The notes beneath the pieces were generated by a model. The model was not told the DNA's origin. It saw only the letters and a program-made list of their open reading frames with translations, and ran no database searches. Made by a program: the position numbers and the translations under genes. Below are positions 1 through 64,000 of a DNA stretch of 64,000 nt, one piece after another (position 1 is the stretch's first letter; every line of letters begins with the position of its first letter). Source of the DNA: Saxibacter everestensis (GTDB lineage: Bacteria > Actinomycetota > Actinomycetes > Actinomycetales > Brevibacteriaceae); assembly GCF_025787225.1 (NCBI RefSeq), contig NZ_CP090958.1:3334550-3398549 (forward strand), read 5' to 3'.

Positions 1-525
1 CGACCCCAGTTGCCCGCTCTGGGAGACGATGGCCATCGGGCCGGGGGTGAACTGCCCCCAGGCCAGTTGGAGTTCCGTGGACGAGTCGAAGATTCCCAGA
101 CTGTTGGCGCCGACCAGCCGCGCGCCGTGCGCCCTAATGCTTGCCGCCAGCTGTGGCTCATTCGGAATATCCGAGGCAATGCCAAGGAATCCGCGTACGC
201 CGAGTGGCAGCGCTTCCGACACACAGTCGGCGATATCGGTCGACGGTATGCAGAGCGCAACCAGCTCGGGGACGTCCGGCAGCTGGGAGAGGCTCGGGTA
301 TGAACGTTGACCGAAAAGCGAGTCGATACGCCGGTTGACTAGGTGAACCGTGCGGCGATGCCTGCCGGTCAGCGCCCCGCTGGCCAGCCAGTAGCCCCAT
401 TTCGCCTGATTCTCGGAGGCCCCGACGATGGCGACCGATGCTGGATCGCTGAATGCGCTTAAGTCCCCGAGTGGTGTACCGGAACGCTGAGCTCCAGTTA
501 TCGGCGCTCGGCTATCCGGATACAT
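1..525 (-). CDS. ADP-forming acyl-CoA synthetase, CoA-binding N-terminus (partial)
   Basis: The frame stays open for 175 codons from the ATG at 525 to the left edge, so the protein is cut. Visible are the Rossmann-type CoA-binding features of NDP-forming acyl-CoA synthetases: SVAIVGASE near residue 33, VGANSLGIF near 143 and AIVSQSGQLG at the edge. The family couples acyl-CoA to acid plus nucleoside triphosphate, or activates acids as CoA esters. It lies 71 bases downstream of the enoyl-CoA hydratase-like gene on the same strand and is probably the last visible gene of that operon, supplying the CoA-thioester step. Whether the ATP-grasp half is fused cannot be seen. Confidence 0.85.
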   Translation of the reverse strand, partial: MYPDSRAPITGAQRSGTPLGDLSAFSDPASVAIVGASENQAKWGYWLASGALTGRHRRTVHLVNRRIDSLFGQRSYPSLSQLPDVPELVALCIPSTDIADCVSEALPLGVRGFLGIASDIPNEPQLAASIRAHGARLVGANSLGIFDSSTELQLAWGQFTPGPMAIVSQSGQLGS

Positions 526-596
526 GCAAAATTCCTCGATTTGCTGAAAACATGGCAACTTTCGTGTGGTGCTGTTCGGTTTGGGTCCTGGTGCTG

Positions 597-1475
597 CTAG
601 CCGCCGACATACACCGGCTGCCGTTTCTGCAGGAACGCCCGGGCCGCCTCGACGGCGTCGGCCGTATATGCGCACTCGATCTGACGGCGTGCTTCGAGAT
701 CGCAGGCGTCGGCGAAGTCGATCGGCAGGTCGTTGAAGTTTCTTTTGATCGCCTGCAAGGCGATCGGAGCCTTTCCGGCCAGGGACGCGGCCAGCACGGA
801 CACCCTGACACCGAACCGTTCGGGCGCTTCGGTCCAGGAAACCAGTCCGATGTTCTGAGCTCGCTCGGCGGTGATCTTGTCGTTTAGCAGGTAAAGCTCC
901 CTGGCCCGGGCTTCGCCGAGCAGCCTGGTCAACAACCAGGTTCCGCCGAAGTCGCCAGACAGGCCCGCATCGAGGAATGACGTCCGGAACACCGCATCCG
1001 TGGATGCCACCCGGATATCGCACGCCGCGGCTATCGAGAAACCGGCTCCGGCGCAGGCGCCATTGACCGCGGCGATAGTGACCTTGTCGCTTCGCCGAAG
1101 TAGCTCCGAGGCATGCATGAAGCGGCGCAACCTTTCGACCGAGGCGGTGATCGGGACGCCCTCCGGCCTGAACTTTCCGGCCGCGAACTCATTGAGGTCG
1201 CCGCCGACACTGAAGGCTGAGCCACTGCCGGTCAACAGCAGCACCCGCACGGTGTCATCCGAGACTGCCCGCTCCACGGCGCGAAGCAAGCTGCGCAACA
1301 GTTCGTCGGTGAACGAATTCCGCTGTCCGGGCCTGTTCAGGGTCAATCGTCCGACCGGGCCGTCCGTTTCATAGCGGACGGCGTCGCCGGCGGTGTCGCT
1401 AACGGCATCGTGCCGGGCGGTGTCGCTAATGGCGCCACCAAGCCGGTCTGTCAAGGTGACCCGATCGCCGTGCAT
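597..1475 (-). CDS. Enoyl-CoA hydratase/isomerase family protein
   Basis: This is a crotonase-fold protein of 292 residues. The start is ATG 1475, which overlaps the permease stop as TGATG and implies translational coupling; an in-frame ATG at 1508 lies inside the permease. Oxyanion-hole segments are visible as FSVGGDLNEF and NGACAGAGFS. The two acids typical of true hydratases seem absent: the first Glu position reads Ser in GFSIAAACD, and the second falls in RTSFLDAGL, followed by SGDFGGTW. That pattern resembles isomerase-type or divergent crotonases. An N-terminal stretch of about 40 residues before the fold is low-complexity and contains a short imperfect repeat (SDTA). It probably processes the CoA ester of the substrate imported by the NCS1 permease. 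Confidence 0.88.
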   Translation of the reverse strand: MHGDRVTLTDRLGGAISDTARHDAVSDTAGDAVRYETDGPVGRLTLNRPGQRNSFTDELLRSLLRAVERAVSDDTVRVLLLTGSGSAFSVGGDLNEFAAGKFRPEGVPITASVERLRRFMHASELLRRSDKVTIAAVNGACAGAGFSIAAACDIRVASTDAVFRTSFLDAGLSGDFGGTWLLTRLLGEARARELYLLNDKITAERAQNIGLVSWTEAPERFGVRVSVLAASLAGKAPIALQAIKRNFNDLPIDFADACDLEARRQIECAYTADAVEAARAFLQKRQPVYVGG

Positions 1476-2899
1476 CAGTACCCGCCCTTGCCGAGCCGTT
1501 GCACGCATACCCGGGTGAGCACGTAATGCAGCACCCCGGCGACGACGAATGCAGGCATCGACGCGGTCAGATACTCGAACGCGGACGACGGTTCATAGCT
1601 GACCGGATTGAGCAGCAAGGCATAGGTGACGGCGCCCGCGGCCACCGAAAAGAGGGCGAACGGGTTGTAACCGCGCCAGAACCGATAACGCGATGTTTGA
1701 TCCTCGTGATAGAGATCCCTCAGGTGCAGGCGACTGCGGCGCAACAGGAAGAAGTCAACGATCTGGACCGCGCACAGCGGAGCCACCACGATCGCACCCC
1801 ATGAGACGAACCGGGAATAGTTGTCATAGACCGCGCTCGGAAAGAAGACGATGACGGCGGCAGGCGCGAGGATGCAGGCCGCGAGGACCGGCCACGGGAC
1901 CGCCCGCAGCAGCCGACCTCCGCCTCCTTTCAGCGCGATCATCGAGGAATAGCCCTGCGACACGATGCTGGTGAGGTTGGCGAAGCCGACGAAGGCCAGG
2001 GCGATGACGCCGAGAACCGCGCCGCCGAGCGGCACCATCCAGACCGTCGGGTCGTCCGAGGACAGCGCCAGAGCAGCAAAAGCGCCGACGATGGCCGCCA
2101 CAACTGAGGCCAAAAAGAGGCCGAGCATGTTCGGCCAAAACGCCGAGCGGGTCGAACGGGTCAGCCGGGACAGGTTGCCGATATTAGGCCACCAGGCGAA
2201 GCCGCCCGCAATATTGAGCTCTATCGCCAGGATGAAGTTCAGGTGCTTGTCCTCCGGCGGCGCGAGCGGCTCAATCGCGGCAAGCTCCGACCAGCTGGTG
2301 TGCATGAAGACAAGCACCAGCATGCCGACGGTGACAATCGCTAGGCCGGGGGCAACGATCTTGTTCACCCACTCGATCGACACGGGCCCGCGGGCCAGAA
2401 TGACCCAGGAGACGACGATGGCTGCGAGCGCAACGACGCTGACGGCCACGCTGTTGAGGCTGATGTTCGTGTTGAACAACTGGTTGCTTACGTTCACCAG
2501 CGCGTGTCCGCACATGATGGCGAGCACCGCGGACCAGGCAGCGGCAAGCAGTGCGGCCATGAAGATCATCAGGATTCGCGCGCCATTGGCGCCGAAGATG
2601 CTCCGCAGACCGACGAACTGCTCGATGCCGTACCGGCCGGAAGCGATACACGGCGCCAAAGCAACTAGCAGGACGCTGATTCCATAGCCGATCACGATGC
2701 TGGCGATCGCCGCCTTGACTCCGACGTAGTAGGCGACCGCACCGCCCTGCAGGAAGGCCCAGGTTGCGATCGCCAGCCCAACGTTGACCGACGAATAGTC
2801 CCAGAAACCCCAGATCCGTTCGCGGCGCAGCAGTGGTAGTTCGTTGAGCGAGGCATCGACCGCGACTTCGTCGATCCGGCCCTGTGTCGTCTCGCTCAT
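1475..2899 (-). CDS. NCS1-family permease (cytosine/purine/allantoin-type)
   Basis: A membrane protein of 474 residues with about 12 hydrophobic segments. The N-terminal LLRRERIWGFWDYSSVNVGLAIATW and the SRYGIEQFVG segment are characteristic of the nucleobase:cation symporter-1 family. ATG 2899 is preferred over the longer frame from 2962 because it overlaps the stop of the small upstream gene as ATGA. It would import a heterocyclic or small nitrogenous substrate with H+ or Na+. Its neighbours are a small membrane peptide upstream and CoA-ester enzymes downstream, with an amine oxidase diverging from the same promoter region. The substrate is unknown. Confidence 0.9.
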   Translation of the reverse strand: MSETTQGRIDEVAVDASLNELPLLRRERIWGFWDYSSVNVGLAIATWAFLQGGAVAYYVGVKAAIASIVIGYGISVLLVALAPCIASGRYGIEQFVGLRSIFGANGARILMIFMAALLAAAWSAVLAIMCGHALVNVSNQLFNTNISLNSVAVSVVALAAIVVSWVILARGPVSIEWVNKIVAPGLAIVTVGMLVLVFMHTSWSELAAIEPLAPPEDKHLNFILAIELNIAGGFAWWPNIGNLSRLTRSTRSAFWPNMLGLFLASVVAAIVGAFAALALSSDDPTVWMVPLGGAVLGVIALAFVGFANLTSIVSQGYSSMIALKGGGGRLLRAVPWPVLAACILAPAAVIVFFPSAVYDNYSRFVSWGAIVVAPLCAVQIVDFFLLRRSRLHLRDLYHEDQTSRYRFWRGYNPFALFSVAAGAVTYALLLNPVSYEPSSAFEYLTASMPAFVVAGVLHYVLTRVCVQRLGKGGY

Positions 2900-3066
2900 C
2901 CGAGGTACCCCCACCAGATCATGAACACCGAGATGACGACGAGGCCGGCGACGGCAAGCCACAGATCCCGAGCCGGAAGCGGCGGCAGGATGGCCTCCCC
3001 ACTGTCGGCATCTTCGAGCAGCGCGACCCTGCGCTCCAACTCCCGCTCAAATCTCTCAGCGTCCAT
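2896..3066 (-). CDS. 56-residue single-pass membrane peptide
   Basis: A small gene with ATG 3066, preceded by a strong GAGGTGAGG ribosome site, and with its stop overlapping the permease start (ATGA). The N-terminal 30 residues are charged and likely helical (ERFERELERRVALLE). A Pro-rich turn (AILPPLPARD) then leads to one hydrophobic segment (LWLAVAGLVVISVFMIWW). No catalytic motif is seen. The layout resembles small accessory subunits co-translated with secondary transporters. I infer a partner or stabiliser of the NCS1 permease; I do not recognise the family. Confidence 0.75.
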   Translation of the reverse strand: MDAERFERELERRVALLEDADSGEAILPPLPARDLWLAVAGLVVISVFMIWWGYLG

Positions 3067-3085
3067 CAGATCCTCACCTCAATAG

Positions 3086-3103
3086 TTGACTGACCCGTTA
3101 GTT
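3086..3103. promoter_or_regulatory. Operator-like dyad 1 (minus operon)
   Basis: The core ACTGACCCGTTAGT (3089-3102) is an imperfect palindrome (ACTGAC against ACTAAC on the other strand). It overlaps the predicted transcription start of the minus-strand permease operon and resembles TetR-type sites. A closely similar dyad lies at 3197-3212. Confidence 0.5.
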
Positions 3104-3107
3104 ATTG

Positions 3108-3138
3108 ATTATGTGTGATGCAGCTCATACCTTGTCAA
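3108..3138 (-). promoter_or_regulatory. Promoter of the permease operon
   Basis: On the minus strand TTGACA (3138-3133) is followed after 19 bases by CATAAT (3113-3108). This predicts a start near 3101, inside operator-like dyad 1, so a bound repressor would block initiation. Confidence 0.5.
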
Positions 3139-3196
3139 GGGGTTTGCCAACACTTGTTGGAAGCTGAGATTGAGCCGAGAGAACGGGAATAGATAC

Positions 3197-3226
3197 TTGA
3201 CGGACCAGTCAATCTACGGCAACAAT
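3197..3226 (+). promoter_or_regulatory. Promoter plus operator-like dyad 2 (amine oxidase)
   Basis: TTGACGGACCAGTCAA (3197-3212) is a near-palindrome, TTGAC at one end and GTCAA at the other. Its first six bases serve as a -35 element. AACAAT at 3221-3226 follows after 18 bases, putting the start of transcription at about 3233, the A of the ATG. The amine oxidase message therefore looks leaderless. Confidence 0.45.
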
Positions 3227-3232
3227 CGGCCC

Positions 3233-4624
3233 ATGCAACCACGTCCTGAACTTCCCAGCCATGTTCCCGCGGTAGTGGTCGGAGCAGGGTACGCCGGCCT
3301 GTCCGCGGCCTTGAGCCTTCAGGATCGAGGCATAGATGTGCTCCTGCTCGAAGCCTCGGATCGGGTCGGCGGCCGGGTACTGTCCGAGCAACGATCGTCG
3401 ATCGTTGTCGACCACGGTGGGCAGTGGGTCGGACCAACGCAGCAGCGACTCAACGCCTGGGCCAAGAGGTTCGATTGCCCAACGTTTCCGACCTGGAACG
3501 TCGGCGAACACGTCGATATCTGGCTGGACGGCTCGAAGAGCCGCTACACGGGAATCGGGCCGGATCAGGGCGCCGGCATGGCGGAGTATCTTGAGGCGAT
3601 CGATCGACTGAACGATCTCTCGAGCCGGATCGTGCTCGACGATCCGTCGAGCACGCCGGAGCTTGAGAAGTGGGATAGCGAGACTGTGTATTCATTCCTG
3701 GACCGCACCGTAGGTTCAGGGGACGCACGACGACGGGTGGCGCTCGCGGTGCAGGGCGTGTGGTCGTGTGAGCCGCGGGACCTGTCGCTGTTTCACCTGC
3801 TGTTCTATATCGCCAGCGCAGGCAGCTACGAGCAGCTGATGGAGACAGAGGGCTGCGCGCAGGAGCGCCGGTTCGTCCGCGGGGCACAGGATCCGGCGCT
3901 TGCGGTCGCCGCGGCGCTCGGCGACCGGCTGCGTCTCGGCACCAGGGTGCTGGGCATCGAACACCGGGACGACACCGCAATCGTGCACACCCGCGACGGA
4001 TCGGTGCACACCGACCGGGTCGTGCTGGCGACGCCGCCACCGGCGACCGCAAAACTCGAGTTCGACCCGCCTTTGCCAATGTCCCGCGACCGCTGGATTC
4101 ATCGCAGCCCGATGGGGGATGTCGCGAAGGTGCATGCCGTCTATTCCACGCCTTTCTGGCGCGCAGACGGATTGTCCGGCCAGGCCACACTCTACGGCCA
4201 GCATCCGGTCGGCGTGGTCTTCGATAACTCACCGCCGGACGCCGAACAGGGAGTCCTGGTTGCGTTCGTGTACGGCGACCGGCTGCGCAATTGGCTCGCT
4301 CTGGAACCGGAGGACCGCCGCACCGCCGTCGTCGACACACTCCGTCATGTCTTCGGCGAAGCGGCCGCCGATGTAGTCGATTATGCCGAGAAGGTTTGGC
4401 CGACCGACCAGCTGACCGGCGGCGGATACGCGGCAGTCCCTGCACCGGGAACCTGGTTCGAGCACGGGACAGCGGGTTGGCGGACACCGGCGGGGCTGAT
4501 CCATTGGGCCGGAACCGAGACAGCCACCGAGTGGAATGGCTATATCGATGGCGCAATTTCTTCCGGCGAGCGCGCGGCCGAGGAAGTGGCCGCAGCGCTG
4601 CTTGCCTCGGCGACGGTCGGCTAG
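3233..4624 (+). CDS. FAD-dependent amine oxidase
   Basis: A flavin monoamine oxidase of 463 residues. The N-terminus has the dinucleotide fold VVVGAGYAGLSAALSL, followed by the Glu and Arg-rich LLEASDRVGGRV. The C-terminus carries the FAD-closing motif HWAGTETATEWNGYIDGA. The family oxidises primary amines to aldehydes with H2O2 and NH3. The cysteine that binds FAD covalently in mammalian MAO is replaced in TGGGYAAVP, so FAD is probably non-covalent. ATG 3233 has no ribosome site, but a promoter is spaced for a leaderless start there; TTG 3170 would add 21 residues. It diverges from the NCS1 operon and shares its operators, suggesting one pathway from an imported amine to an acid to a CoA ester. 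Confidence 0.9.
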   Translation: MQPRPELPSHVPAVVVGAGYAGLSAALSLQDRGIDVLLLEASDRVGGRVLSEQRSSIVVDHGGQWVGPTQQRLNAWAKRFDCPTFPTWNVGEHVDIWLDGSKSRYTGIGPDQGAGMAEYLEAIDRLNDLSSRIVLDDPSSTPELEKWDSETVYSFLDRTVGSGDARRRVALAVQGVWSCEPRDLSLFHLLFYIASAGSYEQLMETEGCAQERRFVRGAQDPALAVAAALGDRLRLGTRVLGIEHRDDTAIVHTRDGSVHTDRVVLATPPPATAKLEFDPPLPMSRDRWIHRSPMGDVAKVHAVYSTPFWRADGLSGQATLYGQHPVGVVFDNSPPDAEQGVLVAFVYGDRLRNWLALEPEDRRTAVVDTLRHVFGEAAADVVDYAEKVWPTDQLTGGGYAAVPAPGTWFEHGTAGWRTPAGLIHWAGTETATEWNGYIDGAISSGERAAEEVAAALLASATVG

Positions 4625-4725
4625 CAGGCGAAACGGTCCGCTTTGTGCTTCCAGACGCCTCCCATGTACGCGGCCCTTAGGAACAAACTGGACCGTTACG
4701 TTCTAGCAGGGCGTTCGACTGCCGA

Positions 4726-5784
4726 TCAGGGCGTTCGACGACGCCGGAGGAATGGGTCCGTCAATGCTGGTGCTACATAGCCCTTGTCGCCTTCAGACAG
4801 CGTCACCCCGGGCGGAACGATCTCGTCAATCCGGTCAAGGATGTCTGCCGTGAGGGTCACGTCGACCACGCCCAGCTGGGACTCGAGCTGCTCCATGGTG
4901 CGCGGCCCGATGATCGGCGCCGTCACCGCGGGGTGCTGCATCACAAATGCCAGGGCCAGGTGGATCAGGGAGATCCCGGACTCTTCGGCGAGCAGGGCGA
5001 GGTCGTCCGCGGCGTCGAGCTTGCGCTGATTCCCGGGGGCGGACATGTCGTAACGCCAAGGGGTTCGCTTGGCCCGATGGCTGTCCGGCACTTCCTGACT
5101 CTTCCGGTAACGGCCGGTGAGCCAGCCACCAGCCAGCGGGCTCCATGGGATGACGCCCATCCCATACTGCTCGGCGACGGGGAGCACGTCGGCTTCGGCA
5201 CCGCGGACCAGAATCGAATACGGCGGTTGCTCGGTGACGAAGCGGCCGAGCCCGCGTTGCTGGGCCGTCCACTGTGCTTCGACGATCTGGTGGGCGGGGT
5301 AGGTCGACGAGCCGAACGCACGGATCTTTCCTTGCTGCCGCAGGTCGGTCAGCGCCGAAAGGGTCTCCTCGACCTCGGTCTCACGCTCAGGGCGGTGCAC
5401 CTGATAAAGATCGATCCAGTCGGTGCCGAGACGCCGCAGGCTGTTCTCGACCTCCCGGATGATCCAGCGGCGGGAGTTGCCACGCTTGTTGGGATCGCCG
5501 CCACTTTCGCCCATCGCGACGTCCATCGGGCTGTGAAACTTCGTCGCCAGAATGACGTCGTCTCGGCGGCCGGCGGCGAGGGCCTTTCCGACGATCTCTT
5601 CGGACTCGCCCTGTGAATAGACGTCCGCGGTGTCGATGAAGTTGATCCCCGCGTCGAGGGCCCGGTGGATGATCCTGACCGAGGCATCATGGTCGGGCTC
5701 CCCCCAGGCCCCGAACATCATCGCTCCCAGGCAGAGCGGGCTTACGTGCATTCCGGTTCGTCCGAGGCTGCGATAGTCCATCAC
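4726..5784 (-). CDS. Aldo/keto reductase
   Basis: A 352-residue TIM-barrel oxidoreductase of the AKR superfamily. The catalytic tetrad is visible: Asp and Tyr in NFIDTADVYSQGE, Lys in ILATKFH and His in IDLYQVHRP. The NADP-binding region near the C-terminus contains PIIGPRTMEQLESQL. It is an NADPH-dependent reductase of aldehydes or ketones; the substrate cannot be told. It is monocistronic, convergent with the amine oxidase and divergent from the toxin-antitoxin pair. Beyond its stop an AGGGCGTTCGAC direct repeat occurs at 4708 and 4728. Confidence 0.92.
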   Translation of the reverse strand: MMDYRSLGRTGMHVSPLCLGAMMFGAWGEPDHDASVRIIHRALDAGINFIDTADVYSQGESEEIVGKALAAGRRDDVILATKFHSPMDVAMGESGGDPNKRGNSRRWIIREVENSLRRLGTDWIDLYQVHRPERETEVEETLSALTDLRQQGKIRAFGSSTYPAHQIVEAQWTAQQRGLGRFVTEQPPYSILVRGAEADVLPVAEQYGMGVIPWSPLAGGWLTGRYRKSQEVPDSHRAKRTPWRYDMSAPGNQRKLDAADDLALLAEESGISLIHLALAFVMQHPAVTAPIIGPRTMEQLESQLGVVDVTLTADILDRIDEIVPPGVTLSEGDKGYVAPALTDPFLRRRRTP

Positions 5785-5846
5785 CTCAACCTATCGCCGG
5801 AGGTTTTGCGGCGCTAGGCTTCGGGCCGACGACGCTTGGATCGCTA

Positions 5847-5881
5847 TTGCACATACTCCTTCCCAACAATTATTGTTGGGA
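5847..5881 (+). promoter_or_regulatory. Toxin-antitoxin promoter with perfect operator
   Basis: TCCCAACAAT (5861-5870) and its exact reverse complement (5872-5881) flank one central base, a perfect 10-base-arm palindrome ending one base before the antitoxin ATG. A promoter TTGCAC (5847-5852), 18 bases, TATTGT (5871-5876) places the transcription start at the ATG (leaderless) with the palindrome covering the -10. This is the expected layout for autorepression by the antitoxin. Confidence 0.7.
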
Positions 5882-5882
5882 C

Positions 5883-6452
5883 ATGTCCACTCCAGCGTCC
5901 CGATCCTCCGGAGATTCTCCGGAAGACACTCCTGCCGGAGAAGCAGTCGAAAGTACCGTCATAGTTCGATCGCTTGGCCACGATTACGTGCTGCCGATGC
6001 GTGATGGTGTCGTCATCGCACCGAAGGGCGCGGTTACGGCGCGGACCCAGCGGCATCGGATTCCGTCTCGCGGCAGTTCACGGCCTTCGGCCGAGAAGGT
6101 CACGATCAAGGAGCATGGCGCGGCCACTTACGGCCCAGCCGCAACAGTGACCCGGTTGATAGAGACTCTGGGCAACAACGCGGTCGCCGACATTCTTGGA
6201 GTTGCGAAAGATCGCCCCGGTCGTTGGGCTCGTGGCGAGGGTAGCCCCGATACCAACAACAGAAGGGCTTTGGCGGATCTCGAGGGGTTGGTGGGTCACC
6301 TGCTAGCGGCTTTCACGCCCGAGCAGGCGTCACTCTGGTTGGGCGGCGCCAACGCCCTACTGGGCGCACGTCCGATCGACGTCTACCGAAATCATGGCAG
6401 TGAGCAAGTGATTGAGGCGATTCGCGCCCATGAGCAGGAAGCCTACGGATAG
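5883..6452 (+). CDS. Xre/MbcA/ParS-type antitoxin of a RES toxin-antitoxin pair
   Basis: A protein of 189 residues. The C-terminal half has a helix-turn-helix-like LGNNAVADILGVAKDRPGRW followed by the toxin-binding DUF2384-type end LGGANALLGARPIDVYRNHG. The first 90 residues (VIVRSLGHDYVLPMRDGVV and a basic linker) are an extension I do not recognise and are longer than usual for this family. ATG 5883 is chosen because a promoter is spaced for leaderless initiation there; TTG 5847 lies upstream of the operator. The toxin gene begins at the very next base after the TAG, so the two are coupled. Confidence 0.85.
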   Translation: MSTPASRSSGDSPEDTPAGEAVESTVIVRSLGHDYVLPMRDGVVIAPKGAVTARTQRHRIPSRGSSRPSAEKVTIKEHGAATYGPAATVTRLIETLGNNAVADILGVAKDRPGRWARGEGSPDTNNRRALADLEGLVGHLLAAFTPEQASLWLGGANALLGARPIDVYRNHGSEQVIEAIRAHEQEAYG

Positions 6453-7010
6453 GTGCGTTTTTGGAGGGCAAGTGTCTTCTCCCCCAGCGCCCGCACCGCT
6501 GCCGACAATGGCCACCCGCTTTACGTCTGGCCTGAGCAAGGATTCGGCCGAATCGACGACCCCGAGGGGAGCTACCTCTCGTTCTACGCAGCCGATTCTC
6601 CAGATGCCGCGATCGCCGAGCGGCTAGGAAATTACGCCCGGTGGACGCCGGCCGTCCTGCAGCCACCTCCCGCGACCCCGGCCGGGAGCGCCCTCGCGCT
6701 GATTGAATACGAAGGCGAACCCGAGGTACTGAATTTGGACGATCCGTTCGCGCTGATCGACTGGGGATTGCAGCCAAGCTCCGTCGTCAGCAAAGATCGC
6801 ACCTTGACTCAGCGGTGGGCGCGGGCCGTGTACGATTCCGGCCGATACGACGGGATCAGCTGGTGGTCGTACCGCGATCCTCGTTGGGCAACGTATGGAT
6901 TCTGGAGTCGCGAGGGTCTTGAGGTCGTCGGCTCTCCGACGCCGCTGTCGCTTGATAGCGCCGAACTCGTGGAGGCGGCGCGCGTCATCAACCGGGTGAT
7001 CGAACGGTAG
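6453..7010 (+). CDS. RES-domain toxin
   Basis: A protein of 185 residues starting at GTG immediately after the antitoxin stop. RES toxins fold like ADP-ribosyltransferases and deplete NAD+. The expected residues can be placed: Arg in the opening FWRAS, a Glu in DAAIAERLGNY, and Ser in DGISWWSYRDP. Length and gene order (antitoxin first) match known RES-Xre modules. It may act as a growth-arrest or phage-abortive toxin, as inferred from family knowledge. It is convergent with the ABC transporter operon at 7153. Confidence 0.88.
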   Translation: MRFWRASVFSPSARTAADNGHPLYVWPEQGFGRIDDPEGSYLSFYAADSPDAAIAERLGNYARWTPAVLQPPPATPAGSALALIEYEGEPEVLNLDDPFALIDWGLQPSSVVSKDRTLTQRWARAVYDSGRYDGISWWSYRDPRWATYGFWSREGLEVVGSPTPLSLDSAELVEAARVINRVIER

Positions 7011-7103
7011 GTTTCTGCCGTTAGCGTCGCTTCTCGTCTTCTATTGGCCGATGCTTCAAGCTGAGCATCCCGTTTCATCAAGCCCGCCAGCGGACGCATC
7101 CAA

Positions 7104-7126
7104 GTGCAATTAGTGGCAATTTGCAC
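7104..7126. terminator. Weak hairpin between convergent genes
   Basis: GTGCAATT and AATTTGCAC pair with one bulge around the loop AGTGGC, between the RES gene and the ABC permease gene. There is no clear T tract, so bidirectional termination is only suggested. The rest of 7011-7152 shows nothing else. Confidence 0.25.
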
Positions 7127-7152
7127 GTCGACGACCGCCGTCGCGACCCCGC

Positions 7153-7935
7153 TCAACTATTCATCACCCTTCGCAATCCGACGGCCCTCTCGACCACGAT
7201 AACGATAACCACGGAGATCGCGATCAGGATGACGGACAGCGCGGCGACTCCCGGGTCGGACCGGTATTGCAGATAACGGAACATCTCGACCGGTAGCGTG
7301 GTCCGGCCGGAGCCGGCAACGAAGAGGGAGATGACGGCCTCGTCGAAGGAGATGATGAAGGCCATTACTCCGCCAGCGATGAGCCCTGGGGAGATGATTG
7401 GCAGAGTGATTCGCCGAAACGTCGTCCAGCTATTCGCCCCGTGAACTTTCGCCGCCTCCTCGCAGGAGACATCGCTAGTTGTCAGACTCATGAGGGTGGT
7501 CCGGATGACATAGGGCACCGTGATCCCGAAGTGCGCGATGACGATTCCCAGGTAGGTTCCCGTTAAGCCGATTGGCTGGAACACGAGCAGTAACCCGAGC
7601 CCTAAAACCACCGTAGGCACGAGCAGTGGGGACAGGAACAGTCCTGAGATCAGCGTTTTCCCCTTGAACTCGTATCGCGCTATCGCCAGCGCTATCGGCA
7701 CCCCGATGACGAGGACGACGCTCGCTACGGCCACCGCGGTGATGAAGCTGACCTTTGCCCCTTCAATGAACCCCTGATTGGTCAGCATGCTCACGTACCA
7801 CTGGAAGGACGGCGCCCCGAGATCAAGCGAAAGCCTGGCCGAGCCATTGAACGAGATGAGCACCACCGCGATAATCGGGGCGAGCAGGAAGAGATAAATG
7901 ATCGTGATGACGGTTCGGTTTAACACTTTGAACAC
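7153..7935 (-). CDS. ABC transporter permease (PotC-like)
   Basis: A 260-residue inner-membrane permease with about six transmembrane segments. The cytoplasmic loop motif EEAAKVHGANSWTTFRRITLP matches the EAA loop that docks the ATPase in spermidine/putrescine-type importers. It is the last gene of the operon SBP-ATPase-permease-permease, six bases after the other permease. Together they would import a cationic or zwitterionic nitrogen compound; the exact substrate is not evident. Confidence 0.9.
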   Translation of the reverse strand: MFKVLNRTVITIIYLFLLAPIIAVVLISFNGSARLSLDLGAPSFQWYVSMLTNQGFIEGAKVSFITAVAVASVVLVIGVPIALAIARYEFKGKTLISGLFLSPLLVPTVVLGLGLLLVFQPIGLTGTYLGIVIAHFGITVPYVIRTTLMSLTTSDVSCEEAAKVHGANSWTTFRRITLPIISPGLIAGGVMAFIISFDEAVISLFVAGSGRTTLPVEMFRYLQYRSDPGVAALSVILIAISVVIVIVVERAVGLRRVMNS

Positions 7936-7941
7936 TGGGTC

Positions 7942-8841
7942 TCACCTGTCCTCGAACTTGGCAATGGCGCGCTGATATATCCCCACGAGTACCCCGAACA
8001 CCACGAGCAGGATGACGGAAAGTGCCGAGGCGAGCGGCCAGTTCAGTGTCTGCGTCGCCTCGTTGTACACCTCGGTCGCCAGAATGAACACGCGTCCGCC
8101 GCCCAGCAGCCGCGGTGTGACGAAAGAGCTGATTGCGAGCACGAACACGAGAAGGAACCCCGTGAACACGCCCGGCAGGGACAGCGGCAGAGTGATCCGG
8201 AAGAAGGTCTTGAGCTTCGACGCCCCGAGCGACCCGGCCGCGTCCTCGAGCGACGAGTTGATCCGCCCGAACCCGGAGACCATAGCGAGAATCGAATAGG
8301 GCATGAGGATTTCCACGAGAGCGATCGTCGTACCCAACAGATTGTTACTCAGGCGCCACGGCGTGTCGATGAACCCGATCGATAAGAGCGCGTCGTTGAT
8401 GACGCCTTGATCGCCGAGAATTGCGATCCAGCCGTAGGTTCTCGCCACCGCCGAGGTCAGCAGAGGCGCGATCGCGAGCGCGATGAGCACGCCCTTCCAC
8501 TTCGACGTGGTGCGGATGAGGAACAGGGCGAGCGGGTAGGAGAGGACGGTTGCCATCAGCCCGCAGCCCAACCCCAGTAACAGCGTGTTCCCGATGACCT
8601 GCCAGTAGAAGGGATCGGCAAGTGCGGCTTGGTACGAGGCCAGGCTGAAGGAACTCACTAGCTGCCCGCCTGCGGCGTTCGTGTTCAGCGACATTCGCAG
8701 CATCACGAGAATGGGGAGGATGAATCCGAGGAGTAGCCCGAGGACGCCGGGCAATAGCAGACCGAGGAGCTCCCACTTCGCCCGCTGCCGGAATCCTTCG
8801 GGTCGGTCAGGGGCGCCTACGCGTGTCATAGTCATCGCCAT
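7942..8841 (-). CDS. ABC transporter permease (PotB-like)
   Basis: A 299-residue permease with six or more hydrophobic segments and the EAA-loop EDAAGSLGASKLKTFFRITLP. It pairs with the PotC-like permease as the heterodimeric channel. The start is one of two nearby ATG codons (8841 or 8835), four bases after the ATPase stop. Confidence 0.9.
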   Translation of the reverse strand: MAMTMTRVGAPDRPEGFRQRAKWELLGLLLPGVLGLLLGFILPILVMLRMSLNTNAAGGQLVSSFSLASYQAALADPFYWQVIGNTLLLGLGCGLMATVLSYPLALFLIRTTSKWKGVLIALAIAPLLTSAVARTYGWIAILGDQGVINDALLSIGFIDTPWRLSNNLLGTTIALVEILMPYSILAMVSGFGRINSSLEDAAGSLGASKLKTFFRITLPLSLPGVFTGFLLVFVLAISSFVTPRLLGGGRVFILATEVYNEATQTLNWPLASALSVILLVVFGVLVGIYQRAIAKFEDR

Positions 8842-8845
8842 CTCC

Positions 8846-9958
8846 TCACCTGTCCGCCACGAGGTAGGCCTCGTCTGGGTGGAAGGAGATCCGCGCAGAG
8901 TCTCCTAGGCGCAGACCACGCACGGAGTCGGTGAGCTGGTCGACCCGGATCACGGGCCCGCCGGTGAGTTGCACTGAGTAGCTTTGCACGTTGCCGGTGT
9001 AGCTGGTTTCAATGACTTCACCGATGCCGTTCGGGAGATCGTCTCCCGTTGTCTCGGTGACCCGGGCGGCCGCAATCCTGTGTGGGCGGACGACCAGGCT
9101 TGCCTTGCTCAGGTCGAGCCCCCTCACCCCGGGCACCTCGAGCGTCCCGAAGCTCGGGGTCATCACCCGGTAGCGGTCCGGCGCGCTCGCTGTAGCCCCC
9201 GTGACGTCGAGAAAGTTCGCCTTTCCCACAAAGTGGGCGACGAACCGGGTGGCTGGCCGATCGTAGACCTCGGTGGGAGCGGCGTACTGCTCAATTACCC
9301 CGTTGTTGAGGATTGCGATCCGATCGGCCATGTCGAGGGCCTCGTCCTGGTCGTGGGTGACGAACAGTGTCGTCGTCCCGGATCGCTTCTGAATTGCTCT
9401 GATCTCGTGCCGCATTGCCTCACGCAGCTTCGCGTCGAGGTTGGAGAGCGGTTCGTCGAGGAGAAGCAGGGTCGGTTCGATGACGAGCGCCCGGGCCAGG
9501 GCTACGCGTTGTTGCTGTCCGCCGGAGAGTTCCGAGGGGCGCCGTGCGCGCAGGTGGCCGAGTTGAACCATGTCGAGGGTCTCGGTGACCTTTTTCTTGG
9601 TCGCTGCTTTCGGCATCTTGCGCATCTGCAGCCCGAATGCGACGTTCTCGGCGATGTTCATGTGGGGAAACAGCGCGTAGGACTGGAATACCATTCCCAT
9701 GCCGCGTTTGTGGACGGGGGTGGAGACGACGTTCCTGCCGTTGACCACGATCTGTCCTGCGGTGGGGGCGAGGAGTCCTGCCACCATCCGTAGGGTCGTC
9801 GTTTTTCCGCAGCCGGATGGCCCGAGGAGGGCAACGAGGTCGCCCTTGTCGACATCGAGGTTGACGTCGTCAACTGCGGGGTTGGCCGTATTCGGATAGG
9901 TTTTTCGCAGCCCGCGGATTGAGAGATGGGCTGTATCGGCATTCATGGTTTGACTCAT
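8846..9958 (-). CDS. ABC transporter ATPase (PotA-like)
   Basis: A 370-residue importer ATPase. Walker A is GPSGCGKTT near residue 50, the signature is [15 protein letters not shown], and Walker B is LLLLDEPLSNLDAKLR, followed by the switch His in VTHDQDEA. The C-terminal 120 residues form the TOBE-type regulatory domain usual in PotA/MalK ATPases. ATG 9958 is chosen because it overlaps the binding-protein stop (ATGA). It powers the adjoining permease pair. Confidence 0.95.
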   Translation of the reverse strand: MSQTMNADTAHLSIRGLRKTYPNTANPAVDDVNLDVDKGDLVALLGPSGCGKTTTLRMVAGLLAPTAGQIVVNGRNVVSTPVHKRGMGMVFQSYALFPHMNIAENVAFGLQMRKMPKAATKKKVTETLDMVQLGHLRARRPSELSGGQQQRVALARALVIEPTLLLLDEPLSNLDAKLREAMRHEIRAIQKRSGTTTLFVTHDQDEALDMADRIAILNNGVIEQYAAPTEVYDRPATRFVAHFVGKANFLDVTGATASAPDRYRVMTPSFGTLEVPGVRGLDLSKASLVVRPHRIAAARVTETTGDDLPNGIGEVIETSYTGNVQSYSVQLTGGPVIRVDQLTDSVRGLRLGDSARISFHPDEAYLVADR

Positions 9959-11010
9959 CCTCCGATCACTCCCCGGCGCCACTGGTCGGTCCAAGCGTCG
10001 CGCTTGTCGGCCATCCAGACCCAGTCGATGTCGACGATGTTGGGGTCCTGCGGGCTTGCGACGCGCTCTTGCACGTCAGCAGGGAGTTCGACGTTGGATA
10101 CGGTCGGGGCGTAGAACATCGCCGAGGCGAATGACTCCTGCGCTTCCTTCGACAGTGCGAAATCGATGAACTCTCGCGCGGCATCAGGGTTCGTTGCCCC
10201 TTCCACGGCATTGATCGTGTTGATTTGGAAGGCGATCCCATCAGCCGGCTGGACGACGCCCAATGCTCCGTTGGACTCGTCGCTGAAGATCTGCGAACGA
10301 GCGTTCCAGCCGATCGCATACGAGGCTTGGCCGGAGGTCACCGTCTGGTAGACGTCTGGCTGCGGGTCCCAAGTATTGACCTTCGGAGCGAGCTGGCCGA
10401 GTCTCTCGATCGTAGGCCCGATGTCTTTCTTGTAGTCGTCGCCGAGGTTGTTCGCAGTAAGCACGGTAAGCGCGATGCCTTGGATGTCCGGCGGCGCTGG
10501 TATGGCCACCGTGCTGTTCGGGGCATTCCACAGATCCTCGGTTCCGGTCGGAGCCTGCTTCACCTTCTCCGTGTTGTACAGCACAGTGAGGTTGTCGAAC
10601 GTGACGGCTGGCCCGTAACCGTCCGGGTTCTTTCCCATGTCCACGACATTGGCAAGATTAGGGACTTCTTCCTCGGTGATCTTGGAGAACACGCCTTCCC
10701 TGACCCCAGTATTGGCCACCGAAGTATCGAGGATCGCGACGTCGATCGTGGGATTGGACTTCTCACTCCGAAGCTTTCCGAGCATTTCTGCGCTGTTCTG
10801 CGCGGGGACAAAGTTGACGGTAATGTCCTCGTGTTCGGACTCGAATTTCGAGATGACCGCTTCGGTGTACTTGTCTTCGAACAGTGCGGCATAACCGAGG
10901 ATATTGACCTCGGTGTTCGCGTCGGCCCCGGAATCTGGCCCGCTGCATCCGACAACAGCGGTTAGGGACGCCGCAAGCGTAGCCGCGGCGAGAAGTGTCT
11001 TCGTTGACAT
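9955..11010 (-). CDS. Extracellular solute-binding lipoprotein (polyamine-type family)
   Basis: A 351-residue protein. The start at ATG 11010 gives a clean lipoprotein signal MSTKTLLAAATLAA with the lipobox AVVGC at Cys22; ATG 11067 would add a charged leader. The body matches family-1/PotD-type binding proteins (VNFVPAQNSAEMLGKLRSE, GYGPAVTFDNLTVLYNTEKV). It is the first gene of the operon, so it should be the most expressed. The divergent RraA/nitrilase/GntR operon suggests the imported compound is broken down by those enzymes. Confidence 0.9.
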   Translation of the reverse strand: MSTKTLLAAATLAASLTAVVGCSGPDSGADANTEVNILGYAALFEDKYTEAVISKFESEHEDITVNFVPAQNSAEMLGKLRSEKSNPTIDVAILDTSVANTGVREGVFSKITEEEVPNLANVVDMGKNPDGYGPAVTFDNLTVLYNTEKVKQAPTGTEDLWNAPNSTVAIPAPPDIQGIALTVLTANNLGDDYKKDIGPTIERLGQLAPKVNTWDPQPDVYQTVTSGQASYAIGWNARSQIFSDESNGALGVVQPADGIAFQINTINAVEGATNPDAAREFIDFALSKEAQESFASAMFYAPTVSNVELPADVQERVASPQDPNIVDIDWVWMADKRDAWTDQWRRGVIGG

Positions 11011-11168
11011 GACGGAACTCCTTCGGTTCGACAGGCTCCGATGCCTGTGATCCTGGTTCCGCTTCATGCCAGCAATGCCTGGTTGCGACGATGCTACACA
11101 GAGGCGTGGAGCGAGGGCAAGGGCTTTTTTCCGTTTCCCTCTTCCCCATGATGAACTGGTCGGCTACC

Positions 11169-11199
11169 GTGTACATCACGTGTATACCGAACGTACACA
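11169..11199. promoter_or_regulatory. Triple half-site operator
   Basis: GTGTACA (11169-11175), TGTATAC (11181-11187) and GTACACA (11193-11199) are spaced by exactly five bases and alternate in orientation, giving two overlapping dyads with 6 of 7 matches each. It lies between the divergent ABC and RraA operons (11011-11319). It fits the GTATAC-like sites of GntR/FCD regulators, and the GntR at 12793 is the obvious candidate to bind it. Confidence 0.5.
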
Positions 11200-11263
11200 C
11201 CGTTTCGTGCAGCAAGCCTGGTCACTTGAAGCACCACAATCCACGGTTTCTCTTGAACCGACA

Positions 11264-11288
11264 TCGTTGTCGGAATCGCCGACAACGA
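11264..11288. promoter_or_regulatory. Perfect 10-base inverted repeat in the RraA operon leader
   Basis: TCGTTGTCGG (11264-11273) and its exact reverse complement (11279-11288) enclose AATCG. It lies 31 bases upstream of the RraA-like start. It could be a second operator or a leader RNA hairpin; the sequence does not decide. The remainder of 11011-11319 holds only promoter-length unremarkable DNA. Confidence 0.45.
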
Positions 11289-11319
11289 CGCCGGCTTCAC
11301 CCCCTGCGAAAGGACACCG

Positions 11320-11982
11320 ATGTTCACCGACAATCCCATGCCCGCTCAGATCAGCGCTGAGCGGCGCGCCGCCCTTCTCGAGGTCCAGACCTCGACGCTC
11401 GGCCACCTCCGCGACTATGGCTTCGTCCTCGGCCTCACGCCGAACTTCCGCCCCATCTCCTTCGCAGGCACGGCCGTGACCGTCCGTCTGCCCCACCTTG
11501 ATTCAACCGCCCTCCATGTGGCTGCCGACTACCTGCGCCCAGGTGACGTCCTCGTGGTTGAGCAATCCGGAGATGATCGATCGAGTTTCGGCGGAATGGT
11601 CGCCTTTACCTCGAGAACCCGCGGGGCCGAAGGCGTCGTACTCGCAGGCGCGATGAACGACTTCGACGAAGTCCGTGAACTCGGTCTGCCTGTTTACTCG
11701 TGCGGCGTGTCGGCTAGAACAACCCGAATCCTTGGCGTCGAGGGCAGCATCAATGTCCCCGTCACCGTAGGCGGGACCGTGATCGTGCCGGGCGACGCGA
11801 TCCTCGCCGATTCCGATGGCATCGCCGTGCTCAAGGAGGACGAGATCGACGAGGTCGTCGCGATCCTTAAGGAGAAGGAAGAAGCCGAACCCGCGCTCAA
11901 GGACCAGATCAGGAATGGCACCTCGCTGGCCGAATGGTCCGGTGCCGCCGCCCGTTTCAAGGAAGGGAGCTCCGTGGCATGA
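11320..11982 (+). CDS. RraA-like / HMG-aldolase-family protein
   Basis: A 220-residue protein of the RraA/demethylmenaquinone-methyltransferase-like fold. The typical core is visible: FAGTAVTVRLP near 50, a substrate-phosphate-type loop GGMVAFTSRTRGAEGVVLAGAMND, then VTVGGTVIVPGDAILADSDGIAVL. In Gram-positives this family includes 4-hydroxy-4-methyl-2-oxoglutarate/oxaloacetate lyases as well as RNase E inhibitors. Location in a catabolic operon favours an aldolase or decarboxylase role. ATG 11320 follows AAAGGA. The stop overlaps the next start (ATGA). Confidence 0.82.
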   Translation: MFTDNPMPAQISAERRAALLEVQTSTLGHLRDYGFVLGLTPNFRPISFAGTAVTVRLPHLDSTALHVAADYLRPGDVLVVEQSGDDRSSFGGMVAFTSRTRGAEGVVLAGAMNDFDEVRELGLPVYSCGVSARTTRILGVEGSINVPVTVGGTVIVPGDAILADSDGIAVLKEDEIDEVVAILKEKEEAEPALKDQIRNGTSLAEWSGAAARFKEGSSVA

Positions 11983-12788
11983 GTGCTATAACTGTGGCCG
12001 TTGCCCAATACGAAGCGAGTCGGGACGTCGCCGCGAACACCAAGGCCTCAACGACTCTCATTGGTGAGGCGAGCGCTAACTCGCAGCTAGTCGTCCTGCC
12101 CGAAAATGCGATGTACTCTGACCCGGGCAAGGAAGCACCTGACGTCCACTACGCCGAGCCGCTTGACGGTGGATTCGTCACCGCCGTCAAGGACGCGGCG
12201 AAGACTCATTCCGTCCACGTCCTCGTCGGCTTTACCGAGGACAATGGCACCGACCGACCCTTCAACACGCTCGTACATGTCACTCCCGGCGGCGAGCTCG
12301 ACGGGGTGTACCGGAAGATCCACCTCTACGACGCCTTCGGATACAAGGAATCGGACAAGGTCACCCCGGCCGAGATCGACTCCCCGCTCGTCTTCACCAT
12401 CGGCGGGGTCACGATCGGCGCCCTCACCTGTTACGATCTCCGCTTTCCCGAAATATTTCGATGGGTCGCAGATCGTGGTGTCGACCTCGTTGCTCTTCCT
12501 GCCGCGTGGGTGGCGGGGCCCGCCAAGGAGTTCCACTGGGAAACCCTCATCCGCGCCCGAGCGATCGAGAACACCGTCTACTTCGCCGGCTGTGGGCAGA
12601 CAGGCCCGTCCTGTGCGGGACAGAGCATGATCGTCGACCCGATGGGCGTAGTCGTCGCCAACGCCGGGGAATCGGCAATGGCGATTGCAACGGCCACGAT
12701 CATGACGGAACGAGTGGCTCAGGTCCGTGCGACCAATCCGAGTTTGATCAATCGCAGGTTCACGGTTTCTCCCGGTGCCCCACAATGA
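11979..12788 (+). CDS. Carbon-nitrogen hydrolase (nitrilase superfamily)
   Basis: A 269-residue amidase-type protein. The catalytic triad is placed as Glu in VLPENAM (near 43), Lys in YRKIHLYD (near 116) and Cys in LTCYDLRFPE (near 150). This is the omega-amidase/Nit-like subgroup, which hydrolyses small amides to acids plus ammonia. The start ATG 11979 overlaps the RraA-like stop. With an aldolase-type partner and a polyamine-type importer, it may remove an amide nitrogen from the imported compound; this is inference. Confidence 0.88.
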   Translation: MSAITVAVAQYEASRDVAANTKASTTLIGEASANSQLVVLPENAMYSDPGKEAPDVHYAEPLDGGFVTAVKDAAKTHSVHVLVGFTEDNGTDRPFNTLVHVTPGGELDGVYRKIHLYDAFGYKESDKVTPAEIDSPLVFTIGGVTIGALTCYDLRFPEIFRWVADRGVDLVALPAAWVAGPAKEFHWETLIRARAIENTVYFAGCGQTGPSCAGQSMIVDPMGVVVANAGESAMAIATATIMTERVAQVRATNPSLINRRFTVSPGAPQ

Positions 12789-12792
12789 GTAG

Positions 12793-13518
12793 ATGAACCA
12801 AATTCACGACACCGCGAGCGCCCGGTTCGGTGGTTGGACGACGTCGACCACGCTGCCACCGGGCGTTCGGGATCCCTCCGTCACAGCAGCGGACCATGCG
12901 TACAGGTATCTCAAGGACCTCATTGTGACGCTTGAGCTCCCGCCACGCGCCATCATCACCGAGTCCGAGGTTGCCACTGCCACCGGCGTGTCCCGGACCC
13001 CAGTCCGTGAAGCGTTCTTCCGTCTGCACAGCGAGAAACTCCTCGATATCCTGCCGCGCCGCGGAGCGGTAGTTCCAGAGATCACGCTGCGCAATATTCG
13101 AGAGCAGGCGGAGACACGCCTCGTAATGGAAGGCCACGGGGTCGAGAGGATCTGTGCGGAGCGGATCATGGTCACCGACGAACTGCTCCGGCTCGTGGAG
13201 GAGCAACGAACCGTCCTCAACGAGGATCCAAACCGTATCGTCGATATGATCCGCATCGACAAGGAATTCCATTGGACTATCGTCAAAGCGACTGGAAACA
13301 CCGAGTTCGCTCAGCTCTACAACACCTTGCATGATCGGCAAGTTCGCATCGGGATCGCTATGTTCGGTGCTGTCCGTCGGCGGCCCTGCGACGCCATCGA
13401 CGAGCATGCCCATATAGCCGAGGCCCTGGCCGAGTTCAATGTCGACGAAGCACTCGAGCGGCTCAAGTACCACCTCATCGGCAGTCTCACACAGATCTCA
13501 GGAATCTTCACCAACTGA
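12793..13518 (+). CDS. GntR-family regulator (FCD subfamily)
   Basis: A 241-residue regulator. The N-terminal winged helix is visible in LPPRAIITESEVATATGVSRTPVREAFFRL. The FCD effector domain follows, with its metal-site pattern DKEFHWTIVKATGN and a later His in DEHAHIAEAL. It starts four bases after the nitrilase-like stop, so it is part of the operon it likely controls. The triple half-site at 11169-11199 is the probable target, regulating both divergent operons. Confidence 0.9.
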   Translation: MNQIHDTASARFGGWTTSTTLPPGVRDPSVTAADHAYRYLKDLIVTLELPPRAIITESEVATATGVSRTPVREAFFRLHSEKLLDILPRRGAVVPEITLRNIREQAETRLVMEGHGVERICAERIMVTDELLRLVEEQRTVLNEDPNRIVDMIRIDKEFHWTIVKATGNTEFAQLYNTLHDRQVRIGIAMFGAVRRRPCDAIDEHAHIAEALAEFNVDEALERLKYHLIGSLTQISGIFTN

Positions 13519-13611
13519 ACTGGCCGTCGTGATCAAACGCGGGCCCAGAAATCTATGCCGTCATTCCGGCAATGTGGCCCAGTAGTGTGGTCGGATTTAG
13601 CTTCAACGGAA

Positions 13612-16600
13612 CTACCGACGAGCGTGCCCGGGAACGGTTCGCCTAGCCCCGCACAGCCCGATGAACGCGCCCAGCTCCGCGAGCCCATGCGGTGTCGCGG
13701 GCAGGTACTCGGTCAGCGCCGGCGAGCGCACAATGATTGCCGCCCATTGCCCACGAGACACCGCGACGTTGATCCGGTTCCGGGACAACAGGAACTCCAT
13801 GCCGCGCGGCACCTCGTCGGCGGAGGAAGCCGCCATCGAGACGATGACCACGGCCGCTTCCTGCCCCTGGAACTTGTCGACGGTGCCGACCCGGATTTCG
13901 CCGAGACCGGCAGCATCGAGGGCGTGCCGGATGGCTCCGACCTGGGCGTTGTAGGCGGCGACCACCAGCACGTCGTGCTGCGTCATCTGGCGCGGTTCGG
14001 CCTCGGCATCCGACGTCCACTTTCCGTTCAACAGAGCCGTCGCTTGCCGGACCACCTCGACCGCCTCTTCGTCCGACGAGGTGGCGTTGCCCAGATGATT
14101 CACGAATACAGGGTGGATTCCCGGCTCGATTACGTCGAGATACCGATGGGTGGCCGCATCCTGGGACTCGAGCCGCCCGTCGTAGGCATAGTCGGAGACC
14201 GGGGCGCATAGCGCCGGATGCATCCGCCACGAGTTGGCGAGGAAGTACCCGTATTCCGGCGGCAGCGTGTCGTGCCCCTCGGCCAGCCAGCCGAGCGCCG
14301 ACTCATTGACCGGTTCCGGGTGGCGCCCCTGGCTGACCTGCGGAAGCTGCTGCGGATCCCCGAGCAGCATCAGCCGAGTCGTGGCCCGCGAGACGGCGAT
14401 CGTATTGGCAAGCGAAAACTGACCGGCCTCGTCGACGACGAGTAGATCCAGCACTTCACTGTCGAAGCGGTTCGGGTTCACGAAGTCCCAGACCGTGCCG
14501 CCGATCAGGCAGCCGCCATCGGAGAGCAGGTCGGCCCAATCGCCGTTCGCGGACAGCTCGCGCCACGGTGACTGCCGCTCATCGCCCGCCTTGGACTTCT
14601 TCCCGATCCGGTCCGGGTCGACACCTGCCTTAATCGCGCCGCGCAGCATGTTGTCGACCACAGCATGCGACTGCCCGACAACGCCCACCCGCCAGCCGTC
14701 GCTGACCAGCGCCGCGATCACGTGCGACCCGGTGTACGTCTTTCCAGTCCCGGGTGGGCCCTGCACAGCGAGGTAGGAACGGTCGAGTTGCCGGATGGCG
14801 TTTGTCAGCGCCGCGATGTAGTCCCCGCCGACGACGACGGGCAGCGGCTCGGCATCCTGCAGTTGTGGCGGCTGGCGTCGGAGAATGTCCAACGCGCAGT
14901 CGGCCGGCAGGTCTGACAGGCTTGCAGCGACCAACTCGGCGAAGCGCCGAACCGACTCTTCCTGCCACTTGGTCTGGATGATCCCGCCGGGCACGATCGC
15001 GAACGGAAAGTCAGAGTACTCTCCGACGACTTTCGGCAATGATTCGCGAAGCGTCAGCAAGTCGCGGCCGAGCGCGTCGGTCGCCATTGCCTCCACGGTG
15101 AAGCCTTGTCCCCAGCCAACTCCGGCATCCGAGCCAACCTTCAACCCTTCCGGCGCCGGATCATATAGCCCCCAAACGGGGCTACCCACGGTAACGGTGG
15201 AACCTTCAGCCCAGGTCCCGGTCAGTTTCAGCCGACGAGACGGATTCTTACGCGGGGTTTCCTTCTCCCAGCCGCCCAGCAGCGCGGAAGGTTCCGAGAC
15301 GACGAAAACATCCCGGTTCTGTTCCCATTCATCGATCGGAGCGCTCAGCCGGTTAAAGTGCTCCCACCAGAATGGCTTCGCCTCGCGCTTGTAGAAGTCG
15401 ATTGCCGCCGCGACGCAGGCAATTGCCTGCTGGTCGGGTGTCCTGGGTTCGCTCGGTTCACCGGCAGCCTCAAACAGCCGGTCAGCCAGATCATGCACCG
15501 GCTCTTCTTCAGATCCTGCGGGTAGTTCGCTTTCCGCGCCAGCAATGGTGTGTGAGCCGCGCGCCTCGACCTGCACGCCGTTCTGGTCTGCCAGGCTCAG
15601 CAGCCAATCGCGCAGGCGGAGCGTGGAGACGCAGTCGTCTTCGTTGTATTCGGTGATGCCGTGCAGCAGGGTTTCTGCCGCCTGGGAGTTCCCTGCTTCT
15701 CGTTCCTGGCAGTAGTTGGCGTAGGCGACTACTGATGCCGCGGCGTCCTTGACGTCGGCATCGCGCAGGTCCTCGCCCATGTAGAGCGGTTCGAGCTTCT
15801 TGATGCTGTAGGAGTTGCCAGAGATTCGCAGGGTCTTTCGCACCACGGCATATAGGTCGACCAGCACGTTGCCGCGGAGCAGGTCATCAATGATGTCTTC
15901 CCCGTAGTTGTGCCGGGCTGCCAGCCGCAGCAGCGCGGTGCGCTCGTAGGGCGCGTAGTGGTAGATGTGCATGTCGGGGTGCGCCTGCCGACGCGCGACG
16001 ACGTAATCGAGGAAGTCCTTCAGCGCCTGCTTTTCCTGGATGCGGTCGTGAGCCCAGAACGGCTTGAAGATTGGCTTGTCCCCGGCTTTGTCGGGTTGTT
16101 CGACCACGCCGAACAGGTACTCCAGACCCCAGTCATTCGTGCGTCCGTCGGTCCAGAGTGGATCGCCTTCGAAGTCGAAGAAGATGTCGCCGGGGCTGGT
16201 CGGCGGAATCATTTTCAGCCGGTTGGCGTCGTGGACCGAGTAGGACACCCCACCGATCGAGCCGTCGGCTTCGGCCGTGCCGCACTGCATTCGGGCCTGG
16301 TGCCACAACGAGGCTGCGACTCCCCTGACTGGATTCGGGCTGGCGGCGAAATCATCGATGGTGCCGATGCCGGCCCTGATCAGTTTCTTGCGCTGCGAGA
16401 CACGCATGTTCGCTACCAACAGCAGGTCACGGTGCCTTTCCACCTCCGCTTCACAGGTGGCACAACGGCCGCACGCGGCAATGTCACCGTCCCCCCAGGT
16501 CACGGCCGGTTGCCGGCAATGCGCTTTGATAACGGCCAGCAGGTTTCGGCGGCGCTCGTGGTAGACCGGAACGATATCGGCCACCGGGAACGATGCCGTC

Positions 16601-17157
16601 GAACCGTCGCCAAGCAGCAGGTGCATTTGGGGAGCCACTGGGATGCGTGCGCGATGCAGCTGGTCGGCATAGGCGGCAAGCTGGATCAGCGCCTGCACCT
16701 TGGCGTGCCGGGCGAGCTTGGTGTCGTAGACCGCGTACTGGCTATGTCCGGCCGCGTTTGTTTCGCGGACCAGGAAGTCGGCACGTCCGTTGAATTCGCC
16801 GTCGAAGAACGCCGCTTGGTAGATGACGTCGGCCCCGATTTCGATCGCCCTCAACGTCTCATCGTGCAGCTTCTGCAGATAGCCGAGGCCGCCACCGGAA
16901 CCGCCGGTGACTTCGTAGACGCCGCCAGCTCGATCCGGCGACCAAATGCCGTACTTCTCCCTGAAGGCGGACAACACCCGCTGCTCGTGCCCAGCACCCA
17001 ATTCTGCGGTGCGCGCGAGCATCTCATCGGGCTCGGTCTCTGTCTTCGGTGCACGACCTAGGAGTCCATCGAGTTTCCGCAGCAGCGCGAACTCACACGT
17101 CGCGGAATCGACGACGTCGCTTGCCGAGATGATGACACGGTCATCGATGAGACGCAT
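13612..17157 (-). CDS. TM0106-type RecB-like nuclease fused to an SF1 helicase
   Basis: A very large protein (1181 residues). The N-terminal half is a TM0106-family RecB-like nuclease: an early Cys (SATCEFALLRKL), a Cys cluster CGRCATCE near 230 followed by a helical-hairpin-like segment (LIRAGIGTIDDFA), and an RNase H-like DIFFDFEGDPLW near 326. The C-terminal half is a UPF1/Dna2-like helicase with Walker A GPPGTGKT near 800, DEAG near 907, GDPQQLPQ, and GTVDKFQGQEA near 1092. The combination suggests DNA or RNA end-processing in repair or phage defence. It is single-gene, convergent with the GntR gene. ATG 17157 is the only convincing start. Confidence 0.9.
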   Translation of the reverse strand: MRLIDDRVIISASDVVDSATCEFALLRKLDGLLGRAPKTETEPDEMLARTAELGAGHEQRVLSAFREKYGIWSPDRAGGVYEVTGGSGGGLGYLQKLHDETLRAIEIGADVIYQAAFFDGEFNGRADFLVRETNAAGHSQYAVYDTKLARHAKVQALIQLAAYADQLHRARIPVAPQMHLLLGDGSTASFPVADIVPVYHERRRNLLAVIKAHCRQPAVTWGDGDIAACGRCATCEAEVERHRDLLLVANMRVSQRKKLIRAGIGTIDDFAASPNPVRGVAASLWHQARMQCGTAEADGSIGGVSYSVHDANRLKMIPPTSPGDIFFDFEGDPLWTDGRTNDWGLEYLFGVVEQPDKAGDKPIFKPFWAHDRIQEKQALKDFLDYVVARRQAHPDMHIYHYAPYERTALLRLAARHNYGEDIIDDLLRGNVLVDLYAVVRKTLRISGNSYSIKKLEPLYMGEDLRDADVKDAAASVVAYANYCQEREAGNSQAAETLLHGITEYNEDDCVSTLRLRDWLLSLADQNGVQVEARGSHTIAGAESELPAGSEEEPVHDLADRLFEAAGEPSEPRTPDQQAIACVAAAIDFYKREAKPFWWEHFNRLSAPIDEWEQNRDVFVVSEPSALLGGWEKETPRKNPSRRLKLTGTWAEGSTVTVGSPVWGLYDPAPEGLKVGSDAGVGWGQGFTVEAMATDALGRDLLTLRESLPKVVGEYSDFPFAIVPGGIIQTKWQEESVRRFAELVAASLSDLPADCALDILRRQPPQLQDAEPLPVVVGGDYIAALTNAIRQLDRSYLAVQGPPGTGKTYTGSHVIAALVSDGWRVGVVGQSHAVVDNMLRGAIKAGVDPDRIGKKSKAGDERQSPWRELSANGDWADLLSDGGCLIGGTVWDFVNPNRFDSEVLDLLVVDEAGQFSLANTIAVSRATTRLMLLGDPQQLPQVSQGRHPEPVNESALGWLAEGHDTLPPEYGYFLANSWRMHPALCAPVSDYAYDGRLESQDAATHRYLDVIEPGIHPVFVNHLGNATSSDEEAVEVVRQATALLNGKWTSDAEAEPRQMTQHDVLVVAAYNAQVGAIRHALDAAGLGEIRVGTVDKFQGQEAAVVIVSMAASSADEVPRGMEFLLSRNRINVAVSRGQWAAIIVRSPALTEYLPATPHGLAELGAFIGLCGARRTVPGHARR

Positions 17158-17265
17158 TGGGGCTCCACCAAGGTTGCTGTCTTAAGCATCTACTATCGCC
17201 GGTTTCCTGATTCGTGAGCATAACCGAGTGGTTGAGACTCGCTTGCCACTAGTCCAGGCGGCCGC

Positions 17266-18288
17266 TCAGTGACTGAGGATCTTCAGCCACCTCACCAGGT
17301 TTGCCAGTTCATATAGAGACGACTGATCGATAGCATCGGTACTAAAGTGCATTACTTCATTTCGCAAAACTCTTGCCTCTTCAAGAGCAGCCAAGAAGAC
17401 CGAACGATCAATCTCCCAGTTAAATCGAGACCAGCTCTCGACTGGCTCAAATAGCCGAGCTAACTCGCCGAAGGTCAGGTTTGCGGACGACTTCACAGTA
17501 CGGTCGGCATTTCCAGGTCGAGCGGCAGCTACGAGGGCTGACGTTTCGAAGTACCGATCAACGACTACCCGCAAGTAGCGTTCGCATTCACCCACGAGAA
17601 GGAACGGGCCGGCCATACTGGAGAACGCTTCACTCAAATCCGCTGTTGTAACGATTCCAGAGAGAGTTCGATTACGCGCCAATACAAGGACATACCCATC
17701 ACGGATGATCTGAGGAACTAGCGGTAACAAGTCGTCCGTTAGCTCCACCGTACTAACCGGCGTAATGCAATCGGATAGCGCCATTGTCGCTCCGCGATGC
17801 ATTCGAAACTGCGCGAGAGATTCCCAGCTAATCATCCCTCGAATATCCCTGTCGCCCGATAAAACAGGAAGCTGGGAAAAATCGTGTCGCATCATCAGAG
17901 ATTGCGCTTCGGCCAGAGAGGAACTTGGAGTAATACTAACGAGGTCAGCTGATGCGGAAGGAACTTGCCCGACTCGCAGCGCACCAGCCACGGTTGATGC
18001 TATTCGATTGGTCTCTTGGAACTCATGAGGACCTTCAACCCGGTCGTTCTCACCGTCGTCGCTCTCATCGATGACGATCGAAACCTCATCATCGATCCAA
18101 CCATATTCAAACCACGGGTCCGTGGTGAGACCGTAAGATTTGAGATCTTCCCCAATTCGCTGAGTCACCTGCGCGCCTCGCCGCTGGCTTCCCCAGTGAG
18201 TAATGAATCGTCGCGTCGACATTTTAATAGGAGTCTGTTTAGCCGACTCCGCCCAGTTTTTGAGAACTTCCTCGATATCTTCCCTCAT
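17266..18288 (-). CDS. CBS-pair protein with C-terminal HEPN-like domain
   Basis: A 340-residue protein. Residues 1-70 look like a small winged-helix or substrate-recognition domain (TRRFITHWGSQRRG, then an acidic linker). Two CBS motifs follow at about 105-165 and 170-230 (SSSLAEAQSLMMRHDFSQLPVL; ELTDDLLPLVPQIIRDGYVLVL), a nucleotide-sensing module. The C-terminal helical part carries RNEVMH near 308-313, which fits the R-x4-6-H ribonuclease signature of HEPN toxins. ATG 18288 follows AAGGAG. Codon use is visibly more AT-rich than its neighbours, suggesting transfer. I infer a nucleotide-gated RNase, possibly anti-phage. Confidence 0.75.
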   Translation of the reverse strand: MREDIEEVLKNWAESAKQTPIKMSTRRFITHWGSQRRGAQVTQRIGEDLKSYGLTTDPWFEYGWIDDEVSIVIDESDDGENDRVEGPHEFQETNRIASTVAGALRVGQVPSASADLVSITPSSSLAEAQSLMMRHDFSQLPVLSGDRDIRGMISWESLAQFRMHRGATMALSDCITPVSTVELTDDLLPLVPQIIRDGYVLVLARNRTLSGIVTTADLSEAFSSMAGPFLLVGECERYLRVVVDRYFETSALVAAARPGNADRTVKSSANLTFGELARLFEPVESWSRFNWEIDRSVFLAALEEARVLRNEVMHFSTDAIDQSSLYELANLVRWLKILSH

Positions 18289-18407
18289 GAACGCTCTCCT
18301 TCAGACTACGATAGTTTCCGAGCAGAACCGTCTCTTACGCGCGTTGTCACGTTTGTATTCGCGCTAGCAGGTATCGGGTATACGTAAACGGACGCGCGGG
18401 TGCCGGC

Positions 18408-18773
18408 TCACGCATAACAGTTCGTCGTACATCCATTCTCGCCTTCCTCCCCCAAGAGGAACTCTTCCTCGGAGAGGATCTCTAGCTCCGTCCCTTCTTG
18501 TTGAGGACAAGAGCACCGCAGTGAGATTGCCGGTACCGCCTTCCTGCAAGACGATGTCGATGCTGTGTCGCCCCTGCCGTGCCGACCGGGCAAGTCCTCC
18601 CATAGCCACACGTCGTTGAACTGGGCCGCATAGGTCGGATCGGTTTGCAGGTAGACGCGAATTAGGCGTTCGAACTTGCCTCCTTCTTCTCGTTCGTCTC
18701 GTTCGTCCAGCGAACCGTGGTAGAGCATGTCGAGAATGGCGCCAAAAGATGCCTCGCTGGAGAAGACAGACAT
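18408..18773 (-). pseudogene. Frameshifted N-terminal remnant of a restriction/helicase protein
   Basis: The first 60 codons (ILDMLYHGSLDERDEREEGG, FERLIRVYLQTDPTYAAQF, VWLWEDLPGRHGRGDT) look like the N-terminus of large type ISP/III-like DEAD-box restriction proteins. After GDT the expected continuation GIDIVLQEGGTGNLTAV is in another frame (18609 downward); the original frame resumes at CSCPQQEGTELEILSEEEF. Restoring one base near 18565 and another near 18520 rejoins the pieces. No helicase core follows. It is a decayed fragment between two HEPN genes. Confidence 0.65.
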
Positions 18774-18951
18774 GGCTCTAATCATGCCTCAGGCATCGGC
18801 GCTGGGCTGAAGGACCCAGGCAGAATCGTCTCCGTTTATAGTCGAACGGCGCATCTGCTCGGGACTGGCCGAAGCAGCGGAGACTAACGAGGTGGGGGCT
18901 ACAGTACCAATCGGAAGCAGATACTCAGCGGTGGTCCTGCGCCGCAGGGAA

Positions 18952-19977
18952 TCAGCGACGCCGTCTCCGTCCCCAACTCAGCAGAGCCTTCAAACGCAGC
19001 TTGACCGGGGGAGACTGGTAGTCCCTAGCGATGTACTCCTTGTAAGACCCATCGGATGCGAACCGCACTCGTGCAGGCCACCCTGGCTCGACCTCAGATC
19101 GGTGCATCAGCAAAGTTCTGGTAATTGCCTCGAGGGCGTACCACGCTGGAAACAGGTCCTCGTGATCTTCCTCGCCGTGGTGCACTAGCCGTGCGCGCGC
19201 TCTCACCACAGTGGCGATCTCGCTCGTGCTGAAGCTGCTACCCGTTCCATTAAGGGCTCTTTCAAGTGCATTACTGTTGAACGACTTATTCTTCTTCGGC
19301 AGCGGATCCACCAAGGCTTCGCAGGCCGTGCAAAGGAGAACGAACCCAGCCGCGGTCACTCTGAGATCGAGAGCGGCAAGGTACCAGCGAAGGGCAGCTG
19401 CGAGCACCGGGTCCTCCCTCAAATTCATCTGGGCAAGTGATTCCAGAACAGCACGAGGAGACGTTTCCGATTCTAGGGTTGTATCGAAATCTCGAACTCC
19501 CATGGCCACATCAATATCAACAACTTGGCCAGTCGAAAGCTCGACCGTCGCAACTTCTCCCAGAAACCGGTCGACAATCCGCTCGTCCAAGGAGGCCGCG
19601 ACAAGCGCAACAGCCGAACGAGCACGCCTTCGGGCTGCAGCAAAGCAATCAGCCGGTGGCTCCGTCGCCGGGAATACTAGCGGAACCTGAACAACTGTCA
19701 AGAACTGATTCGGCTTCGTCCACTCGCGTCGCATCACCTTGTACATCGAGGGGCACTCTCCGGGCACGTGACTAATATCCGTATACTGGAGACGAAGCTG
19801 CTGCATGGTCTGCTCAATCACGATTTCCCCAACGTTCCACCGATCTTCGAGCAGCGCCCGCACGGGCGATCCTCTATACACCAGTCGGTAGATCCCTGAG
19901 CACCCAGTCAAATCAGAAGGGTCCCAATCTCCGCGGTCGGCGTGAGGATCTGAAGGCGTCCTTTCAGAGCGAGGCAA
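18952..19977 (-). CDS. HEPN-like hypothetical protein
   Basis: A 341-residue protein of unknown function. The final third is helical and contains VRARARLVHHGEEDHEDLF near 257-275; RARLVH fits the R-x4-H pattern of HEPN-type nucleases, followed by the usual helix FPAWYALEAITRTLL. The middle region (AAALRWYLAALD, FVLLCTACEALVDPL) also matches the helical HEPN layout. The best start is TTG 19977, directly behind a 17-base palindrome that contains the AGAAGG ribosome site. It shares low GC and orientation with the CBS-HEPN gene, supporting a mobile defence patch. Confidence 0.65.
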   Translation of the reverse strand: MPRSERTPSDPHADRGDWDPSDLTGCSGIYRLVYRGSPVRALLEDRWNVGEIVIEQTMQQLRLQYTDISHVPGECPSMYKVMRREWTKPNQFLTVVQVPLVFPATEPPADCFAAARRRARSAVALVAASLDERIVDRFLGEVATVELSTGQVVDIDVAMGVRDFDTTLESETSPRAVLESLAQMNLREDPVLAAALRWYLAALDLRVTAAGFVLLCTACEALVDPLPKKNKSFNSNALERALNGTGSSFSTSEIATVVRARARLVHHGEEDHEDLFPAWYALEAITRTLLMHRSEVEPGWPARVRFASDGSYKEYIARDYQSPPVKLRLKALLSWGRRRRR

Positions 19978-19994
19978 TAGAAGGGTCCCTTCTA
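19978..19994. promoter_or_regulatory. Perfect palindrome over the ribosome site
   Basis: TAGAAGGG and its exact reverse complement flank one base, immediately upstream of the TTG start at 19977. As RNA it would fold into a 7-pair stem hiding AGAAGG; as DNA it could be an autoregulatory operator. The flanking stretch 19995-20136 shows nothing else. Confidence 0.5.
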
Positions 19995-20136
19995 CAGTTT
20001 GAACTTAGATGAAATTCAAGGCGTGGAGGACATCCACTAAGGCTGCCCTGCTGCGTATCGTAGTCGCTCGTCATCCACCCAGATCGATGGGCCCGGCGGC
20101 CCAACCTCGTTTGACGTAGGTGCCAGACTCCCGCCC

Positions 20137-20832
20137 CTACACCTCCGCGACGTTCACCCGCGCCCGCTCTTCGTCTTCCCGCTTGGATCCGCGCAGCGCC
20201 TTCGGGGTCAGCAGGTGCAGCAGCACAGCAAAGAACTGATCGGTCAGGATCGCCAGCGCAGCGACCCAGAGCGCTCCGGCGATCACGCCCTCCAGCCCAT
20301 AGGCGACCTGGTTCAGGATGATGTCGCCGAGCCCGCCGCCACCTGCGACGGTTGCCAGCGTCGCGCTGCTGACCACCAGAACGGCCGCGGTGCGCAGGCC
20401 ACTGAAGATGATCGGCAACGCCAGTGGCAGCTCCACCCGGGTCAGGATCTGCAGCGGATGCAAACCCATCCCTCGGCCGGCCCGGGTGATGTCCCGGTCG
20501 ACCGAATTCACCGCGACGAACGTGTTCGTCAGAATCGGCGGCGCGGCGAGCAGCACCAGTGCGATCAGCACGTTCGAGAACCCGATGCCGACGATGCCGA
20601 TCAGAATCGCGATCAATGCCAGGCTGGGCAGCGCGCGGCCGATATTGGACACGCTCACCGCGAGGAACTCACCCTTGTGAATGTGGCCCAGCCATAGTCC
20701 GATCGGAATCGCGATCAGCATCGAAACGACCATGGCCACGAAACTCAACCACAGATGGGAACCGGTCTTCTCCAGCAGCAAGCCGAAGTGGCTACCCATG
20801 AAAACAAACGAATCGAGAAATACCACGATCAT
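20137..20832 (-). CDS. Osmoprotectant-type ABC permease (ProW/OpuCB-like)
   Basis: A 231-residue permease with five or six hydrophobic segments and the docking loop ITRAGRGMGLHPLQILTRVELP. ATG 20832 overlaps the stop of the preceding permease gene (ATGA); the frame stays open far upstream, but only as a shadow of that gene. The C-terminal tail is highly charged. It is the last gene of a five-gene operon and forms the channel with the 20829 product for glycine-betaine/choline-like solutes. Confidence 0.9.
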   Translation of the reverse strand: MIVVFLDSFVFMGSHFGLLLEKTGSHLWLSFVAMVVSMLIAIPIGLWLGHIHKGEFLAVSVSNIGRALPSLALIAILIGIVGIGFSNVLIALVLLAAPPILTNTFVAVNSVDRDITRAGRGMGLHPLQILTRVELPLALPIIFSGLRTAAVLVVSSATLATVAGGGGLGDIILNQVAYGLEGVIAGALWVAALAILTDQFFAVLLHLLTPKALRGSKREDEERARVNVAEV

Positions 20833-21599
20833 GCCCTCGCTTTCGTCCATGGTGACAGCAGCCGGCCGAGCAGGGCCAGAACGCCGTCGAAGGCAAACGC
20901 CAGTAGCACCGCGAGTGCGCCGGCGCCAATAAACTGCGTGTTGAACGGCGACGAGATCGCCTTCAGGATCGGCGATCCCAGACCGGTGTCGATCACAAAG
21001 GCGGCGATGGTCGCGATGCTGACCGTGAGCACGGTTGCAATCCGCAACCCGGAGATGATCGACGGAATCGCGAGCGGTAGCTCGATCCGGCGCAGAATCT
21101 GTCCCCGGGTCAGCCCCATGCCCACCCCCGCTCGCCGGACGTCGGGCGAGACATTGTTCAGCCCGGCGATCGTGGCTCGAAACAGGATCATCAGGGTGAA
21201 AGCGACGAGGGCGATTTCCACCGTCAATAGCGTCAGTCCGGTGATCGGCACCAGCAACTGGAACAGCGCCAGCGGAGGCAGCGTGTACAGGAACGCCGAC
21301 ACCGCGCCGAATGGCCCGGCGAACCACTGCATCCGATGCGCGTACAGCGCGGCGGCGAACGCAATGATGAACCCGATCACGACCGCAATCAGGGTCATCA
21401 TGATGTGGCTCAGCAGGGCCGGCGCGAAAATCACCGGCCATTGCTGCACGAACCAGTCACCGCAGAACAGCCCGTTGTTCTGCACGCACTGGCTGGCATC
21501 GCCGTAATCCGGAATCACCGGCGACGCCGCGGTTACGGCAGCCGGCGCCGATAACAGGCCAGACGCAGCCGATGCCGCGCTCAAGGCAGCGGCGCTCAT
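20829..21599 (-). CDS. Osmoprotectant-type ABC permease (OpuCD-like)
   Basis: A 256-residue permease. It opens with an Ala-rich segment and a short periplasmic stretch holding two Cys (ASQCVQNNGLFCGDW) before the five core membrane helices. Its docking loop reads VRRAGVGMGLTRGQILRRIELP. The start ATG 21599 overlaps the ATPase stop (ATGA). The paired permeases are of the ProW/OpuC class. Confidence 0.9.
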   Translation of the reverse strand: MSAAALSAASAASGLLSAPAAVTAASPVIPDYGDASQCVQNNGLFCGDWFVQQWPVIFAPALLSHIMMTLIAVVIGFIIAFAAALYAHRMQWFAGPFGAVSAFLYTLPPLALFQLLVPITGLTLLTVEIALVAFTLMILFRATIAGLNNVSPDVRRAGVGMGLTRGQILRRIELPLAIPSIISGLRIATVLTVSIATIAAFVIDTGLGSPILKAISSPFNTQFIGAGALAVLLAFAFDGVLALLGRLLSPWTKARA

Positions 21600-22627
21600 A
21601 CCGTCGACCCCGCGATAGAGGTCAAATCCTTCAGCGTCACGGCACCGATAGCCGAATCACCGCCATCGGTCACCACCACGCCGTCGGTCTCCGCCGCGAG
21701 CAGCAGCGATAGCGCCGTCCGGGCGCTGGCGTCATGCTGGATCCGCGGCCAGCCCGCCAGGCCGGGGTCGCTCTGCCCGGTTGCGGATGCCTGCCCGGTT
21801 GCGGATGCTGAATCGGCGAGCATCGACCCGACCTGAATCAGCGACAGTCGTTTCAGCCCGCGATCGGCTCCGACGAATTTCTCCACGAAGTCGTCGGCCG
21901 GCCGGGACAAGATAGCGTCCGGGGTGTCGTACTGCGCGAGTTTTCCACCCGGCTTGAGGATCGCGATCCGGCCGCTCATCTTGATCGCCTCGTCGATATC
22001 GTGCGTGACGAACAGCGTCGTCTTGCCGATCTCGTGATGCAGGGCCAAGAACTCGTCCTGCACGTGCGTGCGGGTAATCGGGTCCAGGGCGCCGAATGGT
22101 TCATCCATCAGCATCACCGGCGGGTTGGCGGCAAGCGCCCGGGCAATGCCGACCCGCTGCTGCTGGCCGCCGGACAGCTGGCCCGGGTAGCGCTTGGCGA
22201 TGTCGGCGGTCGGCGTCAGGCCGACCAGCTCCAGCAGTTCGTGCACCCGGTTACGGATCTTGTTCTTGTCCCAGCCGAGGATCTGCGGCACGAGACCGAT
22301 GTTTTCCGCGATGGTCATATGCGGGAACAGACCGGTCTGCTGGATGACGTAACCGATCTCGCGGCGCAGCGCGATCGCATCCAGGGAGCCAATGCTCTTG
22401 TCGCCCAGCCGGATGTCGCCCGAGCTCAGCTCGACCAGCCGGTTGACCAGCATCAGCGCCGTGGTCTTGCCACCTCCGGACGGCCCGACCAGGCAGACCA
22501 GTTCTCCGGCGTCGACAATCAGGTTCAGCGCATCGAGCGCCGGTTGCGCCTGGCCCGGGTAGAGCTTGGTGGCCTGGTCGAAAATAATCGACGAAGCTGT
22601 ACGCAGGTCATTCGATTGTTCAGTCAT
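21596..22627 (-). CDS. Osmoprotectant-type ABC ATPase (ProV/OpuCA-like)
   Basis: A 343-residue ATPase. Walker A is GPSGGGKTT, the signature [15 protein letters not shown], and Walker [14 protein letters not shown], with the switch His in VTHDIDEA. After the core, the C-terminal part (about 255-343) is a single CBS-like region rather than the full pair, and contains a duplicated ASATGQ hexapeptide from an 18-base tandem repeat at 21773-21808. CBS regions in this class sense ionic strength. Confidence 0.93.
21773..21808. repeat. 18-base perfect tandem duplication in the ATPase gene
   Basis: CTGCCCGGTTGCGGATGC occurs twice head to tail and encodes a repeated ASATGQ in the linker before the CBS-like region, where extra residues should be tolerated. 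Confidence 0.9.
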
Positions 22628-22638
22628 GATGACCCTTT

Positions 22639-23547
22639 CTAAAGGAGGTCGTTGGCGTCGAGGAACATCTTCGCTACCTGGGACGGGTCCAGCCGATTGA
22701 CAGCCGATGCCGCGTTCATGGTCTGGATCGCTTCCAGGGTCAGCAGTTCACTGATCCGGTTCAGCACGTCGGACACTTCCGAACCATGCCGTTCCAGCAC
22801 GTCGCTGCGGATCGCCGGTGCCACGTTCTGGAAGCCGAACAGGTTCAGCGTGTCCTCCAACACCACCAGGTCTGAGCGCAACAGCTGCGGATCGGTTGTG
22901 AAGACGTCGGCGGCCTGGATCTCCCCGCGCTCGATCGCCTGGTAGTTCAGGCCGATGCTGAGCGTCTTCAGCTTCATGTTCGGCAGCCGGTACTCGCGCA
23001 CGATCGCCTCGTAACCCTGACCGCCGGACACGTTGTCGGGATAGGTCGAGTAGACGAAGTCTCCGATGCCCCTGAGATCGTCGATCGTCTTCAGTCCGTG
23101 CTCGTCGGCGAAGGCCTTAGTGACCGCGATCGCGTTCTTGTTCTCGAATGGCGTGGCTTCGAGCAGGGTGACTCCGCGCGAGGCCTCGAACTCCTTGGCC
23201 ACCTGGTAGGTTTCCGCGCCGGTGGCCAGCAGCTCTTCCCGCCCGGCCAGGGACATCACGATCACGCCGGTGTACTCCGGGTAAAGGTCGATCTGTCCGG
23301 AGGTCAGCGCCTGATCGATGATCTCGCTGGATCCGACGTTGGTTTTCAGGGTCACCTGCAAGCCCAGGGCTCGCAGCGCCTGAGCGTAGAGCTCACCGGT
23401 GATCCAGGATTCGGCAAAGCCCTTGGAGCCGACGGTTATCGCGTCGCTCGGGCCAGGTTTGTCCTGACCGGCGCAGCCAGCGAGGGCGAGTGACGCCGTC
23501 GCGAGCGCTCCGGATCGCAGAAGTGCGCGCCTAGAAAATTCCCGCAT
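22639..23547 (-). CDS. Glycine-betaine/choline-type binding lipoprotein (OpuCC/OsmF family)
   Basis: A 302-residue binding protein. It begins with an Arg-rich leader, MREFSRRALLRSG, and the lipobox ALAGC, giving a lipid-anchored protein. The mature part shows the family opening ITVGSKGFAESWITGELYAQ and YPEYTGV. The two ligand-binding lobes are of full length. It lies 11 bases upstream of the ATPase and 16 bases after the CocE hydrolase, as the second gene of the operon. Confidence 0.92.
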   Translation of the reverse strand: MREFSRRALLRSGALATASLALAGCAGQDKPGPSDAITVGSKGFAESWITGELYAQALRALGLQVTLKTNVGSSEIIDQALTSGQIDLYPEYTGVIVMSLAGREELLATGAETYQVAKEFEASRGVTLLEATPFENKNAIAVTKAFADEHGLKTIDDLRGIGDFVYSTYPDNVSGGQGYEAIVREYRLPNMKLKTLSIGLNYQAIERGEIQAADVFTTDPQLLRSDLVVLEDTLNLFGFQNVAPAIRSDVLERHGSEVSDVLNRISELLTLEAIQTMNAASAVNRLDPSQVAKMFLDANDLL

Positions 23548-23563
23548 TGAGTCTCCGTTTCGA

Positions 23564-25654
23564 TTAGTTCAGGTCCCGCGGGATCGTCGTCGACCAGCTG
23601 CGCGAGAACACCTGCTGGTCGCCTTCGTAAGCCACCAGTTCGTTCGTGATAAAGAAAAAGTCCTTGTCGCCGGTCATCCTGCTGAACGTGCACAGCTTGG
23701 CGTCCCACCCTGCCGATGCTTCCGCCTGGCTGATCTCCGACGGCGCGTTCGGGGTCGGAGCCCCGGGCACGGCTGGCCGGCTGAAGTGTTCGACCCGGCG
23801 GCATTCAGCCACCGCGGACAGCGGATCGCCGGCGGTGCGCAGGTACCGGTCCTGATCCCAGGTGTAGTAGACCAAGCCGTCCTGGCTGTCGTGCTGACGT
23901 GCTTCGTTGTTCAGCACCAGGTCGGTCTCGCCGGTGACCAGGTTCGTCGCAAGTGTCCGGGTCATCGGAACGCCGTCGACCTGGATCGGGTTGGGCGGGG
24001 GCGGCGTGGGTGCGCGGAACTCGTCCTGGGTGTAGGAGTCATCGCTATTCTGCCGCACCGGCAGCAGCAGTCCGTCGTCTACGGCAAGGTCCAGGGTGAC
24101 CTTGGTTTCTTCGGGCGTCGGCCACGCCCAGGGCCAGTAGCTCGCCGAGATCGATACCCGGACACGGTGTCCTTCGAGGAAGCGGTGACCGCTGGCCAGC
24201 AGCGGTATCCGGACGGCGAATCGGGAGCCGGGCTCCAGCGGTTCCGGGTGCTCGTGGCTTTCGGCGTGGGTCAGGTTGAACATCCCGGCGGTGACCAGCC
24301 GGGAGGTTCCGTCCGGTCCGACGTCGCATAGCCGGACGGCGACCAGACCGCGTGGCGTGTCCGAACGCAGGGTGAGGTTCACGGCGGGTGTGCCAACGAA
24401 CTCCAGCGGGGACTCCAGCTCTGGCCAGGTCGCGGTAAACGACTCCGCGTCGTCTTCCCGCTGGTCGGTCTGCTGCCCGGCGACCTCACCGAACTGCAGC
24501 CAGCTGCCCGCGGCCGAGCCAATTGATTCGGTACTGGACATTGTCGGTGAACCGTTACGCGTGGCCTCGGACAGTGAGAACCGCGCATCCGCGATGTTGT
24601 TGCTCGGCCACTGCTGCTCGGCGATCCAACGCCCGGGGCGCTCGGCGATATCCTTGCCCGGTCGGGCGCTGTTCGGGATGAAGGCGCGCAGCCGAGGCTG
24701 TTCGGCTACGCCGTTGTCGATGCCCTTCATCCAGCGGTCCCACCAGCGGACGGCCTCTGGTAGGAAGTCAATGGCGGGGCCAGGATTTCCCTGGTGCGGA
24801 TAGTTGTGGGCCCAGGGACCGAGCAGCGCCTGGGTCGGGGCGTTCAGGTTGTCGAGCAACCGGAACAGCGTGGTGCGGTATTCGTCGTACAGGCCACCGA
24901 CTGCGAGCACCGGCACTTCGATCGCGGAATAGTCTTCACAAACCGAGGCGTGCTTCCAGTAGTCGTCACGCCGCTGGTGCTGCAGCCAGGTATCGATGTA
25001 TGGCGGCTCGTTCATCCGCCGATGCCACTGCTCGCGCCAGGACTCGCCGACGATGCGGGGGTCGGCCGGCCGCGCGTTGTATGCAAACATCGTCGACGCC
25101 CAGGAGAGCATTTCTGAACCGATGATGACGCCGCCATTGAAGTGAACGTCGTCGGCGTAGCGGTCGTCGGTGGAGCAGATCGTGATGATCGCCCTGAGCT
25201 CCGGCGGCCGGAGCGCGGCGATCTGCAGCCCGTTGAATCCGCCCCAGGATTTACCGATGATGCCGACGCCGCCGTCGCTCCAGCTCTGGCCTGCGATCCA
25301 GCTCAGGATCTCCAGGCCGTCGTCCAGCTCTGATTGCGCGTACTCGTCGGCCATCGTGCCGTCGGAGTCGCCGCAGCCGCGCATGTCCACCCGGATCGCG
25401 GCGTAGCCAGCCTGGGCAAAGACCGGGTGGATTGTGTTGTCCCGGCCGGCGGTCATGTCATTTTTCCGGTACGGAATGTACTCGAGGACGGCGGGGACCG
25501 GGTGTTCCTCGGCGTCCTGAGGCAGCCAGATCCTGGCCGAGAGCCGGGTCCCGTCGGAGAGCGGGATCCAGACGTGGCGCAGCACGCGGATGGCGCGAGG
25601 CTCGGCGACTGGATTGGAGCGGGCATGACTGGATTCAGCGGAGAAAGTAGACAT
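23564..25654 (-). CDS. CocE/NonD-family hydrolase
   Basis: A 696-residue serine hydrolase of the X-Pro dipeptidyl-peptidase/cocaine-esterase class. The catalytic Ser sits in GIIGKSWGGFNGLQ (near 140), with the family start DGTRLSARIWLPQD and the CocE C-terminal jelly-roll (FVGTPAVNLTLRSDTPRGLV, FLEGHRVRVSISASYWP). It hydrolyses esters or amides. As the first gene ahead of an osmoprotectant-type importer, it may release a quaternary-amine or amino-acid moiety from an ester; no signal peptide is seen, so it is probably cytoplasmic. TATACA at 25668-25663 is a likely -10. Confidence 0.9.
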   Translation of the reverse strand: MSTFSAESSHARSNPVAEPRAIRVLRHVWIPLSDGTRLSARIWLPQDAEEHPVPAVLEYIPYRKNDMTAGRDNTIHPVFAQAGYAAIRVDMRGCGDSDGTMADEYAQSELDDGLEILSWIAGQSWSDGGVGIIGKSWGGFNGLQIAALRPPELRAIITICSTDDRYADDVHFNGGVIIGSEMLSWASTMFAYNARPADPRIVGESWREQWHRRMNEPPYIDTWLQHQRRDDYWKHASVCEDYSAIEVPVLAVGGLYDEYRTTLFRLLDNLNAPTQALLGPWAHNYPHQGNPGPAIDFLPEAVRWWDRWMKGIDNGVAEQPRLRAFIPNSARPGKDIAERPGRWIAEQQWPSNNIADARFSLSEATRNGSPTMSSTESIGSAAGSWLQFGEVAGQQTDQREDDAESFTATWPELESPLEFVGTPAVNLTLRSDTPRGLVAVRLCDVGPDGTSRLVTAGMFNLTHAESHEHPEPLEPGSRFAVRIPLLASGHRFLEGHRVRVSISASYWPWAWPTPEETKVTLDLAVDDGLLLPVRQNSDDSYTQDEFRAPTPPPPNPIQVDGVPMTRTLATNLVTGETDLVLNNEARQHDSQDGLVYYTWDQDRYLRTAGDPLSAVAECRRVEHFSRPAVPGAPTPNAPSEISQAEASAGWDAKLCTFSRMTGDKDFFFITNELVAYEGDQQVFSRSWSTTIPRDLN

Positions 25655-25788
25655 CCCTATCGTGTATACCAGTTCGGCCCTGGTCAGGTGGCGGGCAGAA
25701 AAATAATGAGATGCCGCCGCCGAACCGTCGTACCTAGGCTGACGTCATGGTCGCATGCCGCCCTGCGCCGCGCCTCACGCCGCCCTGA

Positions 25789-26496
25789 CTAGCCGGCCGT
25801 GCGATCGACGGCGGCAAGTATCGCCGCGCCGAGTTCGGCCGGCCTGGTGAACTGCGGCCAATGACCGGTGGGCAGGTCGACGTACTCGACATCCTTGATC
25901 CGGCCGAGTTCGGCGACAAAGGGATGACCGGCCTCGATCCACTCGTGCAGCTGTGCGGACGGGAACTCGCATGCAATCACCGTCGCGGGGACGCCGTAGC
26001 GGCGCTCGTCGCTCAGGTGCTGCTGGTCATACGCCACTCCCCGCGGCTCCGGCACGGCGCGCGCCCGGAATGCCGCCCGCAACTCCTCGGTGAGATCGGT
26101 AAGATCGGCGTCCTCAAACTGCTCCCACGGCGGCAGCGGAACGTCATCGCCGTCGGCGGGAAGCTCATCATTGATCACGCCACCCTCACCCAGCGGCCCG
26201 CTGTCCACATACACGGCGCGGATCACCCGGTCGGGGCGAGCGTCGACGGCGCCATGGATGATGCCACCACCACCGGAATGACCAACCAGGACCACCCGGT
26301 CATCGATTGCGTCAATCGCCGAAACCACAGCGTCGATGTGCTCCCGTAGCCCGATGCCGGCTCGGGAAGCGTCCGCCGCCTCCAATCCGGGCAGTGTGAG
26401 TGGATGGACTTGATGTCCCGCCGCAACGAGTGGCGGAGTGACTTCCGACCACGATGAACCGTCCAACCAGAAACCAGGAACCAGAATGATATGCAT
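25789..26496 (-). CDS. Alpha/beta-fold hydrolase
   Basis: A 235-residue hydrolase. The oxyanion-type opening is VPGFWLDGSSW and the nucleophile elbow VLVGHSGGGGIIHG, with Ser near residue 74. The catalytic acid is likely the Asp in EYVDLPTGHWPQF near the C-terminus, with its His. This EstC-like/salicylate-esterase-like class acts on small esters. It is a single gene, 106 bases after the FadR-type gene on the same strand, separated by the tandem repeat. Confidence 0.88.
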   Translation of the reverse strand: MHIILVPGFWLDGSSWSEVTPPLVAAGHQVHPLTLPGLEAADASRAGIGLREHIDAVVSAIDAIDDRVVLVGHSGGGGIIHGAVDARPDRVIRAVYVDSGPLGEGGVINDELPADGDDVPLPPWEQFEDADLTDLTEELRAAFRARAVPEPRGVAYDQQHLSDERRYGVPATVIACEFPSAQLHEWIEAGHPFVAELGRIKDVEYVDLPTGHWPQFTRPAELGAAILAAVDRTAG

Positions 26497-26544
26497 GCCG
26501 GTACCCTACGTCACTGCTCTGACATCGCTGCTGAAATCAGGCTG

Positions 26545-26630
26545 GTCCGCCAGCAAAAACACGCTCTAGGTCGTGGCGTCGAAGTCCGCCAGCAAAAACG
26601 CTCTAGGTCGTGGCGTCGAAGTCCGCCAGC
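26545..26630. repeat. Tandem duplication of the FadR-type gene's 3' end
   Basis: A 39-base unit (26545-26583) and a 37-base unit (26584-26620) are nearly identical; a third partial copy (from 26621) is inside the coding sequence. The unit includes the last nine codons and stop of the regulator gene plus a few downstream bases, so one extra silent copy of the gene tail lies beyond the stop. Confidence 0.9.
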
Positions 26631-27343
26631 AGCCGCTTGGACGCAGACGCCATGTGCTTCGTCATTGCCGCGGCAGCAGCGTCCGGGTCCCGCTCCTTCA
26701 GCGCTTCGAGCACCTTGGCGTGCTCCTGCACCGCGATCTCTGCATGTCCGCTGTCCTGCAGCGCGCGGTCCACCCAGATTCGCAGCAAGGAGCGGATGCT
26801 CTGCAGTAGCTCCTGTAGCACCTGATTGCCGGAACTGACCGCGATCTCGCGATGAAACAAGGAATCAGCCTCGACGAACGCGGAAAAATCACGCCCACTG
26901 TGGGCCATCGAGTCCAGGCAGTCGGAGAGCGTCACAAGCGACTCGTCGGTAATCCGGGTCGCGGCGAGTTCGACGGCTTGCACCTCGAGCCCGCTGCGCA
27001 GTTCGACCAGCTCCCGGGTCCGCGGCTCGCCGAGCATCAAACCCCAGCTCAGCGTGCGCGGTAGCAGTTCAGAGACGCCATCGCGAAGATAGGTGCCCGA
27101 TCCCGGACGAACAATCACGATACCGAGGATCTCCAACGCGGCGAGCGCCTCCCGCACGGCGGAGCGGCCAACGCCCAGCGAGGCGGACAGCTGTCGCTCA
27201 GACGGCAGGCGCGTCCCGGGCGCAACGTCGCCGCTGGTGAAATACGCCATCAGCCGCTCGGCTACCTCGGACACAGCCGAACCGCTCTGCACCGTGCCGA
27301 GGGCAGCACTGATCCGCGCGGCGGCGACATCCGGAGTCCTCAT
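26603..27343 (-). CDS. GntR-family regulator (FadR/FCD subfamily)
   Basis: A 246-residue regulator. The winged helix includes GTRLPSERQLSASLGVGRSAVREALAALE, and the wing is VRPGSGTYL. The FCD domain shows DSLFHREIAVSSGN and VQEHAKVLEAL (metal-site Asp/His). ATG 27343 is used; GTG 27349 is equally possible. It is divergent from the MFS sugar-acid module, with the perfect palindrome at 27395-27408 between them as its likely operator. Ligands of this subfamily are typically hexuronates or other sugar acids. Confidence 0.92.
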   Translation of the reverse strand: MRTPDVAAARISAALGTVQSGSAVSEVAERLMAYFTSGDVAPGTRLPSERQLSASLGVGRSAVREALAALEILGIVIVRPGSGTYLRDGVSELLPRTLSWGLMLGEPRTRELVELRSGLEVQAVELAATRITDESLVTLSDCLDSMAHSGRDFSAFVEADSLFHREIAVSSGNQVLQELLQSIRSLLRIWVDRALQDSGHAEIAVQEHAKVLEALKERDPDAAAAAMTKHMASASKRLLADFDATT

Positions 27344-27394
27344 GGTCACCGGATAACAGTACCAACTTGCGGCCTGCCAAAGACCCTTATTTCA

Positions 27395-27432
27395 GTCAAC
27401 CGGTTGACCAATTGCTGAATCAGGCTTATGTT
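27395..27432 (+). promoter_or_regulatory. Promoter with perfect operator for the MFS module
   Basis: GTCAACCGGTTGAC (27395-27408) is a perfect 14-base palindrome. TTGACC (27404-27409) within it, 17 bases, then TATGTT (27427-27432) forms a promoter for the rightward operon, so binding would cover the -35. The leader to 27547 is about 108 bases and shows no other motif. Confidence 0.6.
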
Positions 27433-27546
27433 TGTGCCCAGGTAGCTCGCCGGATCGACTCGACGACGCCGCAGCGAACAGAACGGGCATCCGCCGCTAT
27501 CGACGCGTACATGGTGGGTGGCTCAGCCAAATCTGAGGGAGTCAAC

Positions 27547-28902
27547 GTGGACACCACACAGTCAGCGGTCGAAAGATCGGCAATCAAAAAGGTGGCGATC
27601 CGGCTAGTGCCGTTCGTCGCCCTGATGTTCTTCATCAATTACCTGGATCGGACGGCGATCTCGTTCGCCGCCCCGAACGGAATGAACCAGGATCTCGGCC
27701 TAACCGCGGCGCAATTCGGCTTCGCCTCCGGCGTGTTCTTCATCGGGTACATCCTGCTGGAAGTGCCCAGTAACGTCGCCCTGCACAGGTTCGGCGCCCG
27801 CCGCTGGCTGGCCCGCATCATGGTGTCCTGGGGAATCGTCTCCCTGCTCTTCACCTGGGTGCAGAACTCCGAGGGCCTCTACATCCTGCGTTTCCTGCTC
27901 GGCGTGGCCGAAGCCGGATTCTTCCCGGGCGCCATCCTGTTCCTCAGCCTGTGGGTGCCGGCCAAACACCGCAGCAGGGTACTTGCCCTCTTCTATCTGG
28001 CCCAGCCGCTCACTACCGTGATCGGCGCTCCGCTGGCCGGTTTGCTAATCGAGCAGCACGGCGTCTTCTTCGGCCTGGAGGGCTGGCGCTTCATGTACTT
28101 CGGCGTCGCAATCCCGGCGATCGTCATCGGCATCGTGGCGTGGTTCTACCTTGCCGACCGCCCGGCCGACGCCAAGTGGCTGACCGCGGACGAAAAGACC
28201 TGGCTCACCGCCGCACTGGAAAAGGAGTCGGCAGCGAAAGCCTCGAACACGCACGGTGGCGCACTGAAGGCACTTGCCAACGGACGGGTGTGGATGCTGG
28301 CCCTGATCTACTTCGGCTTCATCTACGGTCTTTACGCGCTGGGATTCTTCCTGCCCACCATCATCGAAGGCTTCGAATCGCAATTCGGCACGTCCTTCAA
28401 TGTCTTCCAGAAGGGGCTGATCACGGCCATTCCTTATCTGCCTGCCGCGTTCGTGCTGTACTTCTGGTCCAGGGACGCCACCCGGCGCGGGGTCAGGACT
28501 TGGCACATCGTGGTGCCTGCGATCGTCGGCGGCCTGAGCATACCGGTCGCATTGTTCATGAACAGTCCTGCGGCAACCGTGGCCGTGATCACAGTGACCG
28601 CATGCGCGATATTCGCCGCCTTGCCCAACTTCTGGACCATACCAACCAGGTTCCTCACCGGTGCCGCGGCCGCCGCCGGCATCGCGCTGATCAACACGGT
28701 TGGCAATGTCGCCGGATTCGCGGCTGGATACGTCACCGGCGCACTGAAGGACCTGACCGGTGCATACATCGTGCCGATGTTCGTTGTCGGCGGGTTCATG
28801 CTGCTGTCGGCGCTGCTGATGACAGTACTTTCCCGGCGCGGCCGGGTCGCCGAGGATGCGACATCGTCTGCGGACGTGCAGTCGTCTGCGGGATCACGAT
28901 GA
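27547..28902 (+). CDS. MFS transporter, anion:cation symporter (sugar-acid type)
   Basis: A 451-residue, 12-helix MFS protein. The family signature FINYLDRTAISFAAP is in the first helix, and RFLLGVAEAGFFPGAI in helix 4 is the hallmark of the GudP/tartrate-type ACS group. GTG 27547 follows GAGGGAG at ideal spacing; upstream in-frame starts lack a ribosome site. It imports a carboxylate sugar. Its stop overlaps the next gene's start (ATGA). Confidence 0.92.
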   Translation: MDTTQSAVERSAIKKVAIRLVPFVALMFFINYLDRTAISFAAPNGMNQDLGLTAAQFGFASGVFFIGYILLEVPSNVALHRFGARRWLARIMVSWGIVSLLFTWVQNSEGLYILRFLLGVAEAGFFPGAILFLSLWVPAKHRSRVLALFYLAQPLTTVIGAPLAGLLIEQHGVFFGLEGWRFMYFGVAIPAIVIGIVAWFYLADRPADAKWLTADEKTWLTAALEKESAAKASNTHGGALKALANGRVWMLALIYFGFIYGLYALGFFLPTIIEGFESQFGTSFNVFQKGLITAIPYLPAAFVLYFWSRDATRRGVRTWHIVVPAIVGGLSIPVALFMNSPAATVAVITVTACAIFAALPNFWTIPTRFLTGAAAAAGIALINTVGNVAGFAAGYVTGALKDLTGAYIVPMFVVGGFMLLSALLMTVLSRRGRVAEDATSSADVQSSAGSR

Positions 28903-29696
28903 GTGCGATCGGTCTGAGCAGCTACGCATTCTTCTGGCAGATGTCCGATCGGATGTCGGCGCCGTTAACCTTGCCGCAGGCACTGGAGAAGACCCGGGAG
29001 CTGGGCATTGATGTCTTCCAGATCTGCGACTACCAGCCGATCGAGGCAATGACCGACCCGGAACTTGCCGAGATCCGTAACCTCGCCGATTCGCTCGGTA
29101 TCAGCCTGGAACTCGGCACAAAGGGCATTCGACCGGAGCACCTGCGCCGGTTCCTGCACATTGCCGAGCTACTGGAGGCGCCTCTGCTGCGCACGATGTT
29201 CGCGGTACCCGACCATACGCCGGACATCGACGAGGCCACGTCAGTTCTTGCCGACGTTCTGCCGGAGTTCAACGAGGCAGATGTGCGAATAGCCATCGAG
29301 ACGTATGAGCAGGTACCGACCGCGGACGTGCTCGAGGTGATTCGCCGCATCGACGACCCCCGGCTAGGCATCTGCAGCGACCCCGCCAATACAGTCGCCG
29401 CACTCGAAGCGCCGACCGCGGTCATCGACGCCGTCGCCCCGCACGTGCTCAATATGCACGTCAAGGACTTCGCCTTCCAACGCAGGGACGGCTGGGTCGG
29501 TTTCAGCCTAACCGGCGCGCCGCTCGGCGAGGGGCTCCTCGACTACGACTACATGGCAGCAGCCATTCAGCCCGCGGCCCGCGATATCAATCAGATCATC
29601 GAGCATTGGCTGCCGTGGCAGGGCTCCGAACAAGAGACAATCCGGCTGGAGAACCAATGGACCCAGCAGAGCATCGACTACCTAAGGAGCAAGTGA
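28899..29696 (+). CDS. Sugar-phosphate isomerase/epimerase-like TIM barrel
   Basis: A 265-residue protein of the xylose-isomerase-like/AP-endonuclease-2 barrel. Metal-ligand acids occur in the expected places: Glu in RIAIETYEQ, Asp in LGICSDPANT and His in LNMHVKDFAF. It probably isomerises, epimerises or decarboxylates the imported sugar acid after oxidation. ATG 28899 overlaps the transporter stop; the next gene starts two bases after its own stop. Confidence 0.85.
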   Translation: MSAIGLSSYAFFWQMSDRMSAPLTLPQALEKTRELGIDVFQICDYQPIEAMTDPELAEIRNLADSLGISLELGTKGIRPEHLRRFLHIAELLEAPLLRTMFAVPDHTPDIDEATSVLADVLPEFNEADVRIAIETYEQVPTADVLEVIRRIDDPRLGICSDPANTVAALEAPTAVIDAVAPHVLNMHVKDFAFQRRDGWVGFSLTGAPLGEGLLDYDYMAAAIQPAARDINQIIEHWLPWQGSEQETIRLENQWTQQSIDYLRSK

Positions 29697-29698
29697 GA

Positions 29699-30556
29699 AT
29701 GTCTGCAGCACAAGTGAACGTCACCGTGATCGGAGCCGGCGGAAAAATGGGGATGCGCGTCTCCGCAAACCTGCAGAAGAGTGCCTATCAGGTGCGCTAC
29801 AGCGAGAACTCGCCAGCCGGCCAGGAGCGAGTGCTGGGCGAAGGACGCGAGATCACCGACACCGCGGCCGCCATCGACGGCGCGGATGTGGTGATCCTGG
29901 CCGTGCCGGATACGGTGCTCGGCGTCGTCTCTCAGGAAGTTGTGCCGCAGATGAAGGGCGGTTCCACCCTGCTCACCCTGGATCCGGCGGCGGCGTATGC
30001 GGGACTGTTGGCGCAGCGTGAGGACGTCACCCCGGCCGTCGCCCATCCCTGCCATCCATCGGTATTCCTGGAGCGCTACACAAAGGAAGAGTACGAAGAC
30101 ACCTTCGGCGGCGCCGCCGCGCCGCAGAACGTCGTGGCGGCGATCGAGACCGGTGATGCCGCGAAGCAGCAGGCTGTCGAGGACGTGATCAAAGTGATCT
30201 ACGCACCGGTTATCGACGTGCACTGGGTTACCGTCAAGCAGCTGGCAGTGCTGGAACCAACACTGGTCGAGACGGTTGCCTGCATGATCGGCACACTGCT
30301 GAACGAGGCGCTGCACGAGACGGTGCACACAGTCGGAGTGCCGGAAGCCGCCGCGAAGGCCATCCTGTTCGGTCATGTGCAGATTGCGCTGACCAACGCG
30401 CTGCGCGGCTCCAACCCGTTCTCCGAGGCCTGCGAGATTGCCATCCAGTACGGCAAGGACACCATCATCAAGGATGACTGGAAGAAGATCTTCGACGACA
30501 GCGAGCTGGACCATGTCATCGGGAAGATGCTCAAGCTGGAGGACGTGCGGAGCTAG
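29699..30556 (+). CDS. NAD-dependent dehydrogenase with phosphogluconate-dehydrogenase-type C-terminus
   Basis: A 285-residue dehydrogenase. The N-terminal Rossmann motif is VTVIGAGGKMGMRVSANL, followed by the helical C-terminal domain of the PGDH_C type (VKQLAVLEPTLVETVACMIG, EAAAKAILFGHVQIALTNAL). The family acts on sugar acids or their keto forms. With the transporter and TIM-barrel gene it forms a three-gene catabolic module. Reaction order is not obvious. Confidence 0.85.
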   Translation: MSAAQVNVTVIGAGGKMGMRVSANLQKSAYQVRYSENSPAGQERVLGEGREITDTAAAIDGADVVILAVPDTVLGVVSQEVVPQMKGGSTLLTLDPAAAYAGLLAQREDVTPAVAHPCHPSVFLERYTKEEYEDTFGGAAAPQNVVAAIETGDAAKQQAVEDVIKVIYAPVIDVHWVTVKQLAVLEPTLVETVACMIGTLLNEALHETVHTVGVPEAAAKAILFGHVQIALTNALRGSNPFSEACEIAIQYGKDTIIKDDWKKIFDDSELDHVIGKMLKLEDVRS

Positions 30557-30581
30557 GCCGCGAGGCCCCGAGGCGTGGACG

Positions 30582-31754
30582 TCAGGCTGCGAAGTAGTCG
30601 AGAGCTGTGAGGGCAAGGGCAGTGGCTCCATCGGTGATCGCTTGGTTGGCCGCCTCCCCGATGCAGTAGGCCTCGAACTCCGGCTGGTGGTTCGCCGCTG
30701 GGTAGCATCCAAGACCGATATATGGATGGATGGCCGGCACGACCTGGGAGACGTTGCCCATATCGGTCGAGGCGCGATTCATCGTCGCTTGTTCGGCCGG
30801 TGCGTCGAAGTTTCTGCCGAGGCCCCGGGCATGCTCCCGATAGAGTTCCAACGCTCGATTGTCAGTACGAAACTCCGAATACGGCTCAGACTCCGGCGTG
30901 CTGGTCAGCTCACATCCAGTTGCCAAAGCTCCGGCCTCGAAACAGCGATCGATGCGGGGCTGGAGGCGCTTCAGGTCTTCCAATGTCTCGGCGCGGACGT
31001 ACCAACGTCCCTCGGTCTTCTCCGGGATCGCATTGGGCGCCTCGCCTCCCCGGGTCTGCAATCCGTGGACGCGAGTTCCGGCGGGCAGTTGCTGGCGGAG
31101 CAGTCCAAGGGCGACCTGGGCGACGAGGAACGCGTCGTTCGCGTTCACCCCTCGATCCGGGTAAGCGCCGGCGTGCGCTGACTTTCCCTGATATTCGATG
31201 TGGCTGTGGGAGACGGCAAAAGGACGTGCCTCGGCAGAATCCACCGGGCTCGGGTGCGCCATCATCGCGAGGTCGAGGTCGACGAACGCACCCTTGTTCA
31301 GAAGTTCGATCTTTCCACCCCCGCCTTCCTCGGCTGGGGTGCCATAAACCTCGATCGTGAGATCACGTTCGTCGGCGAACTCGGACAGAGCGATAGCAGC
31401 CCCGACCGAGATCGCGGTGATGATGTTGTGCCCACAGGCGTGGCCGAGCCCGGGAAGCGCGTCGTACTCGGCCATCAAACCGATCCGGTGGCTGCCGTTC
31501 CCGGCCACGGCGTGGATGGCGGTCGGGAAGCCCAGGTACGCCCTCGTGACGGCGAATCCGTGGCTGGACAGCGTTTCTGCCGTCCAGCTGGCCGCCTGGT
31601 GTTCCTGCCAACCAAGCTCCGGGTGCGCATGGAGTCGCTCGGACAGTTCGACCAGGGCAGCCGCGTGGGCGGCAACATTCGCCACTACACGGGAACGCGC
31701 CGCTACACGGGAACGGTCAGAATCATCGCCGCGCAGGTTCTCGTCATCGATCAT
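30582..31754 (-). CDS. M20-family amidohydrolase (AbgB-like)
   Basis: A 390-residue zinc amidohydrolase. The metal-ligand motifs are visible: GLGHACGHN (near 100), TPAEEGGGGK (near 136) and MMAHP, with the catalytic-domain ending H-P in AIHPYIGLG. The lid/dimerisation domain holds SHIEYQGKSAHAGAYPDRG. It is closest in style to p-aminobenzoyl-glutamate hydrolase and N-acyl amino-acid hydrolases. ATG 31754 overlaps the preceding stop by 11 bases. Codons near 31680-31715 are an 18-base tandem repeat (SRV-A/V duplication). It is the last gene of the FMO operon, presumably removing an acyl group by amide hydrolysis. Confidence 0.92.
   Translation of the reverse strand: MIDDENLRGDDSDRSRVAARSRVVANVAAHAAALVELSERLHAHPELGWQEHQAASWTAETLSSHGFAVTRAYLGFPTAIHAVAGNGSHRIGLMAEYDALPGLGHACGHNIITAISVGAAIALSEFADERDLTIEVYGTPAEEGGGGKIELLNKGAFVDLDLAMMAHPSPVDSAEARPFAVSHSHIEYQGKSAHAGAYPDRGVNANDAFLVAQVALGLLRQQLPAGTRVHGLQTRGGEAPNAIPEKTEGRWYVRAETLEDLKRLQPRIDRCFEAGALATGCELTSTPESEPYSEFRTDNRALELYREHARGLGRNFDAPAEQATMNRASTDMGNVSQVVPAIHPYIGLGCYPAANHQPEFEAYCIGEAANQAITDGATALALTALDYFAA
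31680..31715. repeat. 18-base near-perfect tandem duplication in the amidohydrolase gene
   Basis: Two adjacent 18-base units differ at one base (CGCCACTACACGGGAACG then CGCCGCTACACGGGAACG). They fall in the N-terminal helix, where they duplicate a short RSRVAA segment. Confidence 0.85.
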
Positions 31755-32415
31755 CGCCAGGAACTCCGTATCCGCCCGCCGATGCGGGATCCAGCCCGCG
31801 GGCCACGTAGTCTTCCCGCTGCGGCATCCAGACTTGGAGGAGCCGCTCGAGTTCCCCGACGGGGTCGTCGTGCCAGTCCACACGCAGGTCCGTGTCTCGC
31901 CATCCGTGGCCCGAGACGACTGAAACGCCGGCAGAGTGAACCGGTCCCGCCTCACCCCCGGCCAGGAGCCCGGCCCGGAGTCCCGCCACGAGGCGAACCT
32001 CCAGGTCTCCGGCAGTCGCGTCGAATGCATCACAGACTGCCGACGGCACATGCTCGTTGTCCAGCATGTTGCCTGCACTCACGCACAGCGAGCCACTGGC
32101 TTTCCCATACGTGCCCAAAGTGTGGGATCCGCTGAAGACGGCAGATCGCCCTTGGGAGTCGAGGACAACGAGCTGCCGATAGTCCCGCGTCTCCTCCATC
32201 GAGACCAGCCGGTCGATCGACTCCGATGCCGACAAGCCATCTTCGAGGTACGACAGCAGGATGTCGCCGAGTCGAGGGTCCGTGATGTTCTGTGAGCTCA
32301 CGGCGCCGACGTTGTCACGAAGGTGGATGCACCGCGCCGCGACTGCCGGCGAGGATGATGAGACCGCGATTCCGAATCGACCACTGGCGTCGGTTCCCGC
32401 GATGCTGAACGTCAT
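31744..32415 (-). CDS. DUF1028 N-terminal-nucleophile hydrolase
   Basis: A 223-residue protein of the DUF1028 Ntn-hydrolase family. MTFSIAGTDASGRFGIAVSSSSPAVAARC is diagnostic; Thr2 would become the nucleophile after Met removal. The central DPRLGDILLSYLEDGLSASE and the SVCAGNM-like SLCVSAGNMLDNEHV are conserved in the family, whose substrate is unknown. It overlaps the Rid gene (ATGA) and the amidohydrolase (11 bases), so the four proteins are probably made together. Confidence 0.93.
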   Translation of the reverse strand: MTFSIAGTDASGRFGIAVSSSSPAVAARCIHLRDNVGAVSSQNITDPRLGDILLSYLEDGLSASESIDRLVSMEETRDYRQLVVLDSQGRSAVFSGSHTLGTYGKASGSLCVSAGNMLDNEHVPSAVCDAFDATAGDLEVRLVAGLRAGLLAGGEAGPVHSAGVSVVSGHGWRDTDLRVDWHDDPVGELERLLQVWMPQREDYVARGLDPASAGGYGVPGDDR

Positions 32416-32834
32416 GCGTCCGCCTCTCCCGACAGAACCGCGGTCACGTCGATCTCAACCAGCCATTCGGGCCGCGCCAGTGCATCGACGACGAGACCAG
32501 TCGAGACCGGGTAGACGCCCTTGAGCCATTTGCCCATGGTGCGGTACACCGGCTCCCGGTACCGGATGTCGGTCAGGTAGACCACAACCTTGACAATGTC
32601 TTCCAGAGTGCCGCCGGCCTCCTCCATGAGCATGGCGATGTTGCTCATGGCTTTCTCGGCCTGCGCTTCGACATCGCCGATGCCGACCGACTCCCGACTG
32701 TCGAGGTCCTGGCCGATCTGTCCCCGGAGATAGACCACACCGTTGGCTACCACGGCTTGGCACAGGTCGTTGTCCAGGCTCTGTTCCGGATAGGTCTTCT
32801 TGGTGTTGAACGGGCGAATTCTGGTGTGTTTCAT
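32412..32834 (-). CDS. Rid-family (YjgF/YER057c) protein
   Basis: A 140-residue chorismate-mutase-like trimer-forming protein. Rid features are visible: YPEQSLDNDLCQAVVANGVVYLRGQIG, EAQAEKAMSNIAMLMEEAGG, and VKVVVYLTDIRYREPVY. The position of the Arg needed by archetypal RidA for imine hydrolysis reads Ser in YPVSTGLVV, so this belongs to a different Rid subgroup and may act on another intermediate. Its start overlaps the monooxygenase stop (TGATG). Confidence 0.92.
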   Translation of the reverse strand: MKHTRIRPFNTKKTYPEQSLDNDLCQAVVANGVVYLRGQIGQDLDSRESVGIGDVEAQAEKAMSNIAMLMEEAGGTLEDIVKVVVYLTDIRYREPVYRTMGKWLKGVYPVSTGLVVDALARPEWLVEIDVTAVLSGEADA

Positions 32835-34162
32835 CAGCGGATCCTTTGTTCTTTAAAGGTTTCGGAAGGGGTTGTTCCGGATGGCTGCCTCGCCTGCGTA
32901 GACCGAGTCGCATCTGAAGGTCCGTAGTCCAGATATCCCCGCTGGATCATGATGTGGTCGGCCAGGTAATTGGCATCGTGCCAGACCCCCCAGATGAAGC
33001 TCGAACCGCGCCTCGATTGCCAAGGTAATCCCAGGAAGTAGACACCGGGCTCGGACGACACGCCGCGCTGGTGTTTCGGCCGGCCATTCTCGTCCGTCGC
33101 ATCGACATTCAGCCAGCTGTAATCGACGGCGAAGCCGGTCGCCCAGACAATCGACGTGACTCCGGCGTCAGCGAGATCGAGTTCGAGCAGTGGGTTCGTC
33201 ACGCATTCCGCGTCGGGCCCCAGGTTGCGGGCCTCCGGTTCCTCGGGGAGATCGAGGCCGTTACGTTCGATGTAGGCGTCGGCCTCGTCGAGCAGCGATA
33301 GGTAATTGGCGTCGCCCCTGGCGATGTTGTCGCCGAGATCAGGTGCGAAGCGCATGGTCGGGCTCTGGTATGACTGGGCACGGCCAACGAGCTGGATGCC
33401 GCTTGCGGCGAGGCTGCGGAAGTCGACTGTGTGGCCGCCGTTGGCCCCGCTGACCGAGATCGTGACGTGTTCGGCGCCCTGCGGCGGGGCGGAGGCATCC
33501 CATTTGTTGAGGACTCCGAGCCACCAGACGAAGTCACGCCCGCGGTAGCTACGCGGAGGCCGGTCATGTGGGCCTACTGCAAGGTAGACCTGTCGACCCG
33601 AATTCTGGAGTTCATCGGCGATCTGCACCCCAGAGGACCCGGCTCCGACCACGAGGACGGCACCCTCGGGCAGCTGTTGCGGGTTGCGGTAGGAGCTGGA
33701 GTGGATCTGCTGGATGTCCGCCTCGTGGGGAACGAGAGCCGGGATGACCGGCCGCTGGAAGGGGCCGGTTGCGGCCACCACGTAGCGTGCGTCGATGGTT
33801 CCCTCCGACGTCTCCAGGTGAAAGCCGGGCCGGCCGACGTTCTTACGAACGGAAGTCACCTCGACGCCACAGCGAATCGGCGCGTTGATCTTCTCTGCGT
33901 ATTTCACGAAGTAGTCAGCTACCTGCTCCTTCGAGGCAAAGGCGTCGGGGGCGACATCGCTGAACTCCAGGTTTGGGAAACGATCGTGCCAGACCGGCCC
34001 GTTCGCCACCAGGGAGTCCCACCGCCCTGAGCGCCACCGCTCGGCGATCCGGTCCCGCTCCAGAACCAGGTGCGGCACACCGCGGTTGCTCAAGTGCTCG
34101 CTCATCGCTACACCGGCCTGACCCGCGCCGACGATGAGGACTTCAATCTCTTGGTTCGACAT
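32834..34162 (-). CDS. Flavin-containing monooxygenase
   Basis: A 442-residue FMO-class protein. The FAD-binding motif is VLIVGAGQAGVAMSEHL, and the NADPH-binding motif VLVVGAGSSGVQIADEL. The linker region GPFQRPVIPAL and WATGFAVDYSWL match the class that N- or S-oxygenates, or carries out Baeyer-Villiger chemistry. ATG 34162 has upstream GGAG; GTG/ATG 34174 is possible. It is the first gene of the FMO-Rid-DUF1028-M20 operon and probably makes the first oxidation of an unidentified nitrogen compound. Confidence 0.92.
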   Translation of the reverse strand: MSNQEIEVLIVGAGQAGVAMSEHLSNRGVPHLVLERDRIAERWRSGRWDSLVANGPVWHDRFPNLEFSDVAPDAFASKEQVADYFVKYAEKINAPIRCGVEVTSVRKNVGRPGFHLETSEGTIDARYVVAATGPFQRPVIPALVPHEADIQQIHSSSYRNPQQLPEGAVLVVGAGSSGVQIADELQNSGRQVYLAVGPHDRPPRSYRGRDFVWWLGVLNKWDASAPPQGAEHVTISVSGANGGHTVDFRSLAASGIQLVGRAQSYQSPTMRFAPDLGDNIARGDANYLSLLDEADAYIERNGLDLPEEPEARNLGPDAECVTNPLLELDLADAGVTSIVWATGFAVDYSWLNVDATDENGRPKHQRGVSSEPGVYFLGLPWQSRRGSSFIWGVWHDANYLADHIMIQRGYLDYGPSDATRSTQARQPSGTTPSETFKEQRIR

Positions 34163-34270
34163 CCTTGTCTCCACTCCTATAGCCCCGTGTCTCTAAGTCT
34201 CGGGTCGGCGTGAAACGGATGGCAAATAGCGGCTAATGAGGATGGCCATCAAAAATACAGATGTAAGCTG

Positions 34271-34300
34271 CCTTGTGGGATCGATAGCACATGTGCAAGG
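34271..34300. promoter_or_regulatory. LysR-type dyad between FMO operon and LysR gene
   Basis: CCTTG (34271) and CAAGG (34296) are the outer ends of an interrupted dyad with CACATGTG inside its right arm, about midway in the 196-base divergent intergenic region. This is the usual place for a LysR activator site. The assignment is weak because arms are short. Confidence 0.3.
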
Positions 34301-34358
34301 CCTAGGCAGACGGCCGCACCGCCCGCTACATCCGTGAAGCCTAGAGAGCCGGGGAGTT

Positions 34359-35267
34359 ATGCCAAAGGCCCAGAGCGCCCTCACACTCAGCCAGATCAGG
34401 TACTTCGTGCGGACAGCCGAGCTCGGATCGATGACCGCGACGGCGGCGGAGATGTACGTGGTCCAGTCCGCCGTTTCCACCGCGATCGCGCAGCTGGAGA
34501 CGACGGTCGGCTGCAAGCTCTTTATCAGGCAGCGAACCCGAGGGGTGGTGCTGACCGAACAGGGGCGGACGTTCTACGCGGCCGCTCTGGGCATCCTTAA
34601 CGCCGTCGATGACGCCATCGATTCCCTCGAGCCGGAACGACTGACGGGTTCCCTCGTCGCCGGCTGCTTCACTACCCTCGCGCCGTTCTGGCTCCCGAAG
34701 GTCTTTGAAAGACTCCGGTCCAACTACCCTGACCTGAACGTGAGGATCCGGGAGGTGACAGGTGAGCAGGTGGAGCAGCTGCTGCATCAGCGAGAGATGG
34801 AAGTCGTCCTGACCTACGGCTTCGACTACGGTCGCGACATCGACTTTGTGCAGCTGAGCGAGGCTCCCCTGTACGCCGCTGTCTCGGAGGACAGCCATCT
34901 GGCCGGGCGAGAGTCGGTCTCGCTGGAAGAGTTGGTCTCCGAGCCCCTCATCCTGCTGGACATGGGGAAGAGCACCAACTACTTCCTCTCGATCTTCCAC
35001 GACGCGCACCTCCGGCCTCAGGTTCACCAGAGGTTTGAGAGCTACGAGGTCGTGCGCTCCATGGTGGCCCGCGGGCATGGCTACACCATCCTCAACCAGA
35101 GACCCGCCCATGACCTGACCAACGACGGCGGCCGCATCGTCAGGCTCCGCATTGCCGGCGTGAGGTCCTACCTCCAGGTCGGCGTGGCCCACCGGAACGG
35201 TGAACCGCTGTCTCGCAAGGGCCAGGCGTTCGTCGACGAGTGCCGCGATCTCCTGTCGCACGGATGA
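34359..35267 (+). CDS. LysR-family regulator
   Basis: A 302-residue LysR protein. The helix-turn-helix is LTLSQIRYFVRTAELGSMTATAAEMYVVQSAVSTAIAQLE; effector domain motifs include LTGSLVAGCFTTLAPFWLP and the late MVARGHGYTILNQRP. It is divergent from the FMO operon and upstream of the MHS transporter, so it likely controls both. It resembles the second LysR at 36870, especially in the C-terminal YEVVRSMVARGHGY against YEVLRGLVARGVGY. Confidence 0.93.
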   Translation: MPKAQSALTLSQIRYFVRTAELGSMTATAAEMYVVQSAVSTAIAQLETTVGCKLFIRQRTRGVVLTEQGRTFYAAALGILNAVDDAIDSLEPERLTGSLVAGCFTTLAPFWLPKVFERLRSNYPDLNVRIREVTGEQVEQLLHQREMEVVLTYGFDYGRDIDFVQLSEAPLYAAVSEDSHLAGRESVSLEELVSEPLILLDMGKSTNYFLSIFHDAHLRPQVHQRFESYEVVRSMVARGHGYTILNQRPAHDLTNDGGRIVRLRIAGVRSYLQVGVAHRNGEPLSRKGQAFVDECRDLLSHG

Positions 35268-35422
35268 CGGCCAGGACGCGCCCTGGGTCAGGATCCGCTG
35301 TCTGACATGGATCGATTCGATAGGTCCTTCTGAATAAGTTGATGGTCGTTACCTGTACCGCGCCCTAGTGTTGAACACCAACGAGCCAGCGACTGGCCGG
35401 TCCGTGATCACGAGGAGGAGAC

Positions 35423-36766
35423 ATGGACGACATCGCAAGCATGAACTACGAAAGTGCCCGCAAGGGGCTCAAAAAGAACGTGGCCGCCGGGGCCATCGGG
35501 GTGCTCGTTCACTGGTTCGACTGGGCGATCTACGCCTACCTGGCGACGACGATCGCCGGCATCTTCTTCCCGCAGCAGGACGAGACGGCTGCACTGCTGT
35601 CCGTCTTCGGTGTGTTCGCCATCGCCTTCTTCGTCCGTCCCATCGGGTCGATTCTCTTCGGACACCTCGGCGACACCCTCGGGCGCAAGAAGACACTGTC
35701 CCTTGTCATCGTCGTGATGGCTTCGGGAACGCTCCTGCTTGGCTTGCTCCCCTCCTACGACTCGATCGGCATCTGGGCACCAATCCTGCTCGTCGTTGCC
35801 CGCATCATCCAGGGGATTGCCGCCGGCGGCGAGTTCGGCTCAGCCGCGGCCTTCCTGGCGGAGTACTCGCCGCCGAAACGGCGCGGCTTCGGCTGCTCGT
35901 GGATCGAGTTCGGTTCGGTGCTGGGCTTCCTACTGGCGTCGATGGTCGTGGCCGGGATGTTCGCTATCTTCACGCCGGAGCAGATCGATTCCTGGGCGTG
36001 GCGCTTGCCATTTCTCATCACAGTGCCCCTGGCGCTGGTGGGCCTCTACATCCGGATGAAGATCGAGGACACTCCCGAATACCAGGCACTCCAGGCGCTC
36101 GACACCGTGCCGGTCGCGCCCATTCGCGAGGTGTTCCGCCGGAACAGCAAGCAGTTCTTTCAGACGATCGGCATCGAGATCTTCATGAACTGCACGTTCT
36201 ACGTGGTGCTCGTTTACCTCATCACCTATCAGGAGCAGTTGGTCGGTCTGACGGCCGGAGAGGCAGCGGTGCTTTCCACGGTGGCATCGCTGACGGCGAT
36301 CGCGATCATTCCGCTCTCGGGGATCGCCTCCGACCGATTCGGGCGCAAGCCGGTGCTGACCACCGCGGGCGTGCTCCTTGTCCTGCTTGCTTATCCTCTT
36401 TTCGCGTACATGAATCAGGGCACAGTGACGGCCGGGTTCCTCTCGACCTTCGGGCTGGCAGCTATCCTGGCCCTCATCCTCGGCACGCATGCGTCCACCG
36501 TTGCCGAGCTCTTCCCAACCCGCACCCGCCAGAGCGGCCTGTCCATGGCCTACAGTGTCGCCGGCGCCTTCTTCGCCGGGACTCTGCCGTACGTGAACAC
36601 CTGGCTGATCGGGGTGACGGGCAATGAAATGGTGCCCGCCTTCACCCTGATGGCGGTGGGCGCGGTCGGCCTGATCACCATCTCCACCATCCCGGAGACC
36701 CGCGGCGTGAATCTGCTCCACGAATCGGACACCCGCGTCGATTCAGCCAGTCGAGACCGGGGCTGA
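35423..36766 (+). CDS. MFS transporter, metabolite:H+ symporter (MHS) family
   Basis: A 447-residue MFS protein with 12 helices. The MHS hallmarks are visible: FDWAIYAYLATTIAGIFFP in helix 1, RPIGSILFGHLGDTLGRKK and RIIQGIAAGGEFGSAAAFL. Family members carry shikimate, citrate, proline/betaine and other acids with protons. ATG 35423 follows GAGGAG. A short palindrome GTGTT-G-AACAC lies at 35368-35378 in its promoter. It is probably the importer for the substrate of the FMO operon. Confidence 0.93.
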   Translation: MDDIASMNYESARKGLKKNVAAGAIGVLVHWFDWAIYAYLATTIAGIFFPQQDETAALLSVFGVFAIAFFVRPIGSILFGHLGDTLGRKKTLSLVIVVMASGTLLLGLLPSYDSIGIWAPILLVVARIIQGIAAGGEFGSAAAFLAEYSPPKRRGFGCSWIEFGSVLGFLLASMVVAGMFAIFTPEQIDSWAWRLPFLITVPLALVGLYIRMKIEDTPEYQALQALDTVPVAPIREVFRRNSKQFFQTIGIEIFMNCTFYVVLVYLITYQEQLVGLTAGEAAVLSTVASLTAIAIIPLSGIASDRFGRKPVLTTAGVLLVLLAYPLFAYMNQGTVTAGFLSTFGLAAILALILGTHASTVAELFPTRTRQSGLSMAYSVAGAFFAGTLPYVNTWLIGVTGNEMVPAFTLMAVGAVGLITISTIPETRGVNLLHESDTRVDSASRDRG

Positions 36767-36869
36767 CCCAGCTGTTTGTCCGATACCGTAGGTCGGACAC
36801 TGTCGTCCGGGCCCGCCGCATCCGTGGCGGGGTGGGGCGTCCCGTTTCGTCGGCGAGGGGGCAGACGCC

Positions 36870-37796
36870 GTGATCATCACCCTTCGACAGCTCGAGTACT
36901 TCGCGATGGTTGCGGACCAAGGTACCGTCACTGCGGCAGCGCAGCAGCTCTACCTGTCCCAGTCTGCGGTGTCCAACGCGATCGCAGACCTGGAGCGACT
37001 GCTCGACGTGAAGCTGTTCGTCCGGCATGCACGCGGCCTCTCGCTGACTCGGGAAGGGCGGGCAGTGCTCAGCCAGGCCCAGTTCCTCCTGCGGGACGCA
37101 GCAGATCTCGAGCGCAACGCGGCCATACTGGGCGACGACCTCTCCGGCACCCTGAGTGTCGGGTGCTACTCGACAATCGCCCCGTTGCTGCTGCCGCGCG
37201 TCGTGGCCGACTTCGCCACGAAGCACCCCGGCGTCGATGTGCAGTTCGCGGAGGGTTCCCGCAGCGAGTTGCTCGAAGACCTGACCCTGGGTCGCTATGA
37301 CGTCCTGGTCCTCTACGACTACCGGTTCAAGGACGACCTCTCCGAGATCGGACAGTCGACGCCTCTGGGCTCCATCCCGCCATACGCGTTGCTGCCTCCT
37401 GAGCACCGGCTGACCGGGTGCGGCCCGGTCGCACTCGCGGATCTCGCGGCGGACCCGTTGATCCTCTTCGGACTCGAGCCTGCCGACCAGTACTTCCTCT
37501 CCCTTTTCGAGTTGGAGGGGCTCACCCCCAATGTGCGTTACCGCACCGGAAACTACGAGGTGCTCCGCGGGCTTGTGGCACGCGGGGTCGGATACTCGCT
37601 GCTCACCCAGCGCACCCGCCAGACGACCAGTTACGAGGGTCTCGCTTACTCCGCCGCCGAACTCGAGGGCAACTATGAGCCCCTAGGCGTGATCGCTGTC
37701 ACCCCGAGCCGGCATAGGCTTACTCGTCGGGTGGACGCCTTCGTCAACTCGGCGACGGCTGTCTTCGCCGAGGCCCCGACCTATGATCAGGAGTGA
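36870..37796 (+). CDS. LysR-family regulator, paralogue
   Basis: A 308-residue LysR protein with GTG start and GAGGGG upstream. HTH: LRQLEYFAMVADQGTVTAAAQQLYLSQSAVSNAIADLE. It follows the MHS transporter on the same strand and resembles the LysR at 34359 (YFLSLFELEGLTPNVRYR against YFLSIFHDAHLRPQVHQR). Two related LysR genes flanking one transporter suggests duplication within a substrate-sensing locus. Confidence 0.92.
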   Translation: MIITLRQLEYFAMVADQGTVTAAAQQLYLSQSAVSNAIADLERLLDVKLFVRHARGLSLTREGRAVLSQAQFLLRDAADLERNAAILGDDLSGTLSVGCYSTIAPLLLPRVVADFATKHPGVDVQFAEGSRSELLEDLTLGRYDVLVLYDYRFKDDLSEIGQSTPLGSIPPYALLPPEHRLTGCGPVALADLAADPLILFGLEPADQYFLSLFELEGLTPNVRYRTGNYEVLRGLVARGVGYSLLTQRTRQTTSYEGLAYSAAELEGNYEPLGVIAVTPSRHRLTRRVDAFVNSATAVFAEAPTYDQE

Positions 37797-37892
37797 GGTT
37801 CGCGGAGTTTCCCTTGGTTCTTGACTGGCGGACTCCTGCACCGCTGGCGCGGTAATTAACACTCGAACTCGGCATCAGAGTGAGCCGCAGAT

Positions 37893-38858
37893 CTATCCCT
37901 GCACCGGGTTAACCGGTTGCCCTCCCCGAAGCACTTGGGCGACATCCCGGACAACCGCCTCGCCCATAGCAGCGTTCGCGCCGTCACTGAAGGCGCCGAT
38001 ATGCGGTGTCAGCACGAGATTCGGAGCCGTGAGCAGCGGGTCATCGGCACGCAGGGGCTCGGTGCCGAAGGCATCCAGCGCGGCGAAGTCCAGGTGGCCT
38101 GCGTGCAGCAGCTCCGCCAGTGCCGTCTCGTCCACCAGGCCACCACGCGCCGCATTGACCAGTCCGGCGCCTCGGGGCATCATCTCAAGCAGGTCCCTGG
38201 TGAGCAGCGGCTGATCGCCCGGCCCAAACGGCATATGCAGTGTGACGAAATTGCTGATCGCAACACAATCCTCAAGTGAGACCGAGCGGACGCCGGCAGC
38301 GTCGAAGTCCGCTGCCGGTACGAACGGGTCGTAGCCGACCAGTGTCAGCCCGAACCCGTGAGCCCGCTGAGCCACGCAGCGCCCAATTCGTCCGAAGCCC
38401 ACGATCCCCAGGGTCTTGCCGCGAAGTTCCTGCCCAAAGAATGTTGTCCACTGCCCCGCACGCAGCGAAGCGTCCGCCTGGACAATTCTGCGTGCCGAGG
38501 AAAGCAACAGCCCCATCGTCAGGTCTGCCACCCCATCTGCATTGGCACCCGGGGCATTGACGACCGCGATGCCCATGTCCGCGGCTGCCAACAGATCGAT
38601 ATTGTCGGTCCCCACCCCATGCTTGGCCACCACTTTCAGGCTTGGGGCGGATTCAAGTACCGAACGATCGACGCTGTCGAGGCCGACAATCACGCCTTCC
38701 GCGTCGCCGATCACACTGACCAGGTCCTGGCCAGACAGCGGGTGCCCTTCCGTCTTCCACACCAGGCCCAGGTCTTCCTGCTTCGCGGTTTCGATCGGTC
38801 GCTTCGAGTGCTTTGCGAACGACGGGGTTGTTACCACTACGGGGCCGAGAGGAGGCAT
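37893..38858 (-). CDS. D-2-hydroxyacid dehydrogenase
   Basis: A 321-residue NAD-dependent dehydrogenase. The cofactor motif is GKTLGIVGFGRIGRCVAQRA (near 145); catalytic residues appear as Arg in VNAARGGLVDE, Glu further on, and His in LVLTPHIGAFSDG. It oxidises or reduces 2-hydroxy acids such as glycerate, and here presumably a product of the adjacent HpcH aldolase. The start ATG 38858 follows the transporter stop by one base (TGAGATG). It is the end of the leftward acid-sugar operon. Confidence 0.92.
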   Translation of the reverse strand: MPPLGPVVVTTPSFAKHSKRPIETAKQEDLGLVWKTEGHPLSGQDLVSVIGDAEGVIVGLDSVDRSVLESAPSLKVVAKHGVGTDNIDLLAAADMGIAVVNAPGANADGVADLTMGLLLSSARRIVQADASLRAGQWTTFFGQELRGKTLGIVGFGRIGRCVAQRAHGFGLTLVGYDPFVPAADFDAAGVRSVSLEDCVAISNFVTLHMPFGPGDQPLLTRDLLEMMPRGAGLVNAARGGLVDETALAELLHAGHLDFAALDAFGTEPLRADDPLLTAPNLVLTPHIGAFSDGANAAMGEAVVRDVAQVLRGGQPVNPVQG

Positions 38859-38859
38859 C

Positions 38860-40287
38860 TCACTCTCCTCCAATTCCAACGCCGAACACCTTCAGCGTGG
38901 AGTAAATGCCCAGCGCCGCGATGGCGAAACTGCTGAGTACCAACGCGATGGTGAAAACCCGGTTCCGCTTGAAGCGAGGTGCCACCTCTGTCGCACGCAG
39001 ACGCCAGACGGCGATCACCACCGCAATCAGGAAGATCCCGCTCGCAATACCGCCGATCTGCACCATGATGACTGGCGACTGAATGAGGAGGAAGCTGATG
39101 GCCCAGATGATCGGGAAAACAATCGTAAGTACCCGGATGGTGCGCTGGCGAGACTTCAGATCCTTCCAGTCGATCACCCCGAGCAAACCGAGCGTGTTCG
39201 TCCAGAGTCGGGGCACGCTTGCGCTTGAGGCGACGAAGGTCGAGCCGAGCACGGCGACCGCACCGATCAGGAATGCCCACATCGCCCAGCCGCCCATCGT
39301 GTCGGTGTACATTCTCGACAACGTGGTGATCATCTCGTTGCCTTCGGGCACCAGTCCCTGCGGATGCAGGATCGCCGCACCGATGATGTAGAACGACAGC
39401 GTGCACAGAGTAGAGACGATCCAGGATACGAGCACGTCGGTGCGCATCACCCTGATCCAGCCTTCCGCGCGGCGGGCACGATTTTCGCTGCCGTCATCCG
39501 GACCGGTCCACCGGGCGTACCCCTTTTCCAGGCACCAGTAGGTGTAGGTAGTCATCTCATCCGCTCCGACTCCGGTGATTCCGAACATGGCGACTGCGAA
39601 ACCGATAGTGCCGGCCGGGATGGCGAGGCTAAGCCCGCTGGCCAGGTCGGCGCCGGTGTAGGCGAAATCGGTCAGCGGCAGGGCTAATGCGAGCCCGACA
39701 GTGATGACGGTGAACAGCACGACCGCGACGAGAGAGAATCGTTCGACGATCCCGTACTTGCTGGTGGACAGCAGGGTAATGACGAGCGCTACCGTAACGA
39801 CCGTCCAGAAGATCAGCGATGGCTGGCCGAGTGGTTCGCCAATCACCGGGGCCATGATGCTCAATGCGGCCACTGTGCCGCCAATTATGCCGCCGCGCTG
39901 CAGAACCTTGGCGAAGTCCATCAGAATCCAGAGCATGTTGATCCAGCCGACACCACGAACCTTGGTGCCGACCTGGCTGAATCCCTCGAGCGCTGTCTTA
40001 CCGTTGAGGATCGTCCACTGCGCAAGTTCCATCTGCACCCAGACCTTGATCGCGGTACTGATGATCACCAGCCACAACAGGACGAAACCTGCTTTGGCGC
40101 CCAGCGCCGTGGTCGTAATCAGCTCCCCGGAACCGATTACCGCCGCCGAGATAACCAGGCCCGGCCCCAGATACTTCAGCCGCCCGCGAAATGTTGTCGG
40201 CGGCTCGACCGCGTCTGCAGGGTCGAGCTGATACGGGTCGACCGGGGTTTGGAGCGGGTTGCGCTTAGCGGATGTCAACTCTGACAT
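38860..40287 (-). CDS. Nramp-related transporter lacking the metal-site motifs
   Basis: A 475-residue, 11 to 12-helix protein. Overall it is Nramp-like (LKYLGPGLVISAAVIGSGEL), but the canonical metal-ligand DPGN in helix 1 reads SGEL, and the helix-6 MPH region reads GADEMTTYTYWCLEKGYARW. Metal transport therefore looks unlikely. It sits between an aldolase and a hydroxyacid dehydrogenase in an acid-sugar operon, and no other transporter exists in the regulon, so I infer it imports the organic substrate. Confidence 0.85.
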   Translation of the reverse strand: MSELTSAKRNPLQTPVDPYQLDPADAVEPPTTFRGRLKYLGPGLVISAAVIGSGELITTTALGAKAGFVLLWLVIISTAIKVWVQMELAQWTILNGKTALEGFSQVGTKVRGVGWINMLWILMDFAKVLQRGGIIGGTVAALSIMAPVIGEPLGQPSLIFWTVVTVALVITLLSTSKYGIVERFSLVAVVLFTVITVGLALALPLTDFAYTGADLASGLSLAIPAGTIGFAVAMFGITGVGADEMTTYTYWCLEKGYARWTGPDDGSENRARRAEGWIRVMRTDVLVSWIVSTLCTLSFYIIGAAILHPQGLVPEGNEMITTLSRMYTDTMGGWAMWAFLIGAVAVLGSTFVASSASVPRLWTNTLGLLGVIDWKDLKSRQRTIRVLTIVFPIIWAISFLLIQSPVIMVQIGGIASGIFLIAVVIAVWRLRATEVAPRFKRNRVFTIALVLSSFAIAALGIYSTLKVFGVGIGGE

Positions 40288-40396
40288 GGGGATCCAATCC
40301 AGTTGGAGGCGAGTACGGGTGGTGCGAGGACAGGGGCATGGCTACGTGGACCGGAATATCGGCGTCGTCGGCACGTCGGGGCCGACTGGTCTGCGG

Positions 40397-41158
40397 CTAT
40401 GCCTTGGCAGCGGCCAGATGGTCGGCGGCTGCCCGCTCGAGGTGGACCACGTCCGAGGAGACGGTGGCGAAGGTGTAACCCTGGGCAAGTCGCTTGGCCG
40501 CGGTAGTTCCGTCCGGGTTGTGAATGCCAGCGGCAATTCCAGCAGAAGCCGCAGCTTTGCTGACGCGTTCGAGCGCGGCGTCGAACTCATCCGACACGGC
40601 AGGATCGCCTGGGAACGCACCACCGACCGCGAGGCAAAGGTCCGAGGGCCCGACGTAGACGCCGTCCAGGCCAGGGGTTGCGCAAATCTCTTCCACGTTT
40701 TCCAGACCCTGAGGGGTTTCAATCATGACAAGGACAACCGTCAGATCGTTGGCATCAGCAGGCGTCGGACCGACGCGCAGCCCGGAACGCATCGGTCCAT
40801 AGGAACGGATTCCGAGCGGTGGGTACTTGGCGGCGGACACCGCGGCGGCTGCCTCATCGGCTGAGTTGACCAGTGGGACGATTACCCCAGCGGCGCCGGC
40901 GTCGAGCGCGTGCCCGATCGGCGTCACGCCGTTCTCCTCTACCCGCACCATGCCTACGGACTTGCCACCAGCATCGACGGCCATCAGATTAGCCACCAGA
41001 CCGGAATAGCCCATCAGGCCATGCTGCGCGTCGAGGCAAACGTAGTCGTAGCCGAGTCGGGCGATTCGCTCAGTGCCCACAGGGGCGTCCATCACGATCC
41101 AATAGCCGACGGTCTGTTCGCGAGCGCGAACTTTGCGGGCGAATTCCATTGGAGTCAT
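40397..41158 (-). CDS. HpcH/HpaI-type aldolase
   Basis: A 253-residue class II pyruvate aldolase. Motifs: the base region GYDYVCLDAQHGLMGYS, the metal-ligand Glu in VMIETPQGLENV, Asp in GPSDLCLAVGG and ARCLEAG-like AGAAGVIVPLVNSADEA. It cleaves 2-keto-3-deoxy acids to pyruvate plus an aldehyde. ATG 41158 follows AAGGACC. The AKR behind it would reduce the aldehyde and the downstream dehydrogenase would handle the hydroxyacid. Confidence 0.92.
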   Translation of the reverse strand: MTPMEFARKVRAREQTVGYWIVMDAPVGTERIARLGYDYVCLDAQHGLMGYSGLVANLMAVDAGGKSVGMVRVEENGVTPIGHALDAGAAGVIVPLVNSADEAAAAVSAAKYPPLGIRSYGPMRSGLRVGPTPADANDLTVVLVMIETPQGLENVEEICATPGLDGVYVGPSDLCLAVGGAFPGDPAVSDEFDAALERVSKAAASAGIAAGIHNPDGTTAAKRLAQGYTFATVSSDVVHLERAAADHLAAAKA

Positions 41159-41173
41159 ATTTCTGGGTCCTTG

Positions 41174-41207
41174 TCTTCTCTGTGGTGAGGTCTTCTCTGT
41201 GGTGAGG
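41174..41207. repeat. 17-base perfect tandem repeat in the aldolase leader
   Basis: TCTTCTCTGTGGTGAGG is present twice head to tail (41174-41190, 41191-41207) between the AKR stop and the aldolase start. It changes the spacing between the genes but not the ribosome site (AAGGACC). Confidence 0.9.
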
Positions 41208-41239
41208 TTGTGGCGCATCGGCCCCAGTATTAATGGGCA

Positions 41240-42223
41240 TCATCGGTTGTAGGCGGGCATCGGACCGCGAAGGGCCGCGCCGACCTCGTCGCACGCCGCG
41301 ACGACATCAGCCGGCAATGGCCCGCGGCCGACCGCCTCGATGTTGTCCATCAGCTGTGTTGTCTTTGAGCCGCCCAACAGGATCGCGTCGGGAACCGAAC
41401 TGCCTGCCAGCCAGCGAAGGGACAGTTCGACAAGGCTGACACCTGCGCCCGATGCGATGACGGACAGCTGGGCAATCGCATCGAACAGCTGCTGGTTCCA
41501 ATATCGCTGCCGGTACATTTCAGCGAGCTTCGAGTCGCCAAACCGCCCGGTCTCCGGGGCATTCTCAAAAGCGTGGCGACCGGTGAGCAGACCGCCGCCC
41601 AACGGGTTGTACACGATGGTTAAGACGTCATGGTTGCGAGCGAACTCGGCATACTCCTCGTCGAGACGCCTGGCGACGAGGTTGTACAGCTGTTGTGCCA
41701 CCACCGGTCGCGGGGCGCCGACCTGCTCAGCGACTCTGATCACGTCGGCGATTTGCCACGCCGCGAAGTTCGAGACGCCAAGCGCCTTGATCTTTCCTTC
41801 GCCGACCAGGTCGCGCACGGTGGCGAGCGTCTCTTCCAACGGCGCGAGGCGATCAGGCTGGTGCAGGTAGAACAGGTCGATAGTCTCGACGCCGAGCCGC
41901 CGAAGGCTCCCCTCAACACTCGACCGCAATCCCGCCGCAGAGAGCGGCGAACTATCACCGGCATCCGGATGCGGCATTCCTGCCTTGGTGGCGAGCACGA
42001 TCGAATCCCGGTGCCTGGCTACGAGCGGAGCGAGAATGCCTTCCGCCCTACCGGCGGCGTAACCATTCGCAGTGTCGATTCCGGTGATACCGGCCTCGAT
42101 GGCGGCTTCGAACATGCCTTCTGCCTGTGATGCTTCAAGGGTGTCCCCGAAAGTCATCGTGCCGAGCACCAAAGTCGATAGCGGAATTTCCACTCCGGGA
42201 ACTTCTATTCTGCCCACGGTCAT
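41240..42223 (-). CDS. Aldo/keto reductase
   Basis: A 327-residue AKR. Catalytic residues: Asp and Tyr in TGIDTANGYAAGRAEG, Lys in IVLATKAGMP, His in TIDLFYLHQPD. It is first in the leftward operon and probably reduces or oxidises the sugar-derived aldehyde. Divergent from the DUF1537 kinase across the AGTTGCG operator array. Confidence 0.93.
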   Translation of the reverse strand: MTVGRIEVPGVEIPLSTLVLGTMTFGDTLEASQAEGMFEAAIEAGITGIDTANGYAAGRAEGILAPLVARHRDSIVLATKAGMPHPDAGDSSPLSAAGLRSSVEGSLRRLGVETIDLFYLHQPDRLAPLEETLATVRDLVGEGKIKALGVSNFAAWQIADVIRVAEQVGAPRPVVAQQLYNLVARRLDEEYAEFARNHDVLTIVYNPLGGGLLTGRHAFENAPETGRFGDSKLAEMYRQRYWNQQLFDAIAQLSVIASGAGVSLVELSLRWLAGSSVPDAILLGGSKTTQLMDNIEAVGRGPLPADVVAACDEVGAALRGPMPAYNR

Positions 42224-42295
42224 CTCTGACCTCCCGCTGATGCCGTTACGGGTGTAGAACGGCGTGGATGAAAGTTGTCTGGATCACAGTGACAC

Positions 42296-42334
42296 AGTTG
42301 CGTGTTTCGCGCAACTCTGCAATTCTTAGTTGCG
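42296..42334. promoter_or_regulatory. AGTTGCG operator array
   Basis: AGTTGCG (42296-42302), its exact complement CGCAACT (42310-42316) and a further AGTTGCG (42328-42334) lie in the 153-base region between the two divergent acid-sugar operons. They form one perfect 7-base-arm dyad plus a half-site. The DeoR gene at the end of the rightward operon is the likely binder. The heptamer also occurs within the repeats at 46537. Confidence 0.5.
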
Positions 42335-42376
42335 TAATTCAAGCGTTTGGTTTGTCGATTCGAAGGCGAGGGCACG

Positions 42377-43714
42377 GTGAAGGTCCTGGTTCTTGCCGAC
42401 GATCTGTCCGGCGCAGCCGAAACTGCTGCTGCCTTTCTACGCCTACCGGGTCGGATCACTATCGAGCTCACCCGGCACGAAGTCGAGCGTCCCAGGGACA
42501 CCTCAGAGGCCCTGCAAATTTTCGACACCGATTCGCGCACGGCTGACGAGGATACCGCTGTCGCCCGGTTGCGAAGCGCCCTGCGTGGATCGAACAAGGA
42601 TCCGGCATCGGGCTCGGCTGCACCGTCGGTGAACAACAGCGAAGAACCGGGCAGTTCTCGACTTATCTTCAAGAAAGTCGACTCCCTGCTCCGCGGCAAT
42701 ATCGCAGCCGAGGTTGCGCAGCTGAGCAAGCTTAGCGATGGGTTCGCTATCTTCGCGCCAGCTCTGCCGGCGTTGGGACGAACCATCATCGACGGTCGTC
42801 CAATCGTCAACGATGTTCCGCTAAGGGATACCGGTCTCTGGCGAGCGGAGCCGACCAACCCACCGGACTCGGTGCGCGACCTGTTCGAGCCGCTAGCCGG
42901 TCGCGTGGTCGGCCCACATGTCGTACCGCTATCCGTTGTCCGCTCCGGCCACCTTCTCGGCGAATTGCGTGAACTGCGCAACAAGGGCCTCGTTGCAATA
43001 TGCGATGCGGTCAACGATGACGATCTGCAGAGGATCGCGAAAAGCGCGCTCACTCTTCCTGACCCGGTTGTGATCGGCTCCGCCGGCCTCGCCACCGCCG
43101 TGGCGTCCGAACTCCTGGCGGCCGATTCGTCGACGACGGGGCCTTGCTCATCCGCCATATTCCCCTCAATAGACGGATCGCCCCGTCCGTACCCGTTGTT
43201 CCTGGTGGGTTCGGCGTCGATTGCGGCGCTTGAGCAGGGTGAGCTGCTCGCCCGCGAAGGCGTGGCGACCGTCCTTGTCCATGCCGCACTGCTCGCGAAC
43301 TCAGCCGGCGAGGGGACGCGCGAGGCCTGGCGAAAGACTCTGCACGACGAACTATTGACCGGCCCTGTGCTGGTGAGGCTCGCGATCGACGGAATCGCGC
43401 CAGAGTCGGCCCGCCAGTTCGCCCGCTCGCTTGCCGACCTGGTCGCCCCCGTAGCAATGGAACATGACCTGTTTCTGACCGGAGGAGAAACGGCACGACG
43501 AGTACTCGATGCCATGGCGGTGACAGAGCTCGAGCCAGTGCACGAGGTGCATCACGGCGCGGTGCTCTCTCTCGCGCAATCCGCGAAATTGCCGGGCGGC
43601 GTCCAGAAGATCATCACTCGTCCCGGCAGCTTCGGCGAAATCGACAGCCTGATCCGGGTCCTTCGTGCCTTCACTACCGCCGCACCAACTATCAAGGAAA
43701 AGACTCACTCATGA
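42377..43714 (+). CDS. DUF1537 four-carbon acid-sugar kinase-family protein
   Basis: A 445-residue kinase. The diagnostic opening is VKVLVLADDLSGAAETAAAF from GTG 42377; the family core FKKVDSLLRGNIAAEVAQL and the C-terminal nucleotide-site region FLTGGETARRVLDAM are present. Members phosphorylate D-threonate, D-erythronate and relatives at O4. Immediately coupled (ATGA) to the PdxA2-type dehydrogenase that oxidises such 4-phosphates, a known pairing. Confidence 0.93.
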   Translation: MKVLVLADDLSGAAETAAAFLRLPGRITIELTRHEVERPRDTSEALQIFDTDSRTADEDTAVARLRSALRGSNKDPASGSAAPSVNNSEEPGSSRLIFKKVDSLLRGNIAAEVAQLSKLSDGFAIFAPALPALGRTIIDGRPIVNDVPLRDTGLWRAEPTNPPDSVRDLFEPLAGRVVGPHVVPLSVVRSGHLLGELRELRNKGLVAICDAVNDDDLQRIAKSALTLPDPVVIGSAGLATAVASELLAADSSTTGPCSSAIFPSIDGSPRPYPLFLVGSASIAALEQGELLAREGVATVLVHAALLANSAGEGTREAWRKTLHDELLTGPVLVRLAIDGIAPESARQFARSLADLVAPVAMEHDLFLTGGETARRVLDAMAVTELEPVHEVHHGAVLSLAQSAKLPGGVQKIITRPGSFGEIDSLIRVLRAFTTAAPTIKEKTHS

Positions 43715-44700
43715 ACCTACCAATTGTTGCCATCACCATGGGCGACGGCGCAGGAATCGGACCCGAAGTAACGGTCGGGGCACTGTTGGACCCCGTCGTC
43801 GCCACCCTTTGCCGCCCGGTCGTGATTGGGGACACCTCGCGCCTGCACGCTGCGGCGAAGGGCCTGGGTGTCGATCTAAAGATCGCGGCGGTCGAGAGCA
43901 TTTCGGATGCAGTGTTTGAGCCTGGGAGGTTGAACGTGATCGACCTCGGGCTACTACCAGAAGATCTACCGTGGGGGGAAGTTTCCCCGCTCGCCGGAGA
44001 CGCCGCGTACCACTACGTACGGGTCGCAGCGGAGCTTGCGGTAGCTGGCGAGGTCCAGGCCATCTGTACGGCTCCGCTGAACAAAGAGGCCCTGCATGCC
44101 GGCGGGCACAATTACCCGGGTCATACGGAGATGCTCGCCGCCCTCACCGGCACCGACGAGGTATCGATGATGCTCTCGACGCCACGACTCAAGGTCATCC
44201 ACGTGACAACCCACGTTGGGTTGATCGATGCAGTCGGGAAGATCGAGCCTGGCCTGGTGGAACGGACAATCCGTCGCGGCGACGAAGCCTTGCGCCGAGC
44301 GGGAAACCCGGCGCCGAAGATCGGTGTCTGTGCCATTAACCCGCATGCCGGTGAAAACGGACTGTTCGGTTATGACGAGGAGGCGCAAAAGATAACGCCC
44401 GGTATAGAGGCTGCCCGCGCAGCTGGCATTGACGCCGTCGGCCCATTGCCGGCAGACACAGCGTTCTTCCTTGCCGGCCGGGGTGACTACGATCTGATCG
44501 TCGCGATGTATCACGACCAAGGGCACGGTCCGATCAAGGTGCTCGGCATCGAAGCCGGGGTCAACATCACGGTCGGGCTGCCGGTGATCCGGACGTCCGT
44601 CGACCACGGCACGGCCTTCGACATCGCCGGCACTGCCACCGCCGATCCGGCGAGCATGGTCGAGGCGATCCGCCAGGCGGCCGAGATGGCGACCCGATAG
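43711..44700 (+). CDS. pdxA2: PdxA2-type 4-phospho-acid-sugar dehydrogenase
   Basis: A 329-residue PdxA-family protein. It opens VAITMGDGAGIGPEV; the three metal-ligand histidines are placed in YPGHTEML, INPHAGENG and MYHDQGHGP. When paired with DUF1537 kinases the enzyme oxidises and decarboxylates 4-phospho-D-threonate or -erythronate to dihydroxyacetone phosphate (family knowledge) rather than making vitamin B6. The next gene begins about 50 bases after its stop. Confidence 0.92.
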   Translation: MNLPIVAITMGDGAGIGPEVTVGALLDPVVATLCRPVVIGDTSRLHAAAKGLGVDLKIAAVESISDAVFEPGRLNVIDLGLLPEDLPWGEVSPLAGDAAYHYVRVAAELAVAGEVQAICTAPLNKEALHAGGHNYPGHTEMLAALTGTDEVSMMLSTPRLKVIHVTTHVGLIDAVGKIEPGLVERTIRRGDEALRRAGNPAPKIGVCAINPHAGENGLFGYDEEAQKITPGIEAARAAGIDAVGPLPADTAFFLAGRGDYDLIVAMYHDQGHGPIKVLGIEAGVNITVGLPVIRTSVDHGTAFDIAGTATADPASMVEAIRQAAEMATR

Positions 44701-44748
44701 GCTCGCCGCATGCATAAAGAAAGGACCGTTACCGCCGAGGGGGAGGCC

Positions 44749-45513
44749 ATGCAGCTCGGATCGAAGGCGCGCCGGGATGCGATAGTGCGTCTGGCGACCG
44801 AGACCGGCCCCGCCAACGTGGACGACCTGTCCCGAAAGTTCGCGGTCACTGCATCGACGATTCGCCGCGATCTCGCCTTGCTGACCGACGCGGGCCGGCT
44901 TGCCCGGACCTACGGCGGTGCAATCTCGGTGACCGCGCATCCCGAAGCTACCCTCCGGCAACGCCTCGGCGAGGCCTACCTCGCCAAACAAGCCATCGCA
45001 CGCTGGGCTCGGATGCAGGTGCGGTCGGGCGAAACGCTCCTGCTGGATGCCGGTTCTACAGTTGGAGCTCTCGCGCACGAGTTGCGGTCGGCGACAAGTA
45101 TCCGGGTTGCCACTGTCGGTTTGACGACCCTGAATGAGCTGGCAGACGTCGACGAGGTCGAGGTCGAATGCCTGGGCGGCCGGCTGCGGCACATCAGCCA
45201 GGGATTCGTCGGGCCACTCACCGAGGCGGCGCTGGAACGGATGACATTCGACCGGGTCTTCCTGGGCACCGACGGCGTACACCCGGTGCATGGGATCTGC
45301 GAGGCAGAACTGGAACAGACCCGACTCAAAGAACTGATGGCGGGCCGGGCACGGGAAGTCTACGTCCTGGCACATGCGGACAAGCTCGGCGAGTCCCCGT
45401 TTCATGCCTGGGCGAAGCTGCCGGCCGGCTGGCACCTGGTCACGGACCAGTCCGCCCCGGATTCAATGGTCGCCCGGTTCGAGACCGCCGGAGTCGAAGT
45501 CGTGCGCGCCTAA
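44749..45513 (+). CDS. DeoR-family regulator
   Basis: A 254-residue DeoR protein. HTH: RRDAIVRLATETGPANVDDLSRKFAVTASTIRRDL. The sensor half shows LLDAGSTVGALAHEL, the sugar-phosphate-binding pattern of the family. ATG 44749 follows GAGGGGGAGG; ATG 44710 would add 13 residues but lacks a good ribosome site. It closes the rightward operon and likely represses the regulon through the AGTTGCG array, sensing a phosphorylated intermediate. Confidence 0.92.
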   Translation: MQLGSKARRDAIVRLATETGPANVDDLSRKFAVTASTIRRDLALLTDAGRLARTYGGAISVTAHPEATLRQRLGEAYLAKQAIARWARMQVRSGETLLLDAGSTVGALAHELRSATSIRVATVGLTTLNELADVDEVEVECLGGRLRHISQGFVGPLTEAALERMTFDRVFLGTDGVHPVHGICEAELEQTRLKELMAGRAREVYVLAHADKLGESPFHAWAKLPAGWHLVTDQSAPDSMVARFETAGVEVVRA

Positions 45514-45528
45514 GTCGAGGAGCACTAC

Positions 45529-45609
45529 CTATGCCGGCGACACAACGTTCAGGTCGTATAGCTTCGCGGCATCGATGAGACGAGGATCGTAGGCGATCAG
45601 CTGATTGCC
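45529..45609 (-). pseudogene. C-terminal remnant of a PIN-domain toxin
   Basis: Twenty-six codons on the minus strand (NQLIAYDPRLIDAAKLYDL then NVVSPA and a stop) match the closing helix and strand of PIN-domain VapC toxins. A TAA lies immediately before the segment, and no start, catalytic acids or antitoxin remain. It is a decayed toxin-antitoxin locus. Confidence 0.5.
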
Positions 45610-45627
45610 TTACGGCAGTGAAACGGT

Positions 45628-45897
45628 TCAGGAAGCGAAGCGTTGGGCGGATCGAGCCTTGTGCTTCGCGGCCTCGACTTCGCGGTCCTTCGCCGGCGCG
45701 GAAGTGACAAGTTCGCTCAGCAGCCGAGCGGACACTTCGGCGATATCATCCACCGCCCGGTCGAAAGCTTCCGCATTGGCCTGCGACGGTTTCGTCGATC
45801 CGCTGATCTTGCGGACGTACTGCAGCGCGGCTGCCCGCACTTCGTCATCCGTTGCCGGTGGCTCGAAGTTATGCAGGGTACGAATGTTTCTACACAT
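45628..45897 (-). CDS. DUF2277 family protein
   Basis: An 89-residue protein. The start MCRNIRTLHNFEPPATDDEV is diagnostic for DUF2277, an actinobacterial small helical family of unknown role; ATG 45897 is chosen for this reason over the longer frame. Remaining segments are helical (EAFDRAVDDIAEVSARLLSEL) and end in a Lys/Ala-rich tail. It is transcribed alone. Confidence 0.92.
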   Translation of the reverse strand: MCRNIRTLHNFEPPATDDEVRAAALQYVRKISGSTKPSQANAEAFDRAVDDIAEVSARLLSELVTSAPAKDREVEAAKHKARSAQRFAS

Positions 45898-46035
45898 GCA
45901 ATCAAGCGTAGACATCGGGCGGCAGTTTGGGGAGGCCTTCTTTGAAATGCATACCACTCAGTCGGAGTAGGCTCCAGGCAAAGCTACCCCGCTGCCGCGA
46001 CTAGTTTCCTGGGCGGCCGTCGAACTGGAGCGCAC

Positions 46036-46473
46036 ATGAGTCCCGAGCGCCGGGCCGACTGGAGTCTCGAAGCCGACATGAGAGTCGCGCGTGGACACAA
46101 GCTGGACGCGCACATCCCCCAGGTCTTTCTCGACTCCCCCATCAGCCACACCGGCGCCGCCCTGGCCACCATCCTCGGTTTCGTCTGGGGCCTGACACTC
46201 GGCCGCGGCAAAGTGACGCACGAGAAGGGCCTTTGGATATTCACCAGAATGCCCGGTTGGGCCTTCGGCCGGGGCGGCATCTGCATCGGTTCCTGCTATT
46301 TCACCCGCAGCACCGTGAGCCCTGCCGTGCTTGGGCATGAGCGAGTACACCGCGAGCAGTGGCGTCGATACGGACTGTTGTTTCCGCTGCTGTATGCGCT
46401 AGCGGGAAGGGATCCGTTGCGGAACAGGTTCGAGATCGAGGCCGGCCTGAAGGCCGGGGGTTACGCGCGATAG
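46036..46473 (+). CDS. HEXXH-motif small conserved protein
   Basis: A 145-residue protein. After a basic start come a hydrophobic segment (TGAALATILGFVWGLTLG) and then FGRGGICIGSCYFTRSTVSPAVLGHERVHREQWRRYGLLFPLLYALAG. HERVH is an HEXXH zinc-type motif and the downstream Glu-rich RFEIEAGLKAGGY could supply a third ligand. The family is conserved in actinobacteria and sometimes labelled Fe-S oxidoreductase without support. I infer a zincin-like fold; activity is unproven. Confidence 0.75.
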   Translation: MSPERRADWSLEADMRVARGHKLDAHIPQVFLDSPISHTGAALATILGFVWGLTLGRGKVTHEKGLWIFTRMPGWAFGRGGICIGSCYFTRSTVSPAVLGHERVHREQWRRYGLLFPLLYALAGRDPLRNRFEIEAGLKAGGYAR

Positions 46474-46536
46474 CGCGACGCGTCGTCCCGGTGCCCTCTG
46501 CGATAGCGAGGCCGTGGCCACCCCGACTCAGTCAGA

Positions 46537-46590
46537 TGGCGCAACTATGGCGTAACCTTGAGATCGTTAGTGGCGCAACTATGGCGTAAC
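46537..46590. repeat. Two 20-base direct repeats upstream of the GntR gene
   Basis: TGGCGCAACTATGGCGTAAC occurs at 46537-46556 and 46571-46590. Each copy itself holds GGCGYAAC twice, 11 bases apart, giving four phased half-sites just before the regulator start at 46613. This looks like an operator array for autoregulation, and shares CGCAACT with the 42296 array. Confidence 0.6.
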
Positions 46591-46612
46591 TTCGCACGAC
46601 AACGGGAGAATT

Positions 46613-47383
46613 ATGTCTAGCAATGACTCGGGAGCCCGCGGGCCGACCCGGTTGCGCGCCGATCGGGCACGGGTGATCGCGGATCGGTTGCGACAGAAAG
46701 TAGTGGGCGGCGCATTCGCGTCCGGCGTACTACCCGACGAGCAGGTACTCGCCGGGGAATTTGAAGCGTCCCGCAATGCAGTCCGGGAAGCTCTGCGGCT
46801 ACTCTCCGCGGAAGGGCTCGTAGTTCGCAGACCAGGACTTGGCACCCGGGTCGTCGCACGCAAATTCGAGCACAGTCTCGACCGACTGGCAGGTCTCGCC
46901 GAGACCCTGACCGAGCAGGGCACAATCACCAACGAGGTCCGCACCGCCCGTCTCGAACTTCCACCGCCCGAGGTCGCGGCGAGGCTGGGTCTTGTCGAAG
47001 GCGAGCGCGCCCTCTATCTTGAGCGATTGCGAACCCTGGCCGGCCAGCCACTGTCGCTCGACCTGTCCTACATCGTGGCCGACATCGGAATAGCACTCCT
47101 GGACGAGGACCTGCAGTCCCGCGATGTATTCGCACTCATCGAAGAGACCAGCGGTACCTCACTCGGCACGGCGGAGGTGACTGTGCACGCCGTCAACGCA
47201 GATGTGGCCACCGCAAGCACCCTGGAGATCGAGCCGGATGCGGCAGTGTTTCAGATCGACCGGCTCACTCGGCTCGCAGACTCCCGCCCCGTGGACCTGG
47301 AGTTGATCTATCTTCGCGGCGATCGAATCTCACTCAACAGTGTTCTACATCGCGCCGCTGGACCTGCGGCATCGACTCCGTGA
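46613..47383 (+). CDS. GntR-family regulator (HutC/UTRA subfamily)
   Basis: A 256-residue regulator. The winged helix ends in LAGEFEASRNAVREALRLLSAEGLVVRRPGLGT; the UTRA effector domain spans about residues 90-245 (RLELPPPEVAARLGLVEGERALYLERLRT, FALIEETSGTSLGTAEVTVH). Start ATG 46613 follows GGGAGAA. An 18-base tandem repeat overlaps its stop. It probably controls itself and the TSUP gene 78 bases downstream. Confidence 0.9.
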   Translation: MSSNDSGARGPTRLRADRARVIADRLRQKVVGGAFASGVLPDEQVLAGEFEASRNAVREALRLLSAEGLVVRRPGLGTRVVARKFEHSLDRLAGLAETLTEQGTITNEVRTARLELPPPEVAARLGLVEGERALYLERLRTLAGQPLSLDLSYIVADIGIALLDEDLQSRDVFALIEETSGTSLGTAEVTVHAVNADVATASTLEIEPDAAVFQIDRLTRLADSRPVDLELIYLRGDRISLNSVLHRAAGPAASTP

Positions 47384-47424
47384 GCGCGGAGAACTCCGTG
47401 AGCGCGGAGAACTCCGTGAGCGCG
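47375..47424. repeat. 18-base tandem repeat over the GntR stop codon
   Basis: ACTCCGTGAGCGCGGAGA is present at 47375 and 47393 with a partial third copy to 47424. The first copy contains the last codons and TGA of the GntR gene, so the extra copies extend silently beyond the gene. Confidence 0.9.
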
Positions 47425-47461
47425 GGCGAAACCGCGTACGCGGCCTACGGAGGTACAACGC

Positions 47462-48229
47462 GTGACTGACCCTATTGTGGCGCTCGTTCTCCTGGCCAGT
47501 TTCGGACTGATTGCCGGCATCGGAATCACCGCGGTAGGACCCGGTGGCGTGCTCGCTACCGTGGGCCTGTTTCTGTTCACGGACCTGCCGCCAGCAACCG
47601 TGGCCGGAACAGCGATAGTCACCCACATCGCCACCGGCTCGCTTGGCACCTTCGCCTATTTCCGCTCGGGCCACCTGCGTGAGGCGAATACCCGTCGCAT
47701 CGCCCTCATCCTCGCCGGCACAGCTTTGATCGGGACCCCCGTCGGCGTCCTGGTCAACTTCGTGGTGCCGTCGAAGCTGTTCGGCATCCTGCTTGGCCTA
47801 TTCCTGACCTTCATCGCGGTACTCACCTGGCTCCGGCACCGGAACTCCAGTGCAGAGGCTCAGGGTCACCCGAGGCACTCCATGTCGCTGCTGATCGGCG
47901 GCGGCATTGCGGTTGCCGTCGCTAGTGGCATGTTCGGAGTCGGCGGCCCCCTGCTGACAGTGCCGCTGCTCGTCGCTATTGGCACTCCGATGCTCCCAGC
48001 TCTGGCGGCTGCGCAGGCGCAATCCGTGATCATCTCCGGAGTCGGCACCGTCGGCTACCTCAGCCAGGGATCCATCGACTGGCCACTGGCGATCGTTGTC
48101 GGCGTTCCGGAACTGTGCGGCGTATTGATCGGCTGGAAGATCGCGCGTGCGGTTTCGCCAGATCAGCTCAGACGAGTCATGATCGCCACCCTCTTGGCCG
48201 TCGTCCCGTTCCTTGCCTTCCACGGCTGA
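47462..48229 (+). CDS. TSUP-family permease (TauE/SafE)
   Basis: A 255-residue protein with eight hydrophobic segments. The duplicated family motif appears as GITAVGPGGVLATVGL and MFGVGGPLLTVPLLV. The family exports or imports sulfur-containing or other small organic anions. The start is GTG 47462 after GGAGG. Its neighbour GntR suggests regulated transport. Confidence 0.9.
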   Translation: MTDPIVALVLLASFGLIAGIGITAVGPGGVLATVGLFLFTDLPPATVAGTAIVTHIATGSLGTFAYFRSGHLREANTRRIALILAGTALIGTPVGVLVNFVVPSKLFGILLGLFLTFIAVLTWLRHRNSSAEAQGHPRHSMSLLIGGGIAVAVASGMFGVGGPLLTVPLLVAIGTPMLPALAAAQAQSVIISGVGTVGYLSQGSIDWPLAIVVGVPELCGVLIGWKIARAVSPDQLRRVMIATLLAVVPFLAFHG

Positions 48230-48263
48230 GCGACTCCGAACACCACAAGGCGACAGCGGTCCG

Positions 48264-49274
48264 TCATTTGACCATCGACTCGACGCCATGGCGGCGATCT
48301 CCGAGAACTCGTTCCGTGTTGCGCGCCTCCGATTTGGCCGAGTAGTTGTCGAGGCGTGTAGCTACGGCCGCGTCAATGTCCTCGGCGATGAGATCGCTGT
48401 TTATTGCGACGGCCGCCTGCACGCCGCTCGCTGCGGCGCCCATCACCTGGGCTCTGAGGTCGGCGACGTTACCGGCCACCCAGACGCCGGGAACCGTGGT
48501 AAGCCCATTAGGATCCGATTCCACGAAGCAACCCCCCATTGGATGGTCGGCGACCTGCAGGCCAAGGCCGGCCAGCAGATCTGCCCGTGCCATGAAGCGT
48601 GGTGCAACGGCGAGCGCCTGCACCGGGTGGGTGGACCCATCATCCAGCACGACGCCGGTCAGCACGTCATCCGCGACGTTCAGTGAGGCAACCTTTCCAT
48701 CGACGACAGAGATTCCGCGTGCGGCGAGCTGCTCCCACTCGTCATCGTTCGGCTGAGGTGCGGTGTTGAGGAAAAGGGTGATGTTGTCGCTCCACTGCCG
48801 GAACATCTGCGCCTGATGCACGGCCATCGGCCCGCTGCCCAGAATTCCGATTGCCTGGTCACGAACTTCCCAGCCGTGGCAGTAGGGGCAGTGCAGCACG
48901 TCTTTGCCCCAGCGTTCACGCAGCCCTGAAACGGCAGGCAACTCGTCGATGAGTCCCGTGGTGACAAGCAGTCGACGTCCACGAACCACGGTGCCGTCAT
49001 CTACGGCTACCTCGAAATCCGCATCGCTGCGCGTGATGCTGGTCGCTTTGCCATTCATCATCTGCCCGCCATAGGCAGCCACTTCGGCATGGCCGGCCCT
49101 CAGCAGCTCGAGCGGATTCATGCCATCCCGGCTGAGAAATCCGTGCACTCCGGCGGCCGGCGCATTGCGCGGTTCGCCTGCATCGATCACAGCAACGGAC
49201 CGTCGGGAGCGACCGAGCGTCATCGCCGCACTGAGACCGGCCGCCCCGCCGCCAACAATTACTACGTCATACAT
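48264..49274 (-). CDS. Thioredoxin-reductase-like FAD oxidoreductase
   Basis: A 336-residue flavoprotein. The FAD motif is YDVVIVGGGAAGLSAAMTLG, the redox site CPYCHGWE (near 135), the NADPH-type motif IGILGSGPMAVHQAQM, and the C-terminal GVWVAGNVADLRAQVMGAAASG. The start ATG 49274 begins this motif; the longer frame to 49379 runs into the promoter. It is divergent from an XRE-cupin regulator, a common pairing. Confidence 0.92.
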   Translation of the reverse strand: MYDVVIVGGGAAGLSAAMTLGRSRRSVAVIDAGEPRNAPAAGVHGFLSRDGMNPLELLRAGHAEVAAYGGQMMNGKATSITRSDADFEVAVDDGTVVRGRRLLVTTGLIDELPAVSGLRERWGKDVLHCPYCHGWEVRDQAIGILGSGPMAVHQAQMFRQWSDNITLFLNTAPQPNDDEWEQLAARGISVVDGKVASLNVADDVLTGVVLDDGSTHPVQALAVAPRFMARADLLAGLGLQVADHPMGGCFVESDPNGLTTVPGVWVAGNVADLRAQVMGAAASGVQAAVAINSDLIAEDIDAAVATRLDNYSAKSEARNTERVLGDRRHGVESMVK

Positions 49275-49352
49275 ATCGCCAACTACCTCCGTTATCGCGG
49301 CCCCGTACCCCTCGTGGCCTCTACATCGATAGTCCGTCAGCTCGGCATCGAC

Positions 49353-49380
49353 TGGCAAGTTTAGTTGCCGAAGTGGCAAA
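49353..49380. promoter_or_regulatory. TGGCAA operator array of the FAD/XRE-cupin pair
   Basis: TGGCAA occurs at 49353-49358 and 49374-49379, and TTGCC (49365-49369) pairs with GGCAA (49375-49379) across GAAGT. The site lies immediately before the regulator start at 49389, so autoregulation is likely. The spacing and sequence are suggestive rather than proven. Confidence 0.45.
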
Positions 49381-49388
49381 CTAGCGGG

Positions 49389-49976
49389 ATGAGTGAATCA
49401 ACCGAGCAGGTCCTCGACGCCGTCGGCCCGAGGTTAAAGGCGCTGCGCCTGCAACGGCGCGTAACCCTGGCGGACCTCTCGACGACCACGGGAATCTCGG
49501 TCAGCACGTTGTCCCGGCTGGAGTCCGGGCAGCGCAGGCCGAACCTGGAACTACTACTCCCCCTTGCCCGGGCACACGGAGTCCCGCTGGACGAGCTCGT
49601 CGGCGCACCGAACACCGGCGATCCGCGAATCCATCTGCGGCCAATAAGTCGCCACGGGCAGACGATCCTGCCACTGAGCCGAACCGGCGCCGGTGGCCTG
49701 CAGGCCTTCAAACACCTCATTTCCGCCGAGACACCGCAGGGCGAGCCCACCCCGCAGCGTCACGAGGGCTATGAATGGGTATACGTGCTTCGCGGCAAGC
49801 TGCGCCTCATCCTTGGCGAGCACGACATCATCCTGAGCTCGGGTGAGGCGGCCGAATTCGATACCCAGACACCGCACTGGTTCGGACGAGGAGGCACCGA
49901 GGCCGTGGAGTTCTTCAGCCTGTTCGGGCCGCAGGGGGAAAGAGTGCATGTCCGCGCCCGACCGGCGAAAAAGTAG
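49389..49976 (+). CDS. XRE-cupin regulator
   Basis: A 195-residue regulator. The helix-turn-helix is LKALRLQRRVTLADLSTTTGISVSTLSRLESG; the C-terminal cupin includes HEGYEWVYVLRGKLRLILGEHDIILSSGEAAEFDTQTPHWF. The start ATG 49389 is preferred over 49365 because it follows the operator. It probably represses the divergent FAD oxidoreductase in response to a small ligand. Confidence 0.92.
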   Translation: MSESTEQVLDAVGPRLKALRLQRRVTLADLSTTTGISVSTLSRLESGQRRPNLELLLPLARAHGVPLDELVGAPNTGDPRIHLRPISRHGQTILPLSRTGAGGLQAFKHLISAETPQGEPTPQRHEGYEWVYVLRGKLRLILGEHDIILSSGEAAEFDTQTPHWFGRGGTEAVEFFSLFGPQGERVHVRARPAKK

Positions 49977-49981
49977 AGCCT

Positions 49982-50830
49982 CTACCCCTTCTGCGGCCGG
50001 GACAGGATTGCATTCACCAGCGCGTCCAGCGGCTCTTTCGGCGCCAGCGGGTTCGTGAGCAGAACGAACTCCACGTCTCCAAGCTCAGGCAGGTTCGCCT
50101 GAACGGAAAGCTCAGCCAAGTCATCGGGAATCAGCGTCCGTGGGAACACAGCCACCCCGATGCCGGCGCGCACCGCGGCCAGAACACCGTTGACCTCACG
50201 GGTGCTGCAGGTAATTTTCCAGGTCCGACCCGCTGCTTCAAGCGCATCCATCGCCAGGGCTCGACTGAAGCTCCGATTGCGATACGCGATTAACGGCACC
50301 GGGCCATCTGCGGGAACTGTTGCCTGCGGAGTGCCCATCCACACCATGTGGTCGCGTCGAACGACGGTGCCTTCACCGCCGCCCGGCGACTGTTTCACGT
50401 AGATCAGGTCGAACTGCCCAGATTGCAGATTCCGATAGAGCGGTCCGCTCTGGGTCACGGTCAGCTCAAGGTTGATCTGCGGGTGCAGCTGCCGGAACTC
50501 CCGGAGGAACTTCGGCAACTGAGTAAGGGCGAGATCGTCTGCGCAGCCCAGCCGGATTCGGCCGCGCATTGCCGAACCGGAAAAGTAGCTATCCGCCTGG
50601 TCGTGCGCGGCGAGAATCGTCCGGGCAAATCCTGCCATCGCCTCGCCGTTGTCGGTAAGTGTCACGTCCCTGGTGTCCCGATGGACGAGTGCTCGTCCGG
50701 CGGCGACTTCGAGCTTTCGGATGTGCTGGCTGACGGTGGGCTGGCTGAGCCGCAACTGTCCAGCCGCCTTAGTGAAGCTCAGTGTCTGGGCGACTGCAAG
50801 AAACGTCCTGAGCAGTGTCGGATCGAACAT
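49982..50830 (-). CDS. LysR-family regulator
   Basis: A 282-residue LysR protein. HTH: LLRTFLAVAQTLSFTKAAGQLRLSQPTVSQHIRKLE. The effector domain begins MRGRIRLGCADDLALTQLPKFL. It is divergent from the MFS gene at 50976 and likely its regulator; it converges with the XRE-cupin gene with only five bases between them. Confidence 0.93.
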   Translation of the reverse strand: MFDPTLLRTFLAVAQTLSFTKAAGQLRLSQPTVSQHIRKLEVAAGRALVHRDTRDVTLTDNGEAMAGFARTILAAHDQADSYFSGSAMRGRIRLGCADDLALTQLPKFLREFRQLHPQINLELTVTQSGPLYRNLQSGQFDLIYVKQSPGGGEGTVVRRDHMVWMGTPQATVPADGPVPLIAYRNRSFSRALAMDALEAAGRTWKITCSTREVNGVLAAVRAGIGVAVFPRTLIPDDLAELSVQANLPELGDVEFVLLTNPLAPKEPLDALVNAILSRPQKG

Positions 50831-50975
50831 CTTCGTCCTTTCATTACGTTTCTCAATAGTACTTATAGCCTCAATTTAGTTCACTAATAGCCCACTCCTC
50901 CTTAGACTTGGAGGCGGGAAGCCAACACGGCACGAAGTCCCCAATCTCCAATTCACCCCTACCCTGGAAAGAACC

Positions 50976-52349
50976 TTGGCCACCGCACGCCCAGCGTCAG
51001 CCCACCTGTCCGCCATCAAAACCGTTCCAATCCCGATCGTCACCGAACGCCCGCCACTGAGTGCCAGTTTCTCGGCCTTCTCCGTTCACAACTTCAGGGT
51101 CTTCGCCAGCTCGCAACTGGTCGCGAACACAGCGCTCTGGATGCAGAGAATCGCGCAGGACTGGCTGGTCAAGGACCTCACCGGCAGCGCTGCGGCCGTC
51201 GGGTTCACTGTGTTCATCCAGTTCCTGCCGATGCTCGTCCTCGGGCTGTATGGCGGCGTGATCGCGGACCGCTACTCCAAACGCACCCTGCTGATGATCA
51301 CTCAGGGCACCGCCGCGCTCCTGGCCGCCGTCCTCTCTGTCCTGGCGCTCTCCGGCGGCGTGCAGGTCTGGCACGTCTACCTGGTAGCACTCCTGCTCGG
51401 TTTGGTGACCGTCGTCGACAATCCCACCCGCCAGGCATTTGTCACCGAACTCGTCGGCACCAGGCACCTGAAGAACGCCATCAGCATGAACTCGTCTATC
51501 TTCCAGATCGGCGGACTCATCGGCCCCGCTCTCAGCGGCGTGCTGATGGGCACGGTCGGTGCGGGATGGGCGTTTGCCCTCAACGCCATCGCCTGCCTCG
51601 GCGTCGTCGGGGCACTTACCCTCATGCGCACCGGCGAGCTGAACCGGATTGAACCTGCTCCCCGGGCCAGAGGTCAGCTCCGGGAAGGCCTGCGGTACGT
51701 GCTGAGCAAACCGGCGATTTTCTGGTCCGTCATCATGGCCGGGTTCATCGCCGTCTTCGCGATGGGAATGCCGGTTCTGCTCGTGGCCTTTGCCGATGAC
51801 ATTTTCAACACCGGCGCGAAGGGCTATGGGCTGTTCAATTCCCTGGTGGCCCTTGGCGCCCTGGCCGGCGCCCTGATATCGACCCGGATTTTCCGGGTGC
51901 GACTCCGGGCTGTCGTGCTCACCGCGCTCGGCTTCGGCCTGGCCGAGATCATCGCCAGCACCCTGACCGCTCACAACGCGTTCGCGAGCGCACTGATCGC
52001 CATCGGCTTGCTGAACCTGGTCTTCCTCACCAGCGCAAACTCCCTGGTGCAGATGTCGTCGAACGCCTCGATTCGCGGCCGGGTTATGTCCGTGTACATC
52101 TTGGTCCTGCTCGGCGGTCAGGCAATCGGCGGCCTGGTGATCGGCAACCTCAGCGAATGGCTCGGGCCCCAGGGGGCGATGACGATCGCCGGTGCCGTGC
52201 CGCTGCTGGCCGCGCTGACGATCGCCATCATCCTGTCGCGCAGCGGTCAGCTAAGGCTCCGGTTCAGCAGGCATCCGCGTGACCGTTTCATTGCCATCGT
52301 GCCGAGTTCGGCGGCGGGCGCGGCGGACGAACGCACAACAGTCAGCTGA
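50976..52349 (+). CDS. MFS exporter (DHA3-like)
   Basis: A 457-residue, 12-helix MFS protein. RVFASSQLVANTALWMQRIAQDWLV and GLYGGVIADRYSKRTLLMIT are typical of the group that includes enterobactin and macrolide exporters. The start is TTG 50976 after GGAAAG. The C-terminus ends with the soluble tail SSAAGAADERTTVS, and the stop overlaps the convergent NTF2-like gene by eight bases. Confidence 0.9.
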   Translation: MATARPASAHLSAIKTVPIPIVTERPPLSASFSAFSVHNFRVFASSQLVANTALWMQRIAQDWLVKDLTGSAAAVGFTVFIQFLPMLVLGLYGGVIADRYSKRTLLMITQGTAALLAAVLSVLALSGGVQVWHVYLVALLLGLVTVVDNPTRQAFVTELVGTRHLKNAISMNSSIFQIGGLIGPALSGVLMGTVGAGWAFALNAIACLGVVGALTLMRTGELNRIEPAPRARGQLREGLRYVLSKPAIFWSVIMAGFIAVFAMGMPVLLVAFADDIFNTGAKGYGLFNSLVALGALAGALISTRIFRVRLRAVVLTALGFGLAEIIASTLTAHNAFASALIAIGLLNLVFLTSANSLVQMSSNASIRGRVMSVYILVLLGGQAIGGLVIGNLSEWLGPQGAMTIAGAVPLLAALTIAIILSRSGQLRLRFSRHPRDRFIAIVPSSAAGAADERTTVS

Positions 52350-52719
52350 TGACGGCCGCGGTGATCTGGCTCAGCACACAGAGCCAACTGTCGTCGCGCC
52401 GCACGAAAACGTCCGTCGTCCACTCATCAGCGTCGAACTGCTCGCCCAGATAATGCGCCGTGTTCGTCACCCGGGCGGTGAAGATGGCGGTATCGCCGTA
52501 GACCTGAATCCTGGCCTCGCCCTGCTGGGCGAATGCCGAGTGGGTCAGGTCGCCGGAGGAAACCAGGGCCAGGAAGTCCACCCTGGATGAAATCCCCGAG
52601 TCAGAGACCATCACCCATTCCTCCGCCATGAACCCGGCGATCCGCTCGGCATCGTTGGCGATGATCGCCTCTGCCCAGCCGGCAGCGACAGCGAGCAGTT
52701 CTGATTCCGGCGGGTTCAT
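52342..52719 (-). CDS. NTF2/SnoaL-like (DUF4440) protein
   Basis: A 125-residue small-barrel protein. The characteristic start is LLAVAAGWAEAIIANDAERI, and the cavity strand is VYGDTAIFTARVTNTAHYLG. Such proteins are cyclases, isomerases or scaffolds; the role here is unknown. It is nine bases after the aconitase-X small subunit on the same strand and may be the last gene of that operon. Confidence 0.85.
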   Translation of the reverse strand: MNPPESELLAVAAGWAEAIIANDAERIAGFMAEEWVMVSDSGISSRVDFLALVSSGDLTHSAFAQQGEARIQVYGDTAIFTARVTNTAHYLGEQFDADEWTTDVFVRRDDSWLCVLSQITAAVIS

Positions 52720-52728
52720 CGTTCGCTC

Positions 52729-53211
52729 CTACGTTTGCAACTTCTCGACTAGTTTCGCAGGAAGAGCATCGTCAACTAAGCCAAGCTGGCCGCTGATCAC
52801 GCCGAAATCCTGACCGGCAACCACGGTCACCACGGCATCGGAGCTCAACCGTTCGCTGTCCGCCGGGTCGACCACGACAACCGGCACCCGGATGTCATAA
52901 AGTTCGGCGGCGGCGATGGCGCCCAGGGCAATAATCGCGTCCGGCAGGCCAAGTACGATGCCAGCCGGTGCGACGCCGACCCGCACCAGCTCTGCCAAAA
53001 CGCTTGACGATGACGACGAACCGCGGCCGCTCGGCATCACCAGGATCTTGCCGGAAAGCGAAGTGCCGCAGTCCGGATGGTGCCGATCGCTCACCGCCCC
53101 GGCATGATCCACCCCGCCCCAGAACGACAGGGGCTGCCCGAGCCGAACCACCTTCCCGCTCGCCTGACCCGGGCTCAGCGTCCGGCAGCGGATCTCACCA
53201 GGCGTCATCAA
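52729..53211 (-). CDS. Aconitase-X swivel subunit (DUF126)
   Basis: A 160-residue small subunit. The family motif GKILVMPSGRGSSSSSSVLAEL and the start GQASGKVVRLGQPLSFWGGVD identify it. With the large subunit it forms cis-3-hydroxy-L-proline dehydratase or a related type II aconitase X. Start ATG 53211 overlaps the large-subunit gene by 17 bases. The second ATG (53208) is equally plausible. Confidence 0.92.
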   Translation of the reverse strand: MMTPGEIRCRTLSPGQASGKVVRLGQPLSFWGGVDHAGAVSDRHHPDCGTSLSGKILVMPSGRGSSSSSSVLAELVRVGVAPAGIVLGLPDAIIALGAIAAAELYDIRVPVVVVDPADSERLSSDAVVTVVAGQDFGVISGQLGLVDDALPAKLVEKLQT

Positions 53212-54481
53212 CCATCAGCCTTCCGGCGCACGCCGAACGCACGCAATCCTCCAGCGACCCGAACGCAACGTCCACGCCGAGATTTGCCGGCGCGTAGTGC
53301 GCCCATTTGCCCGAGTTCGTCAGCACAGTCCGCGTGCCAGGTTTGAGGATCGGCGTCACATAGGTGCAGGTGTCGACCACGAGCCGTCCGCCCGCCCGTT
53401 CGATGACCTCGACATAGCCTGCCTCCTGCGCGAGCGCGTAGACAGCGCGGCCGGTCGAGATGTAGAAATCGACGCTCGGATGGATATCGCCGGAACGGAC
53501 GAGTGCCTCGGCGGCGTCCCGGATCTCGGCCAATGAAGCATGCGGGGTGCCTACACTGACTGCGTCGAGTCGATCGCCGCTCGCGCTGGTCAGTTCCCGC
53601 CTGGCCGACCTGAGCATGTCTACAGTGACAGTCACCGTCAGCTCCGGCTCCTGGCCCTGCATCGCCACCGCCAGACTGGGCGCTTCCGGGGTCACGCCGA
53701 CCACGTGGAACAGCGCCACCGAACCGGATGACGCGCTGGTCGAGCCGAGTGCCTTGAGCTGGTCTTCCGTGGTCGTGTCCGGCAGCCCGCTGAACACCGG
53801 CACCTTGCCTCCGCTGTGCAGGCCGGCCAGGTAGCCGAGCAGCGCGTATCCGATCTCGTTCTGGAACACCGCCGCGGGTAGGTCTTCGCAGTCGAAGAGA
53901 ATCTCGGCTCGCCGGTTCTGGTCCAGATGCAGACCGGCCCTCGGCGCCTTGCCGGTGATTGCCGCACAGATGTCGAGAAAATCCCCGTACCGGTCAGTGC
54001 GTGCGCCGAATACCGAATTGGCGAAGACAATCGCATTCGATTCAGCCCAGGCGATATGTTCGCCGAATGCCGGTCGTGACTCGACGTGGTAGGGCGCGCA
54101 GGTCCAGGTCGGCCGGGCGCCCAGCTCGAGATAGGTCTGCATCAGCTCCCTGCCCTCGGTTTTGATCCCGGGATATCGCGCCGGGTCGTCACGGATCAGG
54201 TCCGGGTGCATCAGGTCCAGCGAGCCAACGTTGAGTGTGGTCGGAATTGCCACCTGGCCGCCGAGATCGCGCAGCTTCCGGGCGAAGTCGAGGCCGGCAC
54301 GGCCGTGGAACAGGCATGAGTCGATGTGCGCCCGGGTTACGTCGATGAGCTCGGAGGCTTCCCGCGCCCTGGCCAGGCTTACGACCACCCGCATTGCCAT
54401 CGCCACAGCTTCGCCGCGATCGCCGGCAAGCATCTCGCGTTCGCCATCGCGCAGCCGGAGCATGACCGGACTAGAGCGCAT
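53195..54481 (-). CDS. Aconitase-X catalytic subunit (cis-3-hydroxyproline dehydratase type)
   Basis: A 428-residue large subunit. The opening LRDGEREMLAGDRGEAVAMAMRVVVSLA and the conserved HIDSCLFHGRAGLDFARKL are diagnostic; Cys residues suited to a cluster site occur in RPTWTCAPYHV and VVDTCTYVTP. The enzyme dehydrates cis-3-hydroxy-L-proline toward pyrroline-2-carboxylate. It follows the GntR gene and lies at the end of the hydroxyproline locus. Confidence 0.92.
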   Translation of the reverse strand: MRSSPVMLRLRDGEREMLAGDRGEAVAMAMRVVVSLARAREASELIDVTRAHIDSCLFHGRAGLDFARKLRDLGGQVAIPTTLNVGSLDLMHPDLIRDDPARYPGIKTEGRELMQTYLELGARPTWTCAPYHVESRPAFGEHIAWAESNAIVFANSVFGARTDRYGDFLDICAAITGKAPRAGLHLDQNRRAEILFDCEDLPAAVFQNEIGYALLGYLAGLHSGGKVPVFSGLPDTTTEDQLKALGSTSASSGSVALFHVVGVTPEAPSLAVAMQGQEPELTVTVTVDMLRSARRELTSASGDRLDAVSVGTPHASLAEIRDAAEALVRSGDIHPSVDFYISTGRAVYALAQEAGYVEVIERAGGRLVVDTCTYVTPILKPGTRTVLTNSGKWAHYAPANLGVDVAFGSLEDCVRSACAGRLMVDDAW

Positions 54482-54547
54482 TGCCGATCCCGCTGGATGC
54501 GCGGGAGGTCCCGCCGGACGCGCGACGGAACCCGCCGGCGATCCGCG

Positions 54548-55288
54548 TCATCCCGCGTCGCCCGCCCAGATTGAACGAACGTGACCAAGATGCTGACTCA
54601 CCAGCTGGCGCATGCCTTCGACGTCCTTCTGCAGAGCGGCATCCACCATCTGCTCGTGCTCGGCGGCGAGGATGCCGAGCTTGCCTGCATTTGCCAACGT
54701 CTCCAGTCCGTAGAGCCTTGACCGGGATCGCAGGTCGTGCACCACCTCGACCAGCCGCTCATTGCCGTGCAGCGACAGGAACGCCAAATGAAACTCGGTA
54801 TCGGCCTCGATATAGCCGACCAGATCCTTCTTGTCCGCTGCCTTCACGATGGCCCGAGCCTTTGGTCGCAGGGCGGAAACCGCCTTGGCGAGACTGCCTT
54901 CACACTTCCCGGCAACCAGGGCCATCGTCGGCACCTCGATCATGGCGCGCAGTTCCGCCAGCGAATCGAGTTCATGCCCGCTGACCCCGGTGACCCGGAA
55001 GCCCTTGTTCCGCACCACTTCAACCAGACCCTCACTCACCAGGTCCAGCATCGCCTCGCGGACTGGCGTCGCGGAGACGCCGAACTGGGCCGCCAGCTTG
55101 GGCGCCGAGTACAGCACCCCCGGACGCATATGCCCTGACACCAGTGACGCCCGAAGTGCTTCGGCCACGTGCTGGCGGAGGCTCATCCGGTTGTTGAACG
55201 TCGGCAGCGAGAGCTCTTCGACAGAGTCGGACCCGGTCGACTCCGTCGGCGCGGATGTGGCGCGGGGCAGGTCAGATCGGGTACTCAT
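54548..55288 (-). CDS. GntR-family regulator (FCD subfamily) of the hydroxyproline locus
   Basis: A 246-residue regulator. HTH: APKLAAQFGVSATPVREAMLDLVSEGL; FCD: EADTEFHLAFLSLHGN with the usual Asp/His metal site. It is 66 bases upstream of the aconitase-X genes and downstream of the racemase-like gene. The dyad at 55411-55424 before it is the likely target, so it probably senses a hydroxyproline metabolite. Confidence 0.92.
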   Translation of the reverse strand: MSTRSDLPRATSAPTESTGSDSVEELSLPTFNNRMSLRQHVAEALRASLVSGHMRPGVLYSAPKLAAQFGVSATPVREAMLDLVSEGLVEVVRNKGFRVTGVSGHELDSLAELRAMIEVPTMALVAGKCEGSLAKAVSALRPKARAIVKAADKKDLVGYIEADTEFHLAFLSLHGNERLVEVVHDLRSRSRLYGLETLANAGKLGILAAEHEQMVDAALQKDVEGMRQLVSQHLGHVRSIWAGDAG

Positions 55289-55410
55289 GCATGCACTTCC
55301 TTCGAAAGCTCACCATTGTCGACCGCCAGAAAACGTGCCATTGCCGACCGTCGAAGCGCCAGTCGATCGGTCCGACTCCACAACGATAGTCGACCGGCAT
55401 CCCGCCCCGC

Positions 55411-55424
55411 ATACACTGCTGTAT
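55411..55424. promoter_or_regulatory. GntR-type palindrome
   Basis: ATACA and TGTAT flank CTGC, a 14-base dyad with perfect five-base arms in the 175-base gap between the GntR and racemase genes. The rest of the gap (55289-55463) shows only plausible promoter sequence. Confidence 0.45.
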
Positions 55425-55463
55425 CAGCAACCTCCGCGCAACAGCTGCGCGCTACTTTGCACC

Positions 55464-56501
55464 TCATCGCAGCACGAAACCCGGCGTGATCGAATCGCGC
55501 GGATCGACGCTGAACGTCGACTCGCCCGTTCTGTACGCCATCCCCACCACCTCCGGTATCACCGGTTCAGCGACACGGGCATCGGTGGTCGCAGCGCCCG
55601 CCTGCGCCCGGCCACCGGACAGCACCCGGCCGAGGAACCTGCTGCCAACGATCGAATCGTGCACCAGCTGTTCGCCAGGTGCGAGCGTGCCGGCGTCGGT
55701 CAGCAGGGCGAGCCGGGCGCAGGTGCCCGAGCCGCACGGCGAACGGTCCACCTCGCCATCGGCGAACACAGTGACGTTACGCTGATGCACCACGCCATCG
55801 GCGGAAAAGTCGTCATAGAGAATCGTGCCGTAGATGCCGGAGAGCCGCTCGTCATCCGGATGCCGCGCCACCTCGTGGGAATTGAGCAGGTGCTTGATCT
55901 CGCGGCCGATGCGGATCAGCTCCGGGTAGTCTTCCGGTGTCACCGAAAGGCCCACCGCCGATGCCGGCAGGCTGGCGTAGATCGCGCCGCCGAACGACAC
56001 GTCGACACTCAGGTCGCCACGCAATGTCGCCACCGGGACGTCCCGGGCCACAACCCAGCTGGGCACGTTGACGAAGGCGACCGACTCGACCTGTCCGCCC
56101 AGGCAGGTCACCCGGGCAGTGACCCTGCCGGAGGGCACGTCAATGACAACATCTGTGCTTCCATCCGGATCAGCCGACACCCTGCCGGATTCGACCGCCC
56201 ACACGCCGAGCGCAATGGTGCCATGGCCGCATGCTGTGGAGAATCCGTCCTTGTGCCAGAACAGCACGCCGAAATCGGCACCGTCGTCATCCGGCGGGGT
56301 CAGGAATCCCCCGTACATGTCGGCATGACCGCGAGGCTCGGAACAGAGCACCTTCCGCGTCCGCTGGATGACGTCATCGTCGATCGCGTTCATCCTGCGC
56401 TCTGCCACTGTCGCACCCGGGATGTCGGGCGCACCGGCTGTGACAATCCGGAACGGCTCACCGCCGGTGTGATAATCGACGGTCGAGTAGGTTTCAGTCA
56501 C
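55464..56501 (-). CDS. Proline-racemase-family enzyme
   Basis: A 345-residue protein. Both active-site cysteines are present: STACGHGTIALG near 90 and DRSPCGSGTCAR near 255, so it should act as a racemase or epimerase; trans-3-hydroxyproline dehydratases usually carry Thr at the second site. It is the last gene of the Liv operon, 30 bases after the LivF-type gene, and presumably interconverts an imported proline derivative. Confidence 0.9.
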   Translation of the reverse strand: MTETYSTVDYHTGGEPFRIVTAGAPDIPGATVAERRMNAIDDDVIQRTRKVLCSEPRGHADMYGGFLTPPDDDGADFGVLFWHKDGFSTACGHGTIALGVWAVESGRVSADPDGSTDVVIDVPSGRVTARVTCLGGQVESVAFVNVPSWVVARDVPVATLRGDLSVDVSFGGAIYASLPASAVGLSVTPEDYPELIRIGREIKHLLNSHEVARHPDDERLSGIYGTILYDDFSADGVVHQRNVTVFADGEVDRSPCGSGTCARLALLTDAGTLAPGEQLVHDSIVGSRFLGRVLSGGRAQAGAATTDARVAEPVIPEVVGMAYRTGESTFSVDPRDSITPGFVLR

Positions 56502-56531
56502 CTGAGCTCCCCTACTTTCCGAGATTGAAAT

Positions 56532-57245
56532 CTACTTTCCGAGGTAGGCATCGATAACCCGGCCGTCCTGCTGCAGCTGCTCCGAGGTGCCTTCCAATGA
56601 CACATGCCCCGATTCGATCACATACCCACGGTGCGCCACCTTCAGCGCCGAGCGGGCGTTCTGCTCAATCAGCAGCACCGAAGTGCCCCGGGCGTTGATC
56701 GTCCGGATTACCTCCATGATCTGCGCCACCACGAGCGGGGCCAGCCCCATCGATGGTTCGTCGAGCATCAGCAGTTTCGGCCCGGTGACCATAGCGCGGC
56801 CGATTGCCAGCATCTGCTGCTCGCCGCCGGAAAGCGTTCCGCCGGTCTGCGTGCGCCGCTCCGCCATCCGGGGCAGCAGATCGTAGACCTCGGCGATTCG
56901 CTTGTCGATCAGCCTGGTGTCCTTGACCGTGTAACCACCGATCTGCAGGTTCTCGTGCACTGTCAGCCGGGAGAAGATCCTGCGACCCTCGGGTACGTGC
57001 ACGATTCCGCGCTCGACGATGTCCCACGGGCTGGCCCTGCTGATGTCCTTTCCGAATGCCTCAACGACGCCCGACTTCGGCCGCACCACGCCGGAGATGG
57101 TGGACAGCGTGGAAGACTTGCCTGCGCCATTGTTGCCGAGCAGCGAAACGATCTCGCCCTCCTCGACACTGATGCTCAGATCACGCAGCGCGACGACCTT
57201 GCCGTAGGCAACGTTGAGGTCCTTGAGCGTGAGCACGGTGGTCAT
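56532..57245 (-). CDS. livF: Branched-chain-type ABC ATPase (LivF-like)
   Basis: A 237-residue ATPase. Walker A is GNNGAGKSS, the signature LSGGEQQMLAIGRAM, Walker B LLMLDEPSMGLAP. Its start overlaps the LivG stop (ATGA). It drives the importer made by the upstream genes. Confidence 0.95.
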   Translation of the reverse strand: MTTVLTLKDLNVAYGKVVALRDLSISVEEGEIVSLLGNNGAGKSSTLSTISGVVRPKSGVVEAFGKDISRASPWDIVERGIVHVPEGRRIFSRLTVHENLQIGGYTVKDTRLIDKRIAEVYDLLPRMAERRTQTGGTLSGGEQQMLAIGRAMVTGPKLLMLDEPSMGLAPLVVAQIMEVIRTINARGTSVLLIEQNARSALKVAHRGYVIESGHVSLEGTSEQLQQDGRVIDAYLGK

Positions 57246-58093
57246 GAGTCCTCCTTCATTTCCGCCGCGCCTTCCGCGGCGATCGCGGCGGCCTCCTGCT
57301 GCGTTTCGCTATCCTCGGCGCCGAGGTAGGCCTCGATCACCTTCGGGTTCGACCTGATCTCGGCCGGCGTGCCCTCGGCTATTTCCTTGCCGAAGTTCAG
57401 CACCACGATCCGCCGCGATACGTCCATCACGAGTCCCATGTCATGTTCGATCAGCACGACGGCGGTGCCGAGCTGCGCAATCCGGTTCAGCAGTTCGAGC
57501 AGCTTCTCCTTCTCGCCGTGGTTGAGTCCTGCCGCAGGTTCGTCCAGCAGCAGCATCTTGGGCTCCCTGGCCAGCGCGCGGGCGATCTCCACCAGTCGCT
57601 GTTCGCCGTACGGCAGGTTCCGCACCTCCGAGGCGCGGTCGGAGATCACGCCGACGAAGTCGAGCCACTTGTGCGCCTCGTCTGTCGCCTGCTGTTCCGA
57701 CCTGTGAAAGCGCGGGGTGTGCAGGATGGCGTCCAGCGCGCTTTGCTTGATTCGGACGTGCATGCCGGCCCGAACGTTGTCCAGCACAGTCAGCTCGCCG
57801 AACAGGCGCAGGTTCTGGAAGGTCCTGGCCACCCCGTACGAGGCGATGACGGCCGGCCGCTTACCGGTGATCCGGCGGCCGTCGAACGTCACTGTTCCGT
57901 GATTGGGCTTGTAGAACCCGGTGATGCAATTGAAGGCACTGGTCTTGCCTGCGCCGTTCGGCCCGATTACGGAGAGCACATCGCCAACGTAGACATTGAA
58001 GGACAGGTCACTGACCGCGCGCACACCGCCGAAGGCGACATGCATTCCGGATACCTCGAGCAGCGGGGTCCTGGTTTCTGTCGCAGCGCTCAT
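57242..58093 (-). CDS. livG: Branched-chain-type ABC ATPase (LivG-like)
   Basis: A 283-residue ATPase. Walker A is GPNGAGKTS, the signature LPYGEQRLVEIARAL, and Walker B MLLLDEPAAGLNHGE. ATG 58093 overlaps the LivM stop (ATGA); a longer frame upstream is not used. The C-terminus has an extra acidic, Ala-rich tail. Confidence 0.95.
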   Translation of the reverse strand: MSAATETRTPLLEVSGMHVAFGGVRAVSDLSFNVYVGDVLSVIGPNGAGKTSAFNCITGFYKPNHGTVTFDGRRITGKRPAVIASYGVARTFQNLRLFGELTVLDNVRAGMHVRIKQSALDAILHTPRFHRSEQQATDEAHKWLDFVGVISDRASEVRNLPYGEQRLVEIARALAREPKMLLLDEPAAGLNHGEKEKLLELLNRIAQLGTAVVLIEHDMGLVMDVSRRIVVLNFGKEIAEGTPAEIRSNPKVIEAYLGAEDSETQQEAAAIAAEGAAEMKEDS

Positions 58094-59229
58094 CGCTCCA
58101 GCTCCTTCTCCCGCTGTTTGGTGCGTTTCTTCTCGATCTTCGATACGCGCTCGCTCACCTTCGAGGGCCAGATTCCCTGCGGACGGAACACCATCATCAC
58201 GATCAGCACGATGCCGAAGATGAAGTACCGCCAGTTCTCCGCGCCACGCAACAGCTCGGGCAGCAGCGAAATGATCAGCGCACCGATCACGACGCCCGGG
58301 GTCGAGCCCATGCCGCCGAGAACGACGGCCATCAGGATCAGCGCCGACCACAGGAAGGTGAAGCTCATCGGCGAAATCGCGGTCTGGTGCGCCGCGAAGA
58401 TCACGCCGGCGATGCCGCCGAAGATGGCTCCGCCGATGTACGCGGCGAACTTGATCCGGTAGGTGTGGATCCCCATCGCCTCGGCGGCGTCCTCATCCTC
58501 ACGAACGAAGCGCCAGGCGCGGCCGATCCGGCTTCTGCCCAGCCTTGCAGAGGCAAGCACCGCCAATCCGACAATGATCACGGTGACGAAGTAGAGCGCG
58601 ACATCCGGGCGCAGGCCGAACTCGCCGAAGCCCGGGATGCCGAAGATGCCGTTGGGCCCGCCGGTGAAATCCAGGTTGTTCGCCGTGATCCGGATGATCT
58701 CGCCGAAGCCAAGAGTCACGATTGCCAGATAGTCGCTGCGCAGCCGCAGGGTCGGTCCGCCGATGATCAGGCCTGCGACGACGGCCGCCACGATCACGGC
58801 TGGAATCGTCGCGATGATCGGCCAGCCCAGCACCGTGGAGAGGATGCCCGAGGTGTACGCCCCGATGGCGAAGAAGGCAGCGTAGCCGAGGTCGAGCAGG
58901 CCACAATACCCAACCACGATATTGAGCCCGACCGCGAGCATCACGAAGATCAGCGCGTCGGTCGAGATCCGGATCGTGTAGGACGAGGAACTGATGAATG
59001 GCACGGCAATGGCCAGGATCATAACTCCCCAGGCAAACCAGGGGCTGGCGATGAAGCGGGACGCAGCGGTCTGCCGGTGCACCCGGGTGCCACCGAAATC
59101 GCCTCCCGGCCCGGAAGAGCTGCCCGGTCCGCCCGGCGTCAGGCCGGTACCGACCCCGGCTTTGACCGAGCCGCCGCGCTCTTCCACCGCTTGTACGAAC
59201 CCCGAGGCGTTCTGGTTATCGGTACCCAT
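58090..59229 (-). CDS. livM: Branched-chain-type ABC permease (LivM-like)
   Basis: A 379-residue permease with about ten hydrophobic segments. It has an unusual cytoplasmic N-terminal extension of about 60 Gly/Ser-rich residues (VGTGLTPGGPGSSSGPGGDF) before the first helix. LGYAAFFAIGAYTSGILS and the ATPase-docking REDEDAAEAMGIHTYRIKF identify the family. Start ATG 59229 overlaps the LivH stop (TGATG). Confidence 0.94.
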   Translation of the reverse strand: MGTDNQNASGFVQAVEERGGSVKAGVGTGLTPGGPGSSSGPGGDFGGTRVHRQTAASRFIASPWFAWGVMILAIAVPFISSSSYTIRISTDALIFVMLAVGLNIVVGYCGLLDLGYAAFFAIGAYTSGILSTVLGWPIIATIPAVIVAAVVAGLIIGGPTLRLRSDYLAIVTLGFGEIIRITANNLDFTGGPNGIFGIPGFGEFGLRPDVALYFVTVIIVGLAVLASARLGRSRIGRAWRFVREDEDAAEAMGIHTYRIKFAAYIGGAIFGGIAGVIFAAHQTAISPMSFTFLWSALILMAVVLGGMGSTPGVVIGALIISLLPELLRGAENWRYFIFGIVLIVMMVFRPQGIWPSKVSERVSKIEKKRTKQREKELER

Positions 59230-60134
59230 CAGACACGCTCCGTTACTTTCTCACCAAGTAGGCCGGTGGGTTTCACCGTCAGGAAGAGGATCAGGAAGCC
59301 GAAGGCGAAAACATCGCGCCATTCGCTGCCGAGGAAGGCGGTGCCGAACGATTCGAGCAGGCCGAGCACGACGCCGCCGAGCACCGCGCCGCGCACGTTG
59401 CCGATGCCGCCGATCACTGCCGCGGTGAATGCCTTCAGGCCGATCAGGAAGCCCATCAGGAAGTCGATCTTGCCGTAGTACGCGCCAGCCATCACACCGG
59501 CGGCGCCAGCCAGGGCGGAACCGATGAAGAAGGTGCGCGCGATCACCGAGTCGACGTTGATGCCCATGAACAGGCATGCCTTCGGGTCCTGCGAGATTGC
59601 ACGCATCGCCCGCCCGGACCTGGACTTGTTGATCAGCAGGTCGAGGCCGACCATCAGCGCAACGGCGATCAGCATCATCACGATCTGGTTGATCGTGATC
59701 CGCGCGCCGAGGAAGTTCAGCGTGCTGCTTTCCAGCTGCACCGCGTACACCTTGGGATTCGGGCCGGCCCAGAGCGCGATGCCATATTCGAGCGCGAAGC
59801 TTGCACCGACCGCGGTTATCAGCACCGAGAGCCGTGGCGCGCCCCGAAGTGGCCGATATGCGACCCGTTCCAGCACCAGCCCGGCCGAGCCGGTCAGCGC
59901 CATAGCCATGATCATCACGATGACCAGGGTCAGCAGCGAACCACCACCGGCGAAGGCACCGCCACCGAAAGTGAGGATGGCGAACCCGGCGAAGGCGCCA
60001 AGCATGTAGATGTCGCCGTGAGCGAAGTTGAGCAATTTGATAATGCCGTACACCATCGAGTAGCCGAGGGCGACGAGCGCGTAGAACGAACCGACGAAGA
60101 GTCCGTTCAGGATTAGTTGAACCAGATGATCCAT
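59229..60134 (-). CDS. livH: Branched-chain-type ABC permease (LivH-like)
   Basis: A 301-residue permease. The opening LILNGLFVGSFYALVALGYSMVYGIIKLLNFAHGD is characteristic, and the ATPase-contact loop is RAMRAISQDPKACLFMGINVD. Preceded by the intercistronic hairpin at 60184. Confidence 0.95.
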   Translation of the reverse strand: MDHLVQLILNGLFVGSFYALVALGYSMVYGIIKLLNFAHGDIYMLGAFAGFAILTFGGGAFAGGGSLLTLVIVMIMAMALTGSAGLVLERVAYRPLRGAPRLSVLITAVGASFALEYGIALWAGPNPKVYAVQLESSTLNFLGARITINQIVMMLIAVALMVGLDLLINKSRSGRAMRAISQDPKACLFMGINVDSVIARTFFIGSALAGAAGVMAGAYYGKIDFLMGFLIGLKAFTAAVIGGIGNVRGAVLGGVVLGLLESFGTAFLGSEWRDVFAFGFLILFLTVKPTGLLGEKVTERV

Positions 60135-60183
60135 GTCACTCCTACGGCCGCTGACTTTCTCGAACGGCTCGTTTGGTCCCGGT

Positions 60184-60217
60184 GGAGGGCCCGGATCGTT
60201 TCTCGATCGGGCCCTCC
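60184..60217 (-). terminator. Intercistronic hairpin between SBP and permease genes
   Basis: A 14 to 15-base inverted repeat (GGAGGGCCCG-GATCG against CGATC-GGGCCCTCC, one bulge, loop TTTCT) lies in the 94-base gap between the binding protein and LivH. No T tract follows, so it probably stabilises the binding-protein message or partially attenuates readthrough, making more binding protein than permease. Confidence 0.6.
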
Positions 60218-60228
60218 CGGTAGGTGAA

Positions 60229-61392
60229 TTACTTCTTCAGTACGAGCTTGTCGTCCTTGACAACGAGAATCTCGAAGCCGCCGGCTGACAGCGTGTGTTC
60301 CGGCGTGAACTTCAGCGGCCCGGAGAAGACTTCGAAGCCGTCGATGGCCTCGAGTGCCTTGGTGATGTCCTCACCCTTGGTCGACTTCGCGTTCTTGATC
60401 GCTTCCGCGGCAATCCGAACCGCGTCGTACGACTGGGTGGAGTACGGCCCTGGATCGGCGTTGAACTTCTTCTTGTAGTTGTCGACCCAGGCCTGGTCGC
60501 CGATGGTCTCGGGGGTCTGCGTCATGGTGGCAAGCACACCCTGAGCGTTGTCCTGACCGGCGATCTCGATCAGTTGCTTGTCCACGGACCCATCGGCGAC
60601 CATGATCTTGCCGTCGTAACCGGCCTCGCGGAACTGCTTGATCAGTAGTCCGCCTTCCTGGTAGTAGCCGGTCCAGTAGACGAAGTCCGGCTTTGCCTTC
60701 ACCGCTGAAGTGACGGCTGCGGAGTAGTCGGATTCGCCTGCGGTGATCGACTGCTTGTTCACGACCTTCGTGCTGCCGTCAGCTTCGATGCTCTCGGCGG
60801 TCTTGGTGGTGATGTCCTTCGAGTACGAGGTGTTGTCGTCGATCAGCGCAACCGACTTCGAGCCTTCGGCCTTGATTTCCTCGACAGCCCTTTCCGCCTG
60901 CTGAGAACCGGTGCCGTTGACCAGGAAGACGTTGGGCAGCTTCTGGTCGACCAGGTCGTTCGAATTAGCTGCTGGAATCAGCATCGGGATGCCGGCCTTG
61001 TCGAAGATCGATAGCGTCGGCAGGGTCGCACTGGAGCAGTAGCCGCCGACCGAGGCGGTAATACCCTCCGTGACCAGTTTCGAGGCGCCGGCCGCGGCGG
61101 TCTTCGGGTCGCAGGCTTCGTCCTCGACGATGAGTTCGAGCTGCCGGCCGTCGACGCCGCCCTTCTCGTTGATCTCATCGATCGCGAGTTGCGCGCCATT
61201 CTTCATATAGGGGCCGATCGCGGCCGATGAGCCCGAGGTCGGGGTGAGCATGCCGAGCTTGATCGGGCCCGAGTCGTCGGCTTCGCCGCCCGAGTCGGCG
61301 GTGAGGCCTCCGCCGCCACAGGCACTCAGCCCCAGGACCAGGGCAGCCGCAGCAGCCAGCTGCGTCATCCGTACGCTTCTTCTGAACATCAT
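60229..61392 (-). CDS. livK: Branched-chain-type ABC binding lipoprotein (LivK-like)
   Basis: A 387-residue binding protein. Signal and lipobox are MTQLAAAAALVLGLSAC (Cys near 25). The family's IKLGMLTPTSGSSAAIGPYMKNGAQLAIDEINEKGGVDG and SVGGYCSSATLPTLSIF follow. The context suggests hydroxyproline or proline derivatives as ligand. The 239-base gap upstream (61393-61631) contains an AT-rich stretch near 61540 suited to a promoter and no other feature. Confidence 0.93.
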   Translation of the reverse strand: MMFRRSVRMTQLAAAAALVLGLSACGGGGLTADSGGEADDSGPIKLGMLTPTSGSSAAIGPYMKNGAQLAIDEINEKGGVDGRQLELIVEDEACDPKTAAAGASKLVTEGITASVGGYCSSATLPTLSIFDKAGIPMLIPAANSNDLVDQKLPNVFLVNGTGSQQAERAVEEIKAEGSKSVALIDDNTSYSKDITTKTAESIEADGSTKVVNKQSITAGESDYSAAVTSAVKAKPDFVYWTGYYQEGGLLIKQFREAGYDGKIMVADGSVDKQLIEIAGQDNAQGVLATMTQTPETIGDQAWVDNYKKKFNADPGPYSTQSYDAVRIAAEAIKNAKSTKGEDITKALEAIDGFEVFSGPLKFTPEHTLSAGGFEILVVKDDKLVLKK

Positions 61393-61631
61393 GGTGTACT
61401 CCGCTTCTTTGCAGGGGTATCGGACTTCATTTCAGGACTATCGACGCTCATTCGCGCCGATACAGCGCTGTGTGACATTGCACTAAGTTAACGCCGGTGA
61501 CGTGCTGGTTCTAGTCTGAGTCGGTCTCTCGTAGTCAAAACTTAATAATTACGTGCGCCGCGAGGTACACACCGGGAACGACCTGTCACGGCATCGATCC
61601 ATTACGAATCGACCCGTCACAGATCGGCCCG

Positions 61632-62633
61632 TCACAGCAGGAAGCCGGCCGGAAACGGATCCTCGGGATCGAGCATGTACTGCGCCGTCCCGGTGATCCA
61701 GGCCCGCCCGGTCACGGTCGGCACCACGGCATCGAAGGCGCCGACCGTGGTGCGGCCAACCAGCCGGCCGGTGAACTGGCTGCCGATGAACGATTCGTTG
61801 ACGAAGTCCGTCTCCAGCTCGAGTTGACCCCGCGCGGCTAGTTGCGCCATCCGGGCGCTGGTCCCGGTGCCGCAAGGCGAACGGTCGAACCAGCCAGGAT
61901 GAATCGCCATCGCATGCCTGGAATGCCGTGCCGTCGACCCCGGTGCCTCTAGATAGACGTGATGACATTCGTTGATCTCGGGATTCTCCGGATGCCGGAC
62001 CGGATTCTGCTCGTTGATTGCGGCCATGATGCTTAAGCCCGCATCGAGCATCTGCCCCTTGTTTGCCCGATCGAAGCCGATGCCCAGGTCCTCGAGCTTG
62101 ACGAAGGCGTAGAAGTTCCCGCCGTAGGCGATGTCGTAACCGACCGAACCGAATCCATCGACGTCTACCCGCTGGTCGAGCGTGTAGACGAACGAGGGCA
62201 CGTTCCGGATAGTGACCGACTTCGCAGCGCCATTCTCGACCCGCACCCGGGCCTCGACCAGGCCGGCCGGGGTATCGAGCCGGATCAGCGTCTCCGGTTC
62301 CCGCACCTCGACCATCCCGGTCTCCACCAGCACGGTTGCCACGCCGATCGTTCCGTGGCCGCACATCGGCAGACATCCCGACACCTCGATGTACAGCACG
62401 CCGAAATCGGCGTCCGGCCTGGTTGGCGGCTGCAGGATCGCACCCGACATCGAGGAGTGGCCCCGGGGTTCGTACATCAGCAGCGTGCGAAGGTGATCAG
62501 AGTCGGCGAGGAAGTTCTGCCGCTTCTCGGACATCGACGCACCCGGCAAAACCCCGACACCGCCCGTGATCACCCGGGTGGGCATTCCTTCGGTGTGCGA
62601 ATCCACCGCGTGATAAACGACTTGGGAGCGCAT
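61632..62633 (-). CDS. 4-hydroxyproline 2-epimerase (proline-racemase family)
   Basis: A 333-residue epimerase. Both catalytic cysteines are present: LPMCGHGTIGVAT near 90 and DRSPCGTGTSARMAQ near 236, the typical 4HypE pattern. It converts trans-4-hydroxy-L-proline to cis-4-hydroxy-D-proline, which the adjacent flavo-dehydrogenase and deaminase process. The gene follows the deaminase by six bases. Confidence 0.92.
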   Translation of the reverse strand: MRSQVVYHAVDSHTEGMPTRVITGGVGVLPGASMSEKRQNFLADSDHLRTLLMYEPRGHSSMSGAILQPPTRPDADFGVLYIEVSGCLPMCGHGTIGVATVLVETGMVEVREPETLIRLDTPAGLVEARVRVENGAAKSVTIRNVPSFVYTLDQRVDVDGFGSVGYDIAYGGNFYAFVKLEDLGIGFDRANKGQMLDAGLSIMAAINEQNPVRHPENPEINECHHVYLEAPGSTARHSRHAMAIHPGWFDRSPCGTGTSARMAQLAARGQLELETDFVNESFIGSQFTGRLVGRTTVGAFDAVVPTVTGRAWITGTAQYMLDPEDPFPAGFLL

Positions 62634-62639
62634 GGCAGG

Positions 62640-63533
62640 TTAGTTTAGCCCTGCGTCGATGCAGGCCTGAGTGGCCTCGCGGACGATCTTCTCGGTTTCG
62701 GCAGTCAGCGGCTGGCGAGGCGGGCGGCAGACACCGGCGAAGTGACCGATCATTTCCTGTCCAAGCTTGATCGCCTGGATGAATTCGGTCTTCGAATCCC
62801 AGCGCAGCACCGGATGCATCTGGCGGTACAGCGGCAAGGCCTTCTCCAGATCACCAGCTATCGCGGCATTGTAGAGTTCGATGCTTGCCTTCGGGAACAC
62901 CTGCGGGTAGCCGGAGACCCAGCCCTTGGCGCCGGCTATGGCGACCTCGAGCACGGTGTCGTCGGTGCCGATCATCAGGTCGAGTTCGGGAGCGAGCTCG
63001 CTGACTTCGTAGCAGCGGCGTACATCTCCGGAGAACTCCTTGACCCCGACGATGAATCCCTCGTGCGCCAGCTTGGCGAGCAACTGCGGAGTCAGGTCGA
63101 CCTTGGTGTCGATCGGGTTGTTGTAGGCGGTCACCGCAAGGCCGACGCTTGCGATCAGCTCGAAGTGCTGCAGGATCGACCGCTCGTCTGCACGGTAGGA
63201 GTTCGGCGGCAACGCCATCACGGCCTCGCAGCCGGCGTCCTTGGCGAACTGGGCGTGCCGCTTCGACTCGAGTCCACTGTAGGCGCCGACTCCCGGCATC
63301 ACCGAGAACCCAGCCGGCGCTGCTTCGACGGCGGTCCGCACGACCCGGTCACGCTCTTCGACGGTCAAGGACTGGTACTCGCCGAGCGAGCCGTTGGGCG
63401 TCACGCCGTCGCAACCCTGTTCAGCTAGCCAGGCGATGTTGTTGGAATATGCGTCGAAGTTGACGCTGAAATCTTCGTTGAACGGCAGGCTCGTCGCTAC
63501 CAGTACTCCGTGCCAGGGCTTCTTGTCCGCCAC
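62640..63533 (-). CDS. DapA-family pyrroline-4-hydroxy-2-carboxylate deaminase
   Basis: A 297-residue TIM-barrel lyase. The Schiff-base Lys is in FIVGVKEFSGDVRR (near 167), with the Tyr in VTAYNNPIDT. GCDGVTPNGSLGEYQSLT and WVSGYPQVFPKASIEL are typical of the hydroxyproline subgroup, which deaminates the product of D-hydroxyproline oxidation to 2,5-dioxovalerate. GTG 63533 follows AAGGAG; upstream in-frame codons lack support. Confidence 0.9.
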   Translation of the reverse strand: MADKKPWHGVLVATSLPFNEDFSVNFDAYSNNIAWLAEQGCDGVTPNGSLGEYQSLTVEERDRVVRTAVEAAPAGFSVMPGVGAYSGLESKRHAQFAKDAGCEAVMALPPNSYRADERSILQHFELIASVGLAVTAYNNPIDTKVDLTPQLLAKLAHEGFIVGVKEFSGDVRRCYEVSELAPELDLMIGTDDTVLEVAIAGAKGWVSGYPQVFPKASIELYNAAIAGDLEKALPLYRQMHPVLRWDSKTEFIQAIKLGQEMIGHFAGVCRPPRQPLTAETEKIVREATQACIDAGLN

Positions 63534-63639
63534 GCTATGCTCCTTCGGATAATCGGGTCTCAAGGCGGGAAAGCTGGGTTCACCTTCTCTCGCTTGTGCA
63601 ATATTACATAACACTGTGCCAAAAGCGCCAGAAGTATTT

Positions 63640-64000
63640 TTACTCGGTTGCCGCCAGCGCTCCCAGCCGGACCGGCACCGCGACCGAACGCCCGGCAGCG
63701 GACGGCGTCATCGGCTCACCGTTGAGTTCGGCAGCCAGGCAGTCCGCAGCGAAACCGCAGATCCGGCCCTGGCACCACCCCATTCCGGCCCGGGTCAGCT
63801 GCTTGATCTGCCGGGAATCGCGGGCGCCGTGCGCTTCGCAGGCTGCCACCACGGCCGAATAGGGAACCTCTTCGCAGCGACAGATCGTGGTATCTGCCCG
63901 CAACGCCTGACTCCAGCCGGCCGGCACCGGATGTGCCGTATGCATGGCGACGGCGAACCGGCGCAGCCGCGCGATCTCTGCGCGGATCTGGCGCTCACGT
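63640..64000 (-). CDS. [2Fe-2S] flavo-dehydrogenase subunit, C-terminus (partial)
   Basis: The frame is open to the right edge, so only the C-terminal 120 residues are visible. The BFD-like [2Fe-2S] motif is TTICRCEEVPYSAV then TRAGMGWCQGRICGFA, four cysteines. It is found at the end of the FAD subunit of D-hydroxyproline dehydrogenase. It lies upstream of the deaminase and epimerase, supporting oxidation of cis-4-hydroxy-D-proline. The 106-base gap to the deaminase contains an AT-rich element near 63600 that may be a second promoter. Confidence 0.88.
   Translation of the reverse strand, partial: RERQIRAEIARLRRFAVAMHTAHPVPAGWSQALRADTTICRCEEVPYSAVVAACEAHGARDSRQIKQLTRAGMGWCQGRICGFAADCLAAELNGEPMTPSAAGRSVAVPVRLGALAATE

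Follow-up and report, generated by a model that had tools for sequence, protein, structure and literature searches.

A window of 64,000 nucleotides of the Saxibacter everestensis genome contains a four-gene operon that is very probably of the hinFLHG type, encoding the second half of histamine degradation, from imidazole-4-acetate to L-aspartate. The label "hinFLHG-type" was chosen because the last enzyme is exchanged relative to the proteobacterial operons. The prototype is the hin2 cluster of Pseudomonas putida U, hinFLHG, which converts imidazole-4-acetate to aspartate according to papers that cite its primary description. The corresponding four genes of P. aeruginosa, PA5393-PA5390, rise by 8–11 log2 units with histamine, an induction that acts through HinK. 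Brevibacterium homologues have been published for HinF (FAD-monooxygenase, EC 1.14.13.5), HinL (enamine deaminase) and HinH (amidase), with 48–65% identity, and also for HinG (amidase, EC 3.5.1.8), and all three strains concerned, L261, S111 and S22, grow on histamine (PMC6467879).

The window's counterparts of HinF, HinL and HinH share 47–69% identity with Pseudomonadales cluster proteins, with the flavin monooxygenase (FMO) and the Rid-family protein at ~60–69%, and the gene order FMO–Rid–DUF1028–ArgE in Pseudomonadales genomes matches that of the window. The tie to the named P. putida and P. aeruginosa Hin proteins runs through these Pseudomonadales clusters and the published Brevibacterium identities. 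The preliminary description had regarded the block as a candidate undescribed pathway, but its families and their order are those of hinFLHG in histamine/imidazole-4-acetate degradation. Likewise unsupported is its statement that DUF1028 lacks an established substrate; this protein corresponds to HinH, which is termed an amidase. The logic that had been guessed, with ring oxygenation, an imine-type intermediate and two amide cleavages, does fit the hinFLHG route.

Gene organization of the operon

The operon runs on the minus strand from 34174 to 30582 in the order FMO–Rid–DUF1028–M20. The HinF-like FMO gene (32834–34174; Pfam Pyr_redox_3, 3.5e-28) has a GTG start, and an in-frame ATG at 34159 is an equally likely alternative. 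Through a TGATG junction it overlaps by 1 base with the gene for the HinL-like Rid-family protein, or "enamine deaminase" (32412–32834; Ribonuc_L-PSP, PF01042, 2.4e-21), which in turn shares the 4 bases ATGA with the gene for the DUF1028 protein, a HinH-like amidase and predicted Ntn hydrolase (31744–32415; PF06267, 1.8e-58). An 11-base overlap leads into the gene for an M20D-type zinc amidohydrolase (30582–31754), which matches Peptidase_M20 (1.6e-11) and the M20 dimerisation domain. Identical overlaps of 1, 4 and 11 bases are found in an Arthrobacter plasmid cluster, and of 73 loci in which the Rid–DUF1028 junction could be measured, 43 have an overlap of exactly 4 bases. The G+C content of the operon is 64%, against 63% for the window.

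Three plus-strand genes adjoin the operon: a divergent HinK-like LysR regulator (34359–35267), an MHS-type metabolite/H+ symporter (35423–36766) and a second HinK-like LysR regulator (36870–37796). The divergent intergenic region (34175–34358) presumably holds, by its position, the LysR operator and promoters. A sigma-70 scan of this region returned no site, and its comparison with Corynebacterium lemuris gave no convincing motif for a shared LysR operator. Coordinates and Pfam families bear out the preliminary description as to the four overlapping genes, the divergent LysR and the adjoining MHS transporter; it overlooked the second LysR gene. Its view of a single co-expressed catabolic operon is likewise supported at the sequence level, with the genes kept together with a regulator, and often with a transporter, across relatives.

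Conservation of the gene set

Relatives of DUF1028 were first sought in 247 genomes of the same class as the host, where the matches fall into two groups. Twelve relatives align over their full length at 49–63% identity, and the many members of the second group reach ~40% identity or less and, except for a few fragments, stop at about residue 195–200. Rid and M20 genes adjoin DUF1028 in 12/12 first-group loci, as does FMO in most of these short fetched loci, and none of 17 second-group loci has Rid, FMO or M20 partners.

A scan of named genomes yielded 80 loci with close DUF1028 relatives in Actinobacteria and Proteobacteria, which were compared with 20 other DUF1028 loci of similar size as controls. 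All 80 relatives have a Rid gene no more than 10 kb from DUF1028, accompanied by FMO in 60, LysR in 59, an M20 gene of the window's type in 48 and the MHS symporter in 22, and each of these was found in 0/20 controls. The 80 loci are not independent (several come from Leucobacter, for example) and some contigs are short, so that the P values of this comparison serve as no more than a guide, but the contrast between relatives and controls is nonetheless complete. The association of the gene set is far from chance. The possibility raised beforehand, that the four families are rarely neighbours elsewhere, does not agree with these loci, in which they are constant neighbours.

With FMO as the query in 194 Pseudomonadales genomes, relatives of at least 55% identity were accompanied by Rid and DUF1028 in 7/7 loci examined, and those of 41% identity or less by neither in the six examined, for which ~1.5 kb was fetched on either side. 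In a search of 59 genomes from the host's family, DUF1028 or a closely related gene was present in 15 besides the host's own, mainly within a single genus; the distribution of the trait there is therefore patchy.

The operon enzymes

The structure predicted for DUF1028 has a mean pLDDT of 90.5, and its structural matches include 2imh (Z 30.8), Taspase-1 (Z 16.6) and HslV (Z 12). In the structural alignment, residue 2 of the model takes the position of residue 1 in HslV and the proteasome beta subunit. DUF1028 is thus a predicted Ntn hydrolase of the proteasome-like kind, in which Thr2 would act as the nucleophile. Thr2 is invariant (80/80 loci), and cleavage of Met1 would leave this nucleophile at the N-terminus. 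Cleavage of a cyclic amide by such an enzyme would suit the imidazolone step. A full-text literature search on DUF1028 gave no match, and a broad search by family name returned nothing relevant.

The M20 protein scores 197.6 bits against TIGR01891, above the cut-off of 153.75, and is nearest to Xaa-Arg dipeptidase (PM20D2) and HmrA. BLAST detected no significant similarity between it and an ArgE-type protein, and thus the operon's own M20 gene does not encode an ArgE-type HinG. Nor was a close ArgE-type HinG found elsewhere in the host genome, where the best match has ~30% identity over partial length. Among the 80 loci, 48 carry M20D, 16 carry ArgE, none carries both and 16 carry neither, several of the latter being short contigs; the two types exclude each other in this set. 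On the simplest reading, M20D would be an N-formyl-L-aspartate deformylase that takes the HinG step. In Brevibacterium, the protein assigned as HinG is encoded outside the cluster (PMC6467879), whereas in the window we propose the operon's own M20D for this role; the exchange of ArgE for M20D may explain the external match.

The Rid protein departs from E. coli RidA at the position of Arg105, which is occupied by Ser in 74 of the 80 Rid proteins, Cys in 4 and Phe in 2. Because the catalytic arginine of RidA is absent at that position in all 80, a deaminase role is uncertain, and the protein could still hydrolyse a formimino C=N bond.

FMO is, by homology, a putative imidazole-4-acetate monooxygenase (EC 1.14.13.5) of the HinF kind, with 62–69% identity to the FMO of Pseudomonadales clusters that hold Rid and DUF1028. 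A two-component oxygenase of the HpaB/HpaC type replaces it in 9 loci.

Upper pathway, regulators and transport

In the plasmid of Arthrobacter sp. ERGS1:01, genes for aldehyde dehydrogenase (ALDH), primary-amine oxidase, TetR, LysR, FMO, Rid, DUF1028, M20 and aspartate ammonia-lyase follow one another, and this order reads as histamine to imidazole acetaldehyde, imidazole acetate, aspartate and fumarate. Across the 80 loci, ALDH occurs in 36, aspartase in 18 and an amine oxidase resembling histamine oxidase in 13, each against 0/20 in controls. The host genome carries these functions outside the 64-kb window. An amine oxidase gene at 2.74 Mb (55% identity to that of Arthrobacter), ~620 kb from the operon, directly adjoins an ALDH gene (59%), and the pair is flanked by an amino-acid-permease-like and a cytosine-permease-like gene. 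An aspartase gene lies at 0.46 Mb (57% identity) and scores above the TIGR00839 cut-off. Since homologues of all three are found, the entire route from histamine to fumarate appears to be encoded in the host genome.

For both LysR proteins the best matches in the PDB are 3fzv and 6m5f, at 166 bits for the divergent regulator (~32% identity) and 212 bits for the second, and the title of 6m5f names HinK, the histamine regulator. This match supports the link to histamine, although it does not by itself prove the ligand. The second LysR gene is kept beside those for MHS and the first LysR in Corynebacterium lemuris. The MHS protein, at 388 bits against TIGR00883 and below the cut-off of 443, is a candidate for the uptake of imidazole-4-acetate or histamine.

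Proposed mechanism and alternative explanations

We infer the individual reactions in Saxibacter everestensis, which of HinH and HinL acts first, the role of M20D and the substrate of the transporter as follows. Histamine would be converted to imidazole-4-acetate by two enzymes encoded elsewhere, a copper amine oxidase and an ALDH, and FMO (HinF) would oxygenate the imidazole ring of this product to yield imidazoloneacetate. Opening of the imidazolone at its cyclic amide is most likely the task of DUF1028 (HinH) and would give N-formimino-L-aspartate, whose formimino C=N is most likely hydrolysed by Rid (HinL), with release of ammonia, to leave N-formyl-L-aspartate. Formate would then be removed by the M20D hydrolase in the role of HinG, and aspartase would convert aspartate to fumarate. 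Imidazole-4-acetate is presumably the signal for at least one of the two HinK-like LysR proteins, and the MHS symporter may import it. More tentatively, and with slightly less than even confidence, we suggest that an invariant Rid–DUF1028 core is combined with exchangeable ends, HpaB/HpaC for HinF and M20D for ArgE-type HinG. DUF1028 would then represent a new class of hydrolases, of the Ntn type, that open the imidazolone ring, are unrelated to HutI and work with a Rid protein unlike RidA.

It is very improbable that the operon serves an undescribed pathway in which hin-like enzymes were recruited for another N-heterocycle or an N-acyl amino acid. Such recruitment would accommodate an M20D protein unlike ArgE-type HinG and an MHS gene that is not among the named hin genes, but it agrees poorly with the similarity of FMO and Rid to Pseudomonadales proteins, with HinK as the nearest solved structure for both LysR proteins, and with the amine oxidase, ALDH and aspartase genes of orthologous clusters, which fit a route from histamine to fumarate. 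Still more remote, to the point of being negligible, is a Nit1C-type (nitrilase, cyanide-related) module. The resemblance of FMO to TIGR04046 (Nit1C flavin oxidoreductase) amounts to 367 bits against a cut-off of 498, and the neighbourhoods also argue against it, Rid and DUF1028 accompanying the close FMO relatives and neither accompanying the distant ones.

A variant compatible with the hin reading carries more weight than these, although we consider it rather unlikely: the operon would act on external imidazole-4-acetate taken up through MHS, not on the product of intracellular histamine oxidation. The symporter and two HinK-like regulators adjoin the operon, and the amine oxidase gene is distant from it. 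Moreover, Corynebacterium lemuris has the same block with no amine oxidase detected, and the physiological substrate may therefore be imidazole-4-acetate itself. On the other hand, amine oxidase and ALDH adjoin the operon in Arthrobacter, and the host genome keeps its own pair between two permease-like genes.

Comparison with known systems

The hinFLHG-type operon of the window shares with hinFLHG of P. putida U and PA5393-PA5390 the order FMO–Rid–DUF1028–M20 superfamily and a HinK-type LysR. It differs from the Pseudomonas operons in ending with M20D instead of an ArgE-type enzyme and in having its regulators and transporter adjacent, and the upper pathway would begin with an amine oxidase where Pseudomonas uses the HinC aminotransferase. 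The putative pathway of Brevibacterium L261, S111 and S22 comprises hinD, H, L, F and I homologues with neighbouring locus tags and a histamine-oxidase homologue, alongside growth on histamine (PMC6467879).

The Rut system (rutA-G) similarly combines a flavin oxygenase, a Rid-family protein and a hydrolase acting on a nitrogen ring. Its enzyme families and substrate are different, however, and Rut membership was dropped for the window Rid protein, which scores 40 bits as RutC against a cut-off of 169. Histidine degradation by Hut (HutI, HutF, HutG) follows parallel chemistry, from imidazolone through N-formimino and N-formyl intermediates to an amino acid, but with unrelated enzymes and with glutamate as the product, whereas the hin product is aspartate.

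The pathway itself is already known, and the additions made here are modest: the M20D exchange, the HpaB/HpaC exchange and the predicted Ntn assignment of one DUF1028 branch. The last gives a likely biochemical role to a branch of a Pfam family labelled as of unknown function. In the annotation of actinobacterial and proteobacterial genomes, clusters described as "FAD oxidoreductase, RidA family, DUF1028, M20" could be given the name histamine/imidazole-4-acetate degradation. The removal of histamine is also relevant to food safety, and hin-homologue transcripts of Brevibacterium have been detected in cheese rinds.

Gene neighbourhood of the operon

The second LysR gene of the window (LysR 2, 36870-37796) is HinK-like and flanks the MHS-type transporter gene; its product is 33% identical to LysR 1. 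Compared with the window, the LysR-MHS-LysR block of Corynebacterium lemuris is 64-80% identical and the enzymes 55-86%, and this sequence similarity suggests that the block and the enzymes were transferred as one unit. Next to the block, a D-2-hydroxyacid dehydrogenase gene overlaps a putative NRAMP-like transporter gene (37893-40287); neither is part of the neighbourhood conserved over the 80 DUF1028 loci compared. Genes for GntR, MFS transporter, TIM-barrel (PF01261) and PGDH_C (PF16896) proteins occupy 26603-30556 and look like a sugar-acid operon separate from FMO-Rid-DUF1028-M20; the role of its families would make this sugar-acid operon possibly D-apionate-like.

Variation among DUF1028 loci

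At nine compared loci that lack the FMO (L057, L059, L061, L065, L086, L087, L088, L098 and L111), an HpaB-type oxygenase adjoins Rid-DUF1028, as it does at the FMO-less locus L115 (9405-11485), often accompanied by an HpaC/RutF-like flavin reductase. At these loci the HpaB-type oxygenase is likely a non-homologous replacement of HinF.

In the plasmid collection, 105 Klebsiella plasmids match DUF1028 with an E-value of 1e-20 or lower. The single Klebsiella plasmid region read (CP107226.1, locus L113) carries FMO-Rid-DUF1028-ArgE together with an aldehyde dehydrogenase, a GMC oxidoreductase and a cytosine permease.

In the S. everestensis genome, an amine oxidase (51%) is paired with an aldehyde dehydrogenase (44%) a second time at 3.692-3.708 Mb (locus L133); the substrate of this pair is perhaps another amine.
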